NCBI RefSeq assembly: GCF_900177405.1
Contig: NZ_LT840185.1
Coordinates: 1,169,501-1,233,500 of the forward strand
DNA length: 64,000 nucleotides
From: Allosphingosinicella indica
GTDB taxonomy: Bacteria; Pseudomonadota; Alphaproteobacteria; Sphingomonadales; Sphingomonadaceae
Reading direction: 5' to 3'
Shown: positions 1 to 64,000 of the stretch, one piece after another
How the letters are laid out: each line of letters starts with the position of its first letter
How positions within the stretch are numbered: the first letter of the stretch is position 1
Notes under the pieces: generated by a model
Databases searched by the model: none
What the model was told of the DNA's origin: nothing
What the model saw: the letters and a program-made list of their open reading frames with translations, nothing else
Made by a program: the position numbers and the translations under genes

Positions 1-92
1 ACCCGGCGCTGCTCCGCGAAGTCGCAAAATATGGGCGCGTTCTGGACTTCGAGCTTAAAGCACCGCCCGAGCTCGAAAAGGTACCACTATAG
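1..92 (+). CDS. C-terminal end of an unrecognised protein (partial)
   Basis: An open frame enters from the left edge and reads 29 codons (first full codon at 3) to a TAG at 90-92; the tail ends in residues ELEKVPL. It is the 3' end of a gene that starts outside the window, 24 bases before the K+ channel start. Too little is visible to name a family. A second frame here runs on to 486, but it is an out-of-frame reading of the channel gene. Confidence 0.45.
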   Translation, partial: PALLREVAKYGRVLDFELKAPPELEKVPL

Positions 93-116
93 CGGCCGCC
101 AAGCCGGGAGTGCAGG

Positions 117-551
117 ATGCTTGCCGAGCTTGCCGTGTCGACCTTCATGGTGCTGCTCACCGTCGCGATCCACGGCGCCGGGCTTTACGCGCTGGGCCGC
201 TTACTGCGGCTCGAGCGGGACGCGGTGGACTGGGCGAGCATGCATCCGATGTCGCCGCGCGGCTTTGCGCTCACCTTCGCTTTGGTGTTCGGGCTGTTCG
301 CGCTGCACGGCACCGAAATCTGGCTTTACGCCTTCGCCTTCCACGCGCTCGATGCCGTGCCGGACCTTCGCACCGGCGTCTATTTCTCGACCATCACCTA
401 CGCGACGATCGGCTATAGCGACGCGCCGATCGCGGAAGGCTGGAAGCTGGTTGCGGCGATCGAGGGGATCAACGGGGTGCTGCTGATCGGCTGGTCGACC
501 GCCTTCTTCGTGACGATCATGACGCGGATGGGCCCGCATCGTCGCTCCTGA
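117..551 (+). CDS. Small two-TM potassium channel family protein
   Basis: 144 aa inner-membrane protein. Hydrophobic segments lie at about residues 5-28, 50-75 and 113-135. The re-entrant pore loop carries TITYATIGYSD (about 92-102), the position of the K+ channel selectivity filter (family consensus TxGYGD). The fold pattern of helix, pore loop, helix fits the Ion_trans_2 family, and there is no cytosolic RCK domain. The filter has Ser where Gly is usual (GYSD for GYGD), so K+ selectivity is inferred, not certain. The start is the ATG preceded by a GGGAG-type ribosome site. It lies upstream of and close to a phospholipase-D family gene on the same strand. Confidence 0.75.
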   Translation: MLAELAVSTFMVLLTVAIHGAGLYALGRLLRLERDAVDWASMHPMSPRGFALTFALVFGLFALHGTEIWLYAFAFHALDAVPDLRTGVYFSTITYATIGYSDAPIAEGWKLVAAIEGINGVLLIGWSTAFFVTIMTRMGPHRRS

Positions 552-591
552 GCCACTGGACTTGCCGCGCGCGGCTCCGCATGAGGCGGTG

Positions 592-1752
592 ATGTCGGAC
601 GCGAAGCCCAAGCTTACCGCCGAGGTGGAAGGTAACCGCCTCACCCTGCTTCCCGACGGGCCGGAGCGGCTCGAGGCGCTGATCGCGCTGATCGACGGCG
701 CCGAGCGGACGCTGCGCCTGCTCTACTACATCTTCGATCCCGACGAATCCGGCCGCCGCGTGCGCGATGCGATCGTCCGCGCGGTCGATCGCGGGGTCAC
801 CGTCTGGCTGCTGGTGGACGGCTTCGGCACCAAGGAAGGGTCCGACGGTTTCTTCAAGCCGCTCGCCGACGGCCAATGCCATTTCTGCCGCTTCGTACCG
901 CGCTTTGGCCGGCGCTATCTGCTGCGCAACCACCAGAAGCTGGCGCTCGCCGACGAGAAGGTCGTGCTGGTCGGCGGCTTCAACGTCGGCGACGATTATT
1001 TCGGCACGGTCGAAGAGGGCGCGTGGCGCGACATCGGGCTCTGCGTCGCGGGCGACGGCGTCGCCTGCCTCGCCGATTATTTCGACTCGCTGTTCGAATG
1101 GGCGCACGATCCCAAATCGCGGATCCGATCGCTCCGGCGGATGCTCAAGAGCCACAGCAAGCAGATGGGGCGCATCCACTGGCTGTTCGGCGGCCCGACG
1201 CGGCGGCTGAGCCCATGGGCGAAGGCGGTGCTGCGCGACATGCGGGGCGCCAAGCGGATGGACATGATCGCCGCATATTTCGCGCCGAGCCGCGCGCTGC
1301 TCCGCCGCATCTACGGCGTCGCGCGGCGGGGTCAGTCGCGCGTGGTCACGGCGGCAAAATCGGACAACACCGCCACCATCGGCGCGGCGCGCTACACCTA
1401 TTGGCGGATGCTCAAACGCGGCGTCGAGGTATACGAATATGAGGCGACCAAGCTGCACAGCAAGCTGATCATCGCCGACGACGTGGTCCATATCGGATCG
1501 GCCAATTTCGACATGCGCAGCCTCTATCTCAATCTCGAGATGATGCTGCGCGTCGAGGATGCCGGCTTCGCCGAGCAGATGCGCGGCTTTTTCGCGCACG
1601 AGCTGGAAGGATCGCGCCGCATCACACTGGAGGCGCATATGGCGCAGCGCACCATCTACAACCGCTTCAAATGGTGGGTCGCGCACTTCATCGTGGCGGT
1701 GATGGATTACAACGTCTCGCGCCGGCTCAATTTCGGGCTCGACGGCCGCTAG
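592..1752 (+). CDS. Phospholipase D-like / cardiolipin synthase family protein
   Basis: 386 aa from the ATG at 592; a TTG at 562 is also possible. Two HKD motifs are visible: HQKLALAD (H114, K116, D121) and HSKLIIAD (H289, K291, D296), the second followed by GSANFDMRS, typical of the bacterial cardiolipin synthase branch of the PLD superfamily. The family transfers phosphatidyl groups to make cardiolipin at the inner membrane. There are no clear N-terminal transmembrane helices, unlike E. coli ClsA, so it resembles ClsB/ClsC-type enzymes. The stop codon is shared with the convergent Crp-type gene through the tetranucleotide CTAG. Confidence 0.85.
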   Translation: MSDAKPKLTAEVEGNRLTLLPDGPERLEALIALIDGAERTLRLLYYIFDPDESGRRVRDAIVRAVDRGVTVWLLVDGFGTKEGSDGFFKPLADGQCHFCRFVPRFGRRYLLRNHQKLALADEKVVLVGGFNVGDDYFGTVEEGAWRDIGLCVAGDGVACLADYFDSLFEWAHDPKSRIRSLRRMLKSHSKQMGRIHWLFGGPTRRLSPWAKAVLRDMRGAKRMDMIAAYFAPSRALLRRIYGVARRGQSRVVTAAKSDNTATIGAARYTYWRMLKRGVEVYEYEATKLHSKLIIADDVVHIGSANFDMRSLYLNLEMMLRVEDAGFAEQMRGFFAHELEGSRRITLEAHMAQRTIYNRFKWWVAHFIVAVMDYNVSRRLNFGLDGR

Positions 1753-2522
1753 ATCGGGCGGCGCCCGATGTAGAGATAGCCGGGATCGAACTCGGCGACT
1801 TGCCGCAGGCCGGGCTGGTCGTGAATCGTGACCTCGCCGCTGCGGAAGGTGGCGAGGCCCCGGTCGCGCAGCGTCCGCAGCGTGCGGTTGACGTGGACGG
1901 AGGTGAGGCCGGTCGCATCGGCGACGTCGCTCTGCGTCAGCGGCAGGCGGTAGCGCCCGCCTTCGGCCAGGCCGACCACCTGGAGCCGCGCTTCCAGCTC
2001 GCATAGCAGATGCGCGATGCGCTGCAGCGCGTTGCGGCGGCCGATCGACAATATCTGCTCGCGCAGCACCGCGGCGTCGACCAGCGTCACGAACCACAGG
2101 AACCGCGCGAGATGCGGGTGCGTCTCGGTGATTGCGCGCAGCGCCTTGTGCGGCACGATCGCGAGCCGGCAATCGGTGATCGCAGCGACATTATGCTCCA
2201 GCTTGCCGAGCAGAAAGGCGTGGAGATCGACGAAATCGCCAGCGACGTGGATGTCCATGATCTGGCGTCGGCCGCTGCCGAGATCCTTGTAGCGGCAGAC
2301 GAGCCCGTCACAGAGCAGGGTGCTGATCGACACCGGCATTTCAGCGGGAACGATGATCTGCCCCGCCTTCACCACCCGCACCTCGGCGATGACGCCGCGG
2401 ATGACCGCTTCTTCCTCGCGGCTGATCTGATCGCGGACGCGCAGCTTTCGGAGCAGGCCGTCGGCAGGCTCGCCGATGAAACCGACGGGGCTATCCACGG
2501 CGCGCCTCGACGCCGGCGGCAC
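1749..2522 (-). CDS. Crp/Fnr family transcriptional regulator
   Basis: 257 aa from a GTG start at 2522; GTG at 2498 is an alternative. Residues about 40-130 fit a cyclic-nucleotide-binding beta roll, residues 150-170 the dimer helix, and 173-235 a winged helix-turn-helix with LTQSDVADATGLTSVHVNRT as recognition segment. The N-terminal cysteine cluster of Fnr is absent, so an oxygen-sensing Fe-S cluster is unlikely. The ligand is unknown. Its 5' end overlaps the Mpo1-like gene by 32 bases, so the two are probably co-transcribed. It is convergent with the cardiolipin-synthase-like gene and shares the CTAG stop with it. Confidence 0.85.
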   Translation of the reverse strand: MPPASRRAVDSPVGFIGEPADGLLRKLRVRDQISREEEAVIRGVIAEVRVVKAGQIIVPAEMPVSISTLLCDGLVCRYKDLGSGRRQIMDIHVAGDFVDLHAFLLGKLEHNVAAITDCRLAIVPHKALRAITETHPHLARFLWFVTLVDAAVLREQILSIGRRNALQRIAHLLCELEARLQVVGLAEGGRYRLPLTQSDVADATGLTSVHVNRTLRTLRDRGLATFRSGEVTIHDQPGLRQVAEFDPGYLYIGRRPI

Positions 2523-2832
2523 GAAGCTCCGGCTCCAGCCGGCCGGTGAGCCACAGCAGCCACATGCGGAAATCGGCGCGGAGCGACCATAGCGGATGGG
2601 TGAAGGTCGCGGGGCGGTTGTGCTCGACCGCCGCGTGGCTCGCCCAGGCGAAGCCGTAGCCCGCGACCGGCACGGCCGCCAGCAACAGCCACTGACGGCT
2701 GAGCAGCGCGACCAGCGCGATCAGGACGACGAGGCTGGTGCCGACATAATGGAGCGCGCGCGTCTGCGGCTTGGCATGTTCGCGCAGGTAATGCGGCCAG
2801 AAGGCGGCGAAGCTGTCAAAGCGGCTCGTCAC
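2491..2832 (-). CDS. Mpo1-like (DUF962) membrane protein
   Basis: 113 aa with residues FDSFAAFWPHYLREHAKPQTR near the N-terminus, then two hydrophobic stretches and the motif HAAVEHNRPATFTHPLWSL. This arrangement, with conserved His in HYVG and in HAAVEHNRP, is that of the DUF962/Mpo1 family, whose yeast member is an Fe2+-dependent dioxygenase of 2-hydroxy fatty acids. Substrate in this organism is unknown; sphingomonads make 2-hydroxy fatty acids for sphingolipids, so a lipid role is a reasonable inference. It overlaps both neighbours (17 bases upstream, 32 downstream), pointing to one operon. Confidence 0.8.
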   Translation of the reverse strand: MTSRFDSFAAFWPHYLREHAKPQTRALHYVGTSLVVLIALVALLSRQWLLLAAVPVAGYGFAWASHAAVEHNRPATFTHPLWSLRADFRMWLLWLTGRLEPELRAAGVEARRG

Positions 2833-3274
2833 GGTGCGCCTCCAGCGGTTGCTCTTCAGCTAGATCTTCATCCTCCTCCGCGAGCGCGCGCGTGGGAACC
2901 ACCCGCTCGGCGATCATGCCGGCAAGAAGCGGTCCGACGACCGCGCCCAGCAGCATCACCGGCGGCATCGCGAGGAAGAAGGCGTTGGCAAAGCCGTAAG
3001 CGGCCATAAACAGCGCCACCGCCCACACCGGCCCGCGGCTGCCCGACAGCCATTTCGCGAGCACACCGCCGACCAGCGCACCAAGCGCTGCGGAGACGAT
3101 GATGACCAGTTTCGGGCCCACCCCGGCCATTTCGAACGCCGCGCGGATCTGGTCGGTCTCGCGCAGGCTCGCGTTGCCGGAAATCGGAAAGATCGACCCG
3201 CCGATCCAAGCGAACAGCGCCATCGCCACGAAGGCGACGACGATGCCGGCCGTACTGCTCAAGAATGTCCGCAC
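2816..3274 (-). CDS. Small membrane protein of unknown function
   Basis: 152 aa. Hydrophobic helices are at about residues 8-28, 54-75, 80-100 and 103-122, with an acidic C-terminal tail (EEDEDLAEEQ) likely cytosolic. I do not recognise a named family. The first helix could be a signal anchor. The stop overlaps the start of the Mpo1-like gene by 17 bases, so it heads a three-gene unit (this gene, Mpo1-like, Crp-type regulator). Confidence 0.7.
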   Translation of the reverse strand: MRTFLSSTAGIVVAFVAMALFAWIGGSIFPISGNASLRETDQIRAAFEMAGVGPKLVIIVSAALGALVGGVLAKWLSGSRGPVWAVALFMAAYGFANAFFLAMPPVMLLGAVVGPLLAGMIAERVVPTRALAEEDEDLAEEQPLEAHRDEPL

Positions 3275-3334
3275 CGTCCCCTCCGTTCTGCTCTGGAACG
3301 ATCATAGAAGGGTGCGGCGCTGCCGCCAATGGCC

Positions 3335-4195
3335 TCAACTGCCGACGATGGTGCCGCCGTTGGGGTGCAGCACCTGGCCCGACATGTAGGAGGAATCCTC
3401 GCACGCCAGGAAGAGGAAGCTCGGCGCCACTTCATTGGGCTGGCCCGGGCGGCCGATCGGCGTCTTTTCGCCGAACGTGGCGAGCTTTTCCTTGCTCGAT
3501 CCGCCGAAGGGGTTGAGCGGCGTCCAGATCGGCCCGGGTGCAACGCCGTTCACACGAATGCCCTCGCCGATCAGGTTCTCGGAAAGCGCACGCGTGAAGG
3601 ATGTGATCGCGCCCTTGGTCGAGCTGTAATCGAGCAGCTCCTTCTCGCCCTGATAGGAGGTGACCGAAGTGCAGTTGACGATCGCTGCGCCCTTCTTGAG
3701 ATGCGGGCGCGCGGCCTGGACGAGGAAGAACATCGAGAAAATGTTCGACTGGAAGGTGCGTTTCAACTGCTCTTCGGTGATGTCGGTGATTTCCTTGTCG
3801 CTATGCTGCTCGCCGGCGTTGTTGACGAGGATGTCGAGCCTGCCGAACGCGTCGATCGTCTGGGCGATCACGCTTTCGCAAAAATCCTTCTCACCCAGAT
3901 CGCCGGCGATGGTGATCGCCTTGCGGCCCTCCTTCTCGACGATCGCCTTGGTCTTGGCGGCATCGTCATGTTCGCAGAGGTAGACAATGGCGATGTCGGC
4001 GCCTTCGCGGGCATAGAGCGCGGCGACAGCACGGCCGATGCCGCTGTCCGCGCCGGTGACGATCGCGACCTTCCCGTCGAGCCGGCCCGAACCCGGGTAG
4101 CGCGGCGCCCACTCGGGCTTGGGCTCCAATTCGCTCTCGTGACCAGGCAGCGCATCCTCGTGGATCATGTCGACGGTGTCGGTATCGCTCATCAT
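3335..4195 (-). CDS. SDR family oxidoreductase (YhdF/Gsp39-type)
   Basis: 286 aa cytosolic NAD(P)-dependent short-chain dehydrogenase. Visible are the cofactor motif TGADSGIG (47-54), NNAG (125-128), the catalytic Ser177 and YSSTK (Tyr190, Lys194). A roughly 40-residue N-terminal arm (EPKPEWAPRYPGSGRLDGKV) is characteristic of the general-stress-protein-39 / YhdF subgroup, often annotated as glucose dehydrogenase-like; the substrate is unknown. Two ATGs at 4195 and 4192 are possible; AAGGA lies just upstream of the first. It diverges from the TonB-dependent receptor. Confidence 0.88.
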   Translation of the reverse strand: MMSDTDTVDMIHEDALPGHESELEPKPEWAPRYPGSGRLDGKVAIVTGADSGIGRAVAALYAREGADIAIVYLCEHDDAAKTKAIVEKEGRKAITIAGDLGEKDFCESVIAQTIDAFGRLDILVNNAGEQHSDKEITDITEEQLKRTFQSNIFSMFFLVQAARPHLKKGAAIVNCTSVTSYQGEKELLDYSSTKGAITSFTRALSENLIGEGIRVNGVAPGPIWTPLNPFGGSSKEKLATFGEKTPIGRPGQPNEVAPSFLFLACEDSSYMSGQVLHPNGGTIVGS

Positions 4196-4265
4196 CTTGT
4201 CCTTGCTGGCGTTTTGCCGGTTAACCGCTGCGCGGGTGCCATGTTCCGTTCCGCCGTTCGTCGAA

Positions 4266-4323
4266 AGCTGCCGCAGCTTCGTCGTGTGCCATTGGCCCTG
4301 CCGCCTTGCCGCTCTAAGGCGGC
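4266..4323. other. Two inverted repeats ahead of the TonB receptor
   Basis: In the 149-base gap between the divergent SDR and receptor genes lie AGCTG-ccg-CAGCT (4266-4278) and GCCGCCTT-n8-AAGGCGGC (4300-4323). The second sits about 20 bases before the receptor start and could be a leader hairpin or an operator. No function is shown by the sequence alone. Confidence 0.3.
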
Positions 4324-4344
4324 AATACGGCTATTGCGGGGAGG

Positions 4345-6441
4345 ATGATGGGACGTTTCTGCCTTTGGAAGGTCGCGGCTTGCGCGTCGGTCGCCGCCAT
4401 CGTCGCGCCGCCCGCACTCGCGCAGGCGCCGACCGGCGATGCGCCGCCGCCCGAGGCGCCACCCGCCGCAGCCCCCTCCGCCGGCACCAGCTATGCCCCC
4501 GCCGATTTCGCCCGCTTCGCGCCGCGCAACGCCTTCGACATGCTGTCCAACGTCCCCGGCTTTGTCATCCAGGAGAGCGACACCGAGCGCCGCGGACTCG
4601 GCCAGGCGACGGGGAACGTGCTGATCAACGGCGAGCGCTTTTCCGGCAAGGATACCGACATCTCCACCGAACTGCGGCGGATCAGCGCGGCCAATGTCCA
4701 GCGGATCGACATCGTCGATGGCGCGACGCTCAACGTGCCGGGGCTGACCGGGCAGGTCGCCAACGTCGTCACCGCGGCGACCGGGCTCACCGGCAATTTC
4801 GTCTACAGCCCTCAGATTCGCGCCAAGCGCACGCCCGCGCGGCTCACCAACGGCGAGGTGTCGGTGAGCGGCGCGATCGGCCGCACCGAGCTTTCGGCGA
4901 GCTTCCGCAACGACGCGTTTCGCAACGGCAATGCCGGGCCGGAACGCGTCTTCACGCCAGACGGCACGATCATCGACCGGCGCGAGGAAGAATTGACCGT
5001 CTTCGGCGATCAGCCGCGGCTCTCGGCGACGCTGCGCCACAGTTTCGAGAATGGCTCGATCCTCAACCTGAACGGTGCCGGCGGCATCTTCCACCAGGAC
5101 GTGCAGGAATTGGGCACCCGTGTCGGCCCCGGCCAGCCCGACCGCTTCCGCGACGTCACCGAGCGGACGCGGCGCTACAATTACGAGTTCGGCGGCGATT
5201 ATGAATTCGGCATCGGCTCCGACCGGCTGAAGCTGATCGGCCTCCACCGCTTCGATCACTATCCTTTCCTGCAGACGCTGATCCAGAGCTATGCCGACGA
5301 CACGCCGACGCTCGGCCAGCGCTACAGCCAGATCCTCGACGAGACCGAGACGATCGCGCGCGCCGAATATCGCTGGCGCGAGGGCGCCGCGGACTGGCTG
5401 TTCTCGCTGGAAGGCGCGCTCAACAAGCTCGACGCGGAGAACGGGCTGGAGACCTATGACGCGAACAATGTCTTCGTGCCGGTGCCCTTTCCCAACGCGA
5501 CGGGAACGGTGGAAGAGAAGCGCGCGGAATCGACGCTCACCTACGGCCGTCCGCTCGCCGATAATCTCACGCTGCAGGCGTCGCTCGGCCTCGAATATTC
5601 GCGGCTGACGCAAAGCGGGCCGTCGGGGCTGGACCGCAGCTTCTACCGGCCCAAGGGCTTCGTCGCGCTGGCGTGGAAGCCGTCGCCCGATCTCGACGTC
5701 AGCGCGCGGCTGGCGCGCGAGGTGGGTCAGCTCAACTTCCTCGATTTCGTCGCCTCGGCCAATGTCAGCGGCGGCACGGTCAACAACGGCAACGCCAATC
5801 TCGTGCCGCCTCAAAGCTGGGATGCGCAGATCGAAGCGACGCGCAACCTGGGGCCGTGGGGGACGGTGAAGGGGCGGCTCTACGGCCAGCTCATCAGCGA
5901 CATCGTCGACGTCGTGCCGATCGGCGAGACCGGTCAGGCGCCGGGCAATCTCGACAGCGCGACGATCTACGGGATCGAACTGACGAGCACGTTCAACTTC
6001 GATCCGATGGGTCTGAAGGGCGCGAAGCTCGATCTCGTCGCGCAATTCCAGGAAAGCAGCCTCAAGGATCCGGTCGCGCTCGTCTACCGCGCGATCAACG
6101 AACGGGTGAAGCGGCGGCTGTTGCTCAACTTCCGCCACGACATACCGGCCAGCGACTGGGCCTATGGCGCCAGCTTCGATCATTATCGCCAGACGCGCGG
6201 CTACCGGCTGGATCAGGACTTCCTTGCCTATAACCGGCCCGGACCCGTCGGGGTCTATGTCGAGCATAAGGATGTGATGGGGCTGACCGTGCGCGGCAGC
6301 GTGGACAATATCTTCGGCACCAACGAAAGCTTCGAGCGAACCTTCTACGCGCCGCGACGCGATGGGGAGAAGCTCTTCACCGAGGCGCGGGACCGCTATT
6401 ACGGCCCCGTCTTCACGCTTTCGGTCAGCGGAAGGATCTAG
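4345..6441 (+). CDS. TonB-dependent outer-membrane receptor
   Basis: 698 aa. A signal peptide (about 1-27, cleavage near ALAQA) is followed by a Pro/Ala-rich stretch, a plug domain (about 55-150) with APRNAFDMLSNVPGFVIQE and VLINGERFSGK, and a beta-barrel to the C-terminus. Family members import siderophores, vitamins or oligosaccharides using the TonB-ExbBD system; the ligand cannot be read from the sequence. There is no N-terminal signalling domain. The protein ends SVSGRI, without the usual terminal Phe. ATGs at 4345 and 4348 both follow GGGGAGG; the second has better spacing. Confidence 0.88.
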   Translation: MMGRFCLWKVAACASVAAIVAPPALAQAPTGDAPPPEAPPAAAPSAGTSYAPADFARFAPRNAFDMLSNVPGFVIQESDTERRGLGQATGNVLINGERFSGKDTDISTELRRISAANVQRIDIVDGATLNVPGLTGQVANVVTAATGLTGNFVYSPQIRAKRTPARLTNGEVSVSGAIGRTELSASFRNDAFRNGNAGPERVFTPDGTIIDRREEELTVFGDQPRLSATLRHSFENGSILNLNGAGGIFHQDVQELGTRVGPGQPDRFRDVTERTRRYNYEFGGDYEFGIGSDRLKLIGLHRFDHYPFLQTLIQSYADDTPTLGQRYSQILDETETIARAEYRWREGAADWLFSLEGALNKLDAENGLETYDANNVFVPVPFPNATGTVEEKRAESTLTYGRPLADNLTLQASLGLEYSRLTQSGPSGLDRSFYRPKGFVALAWKPSPDLDVSARLAREVGQLNFLDFVASANVSGGTVNNGNANLVPPQSWDAQIEATRNLGPWGTVKGRLYGQLISDIVDVVPIGETGQAPGNLDSATIYGIELTSTFNFDPMGLKGAKLDLVAQFQESSLKDPVALVYRAINERVKRRLLLNFRHDIPASDWAYGASFDHYRQTRGYRLDQDFLAYNRPGPVGVYVEHKDVMGLTVRGSVDNIFGTNESFERTFYAPRRDGEKLFTEARDRYYGPVFTLSVSGRI

Positions 6442-6447
6442 CCGAGA

Positions 6448-6759
6448 TCAACCCCGCGCGGAGGCGAGGCGGACGTCGATGCGCGGCTTCGCACGCGGCT
6501 GCTCGGCAGGCAGCGTCCCGGCCTCGGGCATCGCGACGTCGTTCGGGAACAACGACTGGGAGATCGGCTGCGTCGCCTTCTGGCACTGCGCGACGACGAC
6601 CGGGAAGGCGAGATCGAGATTGCTTTCCACCGCGGCCGGAGCGGCGCGGTTGCAGTCTTCGATATTCTCGTAGCGGCTCTCGGCGAAAGCCACCGGCTGG
6701 CAGGCGGCATCCGCCTCGCCGCAGCCCAGTATCGCGATCACGTAGATTGCCGGTCCCAT
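6448..6759 (-). CDS. Small Cys-containing secreted protein, unknown
   Basis: 103 aa from the ATG at 6759, which is preceded by AAGGAGCGAACGAGGGC, a good ribosome site; the open frame extends upstream to 6888 but would then overlap the divergent transporter. A short hydrophobic N-terminus (MGPAIYVIAILGCG) could be a signal peptide. Cysteines at 13, 20, 36 and 59. No family recognised. It diverges from the Atm1-like exporter and converges on the TonB-dependent receptor, ending 6 bases after it. Confidence 0.6.
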   Translation of the reverse strand: MGPAIYVIAILGCGEADAACQPVAFAESRYENIEDCNRAAPAAVESNLDLAFPVVVAQCQKATQPISQSLFPNDVAMPEAGTLPAEQPRAKPRIDVRLASARG

Positions 6760-6869
6760 AATGCCCTCGTTCGCTCCTTGCCCGTAAAACCCGCGATGCC
6801 CGGAGCCGTTCCAAATGTTTCGCCTCCATAACTTGGTGGTTCGCGCACCCGTTCCTAAATGAGACGAAG

Positions 6870-8696
6870 ATGGCGGGCGCGGCGACAAACTTGACGGGCG
6901 ATCAGCCGCCGCCCTCGGACGAGGGCGGCTGGGCGGCGCTGCGCCGCTTCCTCCCGTACCTCTGGCCGCGCCACAGCGTCGGCCTTCGCGTCCGCCTGAT
7001 CGCCGCGCTGGTGCTGGTGCTGGCCGCCAAAGCCGTCACCCTGCTGATGCCTTTCGCCTACAAGGGCGCGATCGACCGGATGACGCCGGGGATGGAGCCC
7101 GCCGCGCTGCTCGCGATCGCGCTGGTCGTCGCATATGCCGGCGCGCGCTTCGGCGGGGTGCTGTTCGACAATATCCGCAACGGCATCTTCGAGAGCGTCG
7201 GCCAGGATGCGGCACGGCGGCTATCGGTCGATGTGTTCCGCCACCTCCATGCGCTGTCGCTGCGTTTTCATCTCGAGCGGCGCACCGGCGCGCTTACCCG
7301 CATTGTCGAGCGCGGCACCAAGAGCATCGATTCGATGCTCTACTTCCTCGTCTTCAACATCGGCCCGACGGTGATCGAGCTGACCGCGGTCTGTGTGATC
7401 TTCTTCGTCAAGTTCGGCTGGGGGCTCGTCGCGGGCACGCTCGCGATGGTGGTAATCTACGTCGCCTTCACCCGCCGCGTCACCGAATGGCGGCTCTCGG
7501 TCCGCAAGCAATGGACGGAGTTCGACCAGCGCGCGACCCAGCGCGCCGTGGACTCGCTGCTGAACTACGAGACCATCAAATATTTCAACGCCGAGGAGAT
7601 GGAGCGGCGCCGCTACGACGAGGCGATCGAGCGGTTGACCGACGCCAACGTCAAGGTCGAAACGTCGCTCGCGGCACTCAATATCGGCCAGTCGCTGATC
7701 ACCAATATGATGATGGCAGGGGCGATGGGTTATACTGTCTGGGGCTGGAGCCGCGGCCTGTTCACCACCGGCGATGTGGTACTGGTCAACACCCTTCTGA
7801 TGCAGCTTTTCCGCCCGCTCGACATGCTCGGCTTCGTCTATCGCGAGGTGCGGCAGGGGCTGGTCGACATGGCGGCGATGTTCCGGCTGCTCGACACGCC
7901 CGCCGAGATACGCGACGCGCCCGGAGCGCGTCCGCTCGCCGTGGGCGCGGGCGAGGTGCGGCTGGAGGACGTCTCGTTCGGCTACGAGCCGGAGCGGCAG
8001 ATCCTGAAAGGTATCGATATCGTCATCCCGGCGGGGAGTACACTGGCGGTGGTCGGCCCGTCCGGCGCGGGCAAGTCGACGCTCGCCCGGCTCCTCTACC
8101 GCTTCTACGATCCGACCGGCGGGCGCATTCTCATCGACGGCCAGGACATCGCCCACGTGACGCAGGCAAGCCTGCGCGGCGCGATCGGAATCGTCCCGCA
8201 GGATACGGTGCTGTTCAACGACACGATCGGCTACAATATCGCTTACGGTCGCGAGGGCGCCGACGAGGCGGAGGTGCGCGCCGCCGCCGAAGGCGCGGCA
8301 ATCGCCGGCTTCATCGAATCGCTCCCCGACGGCTACGACGCGCGCGTCGGCGAGCGCGGGCTCAAGCTTTCGGGCGGCGAGAAGCAGCGCGTCGCCATCG
8401 CCCGCACGCTTCTCAAGAACCCGCCGATCCTGATCCTCGACGAGGCGACCAGCGCGCTCGACAGCCGCACCGAGGCGGAAATCCAGGCGACGCTAAAGGG
8501 CATCGAGCGCGGCCGCACGAGCATCGTCATCGCGCACCGCCTCTCGACGATCGTCGATGCGGATCAGATCGTCGTGCTCGACGGCGGCCGGGTGGTGGAG
8601 CGCGGCACCCACCGCGAGCTCCTCGTCAGACGCGGCCTCTACACCGAGATGTGGCTCCGCCAGCAGGCCGAGGAGCAGGAAGACGTGCCCGCCTAG
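6870..8696 (+). CDS. Atm1-type ABC exporter (fused permease and ATPase)
   Basis: 608 aa half-transporter. Six membrane helices lie within about residues 40-320 and include NYETIKYFN (232-240), the conserved sequence of the Atm1/ABCB7 group. The nucleotide-binding domain has Walker A GPSGAGKST (396-404), the signature LSGGEKQR (500-507) and Walker B with ILILDEATSALD (520-531). Atm1-like proteins export glutathione-linked sulfur or metal species; in alphaproteobacteria they are linked to heavy-metal detoxification. It probably works as a homodimer. The start ATG follows GAGACGAAG. Confidence 0.9.
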   Translation: MAGAATNLTGDQPPPSDEGGWAALRRFLPYLWPRHSVGLRVRLIAALVLVLAAKAVTLLMPFAYKGAIDRMTPGMEPAALLAIALVVAYAGARFGGVLFDNIRNGIFESVGQDAARRLSVDVFRHLHALSLRFHLERRTGALTRIVERGTKSIDSMLYFLVFNIGPTVIELTAVCVIFFVKFGWGLVAGTLAMVVIYVAFTRRVTEWRLSVRKQWTEFDQRATQRAVDSLLNYETIKYFNAEEMERRRYDEAIERLTDANVKVETSLAALNIGQSLITNMMMAGAMGYTVWGWSRGLFTTGDVVLVNTLLMQLFRPLDMLGFVYREVRQGLVDMAAMFRLLDTPAEIRDAPGARPLAVGAGEVRLEDVSFGYEPERQILKGIDIVIPAGSTLAVVGPSGAGKSTLARLLYRFYDPTGGRILIDGQDIAHVTQASLRGAIGIVPQDTVLFNDTIGYNIAYGREGADEAEVRAAAEGAAIAGFIESLPDGYDARVGERGLKLSGGEKQRVAIARTLLKNPPILILDEATSALDSRTEAEIQATLKGIERGRTSIVIAHRLSTIVDADQIVVLDGGRVVERGTHRELLVRRGLYTEMWLRQQAEEQEDVPA

Positions 8697-8806
8697 CTCA
8701 CGCGCCAAAACGGCACCGGAGCCTCCTTTTACGCTATCGTAACTGAACTTGATCCAAAGCGGCGGCAATCAAGTCCGGCTCGCGAGGGCCCGTTTCGAGG
8801 CCTTCG

Positions 8807-10831
8807 ATGATCCAAGTCGCACTTTGCATTGCCACCGAACATGATCCCTGGCTGGTGCTCGTCGCGGTGATCATCTGCGCCGGCGGCGCGTTCACCATCG
8901 TCCAGCTTTTCGAGCGCGCGCTGCGCACGCTGCATGTCGAGCGGTTGGGCTGGGCGTTCCTCACCGCGGTCGCGGCGGGCACCACGATCTGGTGCACTCA
9001 TTTCGTCGCGATGCTGGCGTTCGAGCCGGCGGTGCCCGTCACACTCGATCCGGTCCTCACCATCGCCTCGCTGATGGTGGCCATCGTCGGCACCCTCGCG
9101 GCCTTTTCGATTGCCGCCTGGGGCAACACGCGGCTCTGGGCGGCGCTCGGCGGCGCGCTGTTCGGCGCTGCGGTATCGGCAATGCATTATACCGGCATGA
9201 TCGCCTACCGGATCGATGGTATCGTCAGCTGGGACTGGGGCTTCGTCGCCGTCTCGGTGCTGCTGGCCGTCACGCTCTCGGCCGCTGCACTCGTGATACT
9301 CTGTTCCGCCGCGGAAACGAATATCCGCAAGAGCCTCGGCACCATCCTGATCGTTCTCGGCATCGCTACGCTGCACTTCGTCGGCATGACCGCGCTGAAG
9401 ATCGCACCGCTCGCCATCAGCGATACGCCGCTCGGCACCGAGAGCTGGCGCGCGCTGGCGCTGGCGACCGCGCTGGTCGGCACGGTGGTGATCGGCGCGG
9501 GCGTATTCGCCGGGCTGATCGACAGTCGCACCCGATCCGATGCGATGCAGCGCCTCCACTATCTGGCGATGAACGACGCGCTGACCGGCCTGCCCAACCG
9601 CGCGAGCTTCCAGCATTCGCTCGCGCATCACATCGCCGCCGCGCAGACCGAGGGCAGCCAGGTGGGCGTGATTGCGGTCGATCTGGATCGGTTCAAGGAG
9701 ATCAACGATCTTCACGGCCACAAGACCGGCGATGCCTTGCTGCAGGCGCTGGCGCGGCGGATGGAGGCACTCCTGGAGGGTGAGGACATCGTCGCCCGGC
9801 TCGGCGGCGATGAATTTGTCGCACTGACGCGCTTCGCCGACCGGTCGAATCTCGTCGCCTTCATCAACCGCCTTGAAACCGCGCTGAAGGCCCCGGTGGC
9901 GCTTGGCGATGCCGAACTCAGGGTCGGCGCCAGCATCGGCGTCGCGGTCTATCCGCACGATGCGCGCGACGCGGACACGCTGTGCAACAACGCCGATCTC
10001 TCGATGTATCGCGCCAAGTGCGACGGCGCGGCTTCGGCCTGCTTCTACGACGCCAGGCTCGACGAGGCGATCCGCGATCGTCGCGAGATGGCCGCGGACC
10101 TCCGCCTCGCCATCGCCGCGGATGCGCTGGAGGTCCACTATCAGGTGCAGGAGCATGTCGCGACTCGCGCCGTCACTGGCTACGAAGCGCTGCTCCGCTG
10201 GAACCACCCCGAGCGTGGCGCCATCCCGCCGACCGTGTTCGTCGCCGTCGCCGAGGAGCATGGCCTCATCCTCTCGCTGGGCGAATGGGTGCTGCGCAAG
10301 GCCTGCGCCGAAGCCGCGAGCTGGGATAATGGGTCGAAGGTCGCAGTCAACGTGTCGGCGCTGCAGCTGGCGCACGCCGAATTGCCGCGGCTGATCCACG
10401 AGATCCTAATGGAGACCGGGCTTCCGCCCAAGCGCCTCGAGATCGAGCTTACCGAAAGCGCGATCATGATGGACCGGGATCGCGCGCTCCACGTGCTGCG
10501 GCAGATCAAGGCACTGGGTATCGGCGTGGCGCTCGACGATTTCGGCACCGGCTATTCGTCGCTGGAGACGCTGCGTGCCTTCCCGTTCGACAAGATCAAG
10601 CTCGACCGGCTGTTCGCATCGGAAATCGTCGAGAGCGCGCAGGCGACCGCGATCATCCGCGCCGTCCTCGCGCTCGGCAAGAGCCTCTCGATACCGGTGC
10701 TCGCCGAGGGCATCGAGACGCACGAGCAGCTCGCCGTGCTGCTGCGCGAAGGGTGCGACGAGGCGCAGGGCTATCTGCTGGGCTATCCCGAACCGCCGCG
10801 TCAGGCCGAGCCGGGGCGCGCCGCCGCCTGA
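8807..10831 (+). CDS. MHYT-GGDEF-EAL bifunctional c-di-GMP protein
   Basis: 674 aa. The N-terminal integral membrane sensor (about 15-240) contains three MHYT-type motifs: WCTHFVAM (62-69), SAMHYTGM and TLHFVGMT, thought to bind a metal and sense a small gas molecule. Then comes a diguanylate cyclase domain with intact GGDEF (333-337) and no RxxD inhibitory site before it, and a phosphodiesterase domain with intact EAL (460-462), DDFGTGYSS and AEGIET. Both enzymatic halves look potentially active, so the net direction of c-di-GMP change is not predictable. It lies alone between the exporter and recQ. Confidence 0.93.
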   Translation: MIQVALCIATEHDPWLVLVAVIICAGGAFTIVQLFERALRTLHVERLGWAFLTAVAAGTTIWCTHFVAMLAFEPAVPVTLDPVLTIASLMVAIVGTLAAFSIAAWGNTRLWAALGGALFGAAVSAMHYTGMIAYRIDGIVSWDWGFVAVSVLLAVTLSAAALVILCSAAETNIRKSLGTILIVLGIATLHFVGMTALKIAPLAISDTPLGTESWRALALATALVGTVVIGAGVFAGLIDSRTRSDAMQRLHYLAMNDALTGLPNRASFQHSLAHHIAAAQTEGSQVGVIAVDLDRFKEINDLHGHKTGDALLQALARRMEALLEGEDIVARLGGDEFVALTRFADRSNLVAFINRLETALKAPVALGDAELRVGASIGVAVYPHDARDADTLCNNADLSMYRAKCDGAASACFYDARLDEAIRDRREMAADLRLAIAADALEVHYQVQEHVATRAVTGYEALLRWNHPERGAIPPTVFVAVAEEHGLILSLGEWVLRKACAEAASWDNGSKVAVNVSALQLAHAELPRLIHEILMETGLPPKRLEIELTESAIMMDRDRALHVLRQIKALGIGVALDDFGTGYSSLETLRAFPFDKIKLDRLFASEIVESAQATAIIRAVLALGKSLSIPVLAEGIETHEQLAVLLREGCDEAQGYLLGYPEPPRQAEPGRAAA

Positions 10832-10871
10832 AGCCTCGACTTCGCCACCCGCCGGGGGATAGGGACCGCGG

Positions 10872-12638
10872 GTGACCGACCCGCTCGACATTCTCCACCA
10901 CACGTTCGGCTTCTCCGGCTTTCGCGGCGTCCAGCAGCAGGTGGTCGATCGCGTCATGGCGGGCGCCAACACGCTGGCGGTGATGCCGACGGGCGCAGGC
11001 AAGTCGCTCTGCTACCAGGTGCCGGCGCTGGCGCGGCCCGGCACCGCGCTCGTCGTCTCGCCGCTCATCGCTCTGATGCACGATCAGATCCGCGCCGCCG
11101 ACGGCTTCGGCATCCGCGCCGCCGCGCTCACCTCCGCCGACGACAACCGCGCCGAGACGATCGCAAGACTGAAGTCGGGCGATCTCGATCTGCTCTACGT
11201 GGCGCCCGAACGTGCGACGGGGGCGGGCTTCCGCGATCTCATCGGCCGCATTCCGCTCGCATTGATCGCGATCGACGAGGCGCATTGCGTCAGCGAATGG
11301 GGGCATGATTTCCGGCCCGATTACCGGCTGCTCCGCCCGCTGCTCGACACGCTCGATGCGCCTCGCCTCGCGCTCACCGCGACCGCAGACAAGGCGACGC
11401 GCGCCGACATCCTCGTCCAGCTCGGCATCCCCGCCGATGGTCTGATCCTCGCCGGGTTCGATCGGCCCAACATCCGCTACGCGATCCGCCCGCGCGACGG
11501 CATTTCGGGGCAGTTGAAGGCGTTGCTCGCCGAGCAGCCCGGCCCCGGCATCGTCTATGCGCCGAGCCGCGCCGCGACCGAGAAGATCGCCGAAAGCCTC
11601 TCCGCCAGCGGCCGCCGCACATTGCCCTATCATGCCGGGCTGGACCCCCGGGTGCGCGCCGCCAACCAGGCCGCCTTCGTCGCGTCGGAGGACATGGTGA
11701 TCGCGGCGACGATCGCCTTCGGCATGGGGATCGACAAGCCCGACGTGCGCTTCGTCGCCCATGCCGGCCTGCCCAAATCGATCGAGGCTTATTATCAGGA
11801 GACCGGCCGCGCGGGGCGTGACGGCGATCCCGCCGAAGCGCATCTCTTCTGGGGCGCGGAGGATTTCTCGCGCGCGCGGCGGCGGATCGAGACCGAGGTG
11901 CCGGACGAGCGCCGCGCGGGCGAGCGGACGCGGCTCAACGCGCTCGCCGCGCTGGTCGAGGCGCCGGGGTGCCGCCGCGCGATCCTGCTCCGCCATTTCG
12001 GCGAGACCCCGCCGGCAAGCTGCGGCAATTGCGACAATTGCCTCGCGCCGCCCGCGACGGTGGACGCCACCGAGGCCGCGCGCAAACTGCTCTCCGCCGC
12101 CTTCCGCACCGAGATGCGCTTCGGCATCACCCATCTCGTCGATGTGCTGGCGGGCAAGGACAGCGACAAAATCCACGGCTTCGGCCACCACAACCTCTCG
12201 GTGTTCGGCATCGCCGACGAGAGCGAGCTGGGGCTGATGAAGCCGGTGGCGCGCGCGCTGCTCGCCCGCGACGCGCTGCGCGCCGACGAATATGGCGGCC
12301 TGTCCTTCGGCCCCGCCGCGCGGCCGATCCTGAAGGGCGAGGAGCTGGTCGAGCTGGTGCTTCCTTCCAGAAAGACCCGTCGGCGGCGCGAGCGCGGGGG
12401 GGGCGCCAATCCCGAGGGCGATCCGCTGTTCGAGGCGCTGCGCGCGTGCCGCCGCGATCTCGCGCAGGCGGCGGGCGTGCCACCCTATGTGGTGTTCCAC
12501 GATTCGACGCTGCGCGAGATGGCGGCGGTGCGGCCGACGACGATGGCGGCGCTCGGCGGCGTCACCGGTGTGGGCGATGCCAAGCTGGAACGCTATGGCG
12601 AGGCGTTCGTCGCGGTGATCCGCGGCTTCGCGGACTAA
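10872..12638 (+). CDS. recQ: ATP-dependent DNA helicase RecQ
   Basis: 588 aa from a GTG start. Motif I PTGAGKSLCYQ (39-49), the DEAH box IDEAHC (134-139), SEWGHDFRPDY, motif VI QETGRAGRDG (about 309-318), a zinc-binding Cys set (C367, C384, C387, C390) and a C-terminal HRDC-like domain (about 510-588) are all present. It unwinds 3'-5' in recombination and replication-fork repair. A run of eight G (12396-12403) lies in the linker before HRDC. The RQC winged helix is short, as in smaller RecQ enzymes. The stop is followed after 7 bases by the next gene, so co-transcription is likely. Confidence 0.95.
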   Translation: MTDPLDILHHTFGFSGFRGVQQQVVDRVMAGANTLAVMPTGAGKSLCYQVPALARPGTALVVSPLIALMHDQIRAADGFGIRAAALTSADDNRAETIARLKSGDLDLLYVAPERATGAGFRDLIGRIPLALIAIDEAHCVSEWGHDFRPDYRLLRPLLDTLDAPRLALTATADKATRADILVQLGIPADGLILAGFDRPNIRYAIRPRDGISGQLKALLAEQPGPGIVYAPSRAATEKIAESLSASGRRTLPYHAGLDPRVRAANQAAFVASEDMVIAATIAFGMGIDKPDVRFVAHAGLPKSIEAYYQETGRAGRDGDPAEAHLFWGAEDFSRARRRIETEVPDERRAGERTRLNALAALVEAPGCRRAILLRHFGETPPASCGNCDNCLAPPATVDATEAARKLLSAAFRTEMRFGITHLVDVLAGKDSDKIHGFGHHNLSVFGIADESELGLMKPVARALLARDALRADEYGGLSFGPAARPILKGEELVELVLPSRKTRRRRERGGGANPEGDPLFEALRACRRDLAQAAGVPPYVVFHDSTLREMAAVRPTTMAALGGVTGVGDAKLERYGEAFVAVIRGFAD

Positions 12639-12645
12639 GGAGAGG

Positions 12646-13047
12646 ATGATGCGGAGGCTCGAGCCCGGCATGTTCGTGTCCGGCCAGATCACGGCGGAAG
12701 AGGTCGCGGAGCTCGCGGCGGCAGGGTTGACGCTGATCGTCAACAACCGCCCCGACGGCGAGGAGCCCGGGCAGCCCACCGCCGCCGAAATCGCGGCGGC
12801 GGCGGAGGCCGCAGGCATCGCTTATCGCCACATCCCGGTCGCGGGGCTGAACGCGGCGCAGGTTCCCGCGATGGCCGAGGCGCTGGCGAGCGCCGAGGGC
12901 AATACGCTCGCCTTCTGCCGCTCGGGCACGCGCTCGACCTATCTCTGGGCGCTGGCCCGCGCGACGCAGGGCGCGGACCGCGACATGCTGATCGGCAAGG
13001 CGGCCGAAGCCGGATACGACCTCACCCCGATCGCACGCTTCCTCTAG
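12646..13047 (+). CDS. TIGR01244 / beta-lactamase-hydrolase-like phosphatase protein
   Basis: 133 aa. The P-loop CRSGTRS (91-97) has the Cx5R arrangement of cysteine phosphatases, and the rest (FVSGQITAEEV, VNNRPDGEEPGQP) matches the TIGR01244 / DUF442 family often called sulfur transferase or beta-lactamase-hydrolase-like domain. Biochemical role is poorly known; in other bacteria the domain is fused to persulfide dioxygenases. ATGs at 12646 and 12649; AAGGAG 5 bases before the second favours it. It directly follows recQ. Confidence 0.8.
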   Translation: MMRRLEPGMFVSGQITAEEVAELAAAGLTLIVNNRPDGEEPGQPTAAEIAAAAEAAGIAYRHIPVAGLNAAQVPAMAEALASAEGNTLAFCRSGTRSTYLWALARATQGADRDMLIGKAAEAGYDLTPIARFL

Positions 13048-13069
13048 CTCTGTTCGTTCCGAGCGATCG

Positions 13070-13270
13070 TCAGAGATCGGATAAGAGCGCCACCGCCTCG
13101 CCCGAATCCTCGTCGAGCACCATCAGGCGGATCGGGATGATGCCGCCCAACCCTTCCCAGCTCATCTCGGTGTCGAAGAGGACGCAGCCGATACCGTTCG
13201 CTTCCAGCAGCGCTTTTGCCGCGCCCGCGTCGAAGCTGTTGCCGAACCGCGCGGCCTCGACCAGCGCCAT
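13070..13270 (-). CDS. DUF2007 domain protein
   Basis: 66 aa. The whole protein is a DUF2007 unit (AARFGNSFDAGAAKALLEAN, then a core ending VALLSDL), a small fold proposed to resemble signal-transducing ferredoxin-like proteins; function unknown. Its start codon follows the stop of the DUF924 gene with no gap, so translation is probably coupled. Confidence 0.7.
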   Translation of the reverse strand: MALVEAARFGNSFDAGAAKALLEANGIGCVLFDTEMSWEGLGGIIPIRLMVLDEDSGEAVALLSDL

Positions 13271-13810
13271 CTAGAAGGGCGTGACGTCGCCCGCGGCGAT
13301 CTCGTCGGGGCGCGGCTGGCGGCCTAGCATCGCATTGCGGTGCGGGAAGCGGCCAAACCGCGCGATCACGTCATGGTGCAGCTTGGCGAAGCGCAGCAGT
13401 TCGGCATCGCCCAGCGCGGTGAACAAGGCCAGCGATCGCTGCTGGTCGTCGAGCGCCTCGCTATGCTCGAACGGCATGTAGAAAAAGAAGCGGTGCGCCG
13501 CGGGCGTCGCATCGTCATAACCCTTCTCGATCGCGCCGCGCGCGATGGCGAGAGCCAGCGGATCGGTCGCAAAGCTGTCGGCATGGCCGCGGAACATGTT
13601 GCGCGGGATCTGGTCGAACAGGATCACCGCCGCCAGCGCCTCCTCCGCGCTGCCGAAGAATGCGGAGGCCGGCTTCTCGCGCTCGGTCTTCCACGCCTCG
13701 AGAAAGCGCTCGCGGCATTCGGCGTCGAACTCTGCGCTCTCCTGGAACCACTGCTCCATCCCGAGCGAGAACCAGAAGGTCAGCAGATCGCGTTGCCAGT
13801 CGTCGGTCAT
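13271..13810 (-). CDS. DUF924 family protein
   Basis: 179 aa from the ATG at 13810 (MTDDWQRDLLTFWFSLG). The frame continues upstream to 13852, but that part lies in a palindromic repeat. DUF924 members are helical, tetratricopeptide-like proteins; VILFDQIPRNMFRG and the C-terminal RFPHRNAMLGR are family hallmarks. Function unknown. First gene of a two-gene unit with the DUF2007 gene. Confidence 0.85.
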   Translation of the reverse strand: MTDDWQRDLLTFWFSLGMEQWFQESAEFDAECRERFLEAWKTEREKPASAFFGSAEEALAAVILFDQIPRNMFRGHADSFATDPLALAIARGAIEKGYDDATPAAHRFFFYMPFEHSEALDDQQRSLALFTALGDAELLRFAKLHHDVIARFGRFPHRNAMLGRQPRPDEIAAGDVTPF

Positions 13811-13820
13811 CTGTCTCGTC

Positions 13821-13910
13821 CCGTCATTGCGAGGAGCGGAGCGGCGAAGCAATCCAGCTTCGGTGCCGGCTGGATTGCTTCACCCGACATCCGCCGGGCT
13901 CGCAATGACG
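13821..13910. repeat. Palindromic element, 'gtcattgcgag' family, copy 1
   Basis: About 90 bases forming a long imperfect hairpin: CCGTCATTGCGAG at the left and CTCGCAATGACG at the right, with GAAGCAATCCAGC and GCTGGATTGCTTC as inner arms. It fills the gap between DUF924 and tldD. Further copies are at 18523 and 57831, with a half copy at 15380. Confidence 0.85.
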
Positions 13911-13926
13911 AACTTGCGATGTCTAG

Positions 13927-15366
13927 TCACGCCGCGGTGCCACCCACCGTCAGCCCTTCGATCAGCAGCGTCGGCTGGCCGACCCCGGCGGGGACCGACT
14001 GGCCGCCCTTGCCGCAGATGCCGATGCCTTCGTCGAGCGCCATGTCGTCGCCGATCGCGGCGACCTTGGTGAGCACCGTCGGCCCGTCGCCGATAAGCGT
14101 CGCGCCCTTGATCGGCGCGCCGAGCCTGCCGTTCTCGATCCTGTACGCCTCGGTGCAGGAGAAGACGAACTTGCCGCTGGTGATGTCGACCTGCCCGCCG
14201 CCGAAGCTCTTGGCGTAGATGCCGTTCTTCGCGCGCGACAGGATCTCGCCGGGGTTCTCGGTGCCGCCGAGCATGAAGGTGTTGGTCATCCGCGGCATCG
14301 GCGCGTGGGCAAAACTCTCGCGGCGGCCGTTGCCGGTCGGCTCCACGCCCATCAGCCGCGCATTGAGCCGGTCCTGGATATAGCCCTTGAGGATGCCGTC
14401 CTCGATCAAGGTTGTGCGCCCGGTCGGCGTACCCTCGTCGTCGATGGTGAGCGATCCGCGGCGATGGCCGATCGATCCGTCATCGACCACGGTGACGCCG
14501 GGCGCCGCCACCCGCTCGCCGATGCGGCCGGAGAAGGCGCTGGTGCCCTTGCGGTTGAAATCGCCCTCCAGCCCGTGGCCAATCGCCTCGTGGAGCAATA
14601 CGCCGGGCCAGCCGGGGCCGAGCACCACCGTCATCTCGCCCGCGGGCGCTGCGACCGAATCGAGGTTCACCAGCGCCTGCGCGAGCGCGACGTCGATCGC
14701 CCGGTTCCACGTCGCCTCGTCGAACAGCCGGTCGTAGAGGTCGCGCCCGCCGAGGCCGTGATAGCCGCTCTCGCGCCGGCCGTTCTGCTCGACGACGATC
14801 GAGACGTTGAGGCGGACGAGGGGGCGGACGTCGTGCGCGACGAAGCCGTCGGCGCGGACGATCTCGATCACGCTCCACGATCCGGCGAGCGAGACGGTGA
14901 CCTGCGCGACGCGCGGATCGCGGGCGCGCGCCGCGGCATCGATCGCCTGGCACAGCGCCACCTTCTTCGCGAAGGGGACGAGACTCAGCGGATCGGCATC
15001 GGTGTAGAGCCGCGCATTGGTGCGGCGCGGCGGGGCGGGCTTGGCGGCGCCGCCTGCCTCCAGCACCGTCATCGTCTCGGCGGCGCGGCGGATGGCGTCG
15101 GCGCTGATCTCGTTGGCGTGGGCGAAAGCGGTCGTCTCGCCCGCCACGCCGCGCAGGCCAAAGCCGGCATGGGTGTTGAAGTCCGCCGTCTTCAGCCGCC
15201 CGTCGTCGAAGGTGAACGCCTCGGACGCGGTATATTGGAGATAAAGCTCGCCATCGTCGCAGCGCGCGAGCGCGTCGGCGGTGAGGCCGCGCGCGGCGTC
15301 AGGATCGAGCTGGCCGTCGCGATAAAGGAAGCGGCGCGGGTCTGCGGGAATGTCCATCCCAGACAT
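13927..15366 (-). CDS. tldD: TldD family metalloprotease
   Basis: 479 aa from the ATG at 15366 (MSGMDIPADPRR); ATG 15357 is an alternative. The frame stays open to 15537, but the extra part reads through repeat DNA and the usual family length is about 480. The zinc motif HEAIGH (259-264) is intact. TldD pairs with TldE/PmbA to cleave unfolded peptides, and in some bacteria matures microcins or degrades CcdA. No partner gene lies in the window. Neither start has a strong Shine-Dalgarno sequence. Confidence 0.92.
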   Translation of the reverse strand: MSGMDIPADPRRFLYRDGQLDPDAARGLTADALARCDDGELYLQYTASEAFTFDDGRLKTADFNTHAGFGLRGVAGETTAFAHANEISADAIRRAAETMTVLEAGGAAKPAPPRRTNARLYTDADPLSLVPFAKKVALCQAIDAAARARDPRVAQVTVSLAGSWSVIEIVRADGFVAHDVRPLVRLNVSIVVEQNGRRESGYHGLGGRDLYDRLFDEATWNRAIDVALAQALVNLDSVAAPAGEMTVVLGPGWPGVLLHEAIGHGLEGDFNRKGTSAFSGRIGERVAAPGVTVVDDGSIGHRRGSLTIDDEGTPTGRTTLIEDGILKGYIQDRLNARLMGVEPTGNGRRESFAHAPMPRMTNTFMLGGTENPGEILSRAKNGIYAKSFGGGQVDITSGKFVFSCTEAYRIENGRLGAPIKGATLIGDGPTVLTKVAAIGDDMALDEGIGICGKGGQSVPAGVGQPTLLIEGLTVGGTAA

Positions 15367-15379
15367 ATAGCCACTGACT

Positions 15380-15477
15380 GCGTCATTGCGAGCGATCTCT
15401 CGACCGCGCGTCTCGGCTTCGCTCGACGCTGGCTCGAGATGAGCGGCTTCTAAAAAACTCCGTCCGCTCATTTCGAG
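15380..15477. repeat. Half copy of 'gtcattgcgag' repeat plus second palindrome
   Basis: CGTCATTGCGAGCGA at 15380-15394 matches the left end of the copies at 13821, 18523 and 57831, but no right end follows. A different palindrome comes next: CTCGAGATGAGCGG (15433-15446) against CCGCTCATTTCGAG (15464-15477), one mismatch, with a 17-base loop. It sits between tldD and the zinc-finger gene. Confidence 0.7.
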
Positions 15478-15517
15478 CAGCCGTCGAGCCTGTCGAGACG
15501 GCGTGTCGAGAGGCGCC

Positions 15518-15709
15518 TCAGGTGTCCGCCGGGCCACCCTTCAGCACGAAGCGCTTGTCGCAATAGCCGCAATCGACGAAGCCTTTCTCGTCGATCTGCA
15601 GCCAGACGCGCGGGTGTCCGAGCGCGGGGCTGATCTCGGTGGCGCCGTCGCAGGCGACGCGGGGCTTGTCGACCGTGGCGATTTCGGGCGTGAAGCGGTC
15701 CGTCTGCAT
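15518..15709 (-). CDS. CHCC-type zinc-finger protein
   Basis: 63 aa from the ATG at 15709. C20, H32 and the pair C47-GY-C50 match the zf-CHCC family, homologous to the NDUFS6 / complex I 13 kDa accessory subunit, conserved as a small protein in alphaproteobacteria. A zinc-binding role in complex I assembly is known for eukaryotic relatives and is only an inference here. The upstream part of the frame (to 15793) would overlap the divergent ABC gene. Confidence 0.8.
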
Positions 15710-15791
15710 GGCGGCGCCCTTAGCAACGCGCCCGTCCCCGCGCAATCGCTGCGGCTTTGCGGCGCCGGGCCGAGCCGCTATGCGATGCGAC

Positions 15792-16721
15792 ATGACCGAT
15801 GCCGCGATCCTGATCGAAGACCTGGAAAAGACCTATGCCGGCGGCAAGCGCGCGCTGGACGGGGTGAGCCTGGAGGTGCCGCGCGGGCAGATCTTCGGGC
15901 TGCTCGGCCCCAATGGCGCTGGCAAGTCGACGCTGATCAACATCCTCGCCGGCCTCGTCAACAAGACCGGCGGTCGCGCGACGATCTGGGGCTTCGACAT
16001 CGACGTGCACCCGCGCAACGCCAAGGCGTCGATCGGCATCGTGCCGCAGGAGATCATCTTCGATCCCTTCTTCACCCCGTTCGAGACGCTGGAGATTCAG
16101 GCCGGGCTCTACGGCGTTCCGAAGGAGCGGCGGCGGAGCATGGAGCTTCTTCGCGCGATGCATCTGGAGGACAAGGCGCGCGCATATTCGCGGACGCTGT
16201 CGGGCGGCATGAAGCGGCGGCTGCTGGTCGCCAAGGCGATGGTTCATTCGCCGCCGATCCTGGTGCTCGACGAGCCGACCGCGGGCGTCGATATCGAGCT
16301 TCGCCAGCAGCTCTGGGATTATGTCCGCAGCCTTCATGCCGAGGGCGTCACCATCGTCCTCACCACCCATTATCTGGAGGAGGCGGAGGAGCTGTGCGAT
16401 CGCATCGCGATCATCAACCACGGCCGCCTGATCGCCAACGAGGCGACGCGCACCCTGGTCGGCATGGCGCAGGAGAAGGCGGTCGAGGTGACGGTCGACC
16501 GCGACCTCGCCGCCATCCCCGCCGCCGACTGTTTCGACAAGATCGAGATGGTCAACGAGCGGACGCTGGCGATCACCTACCGCAAGGACCGGGTGAACGC
16601 GGGCGAAGTGCTCGCCGCGCTCCAAAAGGACGGGCTCGGCATCGTCGACGTCTCGACACGCGAGGCGGATTTGGAGGACGTGTTCCTCAACCTCACCCGG
16701 GCGGCCAATGCGGCGGCGTAA
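15792..16721 (+). CDS. ABC-2 type transporter ATP-binding protein (YadG-like)
   Basis: 309 aa. Walker [10 protein letters not shown] (39-47), Q-loop VPQE (84-87), signature LSGGM (136-140), Walker [13 protein letters not shown] (156-167) and the H-loop in [11 protein letters not shown]. The roughly 80-residue C-terminal part is typical of ATPases that pair with ABC-2 permeases for drug or polysaccharide export. The expected permease gene is not next to it: a repeat and then nadB follow, so the partner lies elsewhere or has been lost. Start is ATG 15792. Confidence 0.88.
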
Positions 16722-16733
16722 AATGCCACTTAC

Positions 16734-16882
16734 CCATCCCTCTCCCGCTTGCGGGAGAGGAGCGAGACTTGGGTGGTCCCGAAGGGAGCGCCCTAGTCGC
16801 AGCGGTGAGGGTAGGGTGGAGATGCTCAATGCTCCCTGCGCTCGCACCCTCACCCTAACCCTCTCCCGCAAGCGGGAGGGGG
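16734..16882. repeat. C/G-rich double-hairpin element, copy 1
   Basis: The gap between the ABC ATPase and nadB consists of CTCTCCCGC-TT-GCGGGAGAG (16740-16759), a central AGCGGTGAGGGTAGGGTG answered by CACCCTCACCCTAACC, and CTCTCCCGC-AA-GCGGGAGGG (16861-16880). Two hairpins bracket a larger inverted repeat. Related layouts occur at 21016, 23750, 49376 and 62566. The right arm supplies the purine-rich ribosome site of nadB. Confidence 0.8.
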
Positions 16883-16892
16883 GATTGAAGCC

Positions 16893-18503
16893 ATGACCGC
16901 CCCGCGCGCATATGATGTCGTCATCGTCGGCTCCGGTGCTGCGGGGCTTACGGCGGCGCTCAACCTCGCCGATCGCTTCAAGGTCGCGGTGCTTGCCAAG
17001 GGGCGGTTCAACGAGGGGTCGACCGCCTGGGCGCAGGGCGGCATCGCCGCGGTGCTGGAGCCAGGCGACAGTTTCGAGCGGCACATCGAGGATACGATGA
17101 TCGCCGGCGCGGGGCTCAACGACCGCAAGACGGTGGAGTTCGTCGTCGAGAATGCGCCCGCCGCGATCGAGCGGCTGGCCGCGCTCGGCGTGCCGTTCAA
17201 TCCGGGCGAGGACGGCGGAGAACGCTGGCACCTGACGCAGGAGGGCGGGCACAGCCACCGCCGCATCGTCCACGTCGCCGACGCGACCGGCTGGGCGGTG
17301 CAAGAGGCGCTGGAGAAGGCGGCGCACGCGCACCCCAATATCGAGCTGGTCGCGGACATGGTCGCGGTCGATCTCGCCACCGGGCGGCACGGCGTCCGCT
17401 ATTCGGGCGCGGGGCATGTCTGGGGCGTCTATGCGCTGCATCGCGGCAGCGGCAAGGTGCAGCTCTTCACCGGCCGCGCGACGATCCTGGCGACGGGCGG
17501 CGCAGGGCGCGTCTATCAATTCTCGACCGCGCCGCGCGGTGCGACGGGCGACGGCATCGCGATGGCGTGGCGCGCGGGCTGCCGTGTGTCGAACATGGAA
17601 TTCAACCAGTTTCACCCGACCTGCCTCTACAATCTGGAGGTCAAAAACTTCCTCATCACCGAGGCGATGCGCGGCGAGGGTGGCCAGCTCAAGATCCCGG
17701 ACACGGTTCCGGGCGTTGGCGGCCACCGCTTCATGCCCGATTTCGACGAGCGCGCCGAGCTTGCGCCGCGCGACGTGGTGGCGCGCGCGATCGATCATGA
17801 GATCAAGCGGCTCGGCCTCGACTATGTCCATCTCGACATCAGCCACAAGCCGGCCGACTTCATCGAGGCGCATTTCCCGATGATCCGCGCGCGCCTCGCC
17901 GAGCTCGGCATCGACATCACCAGGGAGCCGATCCCGGTCGTGCCCGCGATGCACTATACCTGCGGCGGGGTGGTGATCGATCTTGACGGGCGGACCGACC
18001 TGCCCGGCCTCTATGCCGCCGGCGAGGTATCGCAATCGGGGCTGCACGGCGCCAACCGGCTCGCCTCTAACTCGCTGCTCGAATGTTTTGTGTTCGGCGA
18101 GGCGGCGGCGAAGCATATCGGCGCGCACTGGGACGATCTGCCGCCGCCGCCCGCGATCCGCGCATGGGACGAAAGCCGCGTCACCCACTCCGACGAAGAG
18201 GTCGTCGTCCACCACAATTGGCGCGAGATCCGCCGCTTCATGTGGGATTATGTCGGGATCGTCCGCACCACCAAGCGGCTCGAACGCGCGCAGCACCGCG
18301 TCGCACTGCTCCGCCAGGAAATCGACGAATATTACGGCAATTTCCGGGTGACGCCGGATCTCATCGAGCTGCGCAACCTGGTCGAGGTCGCGGGGCTCAT
18401 CGTCCGCTCGGCGCTCCACCGCAAGGAGAGCCGCGGCCTCCACTATACGCTCGACTATCCCGAAACCCGCGCCCGCGCGGTGGACACCGTGCTGGCGCCC
18501 TGA
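16893..18503 (+). CDS. nadB: L-aspartate oxidase
   Basis: 536 aa FAD enzyme that oxidises L-aspartate to iminoaspartate, the first step of de novo NAD synthesis, in the cytosol. The N-terminal Rossmann motif VIVGSGAAGLTAAL (about 10-23), STAWAQGGIAA, the substrate region HQ/FHPTCLY and ASNSLLECFVFGEAAA near 400 are as in NadB rather than in succinate dehydrogenase. The C-terminal helical domain is present. The partners nadA and nadC are not in the window. Confidence 0.93.
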   Translation: MTAPRAYDVVIVGSGAAGLTAALNLADRFKVAVLAKGRFNEGSTAWAQGGIAAVLEPGDSFERHIEDTMIAGAGLNDRKTVEFVVENAPAAIERLAALGVPFNPGEDGGERWHLTQEGGHSHRRIVHVADATGWAVQEALEKAAHAHPNIELVADMVAVDLATGRHGVRYSGAGHVWGVYALHRGSGKVQLFTGRATILATGGAGRVYQFSTAPRGATGDGIAMAWRAGCRVSNMEFNQFHPTCLYNLEVKNFLITEAMRGEGGQLKIPDTVPGVGGHRFMPDFDERAELAPRDVVARAIDHEIKRLGLDYVHLDISHKPADFIEAHFPMIRARLAELGIDITREPIPVVPAMHYTCGGVVIDLDGRTDLPGLYAAGEVSQSGLHGANRLASNSLLECFVFGEAAAKHIGAHWDDLPPPPAIRAWDESRVTHSDEEVVVHHNWREIRRFMWDYVGIVRTTKRLERAQHRVALLRQEIDEYYGNFRVTPDLIELRNLVEVAGLIVRSALHRKESRGLHYTLDYPETRARAVDTVLAP

Positions 18504-18522
18504 CGGGCACCTCTCCGCACTT

Positions 18523-18606
18523 CGTCATTGCGAGCGAAGCGCGGCAATCCATTCTTTGTCGGACACCCGCTGGATCGCCGCGTCGCTACGCGCCTCGCGA
18601 TGACGG
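18523..18606. repeat. Palindromic element, 'gtcattgcgag' family, copy 2
   Basis: CGTCATTGCGAGCGAAGC, GGCAATCCA, then TGGATCGCC and CGCGATGACGG. It forms an imperfect hairpin that fills the gap between the convergent nadB and GFA genes and may act as a terminator for both. Confidence 0.8.
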
Positions 18607-18607
18607 A

Positions 18608-18961
18608 CTAAAGCTTATGCGCGCCGTCGAACGTCGTGATCTCCAGCGCGTCGAGGTCGATATCCTCGGCGCAGCGCAGGTTGATCTCGACCATCATCTT
18701 GCCGTCCGGCCCGGTGCCTTCGGCGAAGGGTGCGCAGCCGCAGGCCGAGCAGAAATGATGCTCGATCGCCTTCTTGTTGAAAAGATAGGTGGTGATCGCG
18801 TCGCGCGGCGTCTCGAGATGGAATTTCTCAGGCGTGGTGAAGTGGTGGAGATTGCCCTGCCGCCGACAGATCGAGCAATTGCACGCCATCGCCTTCGCCG
18901 GCGCATCCTCGTCCACCCGATAGGCGATCTTGCCGCAATGGCAGCTACCGCGAAACGCCAT
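18608..18961 (-). CDS. GFA (CENP-V type) family protein
   Basis: 117 aa. GSCHCGKIAY (6-15), CNCSICRRQG (28-37) and FCSACG give the cysteine pattern of the glutathione-dependent formaldehyde-activating (GFA) fold, which binds two zinc ions. The founding member catalyses glutathione-formaldehyde adduct formation, but most homologues are uncharacterised. It lies downstream of ctrA on the same strand, with a hairpin between them. Confidence 0.85.
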   Translation of the reverse strand: MAFRGSCHCGKIAYRVDEDAPAKAMACNCSICRRQGNLHHFTTPEKFHLETPRDAITTYLFNKKAIEHHFCSACGCAPFAEGTGPDGKMMVEINLRCAEDIDLDALEITTFDGAHKL

Positions 18962-19023
18962 GCCCTGTCTCCTCGTCCGAATCGGGCGCGACTATCGCGC
19001 GCGCGACGGAACGATACAAGAAC

Positions 19024-19045
19024 GGCGCCGCATCGCTGCGGCGCC
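19024..19045 (-). terminator. Hairpin terminator after ctrA
   Basis: Perfect 9-base stem GGCGCCGCA / TGCGGCGCC with loop TCGC, 30 bases past the ctrA stop. On the minus strand it is followed by GTTCTTGTATCGTT, a moderately T-rich tail, which fits intrinsic termination of ctrA. Confidence 0.65.
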
Positions 19046-19074
19046 GCTCCCGGCCCCTCGAATGTGATGGGAAG

Positions 19075-19776
19075 TCAGGCGACCTGCGCCTCGGGCAGTT
19101 CTTCTGGATCGCGCAGCACATAGCCGCGGCCCCATACCGTCTCGATATAATTGTCGCCGCCGCAGGCCGAGGAGAGCTTCTTCCTCAGCTTGCAGATGAA
19201 GACGTCGATGATCTTGAGTTCGGGCTCGTCCATTCCGCCGTAGAGATGGTTGAGGAACATCTCCTTGGTGAGCGTGGTGCCCTTGCGGAGCGAGAGCAGC
19301 TCCAGCATCGCATATTCCTTGCCGGTCAGATGCACTCGCGCGCCATCGACCTCGACGGTCTTGGCATCGAGGTTCACCGCCAGCTTGCCGGTCTTGATCA
19401 CCGACTGCGAATGGCCCTTGGAGCGGCGGACGATAGCGTGGATGCGCGCCACCAGCTCGTCGCGGTGGAACGGCTTGGTCACATAATCATCGGCACCGAA
19501 GCCGAGCGCGCGCACCTTGGAATCCATCTCGGCGACGCCGGAGAGGATCAGGACGGGCGTGCCGACCTTGGCGACGCGCAGCTTCTTCAGCACGTCGTAG
19601 CCATGCATGTCGGGCAGGTTGAGGTCGAGGCAGATGATGTCGTAATCGTAGAGCTTGCCGAGGTCCAAGCCCTCTTCGCCCAGGTCGGTCGTGTAGACGT
19701 TGAAGCCTTCGGCGCCCAGCATCAGCTCGATGCTCTTGGCCGTCGTCGGCTCGTCTTCGATCAGCAGCACGCGCAT
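19075..19776 (-). CDS. ctrA: Cell-cycle response regulator CtrA
   Basis: 233 aa. Receiver domain (1-120) with acidic residues E7/D8, phospho-acceptor Asp51 (CLDLNLPD) and Lys in TKPF; winged-helix DNA-binding domain (about 125-225) with [20 protein letters not shown] and [15 protein letters not shown]. This is the CtrA-specific OmpR-type sequence. CtrA controls motility, division and replication genes in alphaproteobacteria; in sphingomonads it is mostly linked to motility and envelope functions. A perfect CtrA box lies about 100 bases upstream, so autoregulation is likely. Confidence 0.97.
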
Positions 19777-19875
19777 ATGGCAAGGCCCCCTGCTTTGCGG
19801 TGTCGGTCGTTGTTAACCGTCGGAATTTCCACACCGGAAAGATTTGTTAATCACGCGATAAATGAAGTTAAAAGG

Positions 19876-19890
19876 TTAATTCCGGGTTAA
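19876..19890. promoter_or_regulatory. CtrA-binding box
   Basis: TTAA-TTCCGGG-TTAA, an exact TTAA-N7-TTAA. It sits between ctrA (start 19776, leftward) and the pseudouridine synthase (start 19959, rightward). Additional TTAA half sites lie at 19813, 19847 and 19868. The motif is the known CtrA recognition sequence. Which of the two promoters it controls is inference. Confidence 0.75.
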
Positions 19891-19958
19891 ACGGGCGCGC
19901 GTTGCGATAGGGGATGCAATCGTTGCGCATCGGCAACAGCACGTGCAGTGGTTTTACT

Positions 19959-20615
19959 ATGTGGCAGGACCGTATTCTTTTTCTCGATGGCGAGGCGCTC
20001 GTCATCGACAAGCCCGCAGGCATGGCGGTGCATCCCGGGCCGCGCACGCCGCGCAGCCTGGAGGATTTTCTGGGCGATCTCCGCTTCGGCTTCCGCCGCC
20101 TGCCGCAGCCCGTCCACCGGCTCGATCGCGACACGTCGGGCTGCCTCCTGCTCTCGCGCAATCCCAAGGCGCATGTCCGTTTCAATCAGGCGTTCGAGGC
20201 GGGCGCGGTGCGCAAATCCTATCTCGCAGTGCTCGACGGCGTGCCGGACAAGGCCGAGGGTACGATCGATCTGCCGCTCGCCAAGGTCTCCAGCGCGGAG
20301 GCGGGCTGGCGGATGGTCGGCGATGCGGGCGGCAAGCGCGCGGTGAGCCACTGGCGCGTTGTCGCCGAGGCGAAGGGCCGCGCGCTCGTCCATTTCACGC
20401 CCGAGACCGGGCGCACCCATCAGCTCCGCGTCCACGCCGCGAGCGGCCTCGGCCTGCCGATCTCCGGCGATCCGGTCTATGGCGCCGGCAAAGGCCCGAT
20501 GCTGCTCCACGCCTGGACGCTGGCCTTCGATCGCGACGGCAAAGCGCCGGTCGAGGCCAAGGCCCCGTTGCCGCCGAGCTTCCCCTACGCCGGCTTCCCC
20601 GATGCCCCCGGCTGA
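19959..20615 (+). CDS. RluA family rRNA/tRNA pseudouridine synthase
   Basis: 218 aa from the ATG at 19959 (MWQDRILFLDGEALVIDKPA); an upstream ATG at 19914 would extend into the CtrA-box region. HRLDRDTSG (53-61) holds the catalytic Asp56. ARFHFTPETGRTHQLR-like sequence and LHAW complete the fold. There is no S4 domain, so it resembles the RluA/TruC branch. RNA target unknown. It overlaps arfB by 14 bases. Confidence 0.87.
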   Translation: MWQDRILFLDGEALVIDKPAGMAVHPGPRTPRSLEDFLGDLRFGFRRLPQPVHRLDRDTSGCLLLSRNPKAHVRFNQAFEAGAVRKSYLAVLDGVPDKAEGTIDLPLAKVSSAEAGWRMVGDAGGKRAVSHWRVVAEAKGRALVHFTPETGRTHQLRVHAASGLGLPISGDPVYGAGKGPMLLHAWTLAFDRDGKAPVEAKAPLPPSFPYAGFPDAPG

Positions 20616-21015
20616 CCGCTTCCCGGTGCCGGAGGATGCGCTGGAGGAGCGGTTCATCGCCGCCAGCGGCCCGGGCGGGCAGAACGTCAACAAGGTCGCG
20701 ACCGCGGTGCAGCTGCGCTGCGATGTCTTCCGGCTCGGCCTCGCACCTTATGCTTATGCCCGGCTGAAGGAGCTTGCCGGCAGCCGGATGACCGCGGGTG
20801 GCGAGATCGTCATCACCGCGCAGCGCTTCCGCACGCAGGAAGCGAACCGAGCCGATGCCCGCGCCCGGCTTGAGGAACTGATCGCCAAGGCCCATGTCCG
20901 TGCGCCCAAGCGGGTGAAGACCAAGCCAAGCAAGGCCGCCAAGGCGCGGCGGGTGGATGCGAAGGTCAAGCGCGCGACAGTGAAGCAGGGCCGCGGCAAA
21001 GTGCGGCTCGACTAG
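20602..21015 (+). CDS. arfB: Peptidyl-tRNA hydrolase ArfB (YaeJ)
   Basis: 137 aa. GPGGQNVNK (23-31) carries the GGQ that hydrolyses peptidyl-tRNA on stalled ribosomes. The basic C-terminal tail (KTKPSKAAKARRVDAKVKR) is the part that sits in the empty mRNA channel in ArfB. This is a tmRNA-independent ribosome-rescue factor. The start ATG is inside the end of the pseudouridine synthase gene, indicating coupling. Confidence 0.93.
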   Translation: MPPADRFPVPEDALEERFIAASGPGGQNVNKVATAVQLRCDVFRLGLAPYAYARLKELAGSRMTAGGEIVITAQRFRTQEANRADARARLEELIAKAHVRAPKRVKTKPSKAAKARRVDAKVKRATVKQGRGKVRLD

Positions 21016-21140
21016 ATCCTCCCCGAGCACGCTCGGGGAGGGGGACCGTCCGAAGGACGGTGGAGGGTATGCTGACGCAGCAAGGCCCCTCCACCATGCT
21101 GGGCATGGTCCCCCTCCCCCGGCTTCGCCGGGGGAGGATG
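21016..21140. repeat. C/G-rich double-hairpin element, copy 2
   Basis: ATCCTCCCC-GAGCACGCTC-GGGGAGG on the left and CCTCCCCC-GGCTTCGCC-GGGGGAGGAT on the right, with the inner pair GGTGGAGGG / CCCCTCCACC. The outer ends are complementary. It separates arfB and msrC, and its right end touches the msrC ribosome site. Confidence 0.8.
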
Positions 21141-21152
21141 GGAAGGACAGGC

Positions 21153-21662
21153 ATGTACAATTTCAAGATCGCAACCGACGACAAGGCCGAGCTCTATCGG
21201 CAGGTGACCGAGGCGGCGGATGCGCTGACCCGCGGGGAGCCCGACGCGATCGCCAATATGGCCAACGTCGCGGCGCTGCTGTTCGAGAGCCTGCCCGGTC
21301 TCAACTGGGCGGGCTTCTACCGCAATGTCGGCGGCGAGCTGGTGCTGGGCCCGTTCCAGGGCCGCGCGGCGTGCATCCGCATCCCCTTCGGCAAGGGTGT
21401 GTGCGGTGCGGCCGCGGCGACGCGCGAGGTGCAATGCGTTGCCGATGTTCATGCTTTCCCCGGCCATATCGCCTGCGACAGTGCATCGGCGTCCGAGCTG
21501 GTGGTGCCTATCGTCCATGACGGCGCGCTGATCGGCGTGCTCGATCTCGACAGCCCGGCGAAGGCGCGGTTCGACGATGCCGACGTTATCGGCTGTGTCG
21601 AATTGGTACGGCGGATCGCGGCGCGGCTGGCGTCGGTAGAAAAGGCCGCGATCGAAGGTTAA
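21153..21662 (+). CDS. msrC: Free methionine-(R)-sulfoxide reductase (GAF domain)
   Basis: 169 aa GAF-domain enzyme. The three conserved cysteines C84 (GKGVCGAA), C95 (VQCVADV) and C108 (GHIACDS) match the catalytic and resolving residues of fRMsr, which reduces free methionine-R-sulfoxide with thioredoxin. NWAGFYR and SELVVPI are family motifs. Start is ATG 21153; upstream in-frame ATGs lie within the repeat and are unlikely. Confidence 0.92.
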   Translation: MYNFKIATDDKAELYRQVTEAADALTRGEPDAIANMANVAALLFESLPGLNWAGFYRNVGGELVLGPFQGRAACIRIPFGKGVCGAAAATREVQCVADVHAFPGHIACDSASASELVVPIVHDGALIGVLDLDSPAKARFDDADVIGCVELVRRIAARLASVEKAAIEG

Positions 21663-21712
21663 CACCGCATCAGGGCTCCCGCGCCTCGCCGGGGCTGGCA
21701 GGGGATGATGCG

Positions 21713-22759
21713 ATGAAGAGGCTTTCCGTCCTGGGGTTGAGCGCCGCCGTGCTGGCATCGGCCGCCGCCCACGCACAGACCGTCGATCCGCCCGAAAAGT
21801 GGGAGGATACGCCCGACGCGCGGCTCAACCTGCCGAACCGCCCGCAAGCGGGCGTGAGCTGGCAGACGCCTGCGCCCGCCGCCACGCCGGCCCCACCCGC
21901 AGCGCCGGCGCCCGGGCCTGCCCCGCAAGCCGCGTCGCGCCCGGCCCCGCCGCCTGCCGCGCGACCTGCACCAGCGCCGGTCGCCTCGCGTCCCGCGCCG
22001 CCGCCCGCGGCGCGTCCGGCACCTGCGCCCGTCGCATCGCGTCCTACGCCGCCGCCTCCGGCAGCACGCCCGGCCCCGCCGGTGGTTGCCGAGCGCGCGG
22101 CTCCCGCGCCGCGCCCGCCGGTCGCCGTCGCCGAGCGTCCCGCGCCGCCGCCTTCTGCGAAGGCCGCGCCGCAGCACCACGCGCATCACGCGTCGAACGA
22201 TTATGCCGATTATCGCCGCGTCGATCGCGGCGGGCAGGTCGATCGCTACTGGTCCGGCGACGACTACCGCGTCCGCGATCCGCACCGTTACGGCTTCGCG
22301 CCGCCGCATGGCGACGAGCGCTGGGTGCGCTATTATGACGACGCCTTGCTGGTCGATCGCCGCGGCACCGTGCGCGACGGCCGCTACGGGCTCGACTGGG
22401 ATCAATATGGCGACGGCTGGGGCTATGACGATCGCGGCATCCCCGCCTATGTCGGCGATGGCGACTTCTACCCCGACGAGCAGGACTATGCCTGGGTGGA
22501 AGACCACGATCCGCGCGGGCCGGCCTATGGCTATGCTTATGAGGGCGGCGCTCCGGCCTATCCCTATGGCTACGGCTATTACCCGTACGGCTATTATTAT
22601 GCCTATGGGCCGGTAACGATCACCGAGACGACGGTGACCACCGAACCCGTTGTCACCAAGCATACTTATTATGTCGACAAGGTCGTCCGCCACACGCCGA
22701 AGCGGAAGCTGCGCAAGGTGAAGGCGAAGGCGGTGCCCTATCCGGGCGAGCGCGGCTGA
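21713..22759 (+). CDS. Secreted Pro/Ala-rich protein with RcnB-like domain
   Basis: 348 aa. Signal peptide about 1-21 (cleavage after AHA), a Pro/Ala-rich region about 53-150 with three tandem 17-residue units, and a C-terminal Tyr/Gly/Asp-rich half that includes YRVRDPHRYGFAPPHGDERW, the pattern of RcnB / DUF3300-type periplasmic proteins. E. coli RcnB affects nickel/cobalt homeostasis; here the role is unknown. Probably periplasmic or envelope-linked. Start is ATG 21713. Confidence 0.75.
   Translation: MKRLSVLGLSAAVLASAAAHAQTVDPPEKWEDTPDARLNLPNRPQAGVSWQTPAPAATPAPPAAPAPGPAPQAASRPAPPPAARPAPAPVASRPAPPPAARPAPAPVASRPTPPPPAARPAPPVVAERAAPAPRPPVAVAERPAPPPSAKAAPQHHAHHASNDYADYRRVDRGGQVDRYWSGDDYRVRDPHRYGFAPPHGDERWVRYYDDALLVDRRGTVRDGRYGLDWDQYGDGWGYDDRGIPAYVGDGDFYPDEQDYAWVEDHDPRGPAYGYAYEGGAPAYPYGYGYYPYGYYYAYGPVTITETTVTTEPVVTKHTYYVDKVVRHTPKRKLRKVKAKAVPYPGERG
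21932..22084 (+). repeat. Three tandem 51-base coding units
   Basis: Within the RcnB-like gene, residues 74-124 are three consecutive 17-residue units of the form ASRPAPPPAARPAPAPV, the third diverged (Thr for Ala, extra Pro). The unit length is a multiple of three, so unit number can change without loss of frame. Confidence 0.8.
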
Positions 22760-22770
22760 GGACTGTAATA

Positions 22771-22847
22771 TGTGCTCCGGCGAAAGCCGGAGCCCAGTCG
22801 CAAGCGGAAGACTGTGTCTGGGCCCCGGCTTTCGCCGGGGAACACAC
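22771..22847. repeat. 'ctccggcgaaagccggag' palindromic element, copy 1
   Basis: TGTGCTCCGGCGAAAGCCGG, AGCCCAG, then CTGGGCCCCGGCTTTCGCCG and GGGAACACA. Two hairpins within a larger inverted repeat, located between the convergent RcnB-like and universal-stress genes. Copy 2 is at 26448. Confidence 0.8.
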
Positions 22848-22857
22848 AAACGCCGCG

Positions 22858-23310
22858 CTAGGTCAGCCGGTCGAGCGCTTCATCTTCGAGCGTGCCGGGG
22901 ACGATCATCAGAGGGCAGGGCAGGCTGCCCGCGGCGCTGCCGGCGAAGTGGCTGACCAGCGGCCCCGGCGCGCCTTCCGCGGCGCCGAGCACCAGCGCCG
23001 CGATGTCGTCGCGTTCCTTCAGGAATTCGGTGACCGCCTTGATCGGCTCGCCCTGCTTGACGGTGATCGAGGGGCGGATGCCGGCCTCTTCGACGATCGC
23101 GCCCGAAGCCTGCGCCACCATCGCCTCGGCACGGAGCCGCGCTTCTTCTTCCATCGTCGCCTGGACGCCGCCCCATTGCACGAACTCGGCGGGCGGGATC
23201 AGCGCGAGGATTTCGACGCTGCCGCCGGTGCGCGCGGCGCGGCGCGCGGCAAAGCGCAGTGCGGCGCGCGCCTCCTTGGTCTCGTCGATGACGACCAGAT
23301 AGGCCCTCAT
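22858..23310 (-). CDS. Universal stress protein family
   Basis: 150 aa from the ATG at 23310. YLVVIDETKEARAALRFAARR at the N-terminus and LVLGAAEGAPGPLVSHFAGS toward the C-terminus match the UspA fold; the second region corresponds to the ATP-binding loop G2xG9xG(S/T), here GAAEGAPGPLVSHFAGS, partly conserved. Role in stress survival is by family only. It diverges from pdhC. Confidence 0.88.
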   Translation of the reverse strand: MRAYLVVIDETKEARAALRFAARRAARTGGSVEILALIPPAEFVQWGGVQATMEEEARLRAEAMVAQASGAIVEEAGIRPSITVKQGEPIKAVTEFLKERDDIAALVLGAAEGAPGPLVSHFAGSAAGSLPCPLMIVPGTLEDEALDRLT

Positions 23311-23446
23311 GATTGCAGTCCCCCTCTTGCCGGAATGCTGCGCCAGAACCGCCCCTGATGCAAGGCGGCGCGCCCGCCCGGCCCTTGACCCGCCCGCCGC
23401 CCTGCGCTTTTGAAGCAGGGCCGAGCGCAGCGAGGACACGCCCACC

Positions 23447-24790
23447 ATGCCAATCGAACTCAAGATGCCCGCCTTGTCTCCGACGATGGAGGAAGGGACG
23501 CTTGCCAAATGGCTGGTGAAGGAGGGCGACAGCGTCGCGTCGGGCGACATCCTCGCGGAGATCGAGACCGACAAGGCGACGATGGAGTTCGAAGCGGTCG
23601 ACGAGGGCACGATCGCCAAGATCCTGATCCCCGAAGGATCGGACGGCGTGAAGGTGGGCGAGGTGATCGCGCTGATCGCCGCTGAGGGCGAGGATGCCTC
23701 TGCCGCCGCGAGCGCGCCCGAGAAGAAGAAGGAAAAGGAAGAAGAAAAACCCACCCCCAGCCCCTCCCTGAAAGAGGGAGGGGAGCAAGACGGGAAGTCG
23801 GACGCTCCTGCACAATCTTCCCCTTCCTCCCAGGGAGGGGACCGAGGGGTGGGTGCGGCCGTGAAGGCGGACGCGCCCAAATCCAATGAGGATCGCGTCA
23901 AGGCGAGCCCGCTGGCCCGCCGTCTCGCCGAGCAGAAGGGCATCGACCTTTCGGGCATCACCGGCTCCGGCCCGGGCGGCCGGATCGTCAAGGCTGACCT
24001 CGACGGCGGTGCGGCCGCGCGTCCGGCGCAGCCCGAGCGAGCGGCCGGCGATGCGCCCAAGCCCGCCGCCGCGACGCCGAGCCAGCCAGTCGAGACCGAC
24101 ATCCCGCACGAGGCGGTCAAGCTCTCCAACATGCGCAAGACGATCGCGCGCCGCCTGACCGAATCGAAGCAGCAGATCCCGCACATCTATCTGACCGTCG
24201 ACATCCAGCTCGACGCGCTGCTGAAGCTGCGCTCGCAGCTCAACGCCTCGCTCGAGGCGCGCGGCGTGAAGCTGTCGGTCAACGACATGCTGATCAAGGC
24301 GCTCGCCGTCGCGCTGATCGAGGTGCCGGAGTGCAACGTCAGCTTCGCGGGCGATCAGCTCCTGAAGTTCGGCCGCGCCGACATTTCGGTGGCGGTGTCG
24401 ATCCCCAATGGCCTCATCACGCCGATCATCACCGGCGCCGACACCAAGTCGCTCTCCGCGATCGCCACCGAGATGAAGGATCTCGCCGGCCGCGCCAAGG
24501 AGGGCAAGCTGCAGCCCAATGAATATCAGGGCGGCACCGCCTCCATCTCGAACATGGGCATGTTCGGCATCAAGGCGTTCGATGCGGTGATCAACCCGCC
24601 GCAGGCGATGATCATGGCGATCGGCGCGGGCGAGAAGCGCCCCTATGTGATCGACGAGTCCTTGCAGATCGCGACCGTGATGAGCGCCACCGGCAGCTTC
24701 GACCACCGCGCCATCGACGGCGCCGACGGCGCGAAGCTGATGCAGGCCTTCAAGCGCCTGGTCGAAAGCCCGCTGGGGATGATTGCTTGA
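23447..24790 (+). CDS. pdhC: Pyruvate dehydrogenase E2, dihydrolipoamide acetyltransferase
   Basis: 447 aa. One lipoyl domain (1-80) with the lipoylated Lys43 in ETDKATMEF, an E3-binding domain (about 150-186, [23 protein letters not shown]) and a catalytic domain (about 218-447) with FDHRAIDG (His420, Asp424). It transfers acetyl groups to CoA in the PDH core. The linker at residues 102-136 is encoded by a palindromic repeat (23750-23854), an in-frame 35-codon insert flanked by charged KKKEKEEEK. The E1 genes are not in the window. A small guest ORF and the E3 gene follow. Confidence 0.95.
23750..23854 (+). repeat. Palindromic element inside pdhC, in frame
   Basis: 105 bases from CCCACCCCCAGCCCCTCCCT to AGGGAGGGGACCGAGGGG plus TGGGT, complementary ends, with an inner hairpin CCCCTCCCT-gaa-AGAGGGAGGGG. 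Same layout as the intergenic elements at 49376 and 62566. It has no stop in the pdhC frame and a length divisible by three, and encodes Pro, Ser, Gly, Gln and Asp-rich linker sequence. Confidence 0.85.
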
Positions 24791-25038
24791 TTGACGAGTG
24801 GTGGCGCAAGCAGTTTCTGAGCCTGCTTCGCAAGGAGCAAATGGGGGCGGAGCCAGCTTCGCTCACCGCACGATGGTCAGTCTTGGCGTCCCTTACGTGG
24901 CCTCACCGCCGCAAGCGCGTATCGTTCATAGTTCCGGATCACATCTACCATTTTCTCGATGACCCGGACATTCGCTCCAAGGACCGTCGCTATGCCGAAG
25001 GCCAGTGGCGTTTAGCAGAGGATTGGCTCAATGCCTGA
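24787..25038 (+). CDS. Small guest ORF between pdhC and lpd, unknown
   Basis: 83 aa from TTG 24787, which overlaps the pdhC stop as TTGA; ATG 24841 is an alternative (65 aa), preceded by AAGGAG at short spacing. It ends 8 bases inside lpd. Residues include [26 protein letters not shown]; mostly polar, no signal peptide, no family recognised. By hand count about 57% G+C, clearly lower than the flanking pdh genes, which suggests a later arrival. Tight overlaps on both sides imply translational coupling within the pdh operon. Confidence 0.6.
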
Positions 25039-26443
25039 CACCTACGATCTCATCGTCCTTGGCTCGGGGCCCGGCGGCTATGTCGCGGCGATCCGGGCGG
25101 CGCAGCTCGGCCTCAAGACCGCGATCGTGGAGCGCGAGCAGCTCGGCGGCATCTGCCTCAACTGGGGCTGCATCCCGACCAAGGCGCTGCTCCGCTCGGC
25201 CGAGATTTTCCACTATATGCAGCACGCCAAGGATTACGGGCTCGCGGCGGAGAAGATCAGCGCCGATCTCGAAGCCGTCGTGAAACGCTCGCGCGGGGTG
25301 GCGAAGCAGCTCAATCAGGGCGTCACGCACCTGATGAAGAAGAACAAGATCACCGTGCACATGGGCGAGGGCAAGCTGCTGGGGGGCGGCAAGCTCGAGG
25401 TGAAGGGCGACAAGAGCAGCGAGACGCTGACCGCCAAGCATATCCTCGTCGCCACCGGTGCGCGGGCGCGCGACCTGCCGTTCGCCAAGGCCGACGGCAA
25501 GCGCATCTGGACCTATCGCCACGCGATGACGCCGCCCGAAATGCCGAACAAGCTGCTCGTCATCGGTTCCGGCGCGATCGGAATCGAGTTCGCCAGCTTC
25601 TACAACGATATGGGCGCCGAGGTGACGGTGGTCGAAATGCTCGACCGCATCGTACCGGTCGAAGATGCGGACGTCTCCGCCTTCCTCGAAAAATCACTGA
25701 AGAAGCAGGGCATGACGATCATGACCGGCGCGGGCGTCGACAAGATCGAGGCCGGCGCGTCGGGCGTGAAGGCCAGCATCAAGGGCAAGGATGGAAAAGT
25801 CGTGCAAGGCGACTTCAGCCATGTCATCGTCGCGATCGGCATCGTGCCCAACACTGAGGCGATCGGGCTGGAGGCGCTCGAGGTCGCGACCGAGAAGGGC
25901 CATATCAAGACCGACGGCCTGTGCCGCACCAACGTCGAGGGCGTCTGGGCGATCGGCGACGTCACCGCGCCGCCCTGGCTTGCGCACAAGGCGAGCCACG
26001 AGGGCGTCATCGCCGCCGAGGCGATCGCGCAGGCGCTCGGCAACAAGGACGTCCACCCGCACGAGATGGACGTCCGCAACATTCCCGGCTGCACCTATTG
26101 CCATCCGCAGGTGGCATCGGTCGGCCTCACCGAGGCCAAGGCCAAGGAAGCCGGCTATACCGTCAAAGCCGGCACCTTCCCCTTCATCGGCAACGGCAAG
26201 GCGATCGCGCTGGGCGAGGCGGAGGGCTTTATCAAGACCGTGTTCGACGCCAGGACCGGTGAACTGCTCGGCGCGCATATGATCGGCGCGGAAGTCACCG
26301 AGCTGATCCAGGGCTACACCATCGGCAAGACGCTGGAGACGACCGAGCAGGAGCTGATCCAGACCGTCTTCCCGCACCCGACGCTGAGCGAGATGATGCA
26401 CGAAAGCGTCCTCGCCGCCTACGGCCGCGTCCTGCACATGTGA
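25031..26443 (+). CDS. lpdA: Dihydrolipoyl dehydrogenase (E3)
   Basis: 470 aa flavoprotein. FAD motif VLGSGPGGYVAA (9-20), redox disulfide in GGICLNWGCIPTK (C42, C47), NAD-binding GSGAIGIEFASF, and C-terminal HPTLSE with the catalytic His449-Glu454 pair. It reoxidises the lipoyl arm of the E2 encoded just upstream, reducing NAD+. The start lies within the end of the guest ORF. Confidence 0.96.
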   Translation: MPDTYDLIVLGSGPGGYVAAIRAAQLGLKTAIVEREQLGGICLNWGCIPTKALLRSAEIFHYMQHAKDYGLAAEKISADLEAVVKRSRGVAKQLNQGVTHLMKKNKITVHMGEGKLLGGGKLEVKGDKSSETLTAKHILVATGARARDLPFAKADGKRIWTYRHAMTPPEMPNKLLVIGSGAIGIEFASFYNDMGAEVTVVEMLDRIVPVEDADVSAFLEKSLKKQGMTIMTGAGVDKIEAGASGVKASIKGKDGKVVQGDFSHVIVAIGIVPNTEAIGLEALEVATEKGHIKTDGLCRTNVEGVWAIGDVTAPPWLAHKASHEGVIAAEAIAQALGNKDVHPHEMDVRNIPGCTYCHPQVASVGLTEAKAKEAGYTVKAGTFPFIGNGKAIALGEAEGFIKTVFDARTGELLGAHMIGAEVTELIQGYTIGKTLETTEQELIQTVFPHPTLSEMMHESVLAAYGRVLHM

Positions 26444-26447
26444 TGCG

Positions 26448-26532
26448 GTGCTCCGGCGAACGCCAGAGCCCAATCGCCGACACTTGTTCCGCGCTGACAG
26501 ACTGGACCCCGGCTTTCGCCGGGGAACATCAC
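26448..26532. repeat. 'ctccggcgaaagccggag' palindromic element, copy 2
   Basis: GTGCTCCGGCGAACGCCAGAG on the left and CCCCGGCTTTCGCCGGGG plus AACATCAC on the right. It fills the gap between the convergent lpd and membrane-protein genes. The left hairpin carries substitutions relative to copy 1 at 22771, while the right is intact. Confidence 0.75.
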
Positions 26533-26533
26533 C

Positions 26534-26968
26534 TCAGCGCAAGACGCCTTTCGCCTGCATCCGCCGCGCGTAGAGGAACAGCGCGATCGCGACAGCCCAG
26601 ATGACGAGGTTGAGCGCCACCGCAGCGCCGCCCTGCATCTCGGGCGGCGGCGGATAGGGCCCATAGGTGTAGAGCGTCACGATCAGCAGCCCGACAAGCG
26701 ATGCGGCGAAGGCGGCGAGCGCATAGCGGCTGCGCGCGATGAGCAGCAGCGATCCCGCCAGCGCGCCAACCGTGCCGAGCCCCCAGCCGACCTCCATCAA
26801 AATCGGGAAACCGTCGATCCACGCCCGCTGCGATGCCGTATAGGCGGCAAGGTGCGTATCCGGGCTCGCCTGCGTCATCGTGAAATCATAGGCGCCGATC
26901 ATATTCCACAGCGCCGATACGACGCCGACGATCCACAGATGCGCCGGCCGCTTCCGCGAACCTTCCAT
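26534..26968 (-). CDS. Four-helix membrane protein, unknown
   Basis: 144 aa from ATG 26968 (MEGSRKRPAHLW); an ATG 21 bases further up is possible. Helices at about 12-32, 55-78, 82-103 and 115-135. WIVGVVSALWNMIGAYDFTM near the start is a pattern I associate with uncharacterised sphingomonad membrane proteins. Function unknown. It diverges from the amidohydrolase. Confidence 0.65.
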   Translation of the reverse strand: MEGSRKRPAHLWIVGVVSALWNMIGAYDFTMTQASPDTHLAAYTASQRAWIDGFPILMEVGWGLGTVGALAGSLLLIARSRYALAAFAASLVGLLIVTLYTYGPYPPPPEMQGGAAVALNLVIWAVAIALFLYARRMQAKGVLR

Positions 26969-27117
26969 GCGCGCCACCCCAGGCAGCATCGAAACGCGCG
27001 AAGGCTCTCACGCTTCGCCGATGCTGGCAAGAGCCGCCGACACCATATTGCCGCCGCTATCGATCTCCGTCATGCAGAGCAGCAGCGGCCGGTTCGAGCC
27101 GTATTCGGGGGACGTCA

Positions 27118-28401
27118 ATGAAGAAGGAAATGCTGCTCGCCGCCGGCCTCGCCGTGCTGGCCTCGCCTGCGCTTGCGGAAACGGTGGTCGTCACCGCGGA
27201 CCGTATGCTCGACGTCCAGACCGGCCGCTACGTGGCCGAGCCGGTGATCGTCATCACCGACGGGCGGATCGCGGCGGTGACGGCGCGGAACGGCGGCCGG
27301 CCGAACATTCCCGAAGGCGCGAAGCGGATCGACCTGCCCGGCAAGACGATCCTTCCGGGCCTCATCGACATGCACGTCCATCTCGATGCCAACCCCAATT
27401 ACGGCGGTTACACCGGCCTGCAATTTACCGATCAGTTCTGGACCGTGCAGGGCGTCGGCAACGCCACGGCGATGCTCGATGCGGGGTTCACCACCGTCCG
27501 CAACGTCGGATCGGAGAATTATTCGGATGTCGCCTATAAGCAAGCGATCGACGAGGGATTGATGCGCGGCCCCCGCATCGTCCCCGCCGCGCATCCGCTT
27601 TCGGCGACCGGCGGCCATTGCGACAGCACCTATCTGCCGCCCTCCTTCAACGCCAAGGGCAAGGCGGTGGGCGATGGCGCGCAGGAGTTGCGCACCCGCG
27701 TCCGCGAGCAGCGCAAATATGGCGCGGAGGTGATCAAGGTCTGCGCCACCGGCGGCGTCTTCTCGCGCAACACCGAGCCGGGGCAGCAGCAGCTTTCCGA
27801 GGAGGAGCTGCGCGCCATCGCCGACGAGGCGCATCAATGGGGTCTGCGTACCGCCGCCCACGCGCATGGCGCGGCGGGCATCAAGGCGGCGATCCGCGCC
27901 GGGATCGACACGATTGAGCATGTCAGCCTGGTCGATGACGAGGGCATCCGCCTCGCACTCGATCGCAAGCGGCCGGTGTGGTTCGCGATGGATATCTTCA
28001 ACACCGAATATACCCAGCGCGAGGGCCGAGCGAACGGGGTGCTGGAAGATAATCTGCGCAAGGACCGCGAGGTGGCGCAGATCCAGCGCGACAATTTCCG
28101 CAAAGCCCATCGCGCCGGCGTCCGCATGGTGTTCGCGACCGACGCAGGCGTGATGCCGCACGGCACCGCCGCGGGCCAGTTCCGCATCATGGTCGAGTAC
28201 GGCATGACTCCGGCGGAGGCGATCCGCTCGGCCACCTGGACCGCCGCCGAGGCGCTAGGCCGCGAGCGGGACGTCGGAGCCATCGCGGTCGGCCGCTACG
28301 GTGACATCGTCGCGGTGGACGGCGATCCGCTTGCCGACGTCAGCACGCTCGAGAAGGTGGCCGCGGTCATCAAGGGCGGCGAACTGGTCAAGGCGCCGTG
28401 A
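27118..28401 (+). CDS. Secreted amidohydrolase family protein
   Basis: 427 aa with a signal peptide (1-20, cleavage after ALA). Metal ligands: HVH at 86-88 (IDMHVHLD), a Lys in EVIKVCATGG, His residues in AAHAHG and IEHVS, and FATDAG for the metal-binding Asp. This is the imidazolonepropionase / Xaa-Pro dipeptidase-like group of periplasmic amidohydrolases; several relatives cleave peptides or aryl-amides. Substrate not predictable. GGGGGACGTCA precedes the ATG. It overlaps the DUF1176 gene by 4 bases. Confidence 0.88.
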   Translation: MKKEMLLAAGLAVLASPALAETVVVTADRMLDVQTGRYVAEPVIVITDGRIAAVTARNGGRPNIPEGAKRIDLPGKTILPGLIDMHVHLDANPNYGGYTGLQFTDQFWTVQGVGNATAMLDAGFTTVRNVGSENYSDVAYKQAIDEGLMRGPRIVPAAHPLSATGGHCDSTYLPPSFNAKGKAVGDGAQELRTRVREQRKYGAEVIKVCATGGVFSRNTEPGQQQLSEEELRAIADEAHQWGLRTAAHAHGAAGIKAAIRAGIDTIEHVSLVDDEGIRLALDRKRPVWFAMDIFNTEYTQREGRANGVLEDNLRKDREVAQIQRDNFRKAHRAGVRMVFATDAGVMPHGTAAGQFRIMVEYGMTPAEAIRSATWTAAEALGRERDVGAIAVGRYGDIVAVDGDPLADVSTLEKVAAVIKGGELVKAP

Positions 28402-29387
28402 CGGGGGCGCTGCTCGCGCTGCTCGCGGCGGCGGCCGTGCCGCAGCCGGGCGCGATCAGGACGTTCGGCGATTGGACGGTCGGCTGCGACAATGGCCTCG
28501 ACTGCCAGGCCGTCGCGCTGGTGCCCGACGGTGCGACGGCCGACGACATCGCCACGGCCACGATCATGCGCGGATCGGCGGCGGCAGACCGCCCGCAGGT
28601 TGCGATCGAGCTGTGGAACGTCGCCGCCACTGCGATGCTCATCGATGGCAAGCGCTTCGCGCTGACCGGCGGTGGTCAGGAGGAGTATCGCCCCGCCGAT
28701 CCCGCAGCCTTCGTCGCCGCGCTGATCCCGGCGCAGACGGCCGTGTTCGTCGATGCTCGCGGCAAGATCGTGGGCACATTGTCCTCGTCGGGCATCGCCG
28801 CGGCGCTCCTCTACATCGACGATCGCCAGCGCCGGATCGGCACGGCAAGCGCGCTGGTCCGAAAGGGGACGAAGCCGGGACCGCCCACGCCGTCCGCCAT
28901 TCCGGTGATCGATGCGGCACCCATCACGAATGCAACGGCGATCGCGCCGACGGCGAAGGAAGTGGCGGCGATGCGCAAGGTCGCCGACTGCCCGGCGGAT
29001 GATTTCGGGCCGGTGTCGGCCGAGACGCATGCTCTCGATGCGCGCCGCACGCTCGTGCTGCTGAGCTGCGGCGCCGGCGCCTACAATTTCTCATCCGTGC
29101 CGTTCGTGATCGAGCGGGTGCGCGGCCAGTTGAAGGCGGACTATGCCCGCTTCGACCGGATGCCGAGCTGGGGCGAGGACGACGGCAATCCGATGCTCGT
29201 CAACGCCGGTTACGAAAAGGGCGTGCTCAGCCATTATGCCAAGGGCCGCGGGCTCGGGGATTGCGGGACGTCGCAGGAATTCGTCTGGGACGGCGCGCGC
29301 TTCCGCCTGACCGAGCAGCGCGAGATGCACGAATGCCGAGGAAGCGTGGACTGGATCCGCACCTGGCGCGCGGCGGTGAAGCGCTAG
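28398..29387 (+). CDS. DUF1176 family periplasmic protein
   Basis: 329 aa from a GTG start overlapping the amidohydrolase stop. A short hydrophobic N-terminus (GALLALLAAAAVPQPGA) probably directs export. FGDWTVGCDNGLDCQAVAL and the later CPADDF, CGAGAYN and GDCGTSQEFVWDG are typical of DUF1176, a family of secreted proteins with paired cysteines and unknown role. The stop shares CTAG with the convergent glnD. Confidence 0.82.
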   Translation: MTGALLALLAAAAVPQPGAIRTFGDWTVGCDNGLDCQAVALVPDGATADDIATATIMRGSAAADRPQVAIELWNVAATAMLIDGKRFALTGGGQEEYRPADPAAFVAALIPAQTAVFVDARGKIVGTLSSSGIAAALLYIDDRQRRIGTASALVRKGTKPGPPTPSAIPVIDAAPITNATAIAPTAKEVAAMRKVADCPADDFGPVSAETHALDARRTLVLLSCGAGAYNFSSVPFVIERVRGQLKADYARFDRMPSWGEDDGNPMLVNAGYEKGVLSHYAKGRGLGDCGTSQEFVWDGARFRLTEQREMHECRGSVDWIRTWRAAVKR

Positions 29388-32146
29388 GAGACCGCGGCGC
29401 CTTCCGCCGGGGCATAAGCGGCGGCGTCTAGGAGCCGCTGGCGCAGCGCCTCGATCGCATCGGCCTCCTCGATCTTCGCGCCGGCGCGATCGGTGAGGTA
29501 GAAGACGTCGACCGCCCGCTCCCCGTAGGTCGCGATATGCGCCGAATGGAGCCGTGCCTCGCCTTCGCGCAGCGCACGGGCGAGGCCGCTGAGCAGCGCC
29601 GGGCGGTCGCGGGCGTTGACCTCCACCACCGTGTAGCGGTTCGACGCCTTGTTATCGACGAACACCGCGGGGCGGATGCGGAACGCGCCCGATCGCGCGA
29701 TGGGGAGCGGCTTGGCGGCGAGCCGGTCGTGCGCCGGCTCCTCCCCCGCCAGCGCGGCGCGCACCGATGCTTCCAGCCGCCGCATCTGGTGCGGATCGGC
29801 GAACGGCTGGCCTTCCGAATCCTGCAGCAAGAAATTGTCGAGCGCCATGCCGTCGGCGCTGGTGTGGATGCGCGCGTCTATCACGTTCGCGCCGGCAAGG
29901 CTGATCGCCGCGGCGACGCGGTAGAAGAGCCCGCGCCGGTCGGGCGCGTGGATCGTGAACAGAGTGGCGCCGCGCTCCGCCATGACTCCGGCCTGGAACG
30001 GGGTCGCGCCTTCGGGATCGGCGGCGACCGCAGCGACCAGCGCAGCATTCTGCTCGAGCACCGGCATGGGCTCGGCGAGCCAGTAACTGTCGGCGAAGCG
30101 CGCGGCGAAGGCGGCGCGTGTTTCGTCGTCCCAGCCCAGCCGTTCGCCGAGATCGCGCTGGATCGCCTCCACCCGTTCGCGCCGGCCGCGCTGCTTGTGG
30201 CCGAGCAGCAGCACTTCCTCCGCCGCTTCGTAGAGCGAGTGGAGGAGCTGGCGCTTCCAGCCGTTCCACACCCCCGGCCCCACCGCGCGGATATCGACCA
30301 CCGTCAGGATGGTGAGCAGCTTCAGCCGCTCCGGGCTCTTCACCTGCGCCGCGAAGTCGGCGATCGTCTTCGGGTCGGCGAGGTCGCGCTTGAAGGCGGT
30401 GGCGGACGCGAGCAGATGCCAGCGGACCAACCAGGCGACCGTTTCGGTCTCCGCCTCGTCGAGCCCCAGCCGCGGGCAGAGCTGCATCGCGACCTCCGCC
30501 CCCAGCACCGAATGGTCGCCGCCGCGGCCCTTGGCGATGTCGTGGAGCAGCACCGCGACATAGAGCACGCGGCGCGATGCGATCTGGTGGATGAGGACGC
30601 TCGACAGCGGGTGATCCTCGACCAGTTCGCCGGCCTCGATCCGCGCCAGCAGCCCCACCGCGCGCAGCGTATGTTCGTCCACCGTATAATGGTGGTACAT
30701 GTCGAACTGCATCTGCGCGACGACGCGGCCGAAATCGGGCACGAAACGGCCGAACACCCCCGCCTCGTTCATCCAGCGCAGCACCGCCTGCGGATCGCGC
30801 GGGGAGGTCAGCACGTCGAGAAACAAGGCATTGGCGCGCGGATCGTCGCGCACCGCCTGGTCGATCAGCCGCGCATCGTGCCCGGCGGCGCGCATCGCCT
30901 GCGGGTGAATCTCGATCTCGTGCCGGTCGGCGAGCGCAAACATCTGGATGAGGCGCACCGGATCGGCCTGCAGGAAATCGTCCGACGGCAGCGCCAGGCG
31001 GCCGCGATCCAGCACGAAGCCCTCGAGCCTGCCCGGCCGCCGGCGGATGCTGGGGATGAGGAAGCGCATCCCGCGCCGCGCGAAGGTCTCGTCGAGATGC
31101 GCGAGGAACAGGCCGGTCAGATCCCCCACCGTCTTCGCGTGGAGGAAATAGTGGCGCATGAACCGCTCGACGGGCGATTTTCCGGGCCGGTCCGCATAAT
31201 GCATCCGCCCCGCGATCTCGCGCTGATAGTCGAAGGTCAGCCGGTCCTCGGCGCGCCCCGCGACGATGTGGAGGTGGCAGCGCACCGCCCACAGGAAACG
31301 CTCTGCGCGCTGGAACCGGCGCAGCTCGCTCCGCGACAGCAATTTCTGCTCGACGAGCTCGGCGACCGATCGCACGCGATAGGCATATTTGCCGATCCAG
31401 AAGAGCGTGTGGAGATCGCGGAGGCCCCCCTTGCCCTCCTTGACGTTGGGCTCGACGACGTAGCGGCTGTCGCCCATCCGCTTGTGGCGCGCCTCGCGCT
31501 CTTCCAGTTTTTCGCGGACGAAATCGGCGGCGTTGCCGGCGACCACCTCCTTCCAGAAACGCGCGATCGCCTGGTCGTAGAGCGCCTCGTCACCCCACAG
31601 GAAGCGCGATTCGAGGATCGCGGTGCGGACCGTATGATCGCCGGCCGCCACGCGGATCATGTCGTCCACCGATCGCACCGAATGGCCGATCTTCAGCCCC
31701 AGATCCCAGAGCAGATAGAGCAGAGCCTCGATCACCTGCTCGGCCCAGGGCGTCGGCTTCCAGGGCGTAACGAGGGCGATGTCGACGTCCGAATATAGCG
31801 CCATCTCGCCGCGGCCGTAGCCGCCCACCGCGATCAGCGCGATCCGCTCGCCCGCAGTCGGGTTGGCGTTGGGATAGAGATCGGTGGTGACGTGATGATA
31901 TGCGACGCGGAGGATCTGGTCGGCGAGGAAGGCATAGGCGGCCGCCGTTTCGCTGCCCTGCCAGGGCTTGTCCGCCAGCCGCCGCGCGATTTCCGCGCGG
32001 CCCGCGTCCAGCGCCTCGCGGAGCAGCGCTGCGGCAGCGCTGCGGCGCGTGTCCGCGTCGCCCCCCAGCGCCGCGATCCGCTCGCCAAGGTCGCGCCGGT
32101 CGACGATCGCGCGGCGGTCGAGCACGGATTCGAGGCGGGAAGACAT
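29384..32146 (-). CDS. glnD: [Protein-PII] uridylyltransferase / uridylyl-removing enzyme
   Basis: 920 aa from ATG 32146 (the frame stays open upstream). Nucleotidyltransferase motif GGYGRGEMALYSDVDI (108-123), an HD domain with LLHDIAKGRGGDHS in the middle, and two C-terminal ACT domains (LFTIHAPDRRGLFYRV and VNARDRPALLSGLARA). It uridylylates or de-uridylylates PII according to glutamine, setting nitrogen assimilation. Neighbours mutS and malic enzyme form an order also seen in other alphaproteobacteria. It shares its stop (CTAG) with the DUF1176 gene. Confidence 0.96.
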   Translation of the reverse strand: MSSRLESVLDRRAIVDRRDLGERIAALGGDADTRRSAAAALLREALDAGRAEIARRLADKPWQGSETAAAYAFLADQILRVAYHHVTTDLYPNANPTAGERIALIAVGGYGRGEMALYSDVDIALVTPWKPTPWAEQVIEALLYLLWDLGLKIGHSVRSVDDMIRVAAGDHTVRTAILESRFLWGDEALYDQAIARFWKEVVAGNAADFVREKLEEREARHKRMGDSRYVVEPNVKEGKGGLRDLHTLFWIGKYAYRVRSVAELVEQKLLSRSELRRFQRAERFLWAVRCHLHIVAGRAEDRLTFDYQREIAGRMHYADRPGKSPVERFMRHYFLHAKTVGDLTGLFLAHLDETFARRGMRFLIPSIRRRPGRLEGFVLDRGRLALPSDDFLQADPVRLIQMFALADRHEIEIHPQAMRAAGHDARLIDQAVRDDPRANALFLDVLTSPRDPQAVLRWMNEAGVFGRFVPDFGRVVAQMQFDMYHHYTVDEHTLRAVGLLARIEAGELVEDHPLSSVLIHQIASRRVLYVAVLLHDIAKGRGGDHSVLGAEVAMQLCPRLGLDEAETETVAWLVRWHLLASATAFKRDLADPKTIADFAAQVKSPERLKLLTILTVVDIRAVGPGVWNGWKRQLLHSLYEAAEEVLLLGHKQRGRRERVEAIQRDLGERLGWDDETRAAFAARFADSYWLAEPMPVLEQNAALVAAVAADPEGATPFQAGVMAERGATLFTIHAPDRRGLFYRVAAAISLAGANVIDARIHTSADGMALDNFLLQDSEGQPFADPHQMRRLEASVRAALAGEEPAHDRLAAKPLPIARSGAFRIRPAVFVDNKASNRYTVVEVNARDRPALLSGLARALREGEARLHSAHIATYGERAVDVFYLTDRAGAKIEEADAIEALRQRLLDAAAYAPAEGAAVS

Positions 32147-32202
32147 AGCCCCACCATAAGCGGGCGCCGGGCCGCCGTCACCGCCCAGCCCTCTGCGGCG
32201 TC

Positions 32203-33081
32203 TCAAGCCGTCATCAGATCGCCCGTCGCCGCCGCCCGCGCGGGCGCCGCATCGCCGCGGATGAAGGCGAGGATGTCGGGGTTCACCACGTCCGGATGCG
32301 TCGTGCACATGCCGTGCGGCAGCCCGTCGTAGCTCTTGAGCGTGCCGTTCTTCAGCAGCTTCGCCGACAGCGGCGCCGAATCCGCATAGGGGACGATCTG
32401 GTCGTCGGTGCCGTGCATGACCAGAACAGGCACGTCGATCGCCTTCAGATCCTCGGTGAAGTCCGTCTCGGAGAAGGCCTTGATGCAGTCATAATGCGCC
32501 TTCGCGCCGCCCATCATGCCCTGCCGCCACCAATTCCAGATCACGCCCGGATCGGCTTTCGCGCCCTCGCGGTTATAGCCGTAGAAGGGGCCTGTCGGCA
32601 CATCGACGAAGAACTGCGCGCGATTGGCGATCAGCGCGGCGCGAAATCCGTCGAACACCTCGATGGGCAGCCCGCCGGGGTTGCTCTCCTTCTTGACCAT
32701 CACCGGCGGCACCGCGCCGATGATGATGGCCTTGGCGACACGGCCGGGCCTGGCACGCGCGACATAATGGACGACTTCGCCGCCGCCGGTGGAATGGCCG
32801 ACATGCACGGCGTCCCTGAGGTCGAGCGCATCGGCGAGCGCGGCAACGTCCGCGGCATAGGTGTCCATCTCGTTGCCGGTGTCGGTCTGGGTCGATCGGC
32901 CGTGGCCGCGGCGGTCGTGCGCGATCACACGATAGCCTTCGGCGAGGAAGACCATCATCTGATTGTCCCAATCATCCGCGCTCAGCGGCCAGCCGTGGTG
33001 GAAGACGATGGGCTGGGCGTCCTTGCGGCCCCAGTCCTTGTAGAAAATCTCAGTGCCGTCGGAGGTGGTGATGAAAGGCAT
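32203..33081 (-). CDS. Alpha/beta hydrolase (non-haem chloroperoxidase type)
   Basis: 292 aa from ATG 33081. [28 protein letters not shown], the nucleophile elbow GHSTGG (Ser97), the acid in HGTDDQIVP and His in GLPHGM give an intact triad of the haloperoxidase/esterase group. The last 15 residues ([14 protein letters not shown]) extend beyond the usual end. Substrate unknown. It is inserted between mutS and glnD. Confidence 0.9.
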
Positions 33082-33184
33082 GCCGGCTCTCCCCAAAGCA
33101 TCGGATGGCACGCGCACAGGCCGGCTTCGGGTGGAAGCTCGAGCGACTCGGATCATAGCATGATCGTGCCGGCCGCAGAACGGA

Positions 33185-35797
<2,613 letters not shown>

Positions 35798-35873
35798 GGC
35801 CGGTCGATAAAGGCTCTGCCCAAGGATCGGAACCGGTTTTCAGCCCGCCAGACACAGGTTAAGGCCGACTGCG

Positions 35874-36652
35874 ATGACCCGCGTCCCGTCCGAGCTGCGC
35901 TTGCCCCTGCATTCGACGCTGCTCGCGACGCTGGCGTTCAACCTCGTCTTCTTCGTGCAGGAGCTGTTCCTGGTCCTGCCCAAGGCGCTGACGCCGGGCC
36001 TCAATCCGACGCTCTATCACATAACCACGGCTGGACGGGCGATCACCCGCTGGCGACGCTGTGGCAGGGCACCGGCGCGGCCGCGACCATCCTCCTCGCG
36101 CTCGTCATGCTCGTGCTCGCCCGCGGCCGCGCGCACGGCTCGGCGACGTCGCGGCTGCTGATGGTGTGGATCGCGTTCAGCGGTCTCTTCCAGGCGCTGC
36201 CGCAGGCGGTGATCGGCGCGTTCGTGCCCGCCAACGATGTCGGCATGGCGATGGACTGGTTCGGCCTCGGCCAGACCGCGAAATATGTCGTCGCCCTGCT
36301 CGCGATAGGCGCGATGGTCTGGGCCGGGCGCGTGCTCGCCCGCCACTTCCACAGCTTCCTTCCCGGCGTCCGTTCGGGCCGCGCGATCTTCTATGTCGCA
36401 ACGCTGCCCGCGCTCGCCGCGATCCTGCTCATCCTGCCGTTCCGCGTGCCGGGCGAGATCGTTCAGGTCGCGATCGTGCCGGTCATCATGAACGGCGCCG
36501 GCGCGCTCTTCGTCCAGCTCGGCGCGATCGGCCAGCGCAGCTCGCAATCGGCGCCGCCCGGCTTTCTCAAGTCCGATCTGTGGCCGCTCGGCTGGCTGCT
36601 TGCGGTGCTCGCCCTGTTTCAGATCGTGCTGCGGCCCGGCGTCCCCTTCTGA
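35874..36652 (+). pseudogene. Membrane protein broken by a frameshift
   Basis: Frame from ATG 35874 reads MTRVPSELRLPLHSTLLATL and on through a helix to LNPTLYH, then becomes nonsense (ITTAGRAITRW). The matching continuation is in another frame from about 36020: NHGWTGDHPLATLWQGTGA, followed by six hydrophobic helices to 36652. One missing base in the run 'cac' near 36018-36020 would restore a single protein of about 259 aa reading LYHHNHGWTG. Either a true frameshift mutation or a sequencing error. Family not recognised; about seven helices when joined. It lies between the divergent mutS and maeB. Confidence 0.7.
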
Positions 36653-36728
36653 CGCCCTGCTCGCGCCCGCCCTTGCGAATGTCGCGGAACGCGGCCTAGA
36701 GCATAGGCAAAGAGAGGGGATCGCCCGC

Positions 36729-38990
36729 ATGAGCGAAGGCAGCAACGTAAAATTCTCGGACGCCGAGGCCCTGGCCTTCCACGCCGAGGGGCGGCCCGGC
36801 AAGATCGAGATCATCGCCTCCAAGCCGATGGCGACGCAGCGCGACCTGAGCCTCGCTTATTCGCCCGGCGTCGCGGTCCCGGTCCGCGCCATCGCCGAAG
36901 ATCCGTCCAAGGCCTATGATTATACCGCCAAGGGCAATCTGGTCGCGGTCATCTCCAACGGCACCGCGATCCTCGGGCTCGGCAATCTCGGCGCGCTCGC
37001 CTCCAAGCCGGTGATGGAAGGCAAGGCGGTGCTGTTCAAGCGCTTCGCCGACGTCGATTCGATCGATCTCGAGCTCGACACCGAGGACAGCGACGCCTTC
37101 ATCAACGCCGTCGCGCTGATGGAGCCGAGCTTCGGCGGCATCAATCTCGAGGATATCGGCGCGCCCGCCTGCTTCATCATCGAGCAGACTTTGCGCGAGC
37201 GGATGAACATTCCCGTCTTCCACGACGATCAGCACGGCACCGCGATCATCACCGCCGCGGGCCTCATCAACGCCTGCTACCTCACCAACCGCAAGCTCGC
37301 CGAGATCAAGGTGGTGGTGAACGGTGCGGGCGCCGCCGCGATCGCCTGCACCGAGCTCATCAAGGCGATGGGCGTGCGCGGCGACAATGTCATCATGTGC
37401 GACCGGAGCGGCGTCATCCACCGCGGCCGCACCGATCTCGATCAGTGGAAGTCCGCGCACGCGGCCGAGACCCAGCATCGCACGCTCGGCGAGGCACTGA
37501 AGGGCGCCGACGTGTTCCTGGGCCTCTCGGCCGCCGGCGCGCTCAAGCCCGAGATGGTGGTGGAGATGGCGAAGCAGCCGATCATCTTCGCGATGGCCAA
37601 TCCCGATCCCGAGATCACCCCGCCCGAGGCCAAGGCCGCGCGCCCCGACGCAATCGTCGCGACGGGCCGGTCGGACTATCCGAACCAGGTCAACAACGTG
37701 CTCGGTTTTCCCTTCATCTTCCGCGGCGCGCTCGATGTGCGGGCGACCGCGATCAACGACGAGATGAAGATCGCCGCCGCGCAGGCGCTCGCCGAGCTGG
37801 CGCGCCAGCAGGTTCCCGAGGAAGTGACCGCAGCTTATGGCGGCAAGGCGCACAGCTTCGGCGTCGATTACATCATCCCCGCGCCGTTCGATCCGCGGCT
37901 GATGGAGCTGGTCCCCGCCGCGGTCGCACAGGCGGCGATGGATTCGGGCGTCGCGCGCTTCCCGATCAAGGACATGACCGCCTATCGCGCGGCGCTCCGC
38001 TCGCGGCTCAACCCCACCAATGCGGTGCTCAGCCTCGCCTATGACGCGGCGCGCGCGAACCCGAAGCGGGTGATCTTCGCCGAGGGCGAGGAGGATGTCG
38101 TGCTGCGCGCCGCCATCCAGTTCCGCGACGGCGGCTACGGCACGCCGGTGCTGGTCGGCCGCGACAGCGTCTACGATCGGCTCCGCGCGCTAGGCGTCGA
38201 CGATCCGGAGAGCTTCGAGCTGCTCAACAGTCGCACCTTCCCGCATGTCGGGGAGATGACCGATTATCTCTACGAGCGCCTGCAGCGCCGCGGCTATCTG
38301 CGGCGCGAGGTGGCGCGGATGGTGAAGCAGGATCGCAACATCTTCGCCGCGCTGCTGCTCGCGATGGGCAAGGGCGATGCGCTGATCACCGGCGTCACCC
38401 GCCCCTATGGCCAGAACATGCGCCAGTTGCTGCGCGTGCTCGATCCCAAGCCCGCCTGCACGCCGTTCGGCATCCACATCCTCATAGGCCAGCATCACAC
38501 GATGTTCATGGCCGATACCACGGTGACCGAGCGGCCCAGCGCCGAGCAGCTTGCCGACATGGCCGAGCAGACCGCCGCGGTGGCGCGGCGCATGGGCCAC
38601 GAGCCGCGCGTCGCCTTCATCTCCTATTCCACCTTCGGCAATCCCGAGGGCTCGTTCCTCGAAAATCTGCGCGAGGCGGTGAAGCTGCTCGACAAGCGCC
38701 AGGTCGATTTCGAATATGAAGGCGAGATGGCGCCCGACGTCGCGCTCAACCCGGCGATGCGCGACATCTATCCGTTCAGCCGCCTCACCGGCGCCGCCAA
38801 TGTCCTCATCATGCCGGGCCTCCAGTCCGCCAACATTTCCGCCAAGCTGCTCCGCGAGCTGGGCGGCGATGCGGTGATCGGACCGGTGCTGGTCGGCATG
38901 AAGCACCCCGCGCAGGTCTCGGCGATGACGGCCAGCGCGTCCGATCTCGTCACCCTCGCGGTGCTCGCCGCCGGGGGCATCGTCGAATAG
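36729..38990 (+). CDS. maeB: NADP-dependent malic enzyme (MaeB type)
   Basis: 753 aa from ATG 36729. The N-terminal malic domain (about 1-430) has LAYSPGVAVP, FHDDQHGTAII, and an NAD(P)-binding fold with VVNGAGAAAIAC. The C-terminal third (about 440-753) resembles phosphate acetyltransferase (VIFAEGEEDVVLRAA, MPGLQSANISAKL), which is regulatory, not catalytic, in such fusions. It converts malate to pyruvate with NADPH, linking the TCA cycle to the PDH genes' substrate. Confidence 0.95.
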   Translation: MSEGSNVKFSDAEALAFHAEGRPGKIEIIASKPMATQRDLSLAYSPGVAVPVRAIAEDPSKAYDYTAKGNLVAVISNGTAILGLGNLGALASKPVMEGKAVLFKRFADVDSIDLELDTEDSDAFINAVALMEPSFGGINLEDIGAPACFIIEQTLRERMNIPVFHDDQHGTAIITAAGLINACYLTNRKLAEIKVVVNGAGAAAIACTELIKAMGVRGDNVIMCDRSGVIHRGRTDLDQWKSAHAAETQHRTLGEALKGADVFLGLSAAGALKPEMVVEMAKQPIIFAMANPDPEITPPEAKAARPDAIVATGRSDYPNQVNNVLGFPFIFRGALDVRATAINDEMKIAAAQALAELARQQVPEEVTAAYGGKAHSFGVDYIIPAPFDPRLMELVPAAVAQAAMDSGVARFPIKDMTAYRAALRSRLNPTNAVLSLAYDAARANPKRVIFAEGEEDVVLRAAIQFRDGGYGTPVLVGRDSVYDRLRALGVDDPESFELLNSRTFPHVGEMTDYLYERLQRRGYLRREVARMVKQDRNIFAALLLAMGKGDALITGVTRPYGQNMRQLLRVLDPKPACTPFGIHILIGQHHTMFMADTTVTERPSAEQLADMAEQTAAVARRMGHEPRVAFISYSTFGNPEGSFLENLREAVKLLDKRQVDFEYEGEMAPDVALNPAMRDIYPFSRLTGAANVLIMPGLQSANISAKLLRELGGDAVIGPVLVGMKHPAQVSAMTASASDLVTLAVLAAGGIVE

Positions 38991-38998
38991 AGGATGCG

Positions 38999-39619
38999 AT
39001 GACGCTGGAGCTCTGGACCGCCTTCGCGCTCGCCTGCCTCCTTCTCGCCCTAGTGCCGGGGCCGGGCGTCGCCAGCATCATCGGCTTCGCGTTCAGCTCG
39101 GGCCGCAGGACGGCACTGGCTTCGGTCGGCGGCATGGCGGTCGGCAATTTTGCCGCGATCAGTGTCTCGCTCGCCGGCGCGGGCGTGCTGCTCGCCACCT
39201 CGGCGATCGCGTTCACGGTGCTCAAATGGATCGGCGCGCTCTATCTGATCGCGCTCGGCATCCTCGCCATCCGCAAGGGCGCCGCACTGCCGGACCTAGC
39301 GGTCGATCGCACGCCGATCGCGCCGCGCACCGCGTTTCTCTGCAATGTCGCGGTGGGGCTGTTCCACCCCAAGACGATCCTGTTCTTCGTGGCCTTCGCC
39401 TCGCAGTTCGTCGATCCGCGCGCGCCCTATCTTCCGCAGGCGGCGGTCCTGGTGATGACCTTCACGCTGATCGCGGCGATCACCGACACGGGCTATGCAC
39501 TGGCCGCCTCGCGCGCGTCGACGCTGATGCGCAACCCGCGCACCTTGCGCTGGGCGAACCGCGCTGGGGGCGGAATCCTGATCGCGGCGGGCGTCGCCAC
39601 CGCCGCGATGCGGCGCTGA
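38999..39619 (+). CDS. LysE/RhtB family amino-acid exporter
   Basis: 206 aa inner-membrane protein with six predicted helices. LVPGPGVASIIGFAFSSGRR near residues 19-38 is the hallmark loop of the LysE/RhtB family, and NVAVGLFHPKTILFFVAF the second conserved region. Exports amino acids or related metabolites. It starts 8 bases after maeB, so co-transcription is likely. Confidence 0.9.
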   Translation: MTLELWTAFALACLLLALVPGPGVASIIGFAFSSGRRTALASVGGMAVGNFAAISVSLAGAGVLLATSAIAFTVLKWIGALYLIALGILAIRKGAALPDLAVDRTPIAPRTAFLCNVAVGLFHPKTILFFVAFASQFVDPRAPYLPQAAVLVMTFTLIAAITDTGYALAASRASTLMRNPRTLRWANRAGGGILIAAGVATAAMRR

Positions 39620-39625
39620 CAGGCG

Positions 39626-40108
39626 TTACTGCGGGTTGGTGACGTCGCCGCCGGCGGTGCCGCGGGTGCTGCCGACCGCGCCGATATTGCCGAAGATCTC
39701 CTGGAAGAAGCCGCGGTCGCGGCCCAGCGTCGGGGTCTCGTCGTTCATCGGGTTGATCGAGGCGACCCGCTCCATGCCGGTGCGCTCGACCGCGGCGACA
39801 TTGCCGGCTTCGTCGAAGCGGACGTGGACCACGGTCTGCTCGGTGGGCTTGGGATCGGAAAAGGCCGGCTGGCGCGTGTTGCGCGAGACGTAATACCAGT
39901 CCTTCTGGTCGAACTGGCCGGTGAAGCTCGGGCGGCCGAGCGTTCCCATCACCGAATCGCGATTGTCGATGCCGGGCTGCACCGATGCGACGAGCGCATC
40001 GTCGACCAGATAGCCCTGGCGATCCTTCACGGTCAGCGTCGAGCAGGCGCTGAGGCCAACCCCGGCGCACACCAGCACCGCCATCGCCGCGCTTCGTGCC
40101 ACATTCAT
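39626..40108 (-). CDS. bamE: Outer membrane assembly lipoprotein BamE (SmpA/OmlA)
   Basis: 160 aa from ATG 40108. Lipobox LSAC with Cys22, then GYLVDDALVASVQPGIDNRD and DSVMGTLGRPSFTG and DWYYVSRNTRQ, the conserved BamE core. It is a lipoprotein of the BAM complex that inserts beta-barrels such as the TonB-dependent receptor of this window. The gene diverges from the Cbp3-like gene. Confidence 0.92.
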   Translation of the reverse strand: MNVARSAAMAVLVCAGVGLSACSTLTVKDRQGYLVDDALVASVQPGIDNRDSVMGTLGRPSFTGQFDQKDWYYVSRNTRQPAFSDPKPTEQTVVHVRFDEAGNVAAVERTGMERVASINPMNDETPTLGRDRGFFQEIFGNIGAVGSTRGTAGGDVTNPQ

Positions 40109-40244
40109 TGGAAAAGTCTCCGTCAAATCCTGCCGGTGCCCCACATCGCAACCGGCGCCCGCCTTGCCGGGCGCGATCCGAAGCCCCAATATGCACCAAC
40201 GACCCTGCGGCGCAAGCCCGCGACACCAACCGGGGAGCGCCCGC

Positions 40245-40757
40245 ATGTCCTTTCTTTCCCGCATTTTCGGCGAGCGCGACCAGCGTAGGCGCCTGCTTCC
40301 CCTCTATGAGGCGATCGTCGCGGAGGCGCGCGATCCCGCCTGGTATCGCGATGGCGCGGTGCCCGATACCGTCGACGGCCGTTTCAACATGGTCACGGCG
40401 GTGATGGCGCTGACCCTGCTGCGGCTGGAGGCCGAGGGGCAGCGCACCGCGCCCGATTCGGCGCTGCTCGCCGAGCTCTTTGTCGATGATATGGACGCGA
40501 GCCTCCGCCAGATCGGCATCGGCGATTTCGTCGTCGGCAAGCATGTCGGCAAGATGATGGGCGCGCTCGGCGGGCGCTTGGGAGCCTTCCGCGACGCCGA
40601 CGACTTGATCGAGCCGGTGCGCCGCAACGTCTTTCACGATGCGCCGCCGTCGCCTGACGCGCTCGGCTTCGTCGCCGCGCGGCTGGAGCGGCTGCGCGCG
40701 GCGCTCGCCGCCACCCAGCCCGATGCGCTGCTCGCGGGCACGCTGCCGACGCCATGA
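40245..40757 (+). CDS. Ubiquinol-cytochrome c chaperone (Cbp3 family)
   Basis: 170 aa from ATG 40245, preceded by GGGGAG. LPLYEAIVAEARDPAWYRDG and VPDTVDGRFNMVTAVMAL are typical of the CBP3 / UQCC1 family that assists cytochrome bc1 assembly. It overlaps the DUF177 gene by 4 bases (ATGA). In alphaproteobacteria this gene commonly sits between bamE and DUF177, as here. Confidence 0.92.
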   Translation: MSFLSRIFGERDQRRRLLPLYEAIVAEARDPAWYRDGAVPDTVDGRFNMVTAVMALTLLRLEAEGQRTAPDSALLAELFVDDMDASLRQIGIGDFVVGKHVGKMMGALGGRLGAFRDADDLIEPVRRNVFHDAPPSPDALGFVAARLERLRAALAATQPDALLAGTLPTP

Positions 40758-41287
40758 CGCCGGAGTTCAGCCGCCCCGTCCGCCTCGATGCGATCGGCAC
40801 CACGCCGCGCCGCGAGACGCTCACCGCCGACGAAGGCGAGCGCGCCGCGCTGGCCCGCCGCTTCGCACTTCTCGCGCTTGGCCGGCTGGAAGCGGAAGCG
40901 ACGGTCGCGCGTGACGGCGATGCGATCAGCGTCACCGGCCGCCTCCGCGCCGCCGTCGAGCAGAGCTGCGTCGCCACCGGCGTTCCCGTTCCGGCGGTGA
41001 TCGACGAGCCGTTCGCGCTGCTCTACCGGCCTGAACCCGCGGCTGGCGACGATGAAGAGATCGAGCTCGACGAACGCGAGCTCGATGTCGTCTTTCACGA
41101 TGGCCAGGCGATCGATCTGGGCGAGGCGGCGGCGGAGACGCTGGCGCTCGCGCTCGATCCGTGGCCGCGCGCGCCCGGCGCCGAAGCCGCGCTGCGCGAA
41201 GCCGGTGTGAAGGGCGAGGAGGATCGCGAGAGCGAGGCCGGCCCGTTCGGCGCGCTCGCGGCGCTCAAGGACAAGCTGCAGAGCTGA
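40754..41287 (+). CDS. DUF177 (YceD) family protein
   Basis: 177 aa. PEFSRPVRLDAIG at the start, VTGRLRAAVEQSCVATGVPV in the middle and DLGEAAAETLALALDPWPRAP toward the end give the YceD/DUF177 pattern, with the conserved C near residue 76. In other bacteria it affects 23S rRNA accumulation and is usually followed by rpmF or plsX; neither follows here, a serine hydrolase does. It overlaps its neighbours by 4 bases and 1 base. Confidence 0.85.
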   Translation: MTPEFSRPVRLDAIGTTPRRETLTADEGERAALARRFALLALGRLEAEATVARDGDAISVTGRLRAAVEQSCVATGVPVPAVIDEPFALLYRPEPAAGDDEEIELDERELDVVFHDGQAIDLGEAAAETLALALDPWPRAPGAEAALREAGVKGEEDRESEAGPFGALAALKDKLQS

Positions 41288-42438
41288 TGGCGATGTCGCG
41301 GCGCGCGGCGATGGCAGGCGGCGCGCTTGCGATGGCGGGTGTCGCCGCACGGCCGCTGCTCGCGGCGCCCGACGGCCGCGCCGCGGCGCTCGACGCCGCA
41401 GCCAAGGCCGCGATCGACGCGCACGCCTGTCCCTGCGTCCAGGTCGCGGTCGGCGAGCGCGGCGCGATGACCGCCTCGCGCGGCTACGGCCTCGCCAATA
41501 TCGAGACCGGGACGCCGGTCTCGCCGCAGAGCGTGTTCCGCATCGCCTCGCTCACCAAGCAGTTCACCGCCGCCACCGCGATCGCGCTGTCTGCGCGCGG
41601 CATGCTCGCGCTCGATGCGCCGGTGTCGCGCCACCTGCCGTTCATGGCGAAATTGAAGCCGGTGACGGCGCTGGAACTGATGCACCAGACCGCCGGGCTG
41701 AAGAGTGACGAGAGCATCGCCTCGCCGGCGGCGGATGCAAGCGGCGTCAAGACGCAAGTCCGCCTCGCACAGGCGATCGCCGAACAGCCGGCGCCGTTCG
41801 ATTTCGACCCCGGCACGGCGTGGCTCTACAGCAATGCCAATTACATCCTGCTCGGCGGGCTGATCGAGGCGGCGGCGGGCAAGCCGCTGGCCGAGGTGAT
41901 GGCGGAAATCCTCTTCCGCCCGCTCGGGCTCACCCGCACCGCGCTGGATCATGCGGAGGATGTCGTGCCCGGCCGCGCCTCGGGCTACACGCCGACCGGG
42001 GACAACGCCCGCCCCTTCGCCAACGCGGCCTATATCCCGATCGTCGAGGCGGGCGGCGCGGGCGCCATGCGCTCGACCGCCGAGGATCTTTGCCGCTGGC
42101 ACGATGCTCTGCTCGGCGGACGCCTGCTCGACGCCAAGCATCTCGATCTGATGCTCGCTCCGGGGCGGCTACGCGACGGGCGGCTCAGCGGCGCCAATCG
42201 CCTCCGCAAGGAAGACGATGCCGCCTATGGCGATATGCAATATGCCTGCGGGCTATTGGTCTCGCCGCCCGGCGATCCGCGTCCGCTGATCACCCATTAT
42301 GGCGGCATCAACGGCTTTGGCTCGCTGCTGGAGACGCGGACCGACACGCGGACCACTATCGCCGCGCTGTGCAACGGCGATATGGGTCCGGACCTTCCCT
42401 TCCGCGCGATCCGTCGCGCGGTCTGGCCGGTGTCCTAG
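41287..42438 (+). CDS. Serine hydrolase (class C beta-lactamase / esterase family)
   Basis: 383 aa from ATG 41287, overlapping the previous stop as TGATG. The N-terminus (MSRRAAMAGGALAMAG) looks like a twin-arginine signal. SLTK (S88-K91) and YSN (181-183) are the catalytic motifs of the penicillin-binding/beta-lactamase class C fold, and HYGG near 335 fills the KTG position. Probably a periplasmic esterase or D-amino peptidase rather than a proven beta-lactamase. Confidence 0.88.
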   Translation: MAMSRRAAMAGGALAMAGVAARPLLAAPDGRAAALDAAAKAAIDAHACPCVQVAVGERGAMTASRGYGLANIETGTPVSPQSVFRIASLTKQFTAATAIALSARGMLALDAPVSRHLPFMAKLKPVTALELMHQTAGLKSDESIASPAADASGVKTQVRLAQAIAEQPAPFDFDPGTAWLYSNANYILLGGLIEAAAGKPLAEVMAEILFRPLGLTRTALDHAEDVVPGRASGYTPTGDNARPFANAAYIPIVEAGGAGAMRSTAEDLCRWHDALLGGRLLDAKHLDLMLAPGRLRDGRLSGANRLRKEDDAAYGDMQYACGLLVSPPGDPRPLITHYGGINGFGSLLETRTDTRTTIAALCNGDMGPDLPFRAIRRAVWPVS

Positions 42439-42445
42439 GAAGCCA

Positions 42446-42538
42446 TCACGCGAGTGAATCGCGTGACATCGGTCGGCTTGCAGCCGCCGGCCGGCCTTCG
42501 CCCTCTCTCCGCGCTGCGCGGCGATCGGACCGATCGCC
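42446..42538. terminator. Two hairpins between convergent serine hydrolase and ssb
   Basis: TCACGCGA-gtgaa-TCGCGTGA (42446-42466) and a perfect 19-base palindrome GGCGATCGG-A-CCGATCGCC (42520-42538). Neither is followed by a clear T-run on either strand, so termination is inferred from the convergent arrangement. Confidence 0.45.
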
Positions 42539-42560
42539 TCGTTACGCTCGGGGGCTCGGC

Positions 42561-43079
42561 TTAAAAGGGAACGTCGTCGTCGAGGTCGCTGTCGAAGGCG
42601 GGCTGGGGGCGCTGCTGCTGGCGGGATCCGCCGCCATAATTGCCGCCGCCCGATCCGCTGCCGCTGCTGCCGCCGAAGCCCGATCCGCCCTCATAGCCGC
42701 CGCTGCCATAATCGCCGCCGCCGCCACCGCCGCCGCGGCTGTCGAGCAGCACCAATTCGCCGCGGAAGCGCTGCAGCACCACCTCGGTCGAATATTTGTC
42801 CTGGCCCGAATTGTCCTGCCACTTGCGCGTCTGGATCTGGCCTTCGAGGTAAACCTTCGAGCCCTTCTTCAGATAGGATTTGGCGACGCGGCCGAGATTC
42901 TCGTTGAAGATGACGACGCGGTGCCATTCGGTCCGCTCCTGGCGGTTTCCGTCGCGGTCCTTCCAATTCTCAGAGGTGGCGACGCGCAGGTTCACCACTT
43001 CGCCGCCATTGTTCAGCGAGCGGACCTCCGGGTCGTCGCCCAGATTGCCGACCAGGATCACTTTGTTCACGCCCGCCAT
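42561..43079 (-). CDS. ssb: Single-stranded DNA-binding protein
   Basis: 172 aa from ATG 43079. OB fold (1-110) starting [19 protein letters not shown], with [17 protein letters not shown] and [18 protein letters not shown], then a Gly-rich linker and the conserved acidic tip DLDDDVPF that binds repair and replication partners (family consensus DDDIPF). It starts 11 bases after feoB on the same strand, an unexpected operon partner. Confidence 0.96.
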
Positions 43080-43089
43080 CGGGAATCTC

Positions 43090-44931
43090 CTACAGTCCCA
43101 GCGCGGTCGCGATCCAGAAGGTCGCCCCGGCCGCCAGATACGCCAGTGCAAAAAGATAGCCTAGCATGAAGAGCGGCCACTTCCAGCCGTTGGTTTCCCG
43201 CCGCGTCACCGCAACTGTGGATAAACATTGCGGCGCGAAGACGAACCAAGCGAGGAAGGCGAGCGCGGTGGGGAGCGACCAGCGGCCGCGCAGCCGTTCG
43301 ATCAGCGGCTGCTCCGCCGCCTCCTCGTCGCTGGCGTCGATCGAATAAGCGGTGGCGAGCGCGGAGACCGCCACTTCGCGCGCCGCCATCGCAGGAATCA
43401 GCGCCAAGGCGATCTCGTGATTGAAGCCGATCGGCCGCACCACGACTTCCAGCCCGCTCGCGATCTTGCCGGCGATCGAGGCTTCGAGCACCGTCTCGCC
43501 GGGTTTCGGCTGCGGAAAGGACAGCAAGCCCCAGAGGATCACCGTCGAGATGAGGATGATCGTGCCGGCGCGCTTCAGAAAGATCAAAGCGCGCTGCCAC
43601 AGGCCGATGAGGATGTCGCGGACCAGCGGGAGCTGATATTTGGGCATTTCCATCATGAAGCCCTGCGGCTGCCCCTTGGCGACCGTCGCGCGCAGCACCA
43701 GCGCCGCGATCAGCGCGCCGAGGATGCCGAAGACGTATAGGCCGAAGAGGACGAGTCCCTGGAGGCCGATGCCGGGCCCGACGCTCGTCGCCGGGATGAA
43801 GGCGCCGATGATGATCGCATAGACCGGCAGCCGCGCAGAGCAGGTCATCAGCGGCGCGATGAGGATGGTCGTCAGGCGATGTTTGGGGTCCTCGATCGTC
43901 CGCGTCGCCATGATCCCGGGGATCGCGCAGGCGAAGGAGGAGAGGAGCGGAATGAAGGCGTGGCCCGAAAGGCCGACCTTCGCCATCAACCGGTCCATCA
44001 GGAAGGCGGCGCGGACCATGTAGCCCGATGCTTCCAGGAGGAGGATGAAGAGGAAGAGTATCAGAATCTGCGGCAGGAAGACGACCACCGCGCCGACGCC
44101 GGCGATGACGCCGTCGACCAGCAAGGATTGCAGGAAGCCGTCGGGCAGCACGTCGTTCACCACGCCCTGCAGCGCGGCCATGCCGCCCTCGATCCAGCCG
44201 ATCGGCGCTTCCGACCAGGCGAATACCGCCTGGAACATCAGGAACATGATCCCTGCGAAGATGACCGGTCCGGCGACGGGGTGGAGCGCCACCGCGTCGA
44301 TCGCGTGGCTCGATTTGCGGCCGATCGTCTCGCCGGTCACCGCCTTGTGCGCGATCGCGCGGGCGTGGCGCTGGAGATGGACGAAATCCTCTTCCGCGCC
44401 GCGCGCACGTTTCGGCGCGGAGACGGCGGTGGAAAGCGCGTCGAGCACTTCGGCGATGCCGCGGCGGCGGACGGCGACCGTCTCGATCACCGGCACGCCG
44501 AGTTCGGCGGCGAGGATCGCGGCGTCGATCGTCAGCCCGTCGCGCCGCGCGAGATCGACCATGTTGAGCGCGACCACGGTCGGCACGCCGAGTGCGATGA
44601 CCTGCAGCGCAAAGCGCAGGTGATTGTCGAGGTTGGTCGCGTCGAGCACGATCAGCAGCGCGTCGGGCGTGCGCTCGCCCTCCTGCCGGCCGAACAATAC
44701 GTCGCGCGTCACCTGCTCGTCGGGGCTGGTCGGCTCCAGCGCATAGGTGCCGGGCAGATCGACCAGCTCGACCGGGCGACCGTCGGGCAGCGCCATGCGC
44801 CCCGACTTGCGCTCGACGGTCACGCCGGGATAGTTGCCCACTTTCTGGCGGGCGCCGGTGAGCATGTTGAACAGCGCGCTCTTGCCGGCATTGGGATTGC
44901 CGACGACGGCGACGAGCGAAACGGAGGTCAT
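43090..44931 (-). CDS. feoB: Ferrous iron transporter FeoB
   Basis: 613 aa. N-terminal G protein with G1 GNPNAGKS (11-18), G3 DLPG (58-61) and G4 NMVD (123-126), followed by a helical membrane domain with two Gate regions. It takes up Fe2+ across the inner membrane. Shorter than the E. coli protein (773 aa), as in many alphaproteobacteria. It overlaps feoA by 4 bases. Confidence 0.96.
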
Positions 44932-45188
44932 TCGGCGGCAGTCTCCAGCGCGATCACCTCGACCGAAACCGCGCGCGCATGATCGCGGCGGATCGCGACC
45001 ATCATGCGTCCGATCTTGACGGCGAGCGGATCGCGTCCGAACGGCGCGGCGTGCAGCAACTCGATCTGCACGCCATCGTCAAGCCCGAGGTTGCGCAGCC
45101 GCCGCGATTCGCTGTCCGTCAGCGTGTCCCAGGCGACGCCGGTCACGGTCGCGGGGGTGCGGAAGGGAAGTTCGTCGAGGCGCGGCAT
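44928..45188 (-). CDS. feoA: FeoA domain protein
   Basis: 86 aa SH3-like small protein. FRTPATVTGV, SRRLRNLGLDDGVQIELLHAAPFGRDPLAVKIG and the end ALETAAE match FeoA, which binds FeoB and supports Fe2+ uptake. No strong Shine-Dalgarno sequence precedes the ATG. A Fur-like box lies 23-40 bases upstream. Confidence 0.92.
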   Translation of the reverse strand: MPRLDELPFRTPATVTGVAWDTLTDSESRRLRNLGLDDGVQIELLHAAPFGRDPLAVKIGRMMVAIRRDHARAVSVEVIALETAAE

Positions 45189-45206
45189 GGCTGCTTAATG
45201 GGCTAG

Positions 45207-46409
45207 ATGAGATTGATTATCAATAATCTTGATCGGGCATGCAGGAATTTCCGCCGTGCGCGGCGGGCGGTGACGCTCGGCCTGCTGCTCGGCGCGGCTG
45301 TTCCGGCGTCGCTTGCCGCGCAGCAGAGCAACAGCGCCGATCCGATCATCGGCCCGCCGGTGATCAGCGATTTCGAGCTGCCGGGCAACCGCACCACCCC
45401 GCCGATCATCCCGCCGCGTCCCAGCCCGACGCCGACGCCCGCGCCGTCTCCGGTTCCTGTCGTCACGCCACCACCGGCACCGCGCGCGACCCCGACGCCA
45501 GCACCTGCGCGGCCCCAGCCGAGCCCGACGCCCAAGCAGCGCGCGACTCCGGCCCCCGCGCCCCAGCCGCCCGAACCGCGACCGGTGATCGCCGAGACGC
45601 CCGCGCCTGAAGCGACGCCAACGCCGGAGCTGGTGCCCGAGCCAGTGTCCGCCCCGCCGATCGCGGAGCCCACGCCCGAGGCCGTCGCCCCCGCGCCGCA
45701 GCCCGCCGAACAGGACCTGCCGTGGCTGTGGATCGCGCTCGGCATCCTCGCCGTCGGCGCAGTCGGCTTCCTCGCCGGCCGCAGGCTACGCCCCTCACGC
45801 GCCGAGGCAGAGACCTACTCGCCGCTCGACGAAGCTGCGCCGCAGCCCGCACCGCCCGTCCGCCCCGCGCCCGCCGCGCCGGTCGTGGCACCGACTCCGG
45901 CGCCCAGGCCCCGCCCCCGGCTCGAGGTCGCGTTCCAGCCCGATCAGTTCGACGTCACCGGCACCGAAGTCACCATCCACTTCACCGTCATCGTCAACAA
46001 CGCCGGGCCGGTGCCGGCCGAGGACATCCACATCCTCGCGCGCATGTTCAGCGCCAGCCACGACCAGCCCGCCGAGATCGCCGCCTTCTTCGATTCCGGG
46101 CCGAGCGGCGCGGCGCAGGGCATGGACCTTCCCGGCGAGCATGGCGTCCGATTCCAGAGCGCGGTCCACATCCCGCTCGCGCAGGCCCGGATGCTGACGG
46201 TCGAGGGGCAGAAGATCTTCGTGCCGACGGTGGCGTTCAACGTCGTCTATCGCTGGGCCGGGGACGGGCGCGGCCAGACCGCGGCTTCCTATGTCGTCGG
46301 CGTGGTCGGCGCGGAGGGCGGGCGGCTCGGCCCGTTCCACATCGATCGCGGCCCGCGCCGCTACCGCAAGATCGCCGCGCGCGAGATCGAGTTCAAGCGC
46401 GCGGTCTGA
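45207..46409 (+). CDS. Proline-rich membrane-anchored protein, unknown
   Basis: 400 aa from ATG 45207; a GTG near 45270 could be the start instead, since the Fur-like box overlaps the first codons. An N-terminal hydrophobic segment (TLGLLLGAAVPASLAAQQ) is a probable signal peptide. A Pro/Thr-rich region spans about 50-170, then one helix (about 172-190, LPWLWIALGILAVGAVGFL), then a basic stretch, and a soluble C-terminal domain (230-400) with FQPDQFDVTGTEVTIHFTV, perhaps an immunoglobulin-like fold. Family not recognised. Confidence 0.7.
   Translation: MRLIINNLDRACRNFRRARRAVTLGLLLGAAVPASLAAQQSNSADPIIGPPVISDFELPGNRTTPPIIPPRPSPTPTPAPSPVPVVTPPPAPRATPTPAPARPQPSPTPKQRATPAPAPQPPEPRPVIAETPAPEATPTPELVPEPVSAPPIAEPTPEAVAPAPQPAEQDLPWLWIALGILAVGAVGFLAGRRLRPSRAEAETYSPLDEAAPQPAPPVRPAPAAPVVAPTPAPRPRPRLEVAFQPDQFDVTGTEVTIHFTVIVNNAGPVPAEDIHILARMFSASHDQPAEIAAFFDSGPSGAAQGMDLPGEHGVRFQSAVHIPLAQARMLTVEGQKIFVPTVAFNVVYRWAGDGRGQTAASYVVGVVGAEGGRLGPFHIDRGPRRYRKIAAREIEFKRAV
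45211..45229. promoter_or_regulatory. Fur-like box upstream of feoA
   Basis: GATTGATTATCAATAATCT reads on the minus strand AGATTATTGATAATCAATC, which contains TTGATAATCAA, close to the Fur core TGATAATCATTATCA. It lies just upstream of feoAB and overlaps the first codons of the divergent rightward gene at 45207. Iron repression of feoAB is expected. Irr or Fur identity is not decided by the sequence. Confidence 0.6.
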
Positions 46410-46413
46410 TCGC

Positions 46414-48507
46414 TCACTTCAGGCGGGCGGCATACCAGTCGAGATAGCGCTGCAGCCGGTCGCGCACGAAGCTCGGCCGCTTCAGCCCGTGATGCTCGCC
46501 GGGGTAGATGATCATCTGCGTATCGACGCCGCGGCTCTTCAGCGCCTGGTACATCTGCTCGGTGGCGATCAGCGGCACGTTCCAGTCCTGCTGGCCGACC
46601 AGGAACAGCGTCGGCGTCACGATCTTCTGGTTCTGGAAGAAGGGATAGGAGACGCGCATCCACGTCTCAGGCGTTTCCCACGGCTTGCCGAGCTCCAGCT
46701 CATATTCGCGGATATATTGGTCGGTGCCGTAGCCCGCGAGGACGTTGGAGATGCTCGCGCCGCTCGTCGCCGCCTTGAACCGCGTGTCGCTGGCGATGAC
46801 GTAATTGGTGAGCATCCCGCCATAGCTCCACCCGCCGACACCCAACCGCGCGGGATCGGCGATCCCGCGCGCCACCGCATCGTCCACCGCCGCGAGCACG
46901 TCGGGCACGTCGACCGATCCCCAGGCGGCGAAGATCGCCTTGGCATAATCCAGCCCGCGCCCGGTGCTGCCGCGCGGGTTGCTGGCGATCACCGCATAGC
47001 CGTTGGCGGCGAAGAGCTGCCATTCGAACATGAAGCGCATGTCATATTGGCTGGTCGGCCCGCCGTGGATGCGGAGCAGCGCCGGTTGCGGCCCGGATGC
47101 GCCTGCTGCGCGCGTCAGGAAGCCGCCGACTTCGGTGCCGTCGGCGCTCTTCGCCCGCGTCTCGCTCACCGGCGCGAGCGTCACGTCCTTCAGCCATGCC
47201 TCGTTCTGGCGCGAGAGCGGGCGCAGATTGCCGCCCTCCAGCGCATAGATTTCGCTCGGCCGCATGGGATCAGTCATCTGCACCGCGGTGCGTCCCTTGC
47301 CGCCCGCGACGATCGTCTCGATCACCCGCCGTCCGTTGGAGACCGGCGTCACCGCACCGCCCGTCGCCGGCACGCGGCCCAGCCACTGGATGCCGTCATC
47401 CTCGACGATCAGCCGGATCGACTTGCCGTCCGCCGACCAGACGGGATTGGAGACGTTGCGGTCGAGCCGCCCGGTCAGCAGCCGCGCCGGTCCGCCGTCC
47501 GCGGGCGCGACCGCGAGCGTCCGCATGCCGAAATAGACGAGTTCGTCGGGGCCGCCCTGCAGATAGGCGATCTGCTTTCCGTCCGGGCTCCACGCAGGAT
47601 AGCTGTCGGTATCGGGGTCGTTGTCCGCGCCCGCAAAGCGGGTGACCTTGTTCGGCTCGGCACCGCGCGCCGAGGCGGCGACGGTGAAGAGGTCGAAGTT
47701 GAAGCTCCGGTCGGGATCGGCGTCGCGGTTGGAAACGAAGGCGATGCGGCTGCCGTCGGGCGAGAAGACCGGCATATGCTCGTCGAAATCGCCACTGGTC
47801 ATGCGATGCGCGGTGCCGGTGGCGAGATCGAGCAGCATCAGCCGCTGGCGCTGCTTGCCGAGATAGCCGTCGATATCCTGCTTGAAATGGAAGCGGTCGA
47901 TGACGATCGGCTTCGGCCGCTCTTCGCGGTCCTTGGAAGCGCCCGCACCTTCCGCTTTGGCCTCGGGCTGCACGCCGGGCGTCTCTGGGTCGCCGGGGCG
48001 CGGCGGCTGCGGCACCGCCCCTTGTGCCGCCGCATTGCTCGCCGCGGCCGGGTCCGGGTCCGCCACGATCAGCGCGATGCGCTTCGAATCGGGCGACCAT
48101 GCATAATCGACCACCGATCCGGCGAGATCGGCGGAAACGCGCGCCTCGCCGCCGTCGCGGCTCATCAGCCACAGCCGGTCGCGCTCCTTCTCATCGGCGC
48201 GCGAGGAGATGAAGGCGATCGTCAGCCCGTCGGGGCTGAACCGCGGCGTCGATTCGCTCTCGCCGCGCCGCGCGGTGAGCTGCACGCTGCGCGTTCCGTC
48301 CCAGCGCGACATCCAGATATGCGTTTCGCTGCGGTCCTTGGCCACATCGACCGATCCGACCGTATAAGCGACCCACTCGCCAGCCGGGTCGATCGCCGGC
48401 GCGCCGACCGTTTTCAGCCGCGCGAGGTCGTCGAGCCCGATCGGCCGCGCCAGCACCGGCGCCGTGACGACGAGCGCCAGCAGCGCGCCAAGATGAAGTC
48501 CCCGCAT
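46414..48507 (-). CDS. S9 family peptidase (acylaminoacyl / dipeptidyl type)
   Basis: 697 aa with a signal peptide (about 1-20). An N-terminal beta-propeller with repeated FSPDG and WSPDG motifs (about 40-430) is followed by the catalytic alpha/beta domain: GGWSYGG (Ser561), an Asp in LVGQQDWNVP and His in GEHHGLKRP. Secreted or periplasmic peptidase of oligopeptides; which subtype is not certain. It converges with the proline-rich protein gene. Confidence 0.92.
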   Translation of the reverse strand: MRGLHLGALLALVVTAPVLARPIGLDDLARLKTVGAPAIDPAGEWVAYTVGSVDVAKDRSETHIWMSRWDGTRSVQLTARRGESESTPRFSPDGLTIAFISSRADEKERDRLWLMSRDGGEARVSADLAGSVVDYAWSPDSKRIALIVADPDPAAASNAAAQGAVPQPPRPGDPETPGVQPEAKAEGAGASKDREERPKPIVIDRFHFKQDIDGYLGKQRQRLMLLDLATGTAHRMTSGDFDEHMPVFSPDGSRIAFVSNRDADPDRSFNFDLFTVAASARGAEPNKVTRFAGADNDPDTDSYPAWSPDGKQIAYLQGGPDELVYFGMRTLAVAPADGGPARLLTGRLDRNVSNPVWSADGKSIRLIVEDDGIQWLGRVPATGGAVTPVSNGRRVIETIVAGGKGRTAVQMTDPMRPSEIYALEGGNLRPLSRQNEAWLKDVTLAPVSETRAKSADGTEVGGFLTRAAGASGPQPALLRIHGGPTSQYDMRFMFEWQLFAANGYAVIASNPRGSTGRGLDYAKAIFAAWGSVDVPDVLAAVDDAVARGIADPARLGVGGWSYGGMLTNYVIASDTRFKAATSGASISNVLAGYGTDQYIREYELELGKPWETPETWMRVSYPFFQNQKIVTPTLFLVGQQDWNVPLIATEQMYQALKSRGVDTQMIIYPGEHHGLKRPSFVRDRLQRYLDWYAARLK

Positions 48508-48527
48508 GATGTCCCCCTATTTCCCGG

Positions 48528-49193
48528 TCAGACCGCCGGGTAGCGCAGCCGTCCGAGGAAGCGGCTGAGGCTGGGCCGGTGCAAGCTCCCCTGCCGCCAC
48601 TGGGCCTTCCATTTCTCGAACTGCATGACGTTGCCGATCCGCCGGTCGAGGAAGGCGCGTGTCACCGCCTCGTCCTCGCTCTCGTCGTCGAGCCAGACGA
48701 GCGTCGTCGATCCATAGACCCCGGTCAGGATCGCGCGCTTGCTGTAATGGTTGAAGTCGGTCGCGGTATCGCCCGCCAGCCGCCACATCCGGTCCGCCGC
48801 GCGCCAGGCGAGCTTTGCCGCGCGCGGGCCGTTCCGCGGCTGGCCGAGAATCGCCAGCGCGCGGCGCAGCGCTTCCTTGTGCGGCCGCGCTTCGCTGAGG
48901 CGGAACAGCACCAGCTCGCGGATGCGCTCGCGGATCTTCAGCGCCGCGATCCGCTCGGGCGGAAAGGCCTTCGCCATCGCGATGTCGATCGCATCGAACC
49001 AGGCGTCGATCATCTCCACCGCACCGCCCGGAAAGGCGAGCCGCGCGCGATCGGCCGGCACGCCAAGCTCCCCCGCCGCCATCGCCAGCGCCTTCTCGCC
49101 CCACCCGTCGAACACCGCATGCGCCGGAATGCGCGGCGCCAGCGCCTCCTTCAACTCGTCGAGGGTCATGTCGGCAGGTGCGATATCGGTCAT
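48528..49193 (-). CDS. COQ9 family protein
   Basis: 221 aa from ATG 49193. The core matches the COQ9 / rpsU-divergently-transcribed family: GVPADRARLAFPGGAVEMIDAWF, IRERIRELVLFRL, and LTGVYGSTTLVWLDDESED. COQ9 binds lipid and supports ubiquinone synthesis (COQ7 step). Located 20 bases after the start region of the S9 peptidase on the same strand. Confidence 0.9.
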   Translation of the reverse strand: MTDIAPADMTLDELKEALAPRIPAHAVFDGWGEKALAMAAGELGVPADRARLAFPGGAVEMIDAWFDAIDIAMAKAFPPERIAALKIRERIRELVLFRLSEARPHKEALRRALAILGQPRNGPRAAKLAWRAADRMWRLAGDTATDFNHYSKRAILTGVYGSTTLVWLDDESEDEAVTRAFLDRRIGNVMQFEKWKAQWRQGSLHRPSLSRFLGRLRYPAV

Positions 49194-49375
49194 CGCGGCA
49201 AGATGCGCTCGCGGGCGGCGCGGTGCAATCCCATGTCCTACATCACCGCATTCTGCGATGATCGGCGCGTTCGGCTCTTTCGCATCGTCCGCCCGCATCC
49301 CGCCACAAGGCTGCTCCGCCGTATCCCCCATGGCCAGTGCGAACATTGGGAACATTCGCGCTTCGCGGGAGTAAG

Positions 49376-49484
49376 CCCCTCCCCTTGATGGGGAGGGGTT
49401 TGGGGTGGGGTGGCGTCTCCACAGAAGGCGCCAACATTTCCACCGCCACCCCCACCCAAACCCTCCCCCATCAAGGGGGAGGGC
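49376..49484. repeat. C/G-rich double-hairpin element, copy 4
   Basis: CCCCTCCCCTTGATGGGGAGGGG on one side, CCCTCCCCCATCAAGGGGGAGGG on the other, with the inner pair TTTGGGGTGGGG and CCCCCACCCAAA. It occupies the gap between the COQ9 and EamA genes. The rest of that gap (49194-49375) has no convincing gene; a short tandem GAACATTGGGAACATT is seen at about 49342. Confidence 0.8.
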
Positions 49485-49485
49485 T

Positions 49486-50382
49486 TCACGCCGGCGCGCG
49501 TCGCTCCGGCAGCCGAATCAGCACCAGCGCCACGCAGATCAACAACGCCCCAGCGGCGTCGGTCACGCTGAACCCCTCGCCATAGGCCGCCCAGCCGATC
49601 GCCGCGGCGAGCACCGGCTGCATGAGGAGGCCAAGCCCCACCACCAGCGGCGAGAGATGCCCCATCGCGAAGACCAGCAGCCCCTGGCCGATGACCTGGC
49701 TGCCGAGCGACAGCAGGATGAGCGGCGTCCAGTCCTGCGGCACCACCGTCTCGCCCAGCACGAGCGCGGCAATCAGCAGCGGCAGGAGCCCGGCGAGCGT
49801 CGCCAGCGCCAGCACCGGGATCGGCGCCAGCGCCTTCCGCGCCCTATCCACCGCGATCAGGTAGCAGGCGTAGAACACCCCCGCGAGCAGGGTGAGCAGA
49901 TCGCCCGCCAGATTCTGCGGCGACAGTTCGTAGCTCGATCCGAGCAGCAGCACCGTCCCCACCATTGCCAGCGCGATGGCGATCGTCTGCACCGGGCGCG
50001 GCAGCATCCGCATCACCACGAAGCCGTAGGCCGCGAGCAGGAAGCCGCTCATGTTGCCGAACAAAGTCGCGTTGGCGAGCTTGGTGTGGAGGATGCCGGC
50101 ATGCCAGGCGGCAAGGTCGGCGGCGAAGAACAACCCGCCGAGCAGCAGCGTCACCGCCATGCCGCGGGTGATGCCGGCAAAGGGCCGCGGCGCCGCGATT
50201 CGCGCCATCGCGAAGAGGAAGGGCAGCGCGATCGCCAGCCGCCAGAACCCCGCCGCGACCGGCCCGACATCGGCCAGTCGCACCATCCAAGGCCCGAAGG
50301 CGAGCACCACGTTGGCGATCAGCAGCGCCGCAAAGGCCAGCCGCTGCAAACGCCGCGCATCAGGATCGGCCGCTGGGTGCAT
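49486..50382 (-). CDS. EamA/DMT family transporter
   Basis: 298 aa with ten hydrophobic helices in two five-helix EamA repeats (about 15-145 and 155-290). AGFWRLAIALPFLF and the second repeat's PLVVGLGLLMQPVLAA match the drug/metabolite transporter superfamily. Substrate unknown; exporters of amino acids or metabolites are common. The stop lies at the edge of the repeat at 49376. Confidence 0.9.
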   Translation of the reverse strand: MHPAADPDARRLQRLAFAALLIANVVLAFGPWMVRLADVGPVAAGFWRLAIALPFLFAMARIAAPRPFAGITRGMAVTLLLGGLFFAADLAAWHAGILHTKLANATLFGNMSGFLLAAYGFVVMRMLPRPVQTIAIALAMVGTVLLLGSSYELSPQNLAGDLLTLLAGVFYACYLIAVDRARKALAPIPVLALATLAGLLPLLIAALVLGETVVPQDWTPLILLSLGSQVIGQGLLVFAMGHLSPLVVGLGLLMQPVLAAAIGWAAYGEGFSVTDAAGALLICVALVLIRLPERRAPA

Positions 50383-50425
50383 GGCCCCGCGCTAGCGGGG
50401 CGCGGACAAAGGTCAAGCGGCCGGA

Positions 50426-51307
50426 TCAGCCCCGCGCGAAGGCTGCGATATCGGCGGCAAGCTGCGGGGCGTGCGTGGCGAACAGGCCGTGCGGGGCGCC
50501 CTCATAGACCTTGAGTTCGGCGCCCGGGATCAGCGCGGCTGTCGGTCGCCCGGTCATTTCGAGCGGCGCGGAGGCATCCCTGGTGCCGTGGATGACGAGC
50601 GCGGGCCGGTCGATGGCGCGCAGCTCGGCGCGGAAATCGGTCGTCGTCATCGCCTTGTTGCATTCGATCAGCGCCTTCAGCGACGCCGCCTCCATCATCG
50701 CCTTGATCCAGCGGCGCATGCCCGGCGAGGTTTCGGGCAGCACGAAGGGCGCCTCGTTGGCGTCGATCCAGGCGGGAAAATCCGCCGCCATCTGCGCCCG
50801 CGCCTGCGCGAAGAAGGCGGCATCGACACCGCGCGGATTGTCCGCCGTCTTGAGCAGGAAGGGCGTCGCTGCCGGCGCGACAAAGACGAGCTTGGCGATC
50901 CGCCGCGCCTCACGGTGGCGGAGGATGCGGACCAGCTCGCCCGCCGCCATCGAATGGCCGACGAGCACGACGTCGCGAAGGTCGCGCTCCGCCATGACGC
51001 CGGCGAGATCGCCGGCGAGCGTGTCATAATCATAGCCGTTGCCCGCATCGCCCGAACGCCCGTGGCCGCGCCGGTCGTAGGCGATGCAGCGGAAGCCCTG
51101 GTCGCTCAGCGGCTGCATGACATAGGACCACATTTCCGAGGCCAGCGCCCAGCCGTGGACGAACAGCACGGGCCGCCCCTCGCCCCAGTCGCGCACGAAC
51201 AGGCGCGGTGCGGAGTGCAGCGACTTTGCCCGCACCGATGCTGCGCCGGCCGGCGCAGCCGCCAGCGCCGCCAACCCCGTCAGTCCGAAAAATCCGCGGC
51301 GGTCCAT
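50426..51307 (-). CDS. Tat-exported alpha/beta hydrolase
   Basis: 293 aa from ATG 51307. DRRGFFGLTGLAALAAAPAG is a twin-arginine signal. LFVHGWALASEMW, the nucleophile elbow GHSMAAG (Ser119), DASAPLEMTG for the acid and APHGLFATH for the His form an intact triad. Similar to esterases and haloperoxidases of the same fold as the hydrolase at 32203; the two are not close copies. Substrate unknown. Confidence 0.88.
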   Translation of the reverse strand: MDRRGFFGLTGLAALAAAPAGAASVRAKSLHSAPRLFVRDWGEGRPVLFVHGWALASEMWSYVMQPLSDQGFRCIAYDRRGHGRSGDAGNGYDYDTLAGDLAGVMAERDLRDVVLVGHSMAAGELVRILRHREARRIAKLVFVAPAATPFLLKTADNPRGVDAAFFAQARAQMAADFPAWIDANEAPFVLPETSPGMRRWIKAMMEAASLKALIECNKAMTTTDFRAELRAIDRPALVIHGTRDASAPLEMTGRPTAALIPGAELKVYEGAPHGLFATHAPQLAADIAAFARG

Positions 51308-51394
51308 ATGTGCTCTCCCTGTCGTCTGCACCGGAATGGCGCAGCGAGGGAGGCAGAACAATTACGCCTGAGGTAAGCGCTCAGAACGGGCAGA

Positions 51395-51811
51395 TCAGCC
51401 CTGCAGCCGCTTCCGCAGCGCCAGCATCGCCAGCGCCGCCCTGGCCGCCTCGCCGCCCTTGTCCTTGTCGTCGCGGCGGGCGCGGGCGAGGGCCTGGGGT
51501 TCGTTCTCGACGGTGAGGATGCCGTTGCCGATGGCGAGGCCTTCCAGGGTCAGCGCCATCAGCCCACGCGCGCTTTCGCCGGCGACGATCTCGAAATGAT
51601 AGGTCTCGCCGCGGATGACGATGCCGAGCGCGACATAGGCATCGTAGCGGCCGCTCTCGGAGGCCAGCGCGATGGCGCCCGGCACTTCCAGCGCGCCGGG
51701 CACGGTGACGACGTCGACGTCATGGTCATCCAGCGCCGCCTTGGCACCTTCGAGCAGCAGGTCGTTCAGATGGTCGTAGAAGCGGGCTTCGACGATCAAT
51801 ATCCGCGCCAT
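51395..51811 (-). CDS. ribH: 6,7-dimethyl-8-ribityllumazine synthase
   Basis: 138 aa from ATG 51811. [59 protein letters not shown] and [10 protein letters not shown] are the substrate-binding motifs of RibH. It condenses the butanone phosphate from RibB with the pyrimidine product of the RibD/RibG branch. It follows ribB with a one-base gap, so they are co-translated. Confidence 0.96.
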
Positions 51812-51812
51812 C

Positions 51813-53102
51813 TCAATCCTCCGGTTCGGCGATCGGCCGTTCGCCGACGATGGCGAGGCCATAGCCGGACAGCGCGACCGGCGTCAGGTGGCTGTTGGTG
51901 AGCAGGACCATGTCGTGGACGCCGAGCGCCGCGAGGATCTGCGCGCCGACGCCGTAATCGCGCAGCGCATCGCCCTCGCCCGCGGGCGCGCTGCCGGCGC
52001 GGACGTGGAGCGCGCGGGCCAGCGCATCGGGCATCGGCTTGTTGATGACGACGATGACGCCAGCGCCTTCCTCGGCGATCGCCTTCATCGCGCCCTCCAG
52101 CAGCCGCGATCGCGGCCCGGCCTCGGCAAAGCCGTCGCTCAGGAGGTTGAGCGCGTGCATCCGGACCAGCGTCGGCTTGTCCGGATCGATATGGCCCTTC
52201 ACCAGCGCGATCTGCTCGGTTCCGGTCGCCTTGTTGAGGAAGGTGCGCGCGCTCCACGTGCCGCCCCAGCGGCTCTCGAACGCGGCGTCGGCGGTCTGCA
52301 CCACGACATGATCCTTGCGCAGGCGATAGGCGATGAGATCGCGGATCGTGCCGATCTTGAGGCCGTGGAGCTGGGCGAAGGCGATGAGATCGTCCATCCG
52401 CGCCATCGTCCCGTCCTCGCGCATGATCTCGCAGATCACGCCCGATGGGTTGAGCCCGGCGAGCCGCGCGACGTCGACCGCCGCCTCGGTATGCCCGGCG
52501 CGGACCAGCACGCCGCCGTCGCGGGCGATCAGCGGGAAGACGTGGCCCGGCGTCACCAGTGCCTCGGCGCCGTGCGCGGCGTCGATGGCGACGGCGATGG
52601 TGCGCGCGCGGTCCGCCGCGGAAATGCCGGTGGTGACGCCCTCGCGCGCCTCGATCGAGACGGTGAAGGCGGTCTCGTGCCGGGTGCCGTTGTTGCGGCT
52701 CATCAGCTCGAGGCCGAGCTGCTCGACGCGCGACCGGCCGAGCGCCAGGCAGACGAGCCCGCGGCCGTGCTTGGCCATGAAGTTGATCGCGTCGGGCGTC
52801 GCCATCTGCGCGGGGATGACGAGATCGCCCTCATTCTCGCGGTCGTCGTCATCGACCAGGATGAACATGCGGCCGTTGCGTGCCTCGTCGATGATCGCCT
52901 CGGGGCTCGCCATCACGTCGCGCTGCCCGCTGGCGAGGAAGCGTTCGAGCTTGCCGAGCGTGTCGGCGGTCGGATTCCAGTCCGCCTCGCCCAGCTTGCG
53001 GAGCGAATTGGGGTGGAGTCCCGCAGCGCGGGCGAGGCCGGCGCGGGACATGTCGCCCGAAGCGACGAGATCGTGGATCCGATCGATGAGGAGGCTGCTC
53101 AT
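51813..53102 (-). CDS. ribB: HTH-fused 3,4-dihydroxy-2-butanone 4-phosphate synthase
   Basis: 429 aa. Residues 1-60 form a helix-turn-helix ([20 protein letters not shown], then [15 protein letters not shown]), the layout of an XRE/lambda-repressor fold and not part of canonical RibB. The RibB domain (about 63-265) has [19 protein letters not shown] and [17 protein letters not shown], with metal and substrate residues intact. The C-terminal third (about 270-429) is RibA-like but lacks the zinc cysteines, so GTP cyclohydrolase II activity is not expected. Two nested inverted repeats lie immediately upstream. Confidence 0.93.
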
Positions 53103-53113
53103 ATGCGCCGCGC

Positions 53114-53157
53114 TATCACAGGCTGATGTGATACGGGAGTCGCAAAAATCACATCAG
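53114..53157. promoter_or_regulatory. Nested inverted repeats upstream of HTH-ribB
   Basis: TATCACA-ggctga-TGTGATA (53114-53133) is a perfect 7-base inverted repeat. CTGATGTGAT (53123-53132) pairs perfectly with ATCACATCAG (53148-53157) across 15 bases. The two share the TGTGAT arm. They lie 12 bases before the ribB start and reach the ribE stop codon. Shape and position fit an operator for a dimeric helix-turn-helix protein. Confidence 0.5.
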
Positions 53158-53765
53158 GCTGTTGCAGAAACCTGCATCATCCGCCGCATATAGCGCGCCA
53201 GTACGTCGATCTCGATGTTCAGTGAACGGCCCGGCGCGAGATCGCCCAGCGTGGTCTCGGCCGCGGTGTGCGGGATGACGTTGATCGTGAAGCGGACGCC
53301 GCCGTCTGCCGCATCGGAAACCTCGTTGACGGTGAGTGAAACGCCGTCGAGCGTCACCGATCCCTTGGCGGCGATATAGGGCGCGAGGGCACGCGGTGCG
53401 GTTATCGCGAGGCGGATCGAGCCGCCCGCCGCCTCGACGCTCTCCACCGTCCCGATGCCGTCGACATGGCCGGTGACGATATGCCCGCCGAGCTCGTCGC
53501 CGACTTTGAGTGCGCGTTCGAGATTGAGGCGCTGACCCTCGTTCCATAGGCCGTCCGCGGTGCGCGCGCGCGTTTCGCCGGACACGTCGACCGCGAACCA
53601 GCCCTCGCCCTTGTCGACGACGGTGAGGCACACGCCCGAGCAGGCGATCGACGCGCCGAGATCGACGCTGCTCATGTCGTAGCGCGTGGCGATGCGGACG
53701 CGGAGGTCCGCGCGCTGCTCGACCGCTTCGACGGTGCCGATATCGGTGATGATTCCGGTGAACAT
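53154..53765 (-). CDS. ribE: Riboflavin synthase alpha subunit
   Basis: 203 aa with two lumazine-binding repeats: MFTGIITDIGTVEAVEQ begins the first and GHVDGIGTVESVE the second. GASIACSGVCLTVV and KGSVTLDGVSLTVNEV are the conserved strands. It dismutates two dimethyl-ribityllumazine molecules to riboflavin. The start overlaps the ribD stop by one base (TGATG). Confidence 0.96.
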   Translation of the reverse strand: MFTGIITDIGTVEAVEQRADLRVRIATRYDMSSVDLGASIACSGVCLTVVDKGEGWFAVDVSGETRARTADGLWNEGQRLNLERALKVGDELGGHIVTGHVDGIGTVESVEAAGGSIRLAITAPRALAPYIAAKGSVTLDGVSLTVNEVSDAADGGVRFTINVIPHTAAETTLGDLAPGRSLNIEIDVLARYMRRMMQVSATA

Positions 53766-54733
53766 CAGTTTCGTTCGCGCTCGTAGACTTCCAGCCGGTC
53801 CCTGCCAAGCATACGCGCGCCGGTCAGGCGCCAGCGGCCGTGCGCGGCGGCGAGGTCGGTGAGGCCGATCCAGCCGAGCGCCGACTTGCCGTCGCCCACC
53901 AGGATCGGCGCGCGGTAGATGAGCAGGCGGTCGACGAGATCGGCGGCGAGGAAGGCCGAGGCCGCGGCCGATCCGCCCTCGACCAGCAGGTCGTTGACGC
54001 CCTCCAGCGCGAAAATCTCCTCGGGCGCACCGATCCGCGTCCAGCCCTCGGGCGCCGCGCCGCGGGTGAGGAGGGCGCGGCGCGGGGAACGGGCTTCGAG
54101 CCCGGGCAGCCGCACGTCGAGCCTGGGATCGTCGGCTTCCAGCGTGCCGCGGCCGACCAGGATCGTGTCGCAGCGCGCGCGCTCGAGATGGACGTCGGCG
54201 CGCGCATCCTCGCCGGTGATCCAGCGGCTCTCGCCCGAGGGGAGCGCGATCTTGCCGTCGATCGACATGGCGAGCTTCAGCGTCACGAACGGGCGGCCGG
54301 CGCGGATGCGCGTGAGGAACCCGGCGAGCGAGGCGGCGGCGGCATTGGCGCCTTCGCCCACCACCACCTCGATCCTGGCGTCATTGAGCCGCGCAAAGCC
54401 CTTGCCGTCGGTGCGCGGATCGGGATCGCCGAGCGCCGCGACCACACGTGCGATGCCCGCGGCGGCGATCAAGTCGGCGCAGGCGGGGCCGCGCTCGCTC
54501 CGATGCGCGCACGGTTCGAGCGTCACGTAAAGCGTCGCGCCGCGTGCGCTATCGGCCGCTTCGTCGAGCGCGATCGCCTCGGCGTGGGGCCGCCCGCTGG
54601 ACGCGGTTGCGCCGCGGCCGACGATCCTGCCCTGGTTGACGATGACGCAGCCGACGTTGGGGTTGGGCGCGGTCGTCCCGCGGGCGTCCTCGCCCAGCGC
54701 GATCGCCGCCGCCATCGCCTCCGCGTCAGTCAT
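53765..54733 (-). CDS. ribD: Bifunctional pyrimidine deaminase / reductase RibD
   Basis: 322 aa from ATG 54733. Deaminase zinc motif HAEAIALDEA plus EPCAHRSERGPAC, then a reductase domain (about 145-322) with VTLKLAMSIDGKIAL and RWITGEDARADVHLER. It performs two steps of the pyrimidine branch of riboflavin synthesis. First of the rib genes in the transcript; overlaps the preceding small membrane gene by 8 bases. Confidence 0.95.
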   Translation of the reverse strand: MTDAEAMAAAIALGEDARGTTAPNPNVGCVIVNQGRIVGRGATASSGRPHAEAIALDEAADSARGATLYVTLEPCAHRSERGPACADLIAAAGIARVVAALGDPDPRTDGKGFARLNDARIEVVVGEGANAAAASLAGFLTRIRAGRPFVTLKLAMSIDGKIALPSGESRWITGEDARADVHLERARCDTILVGRGTLEADDPRLDVRLPGLEARSPRRALLTRGAAPEGWTRIGAPEEIFALEGVNDLLVEGGSAAASAFLAADLVDRLLIYRAPILVGDGKSALGWIGLTDLAAAHGRWRLTGARMLGRDRLEVYERERN

Positions 54734-55049
54734 CCATGCCGAGCTTCTTCTCCAGCCGCTGGAACGCGCGCTGCCGTTCCGCGAGCGCTTCCTCGCGCTC
54801 CTTCTGGCGCACCTCCTGCGCGGCCTTGATCTCGTCGTCGCTGCGGTCGGCCTGCCAGCTCTCGACATAGATGAGCTGCTCGCCGGGCATGATGTTGATG
54901 CGCGCGTCGATGATGAAGCCGGCGATGATCAGCGCCGGCAGCACGACCGCAAGCAGGCCGGCGATCCAGTGATGGCGGCTGCGATTGCGCAGGAACGCGC
55001 GAAGATCGGCCCAGAGGACGCGGGGCGGGGAGGGACGGGGGAGCGGCAC
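54726..55049 (-). CDS. Single-helix protein with charged tail, unknown
   Basis: 107 aa. Helix at about 29-47 (IAGLLAVVLPALIIAGFII), then a periplasmic stretch with MPGEQLIYVESWQADRSDDE, and a highly charged helical C-terminus that may form a coiled coil (QEVRQKEREEALAERQRAFQ). Function unknown; it overlaps ribD and is therefore likely co-transcribed. I associate similar sequences with sphingomonads but cannot name a family. Confidence 0.7.
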   Translation of the reverse strand: MPLPRPSPPRVLWADLRAFLRNRSRHHWIAGLLAVVLPALIIAGFIIDARINIMPGEQLIYVESWQADRSDDEIKAAQEVRQKEREEALAERQRAFQRLEKKLGMDD

Positions 55050-55092
55050 GCCGGAGAAGATAGGCGCACCGCCGCCGCCGCGCCAGCCCCGG

Positions 55093-55746
55093 CTAGCCGC
55101 GGATCTGGAAGATCACGGTCATCACCAGGCTGCTCTCGACCGCGCGGCCATCGACCGTCGCCGGGCGGAACCGCCAGGCGCGCAAGGCATGGCGCTGGGT
55201 CGCCTCGAACAGCGAGTCGCTCGGAGCCGCGATCCGCTCGACCGCCTTGACCCGCCCGTCGGCACCGATGGTGAGCCGCACCTGCACGCGACCCTCGATC
55301 CCCTGCCGCTCTGCCGAGGGCGGATAGGGCGGCTGCAGCACCGAGCCGCGATCCATCCGGGCGTCGACGCGCACCGGATCGGGCGTCGGCGCGGGCATGG
55401 GGGTGGGAATGATCGTGGCTTTTCCGACGCCCTCGTCGACGGGGCCGGGAAGTGGCCGTTCGGGCAGCGGCGGATAGATGATGCGATCGACCGGGGGCAC
55501 ATCGACGATCCGGTCGACCACCGGTGTCTGCGGCAGCTCGATCTTGGGCTCGATCTTTTCTGGTGGGTTCTCGGGCGGCGTCACCTCTTCGAGAACGAAT
55601 TTCGTCTTCAGCGGCGGGATGATCTGCTTGATCGGCATGTCCATCTTCGCGAGCGCCAGTGCCGTCAGCGCGGCGGCGTGGACCGCGATGACGACGACGA
55701 CCGTGGCGGGGCTGCCGCGCCGCGGCCTGTAGCCGTGTAATTCCAT
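55093..55746 (-). CDS. tonB: TonB energy-transducing protein
   Basis: 217 aa. Inner-membrane anchor (about 14-32), Pro/Glu-rich periplasmic spacer (about 55-115, PPENPPEKIEPK), and a C-terminal TonB domain (about 130-217) with GRVQVRLTIGADGRVKAVER and ALRAWRFRPATVDGR. It powers TonB-dependent receptors such as the one at 4345. AAGGAG lies 7 bases before the ATG. ExbB/ExbD are not in the window. Confidence 0.93.
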   Translation of the reverse strand: MELHGYRPRRGSPATVVVVIAVHAAALTALALAKMDMPIKQIIPPLKTKFVLEEVTPPENPPEKIEPKIELPQTPVVDRIVDVPPVDRIIYPPLPERPLPGPVDEGVGKATIIPTPMPAPTPDPVRVDARMDRGSVLQPPYPPSAERQGIEGRVQVRLTIGADGRVKAVERIAAPSDSLFEATQRHALRAWRFRPATVDGRAVESSLVMTVIFQIRG

Positions 55747-55788
55747 GGCATCTCTCCTTGTCGCACCGGTTTGCCCGGCTGTCAGAAA

Positions 55789-55811
55789 AGATACGTTATC
55801 TCATAATGAGA
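55789..55811. promoter_or_regulatory. Double palindrome upstream of tonB
   Basis: AGATA-CGT-TATCT (55789-55801) overlaps TCTCAT-A-ATGAGA (55799-55811). Both are exact inverted repeats, 43-65 bases before tonB. The A/T content stands out from the surroundings. An iron-responsive operator is a reasonable inference for a tonB gene, but it matches the Fur consensus only weakly. Confidence 0.5.
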
Positions 55812-55852
55812 CACCATCACCTGGATTGGGGAGGCTGTGGAAAATGAGGGGC

Positions 55853-56569
55853 TTAGCGGTCGCGGGCGAGTTTCTGGAGGCTGTCGATCGCGCTCTGCAG
55901 GCGCAATTCGCCGGGCAGCGGCACGAAATCCTCGCGCGTCACCGGCGGGACTTCGCGGCGGCGGACGCGGCGTGCGCGATGCGCGAGACCGCTTTCCAAC
56001 CGTTCCATCAAGCCGGGGATCGATTCGTCCTCGGTCGGCCGTGCGGGCGGCGGCGCGGCTTCCGCTTCGGGGAAGGCATAATCCTCGCTGAGCGGGAAGG
56101 GCTCGGGCTCGGCCAGTGCTTCTGCCTCGACGACTGGAACTTCGTCGGCTTGCGGCGGCGCTTCGGCAAGCGCGGGGGCGGGCCAGTCGAAGGCTGGTTC
56201 GCCGAGATCGTCACCGGCGCGGATAGGGCGGCGCGACGGGGCATCGGGATGCGCATCGGCACGGCGCACGCGTGGCGCATCGGCGGTGGCGCGGCGCGGG
56301 CCGGGGCCGAGCGCGCGGAGCAGCAGGAACAATCCGCCGAAGCTCAGCAATGCGGCGATCGCCCCTACCCCAAGCCGCGCGGTATTGCCGAGCGGCGGCG
56401 CGGCGGCGGGAAGCAGTGCGGGAAGCCCGCTCGCCAAGACCGCCGCCTCGAAGAGATCGCCGGGCATCGCGAACGCGACGAAGGCCACCGCGAGCGCCGC
56501 AAACCCCGCCATGCCCGCGTCGATCGCGCCCTTGGAGGATGCCGATTTCAAAAATTGGTTCGCGATCAC
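55853..56569 (-). CDS. Two-helix membrane protein with acidic region, unknown
   Basis: 238 aa. Helices at about 20-52 and 63-88, then a long Pro/Glu/Ala-rich region (about 90-190) and a basic tail (LAHRARRVRRREVPPVTRED). No family recognised. Its start overlaps the end of the downstream-read glycosyltransferase gene by 4 bases, so it is the second gene of that transcript. Confidence 0.65.
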   Translation of the reverse strand: MIANQFLKSASSKGAIDAGMAGFAALAVAFVAFAMPGDLFEAAVLASGLPALLPAAAPPLGNTARLGVGAIAALLSFGGLFLLLRALGPGPRRATADAPRVRRADAHPDAPSRRPIRAGDDLGEPAFDWPAPALAEAPPQADEVPVVEAEALAEPEPFPLSEDYAFPEAEAAPPPARPTEDESIPGLMERLESGLAHRARRVRRREVPPVTREDFVPLPGELRLQSAIDSLQKLARDR

Positions 56570-57768
56570 GCCGGTTTGCCCGTCAGTCTGTGGTAGACGG
56601 GAGCGTAGCGCGAAATATTTGACGACCAGTTACGCTCCGCTTCGACGAATGCCCGGGCATTCGCGCGGCGCTCGTCCCAGCCCGCACGGTCCGCGAGCAG
56701 CCCGGACAGCGCATTGGCGATCGCTGCCGGGTCGCCCGGCGCGAACAACGTGCCGGTCACGCCGTCCTCGATCAGCTCGCGATGCCCGCCGACCGAAGAA
56801 GCGGCGACCAGCTTGCCCTGCGCCATTGCCTCCAGCGGCTTGAGCGGCGTCACCAGCTCGGTCAGCCGCATCGCCTTCCGCGGATAAGCGAGGATGTCGG
56901 TCAGCGCATAATAACGCTCGACCTCTTGGTGCGGTACGCGGCCGACGAAGAGGATGCGATCGGCGACCAGCGATGCGGCGGCTTGCGCGCGGAGCGCCTG
57001 CTCCATCGGACCGCCGCCGACGAGCAACAGCCGCGCGCGGGGGCGTGCGGCAACCAGCGCAGGCATGGCGGCGACGAGATCGTCGAGCCCCTCGTAATCA
57101 TAGAAGGAGCCGATGAAGCCGATCACCTCCGCGCCGTTCAGCCCCAGCGTGGCGGCGAAGGCGGGATCGGGCGGCGGCGGATCGCCGAACAGGTCGAGAT
57201 CGACGCCGTTGGGCGAGACGAGGATCTTGTCCGGATCGGTGCCGCGGCGGACGAGATCGGCGCGCAGCCCCTCGCAGATCACCGCCACCGCATCGGCGCG
57301 GCGCACCGCCCAGCCTTCGAGCGCGCGGGTGGCGCGGTAGCGGAGCGATCCCTCGCGCCCCGTGCCGTTGCCGACCGCGGCATCCTCCCAGAAGGCGCGT
57401 ATCTCATAGACCAAAGGCAGCCCGCGCCGCCGCGCGACGCCGAGCGCGGCAAGCGCGGTCAGCACCGGCGAATGGGCGTGGAGGATGTCGGGGTCAAAGG
57501 CCTCCGCCACCGCGTCCATTCGTGCAGCGAGCGCCTTGATCTCGCCGCGCTCGCGCAGCAGCGGCGGCCCGGCGGGACGGCCGGGCGTGCGGAAGAAGCG
57601 GATGCCGTCCACCACCTCCTCCGCCGGACCTTCTGCGGCGTGGCGCTGGCTGGTGGCGCAGGCGACCTCCCACCCCAGCGCCTGCTGCGCCTTGACGATG
57701 GCGCGGGTGCGGAAGGTGTAGCCGCTGTGCAGCGGCAGGCCGTGATCGAGGATGTGGAGCACGCGCAT
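56566..57768 (-). CDS. Glycosyltransferase, exosortase A system-associated
   Basis: 400 aa GT-B fold enzyme. LHILDHGLPLHSGYTFRTRA at the start is characteristic of the TIGR04063 family that co-occurs with the exosortase A / EPS system. The C-terminal GT4 domain shows GFIGSFYDYEGL and TPLKPLEAMAQGKLVAASSVGG. Adds sugars to exported polysaccharide; the donor is unknown. The ligase of the same system is divergently read from 58090. No exosortase or PEP-CTERM protein is in the window. Confidence 0.88.
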   Translation of the reverse strand: MRVLHILDHGLPLHSGYTFRTRAIVKAQQALGWEVACATSQRHAAEGPAEEVVDGIRFFRTPGRPAGPPLLRERGEIKALAARMDAVAEAFDPDILHAHSPVLTALAALGVARRRGLPLVYEIRAFWEDAAVGNGTGREGSLRYRATRALEGWAVRRADAVAVICEGLRADLVRRGTDPDKILVSPNGVDLDLFGDPPPPDPAFAATLGLNGAEVIGFIGSFYDYEGLDDLVAAMPALVAARPRARLLLVGGGPMEQALRAQAAASLVADRILFVGRVPHQEVERYYALTDILAYPRKAMRLTELVTPLKPLEAMAQGKLVAASSVGGHRELIEDGVTGTLFAPGDPAAIANALSGLLADRAGWDERRANARAFVEAERNWSSNISRYAPVYHRLTGKPA

Positions 57769-57830
57769 CGCCGCCCTCCTGCCACGCCAGGCTTAACACC
57801 GCGTTAGGCGCGAGCGCGTTACAGCCTTGC

Positions 57831-57912
57831 CGTCATTGCGAGCGAAGCGAAGCAATCCTGCGCTGCATGGATTGCCGCGCGCCGCGGCTGCGCCGCGCCG
57901 CTCGCAATGACG
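57831..57912. repeat. Palindromic element, 'gtcattgcgag' family, copy 3
   Basis: CGTCATTGCGAGCGAAGCGA, AGCAATCC, then GGATTGCCGCGC and CCGCTCGCAATGACGG. An almost complete hairpin in the divergent gap between the glycosyltransferase and the small ORF at 57945. Just left of it, at 57793-57807, is TTAA-N7-TTAG, one base off a CtrA box. Confidence 0.85.
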
Positions 57913-57944
57913 GGTTGGACTTCGCGGAGCGGGAGGCGAACGGC

Positions 57945-58097
57945 ATGATCGACACCTTCGCGCTCGCCGTGAGCCACGGGCTGATCCTGCTCGCCGCGAT
58001 CCGCTTGCTCTCGCGCCCCGATCTCGACGACGATGCCGCGCCAGCGACGCGGCCAAAGCCTGTATGGCGCGCCAACGAAGAGCCCGGCGATGCGTGA
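57945..58097 (+). CDS. 50-residue membrane protein ahead of the O-glycosylation ligase
   Basis: 50 aa from ATG 57945, preceded by GGGAGG at 9-base spacing. One helix (about 6-24, ALAVSHGLILLAAIRLL), then a charged, Pro-rich cytosolic tail (RPDLDDDAAPATRPKPVW). It overlaps the ligase gene by 8 bases, so translation is coupled. Not a recognised family. Position and overlap support a real small gene of the exosortase-A locus. Confidence 0.55.
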   Translation: MIDTFALAVSHGLILLAAIRLLSRPDLDDDAAPATRPKPVWRANEEPGDA

Positions 58098-59442
58098 CGT
58101 CGCCTTCCTCGCCTTCATCGCCGCGATCCTGCTGCTCGGCCTCAGGCGGCCGTTCTTGCTGGTCCTCGCTTATGCCTATGTCGACATCGTCTCGCCGCAG
58201 CATCTCGGCTACACGATCCTCCCCTCCCTGCCGATCTCGATGATCGTCGCGGCGGCGGCGGTGGGCGGCTGGCTGATCGCCGACAACAAGCGCGGCTTCG
58301 GCATCGCGCCGCGCCAGTGGCTGATGCTCGCGCTGCTGGCCTATGCCGCCTTCACCACTTGGTCCGCCGATTTCCCGATCGAGGCCGCCGACAAATGGTC
58401 GTGGGTGTGGAAGGCGATGTTCTGGGCGATCTTCCTGCCGCTGACCTTGCGAACGCGGCTCCGGCTCGAAGCCTATCTGCTGGTGATGGTGCTCGCCTTC
58501 TCGGCGATCGCGATCACCGGAGGGATCAAGACGGTCTTCTCGGGTGGCGGCTATGGCGCTCTCAACCTGCTGGTGGACAGCAATTCGGGGCTGTTCGAAG
58601 GCAGCACCGCGTCGTGCGTCGCGATCGCCTGCGTGCCGATCATCCTGTGGCTCGCGCGCTATGGCACCATCTTCCCGCCCGACTGGCGGGTCCGCGTGTT
58701 CGCCGCGGGCCTCATCTTCGCCTGCCTGCTGATCCCGGTCGGCACCGTCGCACGCACCGGGCTCGTGTGCATCGCGGTGCTGGCCGTGCTGATGCTGCGC
58801 GACGTCAAGCGGCGCATGGTCTATCTCGGCCTTGCCGGTTTCCTCGGCCTCGCCGCCATCCCCTTCCTGCCGCAGACCTTCACCGAGCGGATGGGGACGA
58901 TCGCCGGCTATCAGGCCGACGCCTCCGCCGGCACCCGCCTCGCGGTGTGGCGCTGGACGTGGGACTATGCCAAGGCCAACCCTGGCGGCGGCGGGTTCGA
59001 GGCCTATCTCCAGAACCGCATCGCCTTCCACACCACCGACGTGAAGACCGCCGGATCGGTGGCGATGGTCGACCGCCGCGTCGAGACCGATGCGGGCCGC
59101 GCCTATCATTCCGCTTACTTCGAGATGCTCGGCGAGCAGGGCTTCCCCGGCCTCGCGCTGTGGCTCCTTATCCACGGCATCGGCCTCATCCGCATGGAGA
59201 TATTGCGGCGGCGCTATGCGCGCGACGCGGAGCGGCCGTGGATCGGCCCGCTCGCCACCGCGCTCCAGCATGCGCAGGCAATCTATCTGGTCGGCGCGCT
59301 GTTCATCGGCATCGCCTGGCAGCCGTTCATCCTGATGCTGCTCGCGGTGCAGATCGGCTTCGACCGCTGGGTGGCGCGCAATGCCGCGCTGGCGGTGCGC
59401 AAGCCGTTCCTTCCCGTTGCGGGAACGCCGATCCGCGTCTAG
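58090..59442 (+). CDS. Putative O-glycosylation ligase, exosortase A system-associated
   Basis: 450 aa from ATG 58090 with about twelve membrane helices. The N-terminal DUF5935-like part (YAYVDIVSPQHLGYT) precedes an O-antigen ligase / Wzy-type domain with GTRLAVWRWTWDYAKANP and AYHSAYFEMLGEQGFPGL. This is the TIGR03097 family, thought to polymerise or attach glycans in exosortase-A bacteria. It acts at the inner membrane, together with the divergent glycosyltransferase. Confidence 0.88.
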   Translation: MRDVAFLAFIAAILLLGLRRPFLLVLAYAYVDIVSPQHLGYTILPSLPISMIVAAAAVGGWLIADNKRGFGIAPRQWLMLALLAYAAFTTWSADFPIEAADKWSWVWKAMFWAIFLPLTLRTRLRLEAYLLVMVLAFSAIAITGGIKTVFSGGGYGALNLLVDSNSGLFEGSTASCVAIACVPIILWLARYGTIFPPDWRVRVFAAGLIFACLLIPVGTVARTGLVCIAVLAVLMLRDVKRRMVYLGLAGFLGLAAIPFLPQTFTERMGTIAGYQADASAGTRLAVWRWTWDYAKANPGGGGFEAYLQNRIAFHTTDVKTAGSVAMVDRRVETDAGRAYHSAYFEMLGEQGFPGLALWLLIHGIGLIRMEILRRRYARDAERPWIGPLATALQHAQAIYLVGALFIGIAWQPFILMLLAVQIGFDRWVARNAALAVRKPFLPVAGTPIRV

Positions 59443-59464
59443 CGGGCGGGCCTTGACCCGTGGC

Positions 59465-59507
59465 TGTGGCTTCACCACATGGCCAATCGGAACGAATCAA
59501 TCTGATT
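59465..59507. promoter_or_regulatory. Inverted repeats before the suf regulator
   Basis: TGTGG-cttca-CCACA (59465-59479) and AATCA-atc-TGATT (59495-59507), the second ending just before the AGGAGG ribosome site of the Rrf2 gene at 59516. A TTGACC that could be a -35 box is at 59453. Rrf2-type regulators of suf operons usually control their own promoter, so one of these may be the operator. Confidence 0.4.
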
Positions 59508-59515
59508 AGGAGGCC

Positions 59516-59956
59516 ATGCGCCTTTCCTCGCTCACCGACTATGCCGTCGTAATGATGGCCGCCGCCGCGCGCACCGGCGGCGCCGGGCGGCTGTCTGCAG
59601 GCGCGCTGGCCGAGGAAACCGGCGTTCCGCTGCCCACCGCGCAGAAGCTGATGGGCCGGCTCGCCGCGGCGGGGCTGCTCGTTTCGGCGCGCGGCACCGG
59701 CGGCGGCTTCAGCCTCGCGCGGGCTGCGGAGACGATCACGCTCGCCGATATCGTCGAAGCGGTGGAGGGGCCGATCGCGCTCACCTCCTGCGCCGAGCAT
59801 GGCCGCCACGATTGCGCGCTGGAAACCGGCTGCCACATCCGCCCGCACATGGCGCTCGCCAACGGCGCAGTGCGCGGCGCGCTGGCGGCGGTGAGCCTCG
59901 CCAGCCTGGCCACCACCCCGAGCCGCGCACCGGCCTTTGCCGGCGAACAAGAGTAG
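59516..59956 (+). CDS. SUF operon regulator, Rrf2/IscR family
   Basis: 146 aa. Winged helix at the N-terminus (LTDYAVVMMAA, LAEETGVPLPTAQKLMGRL) and three cysteines C92, C100 and C106 spaced as in Fe-S-sensing IscR/SufR proteins. Expected to sense cluster status and tune suf transcription. AGGAGG is directly before the ATG. First gene of the suf operon; sufB starts 4 bases after it ends. Confidence 0.9.
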   Translation: MRLSSLTDYAVVMMAAAARTGGAGRLSAGALAEETGVPLPTAQKLMGRLAAAGLLVSARGTGGGFSLARAAETITLADIVEAVEGPIALTSCAEHGRHDCALETGCHIRPHMALANGAVRGALAAVSLASLATTPSRAPAFAGEQE

Positions 59957-59959
59957 AAG

Positions 59960-61428
<1,469 letters not shown>

Positions 61429-61432
<4 letters not shown>

Positions 61433-61803
61433 GTTTGCTCCTGGCTTTCCTGCTTCAGAATGCCGTTCTGACGGAGAGACGCATCGACGATTTTCCGCAG
61501 GCTGTGTACCCCTATACGGGGCTGTATGTCGCGTGTTTGGACATCGAAATGACCACGCTGGCTCGGCGTCCGGACACCGTTGAAGAAGCGAAAGCCGCGT
61601 ATCGCGCCGCTGTGGATGTGTGCAGGGGCGTGCGGGAGATCGCCTCAGACCAAGCCGACCGGGCTCTCTCGAACCATGCCGAATTCAAAGACGCCACCAA
61701 AAGAGGCGACGTCATCAGCAAGGCGTTCGCGATTGCGGATCAGGCCTGCAATTTATGCGGTTCGATAGCCCGGAGCTCCAAAGCTAAGCAGGAACGCAAC
61801 TGA
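61429..61803 (+). CDS. CxxC guest ORF between sufB and sufC, unknown
   Basis: 124 aa from a GTG start that overlaps the sufB stop by 4 bases (GTGA); its stop directly abuts the sufC ATG. Hydrophobic start ([13 protein letters not shown]), possibly a signal sequence, and four cysteines (36, 65, 107, 110), the last pair as CNLC. About 58% G+C by hand count, lower than its neighbours. No family recognised. The seamless fit implies it is translated with the suf genes. A role in cluster biogenesis is possible but unproven. Confidence 0.65.
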
Positions 61804-62543
<740 letters not shown>

Positions 62544-62547
<4 letters not shown>

Positions 62548-63167
62548 GGATGGACCGGGAGTTCTCTTCCCCCCTTGTGGGGGAAGGATACGCAGACTTG
62601 GCCGCGCAGCGGGCTAGTCGGAGTTGGATGAGGGTTGCGCGCCGCGGGCGCGCGGCGCTGCTTCGCAGCGCACCCCCCACCCTGCCCTCTCCCACAAGGG
62701 GGGAGGGTTTTGCGCTAGCGAGTGTGTCGGCGCTGTTGCTTGCTTCCTGCGGTCAGCCTGAGGTCGAGCCCGATCCCGTGCAGAATGAGGGGGCGCCGGC
62801 GCCGGTCGAGGCTGCGCCTTCTCCACTCTCGGCACCGTCGCCGTCTCCGACCATGCCGCCCTTCGCCGAAGTCGAGGGCGCGCATCCTTATCCGCCGGTG
62901 CCCGCGCCGATCCCGGCGATGTTCCGCGGCGTCTGGGCGGAAACCAAAGCGGCCTGCGCCGATCGCGCGAACCCGTCGTGGCTCGGCATTTCCGGGCGGA
63001 CGCTGCAATTCCCCGATCGCGTGGTCGAGGAGACCAAGATCGACCTGCCCGCAGCGCTCCAGTTCGTGCTGACCGATGCGACCGCCGCCGAATATCGCTT
63101 CACCATCGACGCCACCGGCGATCGCCTGACCGACACGGCGGGCGTGGTGCGGGTGCGTTGCCTGTGA
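62544..63167 (+). CDS. Lipoprotein with repeat-derived N-terminus
   Basis: 207 aa from GTG 62544 (overlaps sufC) or 205 aa from ATG 62550. The lipobox LLLASCGQ is at about residues 64-71, far from either start. The sequence before it is encoded by a palindromic repeat (62566-62710), so the native signal-peptide start seems to have been replaced or the start is inside. The mature part is Pro-rich (about 75-115) followed by a domain with MFRGVWAETKAACADRANPS. Its stop overlaps sufD by 4 bases. Function unknown. Confidence 0.6.
62566..62710. repeat. C/G-rich double-hairpin element, copy 5
   Basis: TCTTCCCCCCTTGTGGGGGA on the left and CCCTCTCCCACAAGGGGGGA plus GGG on the right, with an inner CGCGCCGCGGGCGCGCGGCG hairpin. 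It overlaps the 5' part of the lipoprotein frame and has no stop in that frame. Same general layout as the copies at 16734, 21016, 23750 and 49376. Confidence 0.8.
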
Positions 63168-64000
63168 CCGCGCTACTCGCCCTTCCCACGCCGCGCGACG
63201 AGGCCTGGCGCTGGAGCGACCTGTCGGCGCTGCCGGAGATTGCGGCGCGTGCGCCGTCAGGCGCGGTGCCCGATGCGCTGCCCTGGCTCGATTGCGGCGC
63301 GGGGCCGCGGCTGCTGTTCGTCGACGGGCGGTTCGATGCGGCGCGGAGCGATCCGGGGCCGGTCGCCGTTGGTTCGGTCGGTGGCACTGCGAGTGAGCAT
63401 CCGCTCGGGCGGCTGGCGGAAAGCACTGGCTGGTCGCTGCGCCTCGGCGCCGATCATGCGCCGCCGGGGATCGTGCAGATCATCCACGTTTCGACCGGCG
63501 CGGTCGACCATCTCGCCGCCGAGATCACGCTCGATGCCGATGCGCAGGCCAGCGTCGTCGAAACCTATCTCGGCTCCGGCTGGACCAACCGGCGCACTGC
63601 ATTCCGTCTGGGCCGCGGTGCGCGGCTGATGCTGGCGCGGCGGCTGGGCGGCGAGAACGGTTTCGTCAGTCTTACTGACAATGCGGAGATCGGCGAGGGC
63701 GGGAGTTTCGTCGCGACCATTCTGGCGGCGGGCGGGCGCGATAGCCGGCTCGACGGCACGATCGAGATCGCGGGCGAGGCCGGCTTCGCCGAGTTCGGCG
63801 GCGCATTGCTCGCGCGCGGGCGACAGCGGCACGACGCCAATCTGGTGCTGCGCCACGCGGCACCGTCCGGCGCCAGCCGCCAGCTCTGGCGTTCGGTCGC
63901 CGACGACAAGGCGATCTGCTCGGTCGCGGCGCGGGTCGAGGTGGCGCGCGCGGCGCAAAAGACCGATGGCGAGCAATCGCTCAAGGGCCTGCTCCTCTCC
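63164..64000 (+). CDS. sufD: Fe-S cluster assembly protein SufD (partial, runs off the window)
   Basis: 279 codons from GTG 63164, open to the right edge. Sequence such as LPTPRDEAWRWSDLSALPEI at the start, VETYLGSGWTNRRTAFRLG and GFAEFGGALLARGRQRHDAN in the beta-helix, matches SufD, the paralogue of SufB in the SufBC2D scaffold. Usual length is about 400-450 aa, so the end is missing. The start overlaps the lipoprotein stop as GTGA. Confidence 0.9.
   Translation, partial: MTALLALPTPRDEAWRWSDLSALPEIAARAPSGAVPDALPWLDCGAGPRLLFVDGRFDAARSDPGPVAVGSVGGTASEHPLGRLAESTGWSLRLGADHAPPGIVQIIHVSTGAVDHLAAEITLDADAQASVVETYLGSGWTNRRTAFRLGRGARLMLARRLGGENGFVSLTDNAEIGEGGSFVATILAAGGRDSRLDGTIEIAGEAGFAEFGGALLARGRQRHDANLVLRHAAPSGASRQLWRSVADDKAICSVAARVEVARAAQKTDGEQSLKGLLLS

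Follow-up and report, generated by a model that had tools for sequence, protein, structure and literature searches.

The locus examined here raises a question of origin and of use: how did a palindromic element of the kind that hairpin repeats normally form between genes come to lie inside a conserved enzyme gene of a free-living bacterium, and is it carried there as protein? The element sits in a pdhC-like gene of Allosphingosinicella indica, within a stretch of 64,000 nucleotides (the window; contig NZ_LT840185.1, G000:C1:1169501-1233500) of a 2.81-Mb, single-contig genome (G000). The reading favored here, with a probability of about 0.86, is that the pdhC insert is a dispersed, non-autonomous REP/RPE-like repeat residing in a disordered linker with the reading frame kept, and that permissive loops of this kind repeatedly capture unrelated repeat families.

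The palindromic element in the E2 linker

The pdhC product, whose best matches bearing names are from Sphingomonas, comprises PF00364 (residues 4-77), PF02817 (residues 151-185) and the catalytic domain PF00198 (residues 221-446), and an lpd-like ORF lies at 25031-26443. The sequence-only reading had described a palindromic element of 105 bases, exactly 35 codons long and free of in-frame stops, between the lipoyl and E3-binding domains, and each part of this description was borne out: the ORF contains the element as codons 102-136 (Table 1), the Pfam limits place it between the two domains, and its palindromic nature is reflected in the predicted fold. As RNA, the pairing part (104 nt, the last of the 105 bases serving to finish the final codon) forms one long hairpin of -68.3 kcal/mol, compared with -47.5 (sd 3.85) for shuffles, corresponding to z -5.40 for the whole element, with none of 200 shuffles equally stable. 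Owing to bulges in its arms, the element was not singled out by a stricter test for ungapped stems, its stem of 10 equalling the longest among 15 shuffles.

At the protein level the insert has only two large hydrophobic residues among 35, and would be carried as a Ser/Gly/Pro/Gln-rich spacer. In a structure model of the E2 protein residues 88-148 fall below pLDDT 50, a low-confidence stretch around the insert that is as expected of a flexible linker. Its open frame, together with the conserved domains on both sides, suggests that the insert is translated. Elsewhere in the genome, a protein encoded at G000:C1:2106280-2106684 and downstream (L156), which we take to be pdhB-like, carries a lipoyl domain sharing 72% identity with the pdhC domain across 140 residues, and no element was seen by eye in its linker.

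Table 1. Coordinates of the pdhC-like gene, its element and related palindromes (window positions, except for locus L304)
Feature	Position	Strand	Remarks
Degenerate hairpin, subfamily B	16860-16881		between coding segments ending 16718 and starting 16887
pdhC-like gene, dihydrolipoamide acyltransferase E2 of pyruvate dehydrogenase	23447-24790	+	447 aa; Pfam domains
Lipoyl domain, upstream of linker	23456-23677	+	Pfam
Palindromic element, in frame	23750-23854	+	residues 102-136; pairing part 23750-23853
Left unit	23750-23785	+	outward tail CCCACCCCC, then hairpin core
Left-unit hairpin core	23761-23783	+	CCCCTCCC-TGAAAGA-GGGAGGGG
Central spacer between the two units	23786-23817	+	from the fold
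Right unit, degenerate hairpin	23818-23853	+	GGGAGGGG at 23833-23840, outward tail GGGGTGGG
E3-binding domain, downstream of linker	23897-24001	+	Pfam
Intergenic relative, subfamily C	49376-49483		CCCCTCCCCTTGATGGGGAGGGG, tails inward
Five AAATGGGGACAGTAACTATTTGTCCG-like palindromes in L304	about 1035-1092, 1153-1212, 1918-1969, 2597-2645, 2836-2894		positions within L304

A dispersed family with in-frame copies in other enzymes

The core motif CCCCTCCC-N2-10-GGGAGGGG occurs at 47 places in the 2.8-Mb genome and at none in a reversed control, and these cores group into 38 clusters whose hairpin units form inverted pairs, mostly intergenic. Sorting by eye distinguished three subfamilies, namely A (TG/CA inner pairs and a GGGGTGGG tail), B (GC inner pairs and a GGGGGAGGG tail) and C (an ATCAA-type loop), the pdhC element belonging to A. 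Its left unit has ten further partial matches in the genome (26-42 nt, 84-92%), and its first 36 nt, allowing up to three mismatches, find no second match in the window and 0 in 100 shuffles. The earlier proposal that the element shares the layout of intergenic copies in the window is only roughly right, with the reservations that the other full copy (49376-49483) is of a different subfamily, and that pairs read elsewhere mostly turn their G-rich tails inward, whereas those of pdhC point outward (both judged by eye). A search of Rfam found no family near threshold for the element, all matches lying far below gathering scores.

Copies within genes were sought using a codon model trained on pdhC and lpd, which replaced a first model misled by antisense ORFs. 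Nine clusters fell within coding segments, and seven of the 38 were kept by our count after reading in frame: those of pdhC, a second 2-oxoacid dehydrogenase E2, uvrA, carA, valS, pccA and, probably, bioB (gene names resting on Pfam and solved homologues), with two cores each in uvrA, bioB and valS; the remaining 31 were not counted as in-gene. Among candidates set aside, cluster 1233880 is open in frame yet lies upstream of the likely sufS start, and cluster 41568 is a weak segment upstream of a gene. The search for copies within further genes and the comparison of their phase, both proposed on the basis of the sequence, thus yielded six additional enzymes (bioB with the same reservation) and in-gene copies occupying all three phases.

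Solved homologues locate several of these inserts between conserved blocks. In uvrA, residues 286-326 constitute 41 unaligned residues at 2r6f 255|255; in carA, residues 197-223 add 27 residues at 1t36 184|186; in valS, 49 unaligned residues (512-560) face 12 of 1gax; and in pccA a net excess of about 33 residues near 3n6r 380-385 corresponds to an insert near residues 382-428. The bioB element lies ahead of the first conserved block, and since reading revealed no ATG, GTG or TTG between its second core and this block, at least part of it is probably translated.

The abundance of open frames called for a separate explanation. In six intergenic pairs 2-4 of the six frames are open, compared with shuffle means of 2.1-3.8, and by plain count eight of ten elements lie slightly above the dinucleotide-shuffle mean and two below it. 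The notion that these repeats are specially stop-free was set aside, as their open frames barely exceed those of shuffles; high GC content is the main reason why several frames are open, and selection for coding finds no good support here.

Linkers and loops in related species

E2 linkers, which are variable and rich in Pro and Ala, were compared in 103 rows (101 distinct sequences), and the element was present only in the window and in L107, which is from the same genome. In the other 101 rows the top blastn alignment spanned 15 nt (E 0.17) and the top blastp alignment 22 residues at 41% (E 0.28), so that the same linker conserved in distant relatives lacking the element, an observation that would have spoken against insertion, was not found among them. 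The alignment with close relatives suggested earlier gave this absence but no clean presence/absence pattern at pdhC, where the linker is hypervariable; such a clean pattern is seen at carA and pccA. The 77-residue pdhC linker without its 35-residue insert leaves 42 residues, shorter than the 60-103 residues of other genus linkers (the 31-residue linker of L131 having been set aside as a frame-broken read), and therefore either the element replaced part of the linker, as originally claimed, or insertion was followed by loss. Plain insertion would need a 42-residue ancestral linker, which is not seen in the genus.

Other palindromes, unrelated to the element of the window, occur in frame in pdhC linkers of further Sphingomonadales: Sphingomonas horti (L028), a Novosphingobium MAG (L059), Sphingopyxis sp. 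H053 (L052), Qipengyuania sp. (L068), a Sphingomonas MAG (L044) and Sphingopyxis granuli (L033), the last chosen for its repeat-like sequence and not ranking in the top 45 rows by the stem test. A joined query found clear dispersed copies of these repeats in their own genomes in five of the six cases, the sixth (L044, genome G031) having only short, weak repeats elsewhere and not being counted as firm. Linkers with a fold of z <= -3 number 6 of 102 rows, compared with 3 of 387 equal-length windows taken from further downstream in the same genes (Fisher p 0.0035, with rows treated as independent), and at z <= -2.5 the figures are 9 of 102 and 9 of 387. One of the six rows at z <= -3 is the linker of Vannielia litorea (L083), with a 12-bp perfect stem and z near -3, possibly another captured repeat and, in that case, one from beyond Sphingomonadales. 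In the genus, the E2 linkers of many species, among them L108, L109, L110, L112 and L115, share a motif close to AKEPVAKDGGETGAGQPA, which the E2 of the window lacks.

The loops that carry inserts in G000 were then followed across 26 species genomes of the genus, being resolved in 24 species for carA, 25 for valS, 22 for uvrA, 25 for the second E2, 25 for pccA and 21 for pdhC. Under a strict palindrome test (z <= -2.5 and a stem exceeding that of each of 15 shuffles) positives numbered 4/24 in carA, 4/25 in valS, 13/22 in uvrA, 6/25 in the second E2 and 3/25 in pccA, and 0/21 at pdhC, the window included; the same test misses the second E2 of G000 itself (z -2.1) and long inserts such as those in carA of G003 and in valS of G014 and G018. 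Long loops are found in carA (5/24), pccA (4/25) and valS (5/25, plus half-elements in G021 and G016). By class labels that are script motif matches, those of carA fall into at least two kinds unrelated to each other, GGGAG-type in G000, G003, G021 and G023 and TTCGA-type in G004, where the loop holds a 28-nt inverted repeat with one mismatch. Similarly, pccA carries GGGAG-type inserts in G000 and G009, a TTCGA-type in G010 and a third kind in G016, and valS carries GGGAG-type inserts in G000, G014 and G018 and TTCGA-type inserts in G006 and G025. The extreme case is uvrA, with loops ranging from 32 to 124 residues over 22 species, among them that of G015, labelled GGGAG though its arms are GGGGACA-like. 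G018 and G016 reach 86-87% completeness and show 5-6% contamination, so single entries from them may be mixed, and G018 yields two different carA genes.

Pooling carA, valS and pccA, z <= -2.5 is reached by 11 of 14 long loops (40 residues or more) and by 2 of 60 short loops, both of them half-elements, and in three short loops the stem exceeds shuffles (G024 in carA, G021 and G020 in valS). The sequence beside the loop is steady in length, at 155 residues in 23/23 carA proteins read and 156 in 24/24, and in uvrA at 158 residues after the loop in 22/22 and 217 before it in 20/21, while pccA flanks vary by 4 residues before the loop and 8 after. Large differences in length are thus restricted to the capture site itself, and where the carA and pccA sites are empty, little indicates a palindrome that could have served as a landing pad. 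A joined query of inserts gave 58-103 matches in each of eight genus genomes; among the matches listed, a genome's own insert recurred elsewhere in five (G006, G018, G021, G023, G025) and was not seen for G003, G004 and G014. A tree built from parts of E2, carA and valS with the loops left out, placing 24 of the 26 genomes (G018 and G020 remaining unplaced), shows insert bearers to be scattered, some nodes being weak. Sister pairs with support of 90-100 differ at valS (G025, filled, and G002, empty; G014 and G015; G006 and G011) and at carA (G021 and G017); nodes near G000 are weak (24-41), and the tree does not fix its nearest relative. A structure model of CarA was too poor to be of use (mean pLDDT 40.6, 6 sequences). 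Some of the second E2 linkers (e.g., L236, L237, L240) are full of charged ERR/DRR-type repeats, possibly another route of linker turnover.

Origin of the inserts and relation to known repeats

The favored reading implies a simple mechanism, in which mobile non-autonomous palindromes would insert widely across the genome, copies in most coding positions would presumably be removed by selection, and those in intergenic DNA, permissive loops and linkers would survive; with one such loop per enzyme, unrelated families would be captured there repeatedly in different species. The inserts are probably near-neutral, with transposition as their likely route of entry. It is very improbable that the pdhC stretch is an ordinary low-complexity linker owing its palindromic look to GC-rich Pro, Ser, Gly and Glu codons. 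The compositional bias of E2 linkers and the failure of the strict stem test to flag pdhC would suit such an origin, yet the genome copies that share both core and tail largely refute it, and the ten matches to the left unit, the empty reversed control, the fold of the whole element and the excess of strongly folding linkers over equal-length windows speak against it.

Somewhat less improbable, though still unlikely, is a single ancient palindrome insertion at each site, inherited and later lost or swapped by gene conversion rather than captured independently. Occupation of the same sites in many species, the varying length of the uvrA loops and related inserts shared by some species, such as G002 and G025 in the second E2, speak for it. 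Against this, families at one site are unrelated in sequence, their bearers are scattered on the tree (with the weak nodes noted), and the short loops of carA (31-35 residues) and pccA (23-30 residues) are near-uniform, with z <= -2.5 in 0/19 and 0/21, respectively, although the short carA loop of G024 has a stem just above shuffles. A role of the element as nucleic acid, in mRNA or chromosome, e.g., as a translation-pausing hairpin between domains or as a binding site, with coding incidental, has a lower probability than inheritance from an ancient insertion; a very stable hairpin between folded domains and the 31 clusters outside the in-gene count agree with it, but most orthologues do without a strong hairpin (19/24 carA and 21/25 pccA loops are short, none with z <= -2.5), and no Rfam family came near threshold. 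Beyond independent capture at permissive loops, it is tentatively proposed that a few housekeeping-enzyme loops may act as recurrent capture sites through which a lineage gains unrelated protein segments from whichever palindromes are active in each genome, linkers perhaps evolving by palindrome turnover beyond point mutation alone.

In the REP/BIME pairs of enterobacteria and pseudomonads, which are dispersed in intergenic DNA, two hairpin units flank a spacer with opposite polarity, and the repeats described here share this arrangement; they differ from these, and from RAYT-mobilized REPs, in that no Y1/RAYT transposase was found in this genome. RPEs are described as palindromic repeats of 105-146 bp that lie between genes and also, in frame, within conserved protein genes (PMC2229807). 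The resemblance to in-frame palindromic inserts of Rickettsia put forward initially holds by description, in size and in frame: the present repeat is a dispersed 104-nt palindrome in 38 clusters, within the range of about 100-150 bp that marks the RPE and WPE elements of Rickettsia and Wolbachia, and has in-frame copies in conserved genes (pdhC, the second E2, uvrA, carA, valS, pccA and, probably, the bioB N-terminus). The two cases differ in that the host belongs to another order, with a GC-rich 2.8-Mb genome, and in the presence of several unrelated families at the same protein sites. Intragenic REPs tagged by GTAG/CGTC occur within ORFs both singly and in pairs; the genes include uvrA and those of tRNA synthetases, with synthetase cases also in two sphingomonads, S. 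alaskensis and E. litoralis, and there is one same-site case, recB of two Xanthomonas species (PMC3733652). Here, too, hairpin units form inverted pairs, mostly intergenic, but their stem is CCCCTCCC/GGGAGGGG with GGGGTGGG or GGGGGAGGG tails, neither tag was read at the stem foot in the pdhC element or its genome copies, and same-site inserts of different kinds occur in five genes of one genus.

As in-frame REPs and RPEs are already in print (PMC3733652, PMC2229807), the kind itself is known; what looks new is that the same sites have captured unrelated families repeatedly. A literature search, with most subscription papers outside its reach, returned no report of these repeats in Sphingomonas proteins or pdhC and none of same-site capture of unrelated families on this scale. 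One genus offers natural replicates: the carA, pccA, valS, uvrA and second E2 loops stand empty in certain species and contain unrelated repeats in others, with pdhC providing a further case across Sphingomonadales. Such replicates allow direct tests of the way in which selfish DNA turns into protein, of the properties that render a site permissive, and of the neutrality of the inserts. For structure and annotation work the warning is that such loops can be repeats.

A profile search for the Y1 transposase (PF01797) gave none in G000 and hits in 11 of the 26 genus genomes. In four relatives' loci that were read the motifs of the main families do not flank the Y1 gene, except for one hairpin in L306, and in one of the four the gene is flanked by another palindrome, GGGGACAGTAACTATTTGTCC. 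In L304 (G014) a Y1 transposase-like gene has near-perfect palindrome copies of a different family, such as AAATGGGGACAGTAACTATTTGTCCG, on both sides, and the uvrA gene of G015 holds a palindrome of GGGGACA type.
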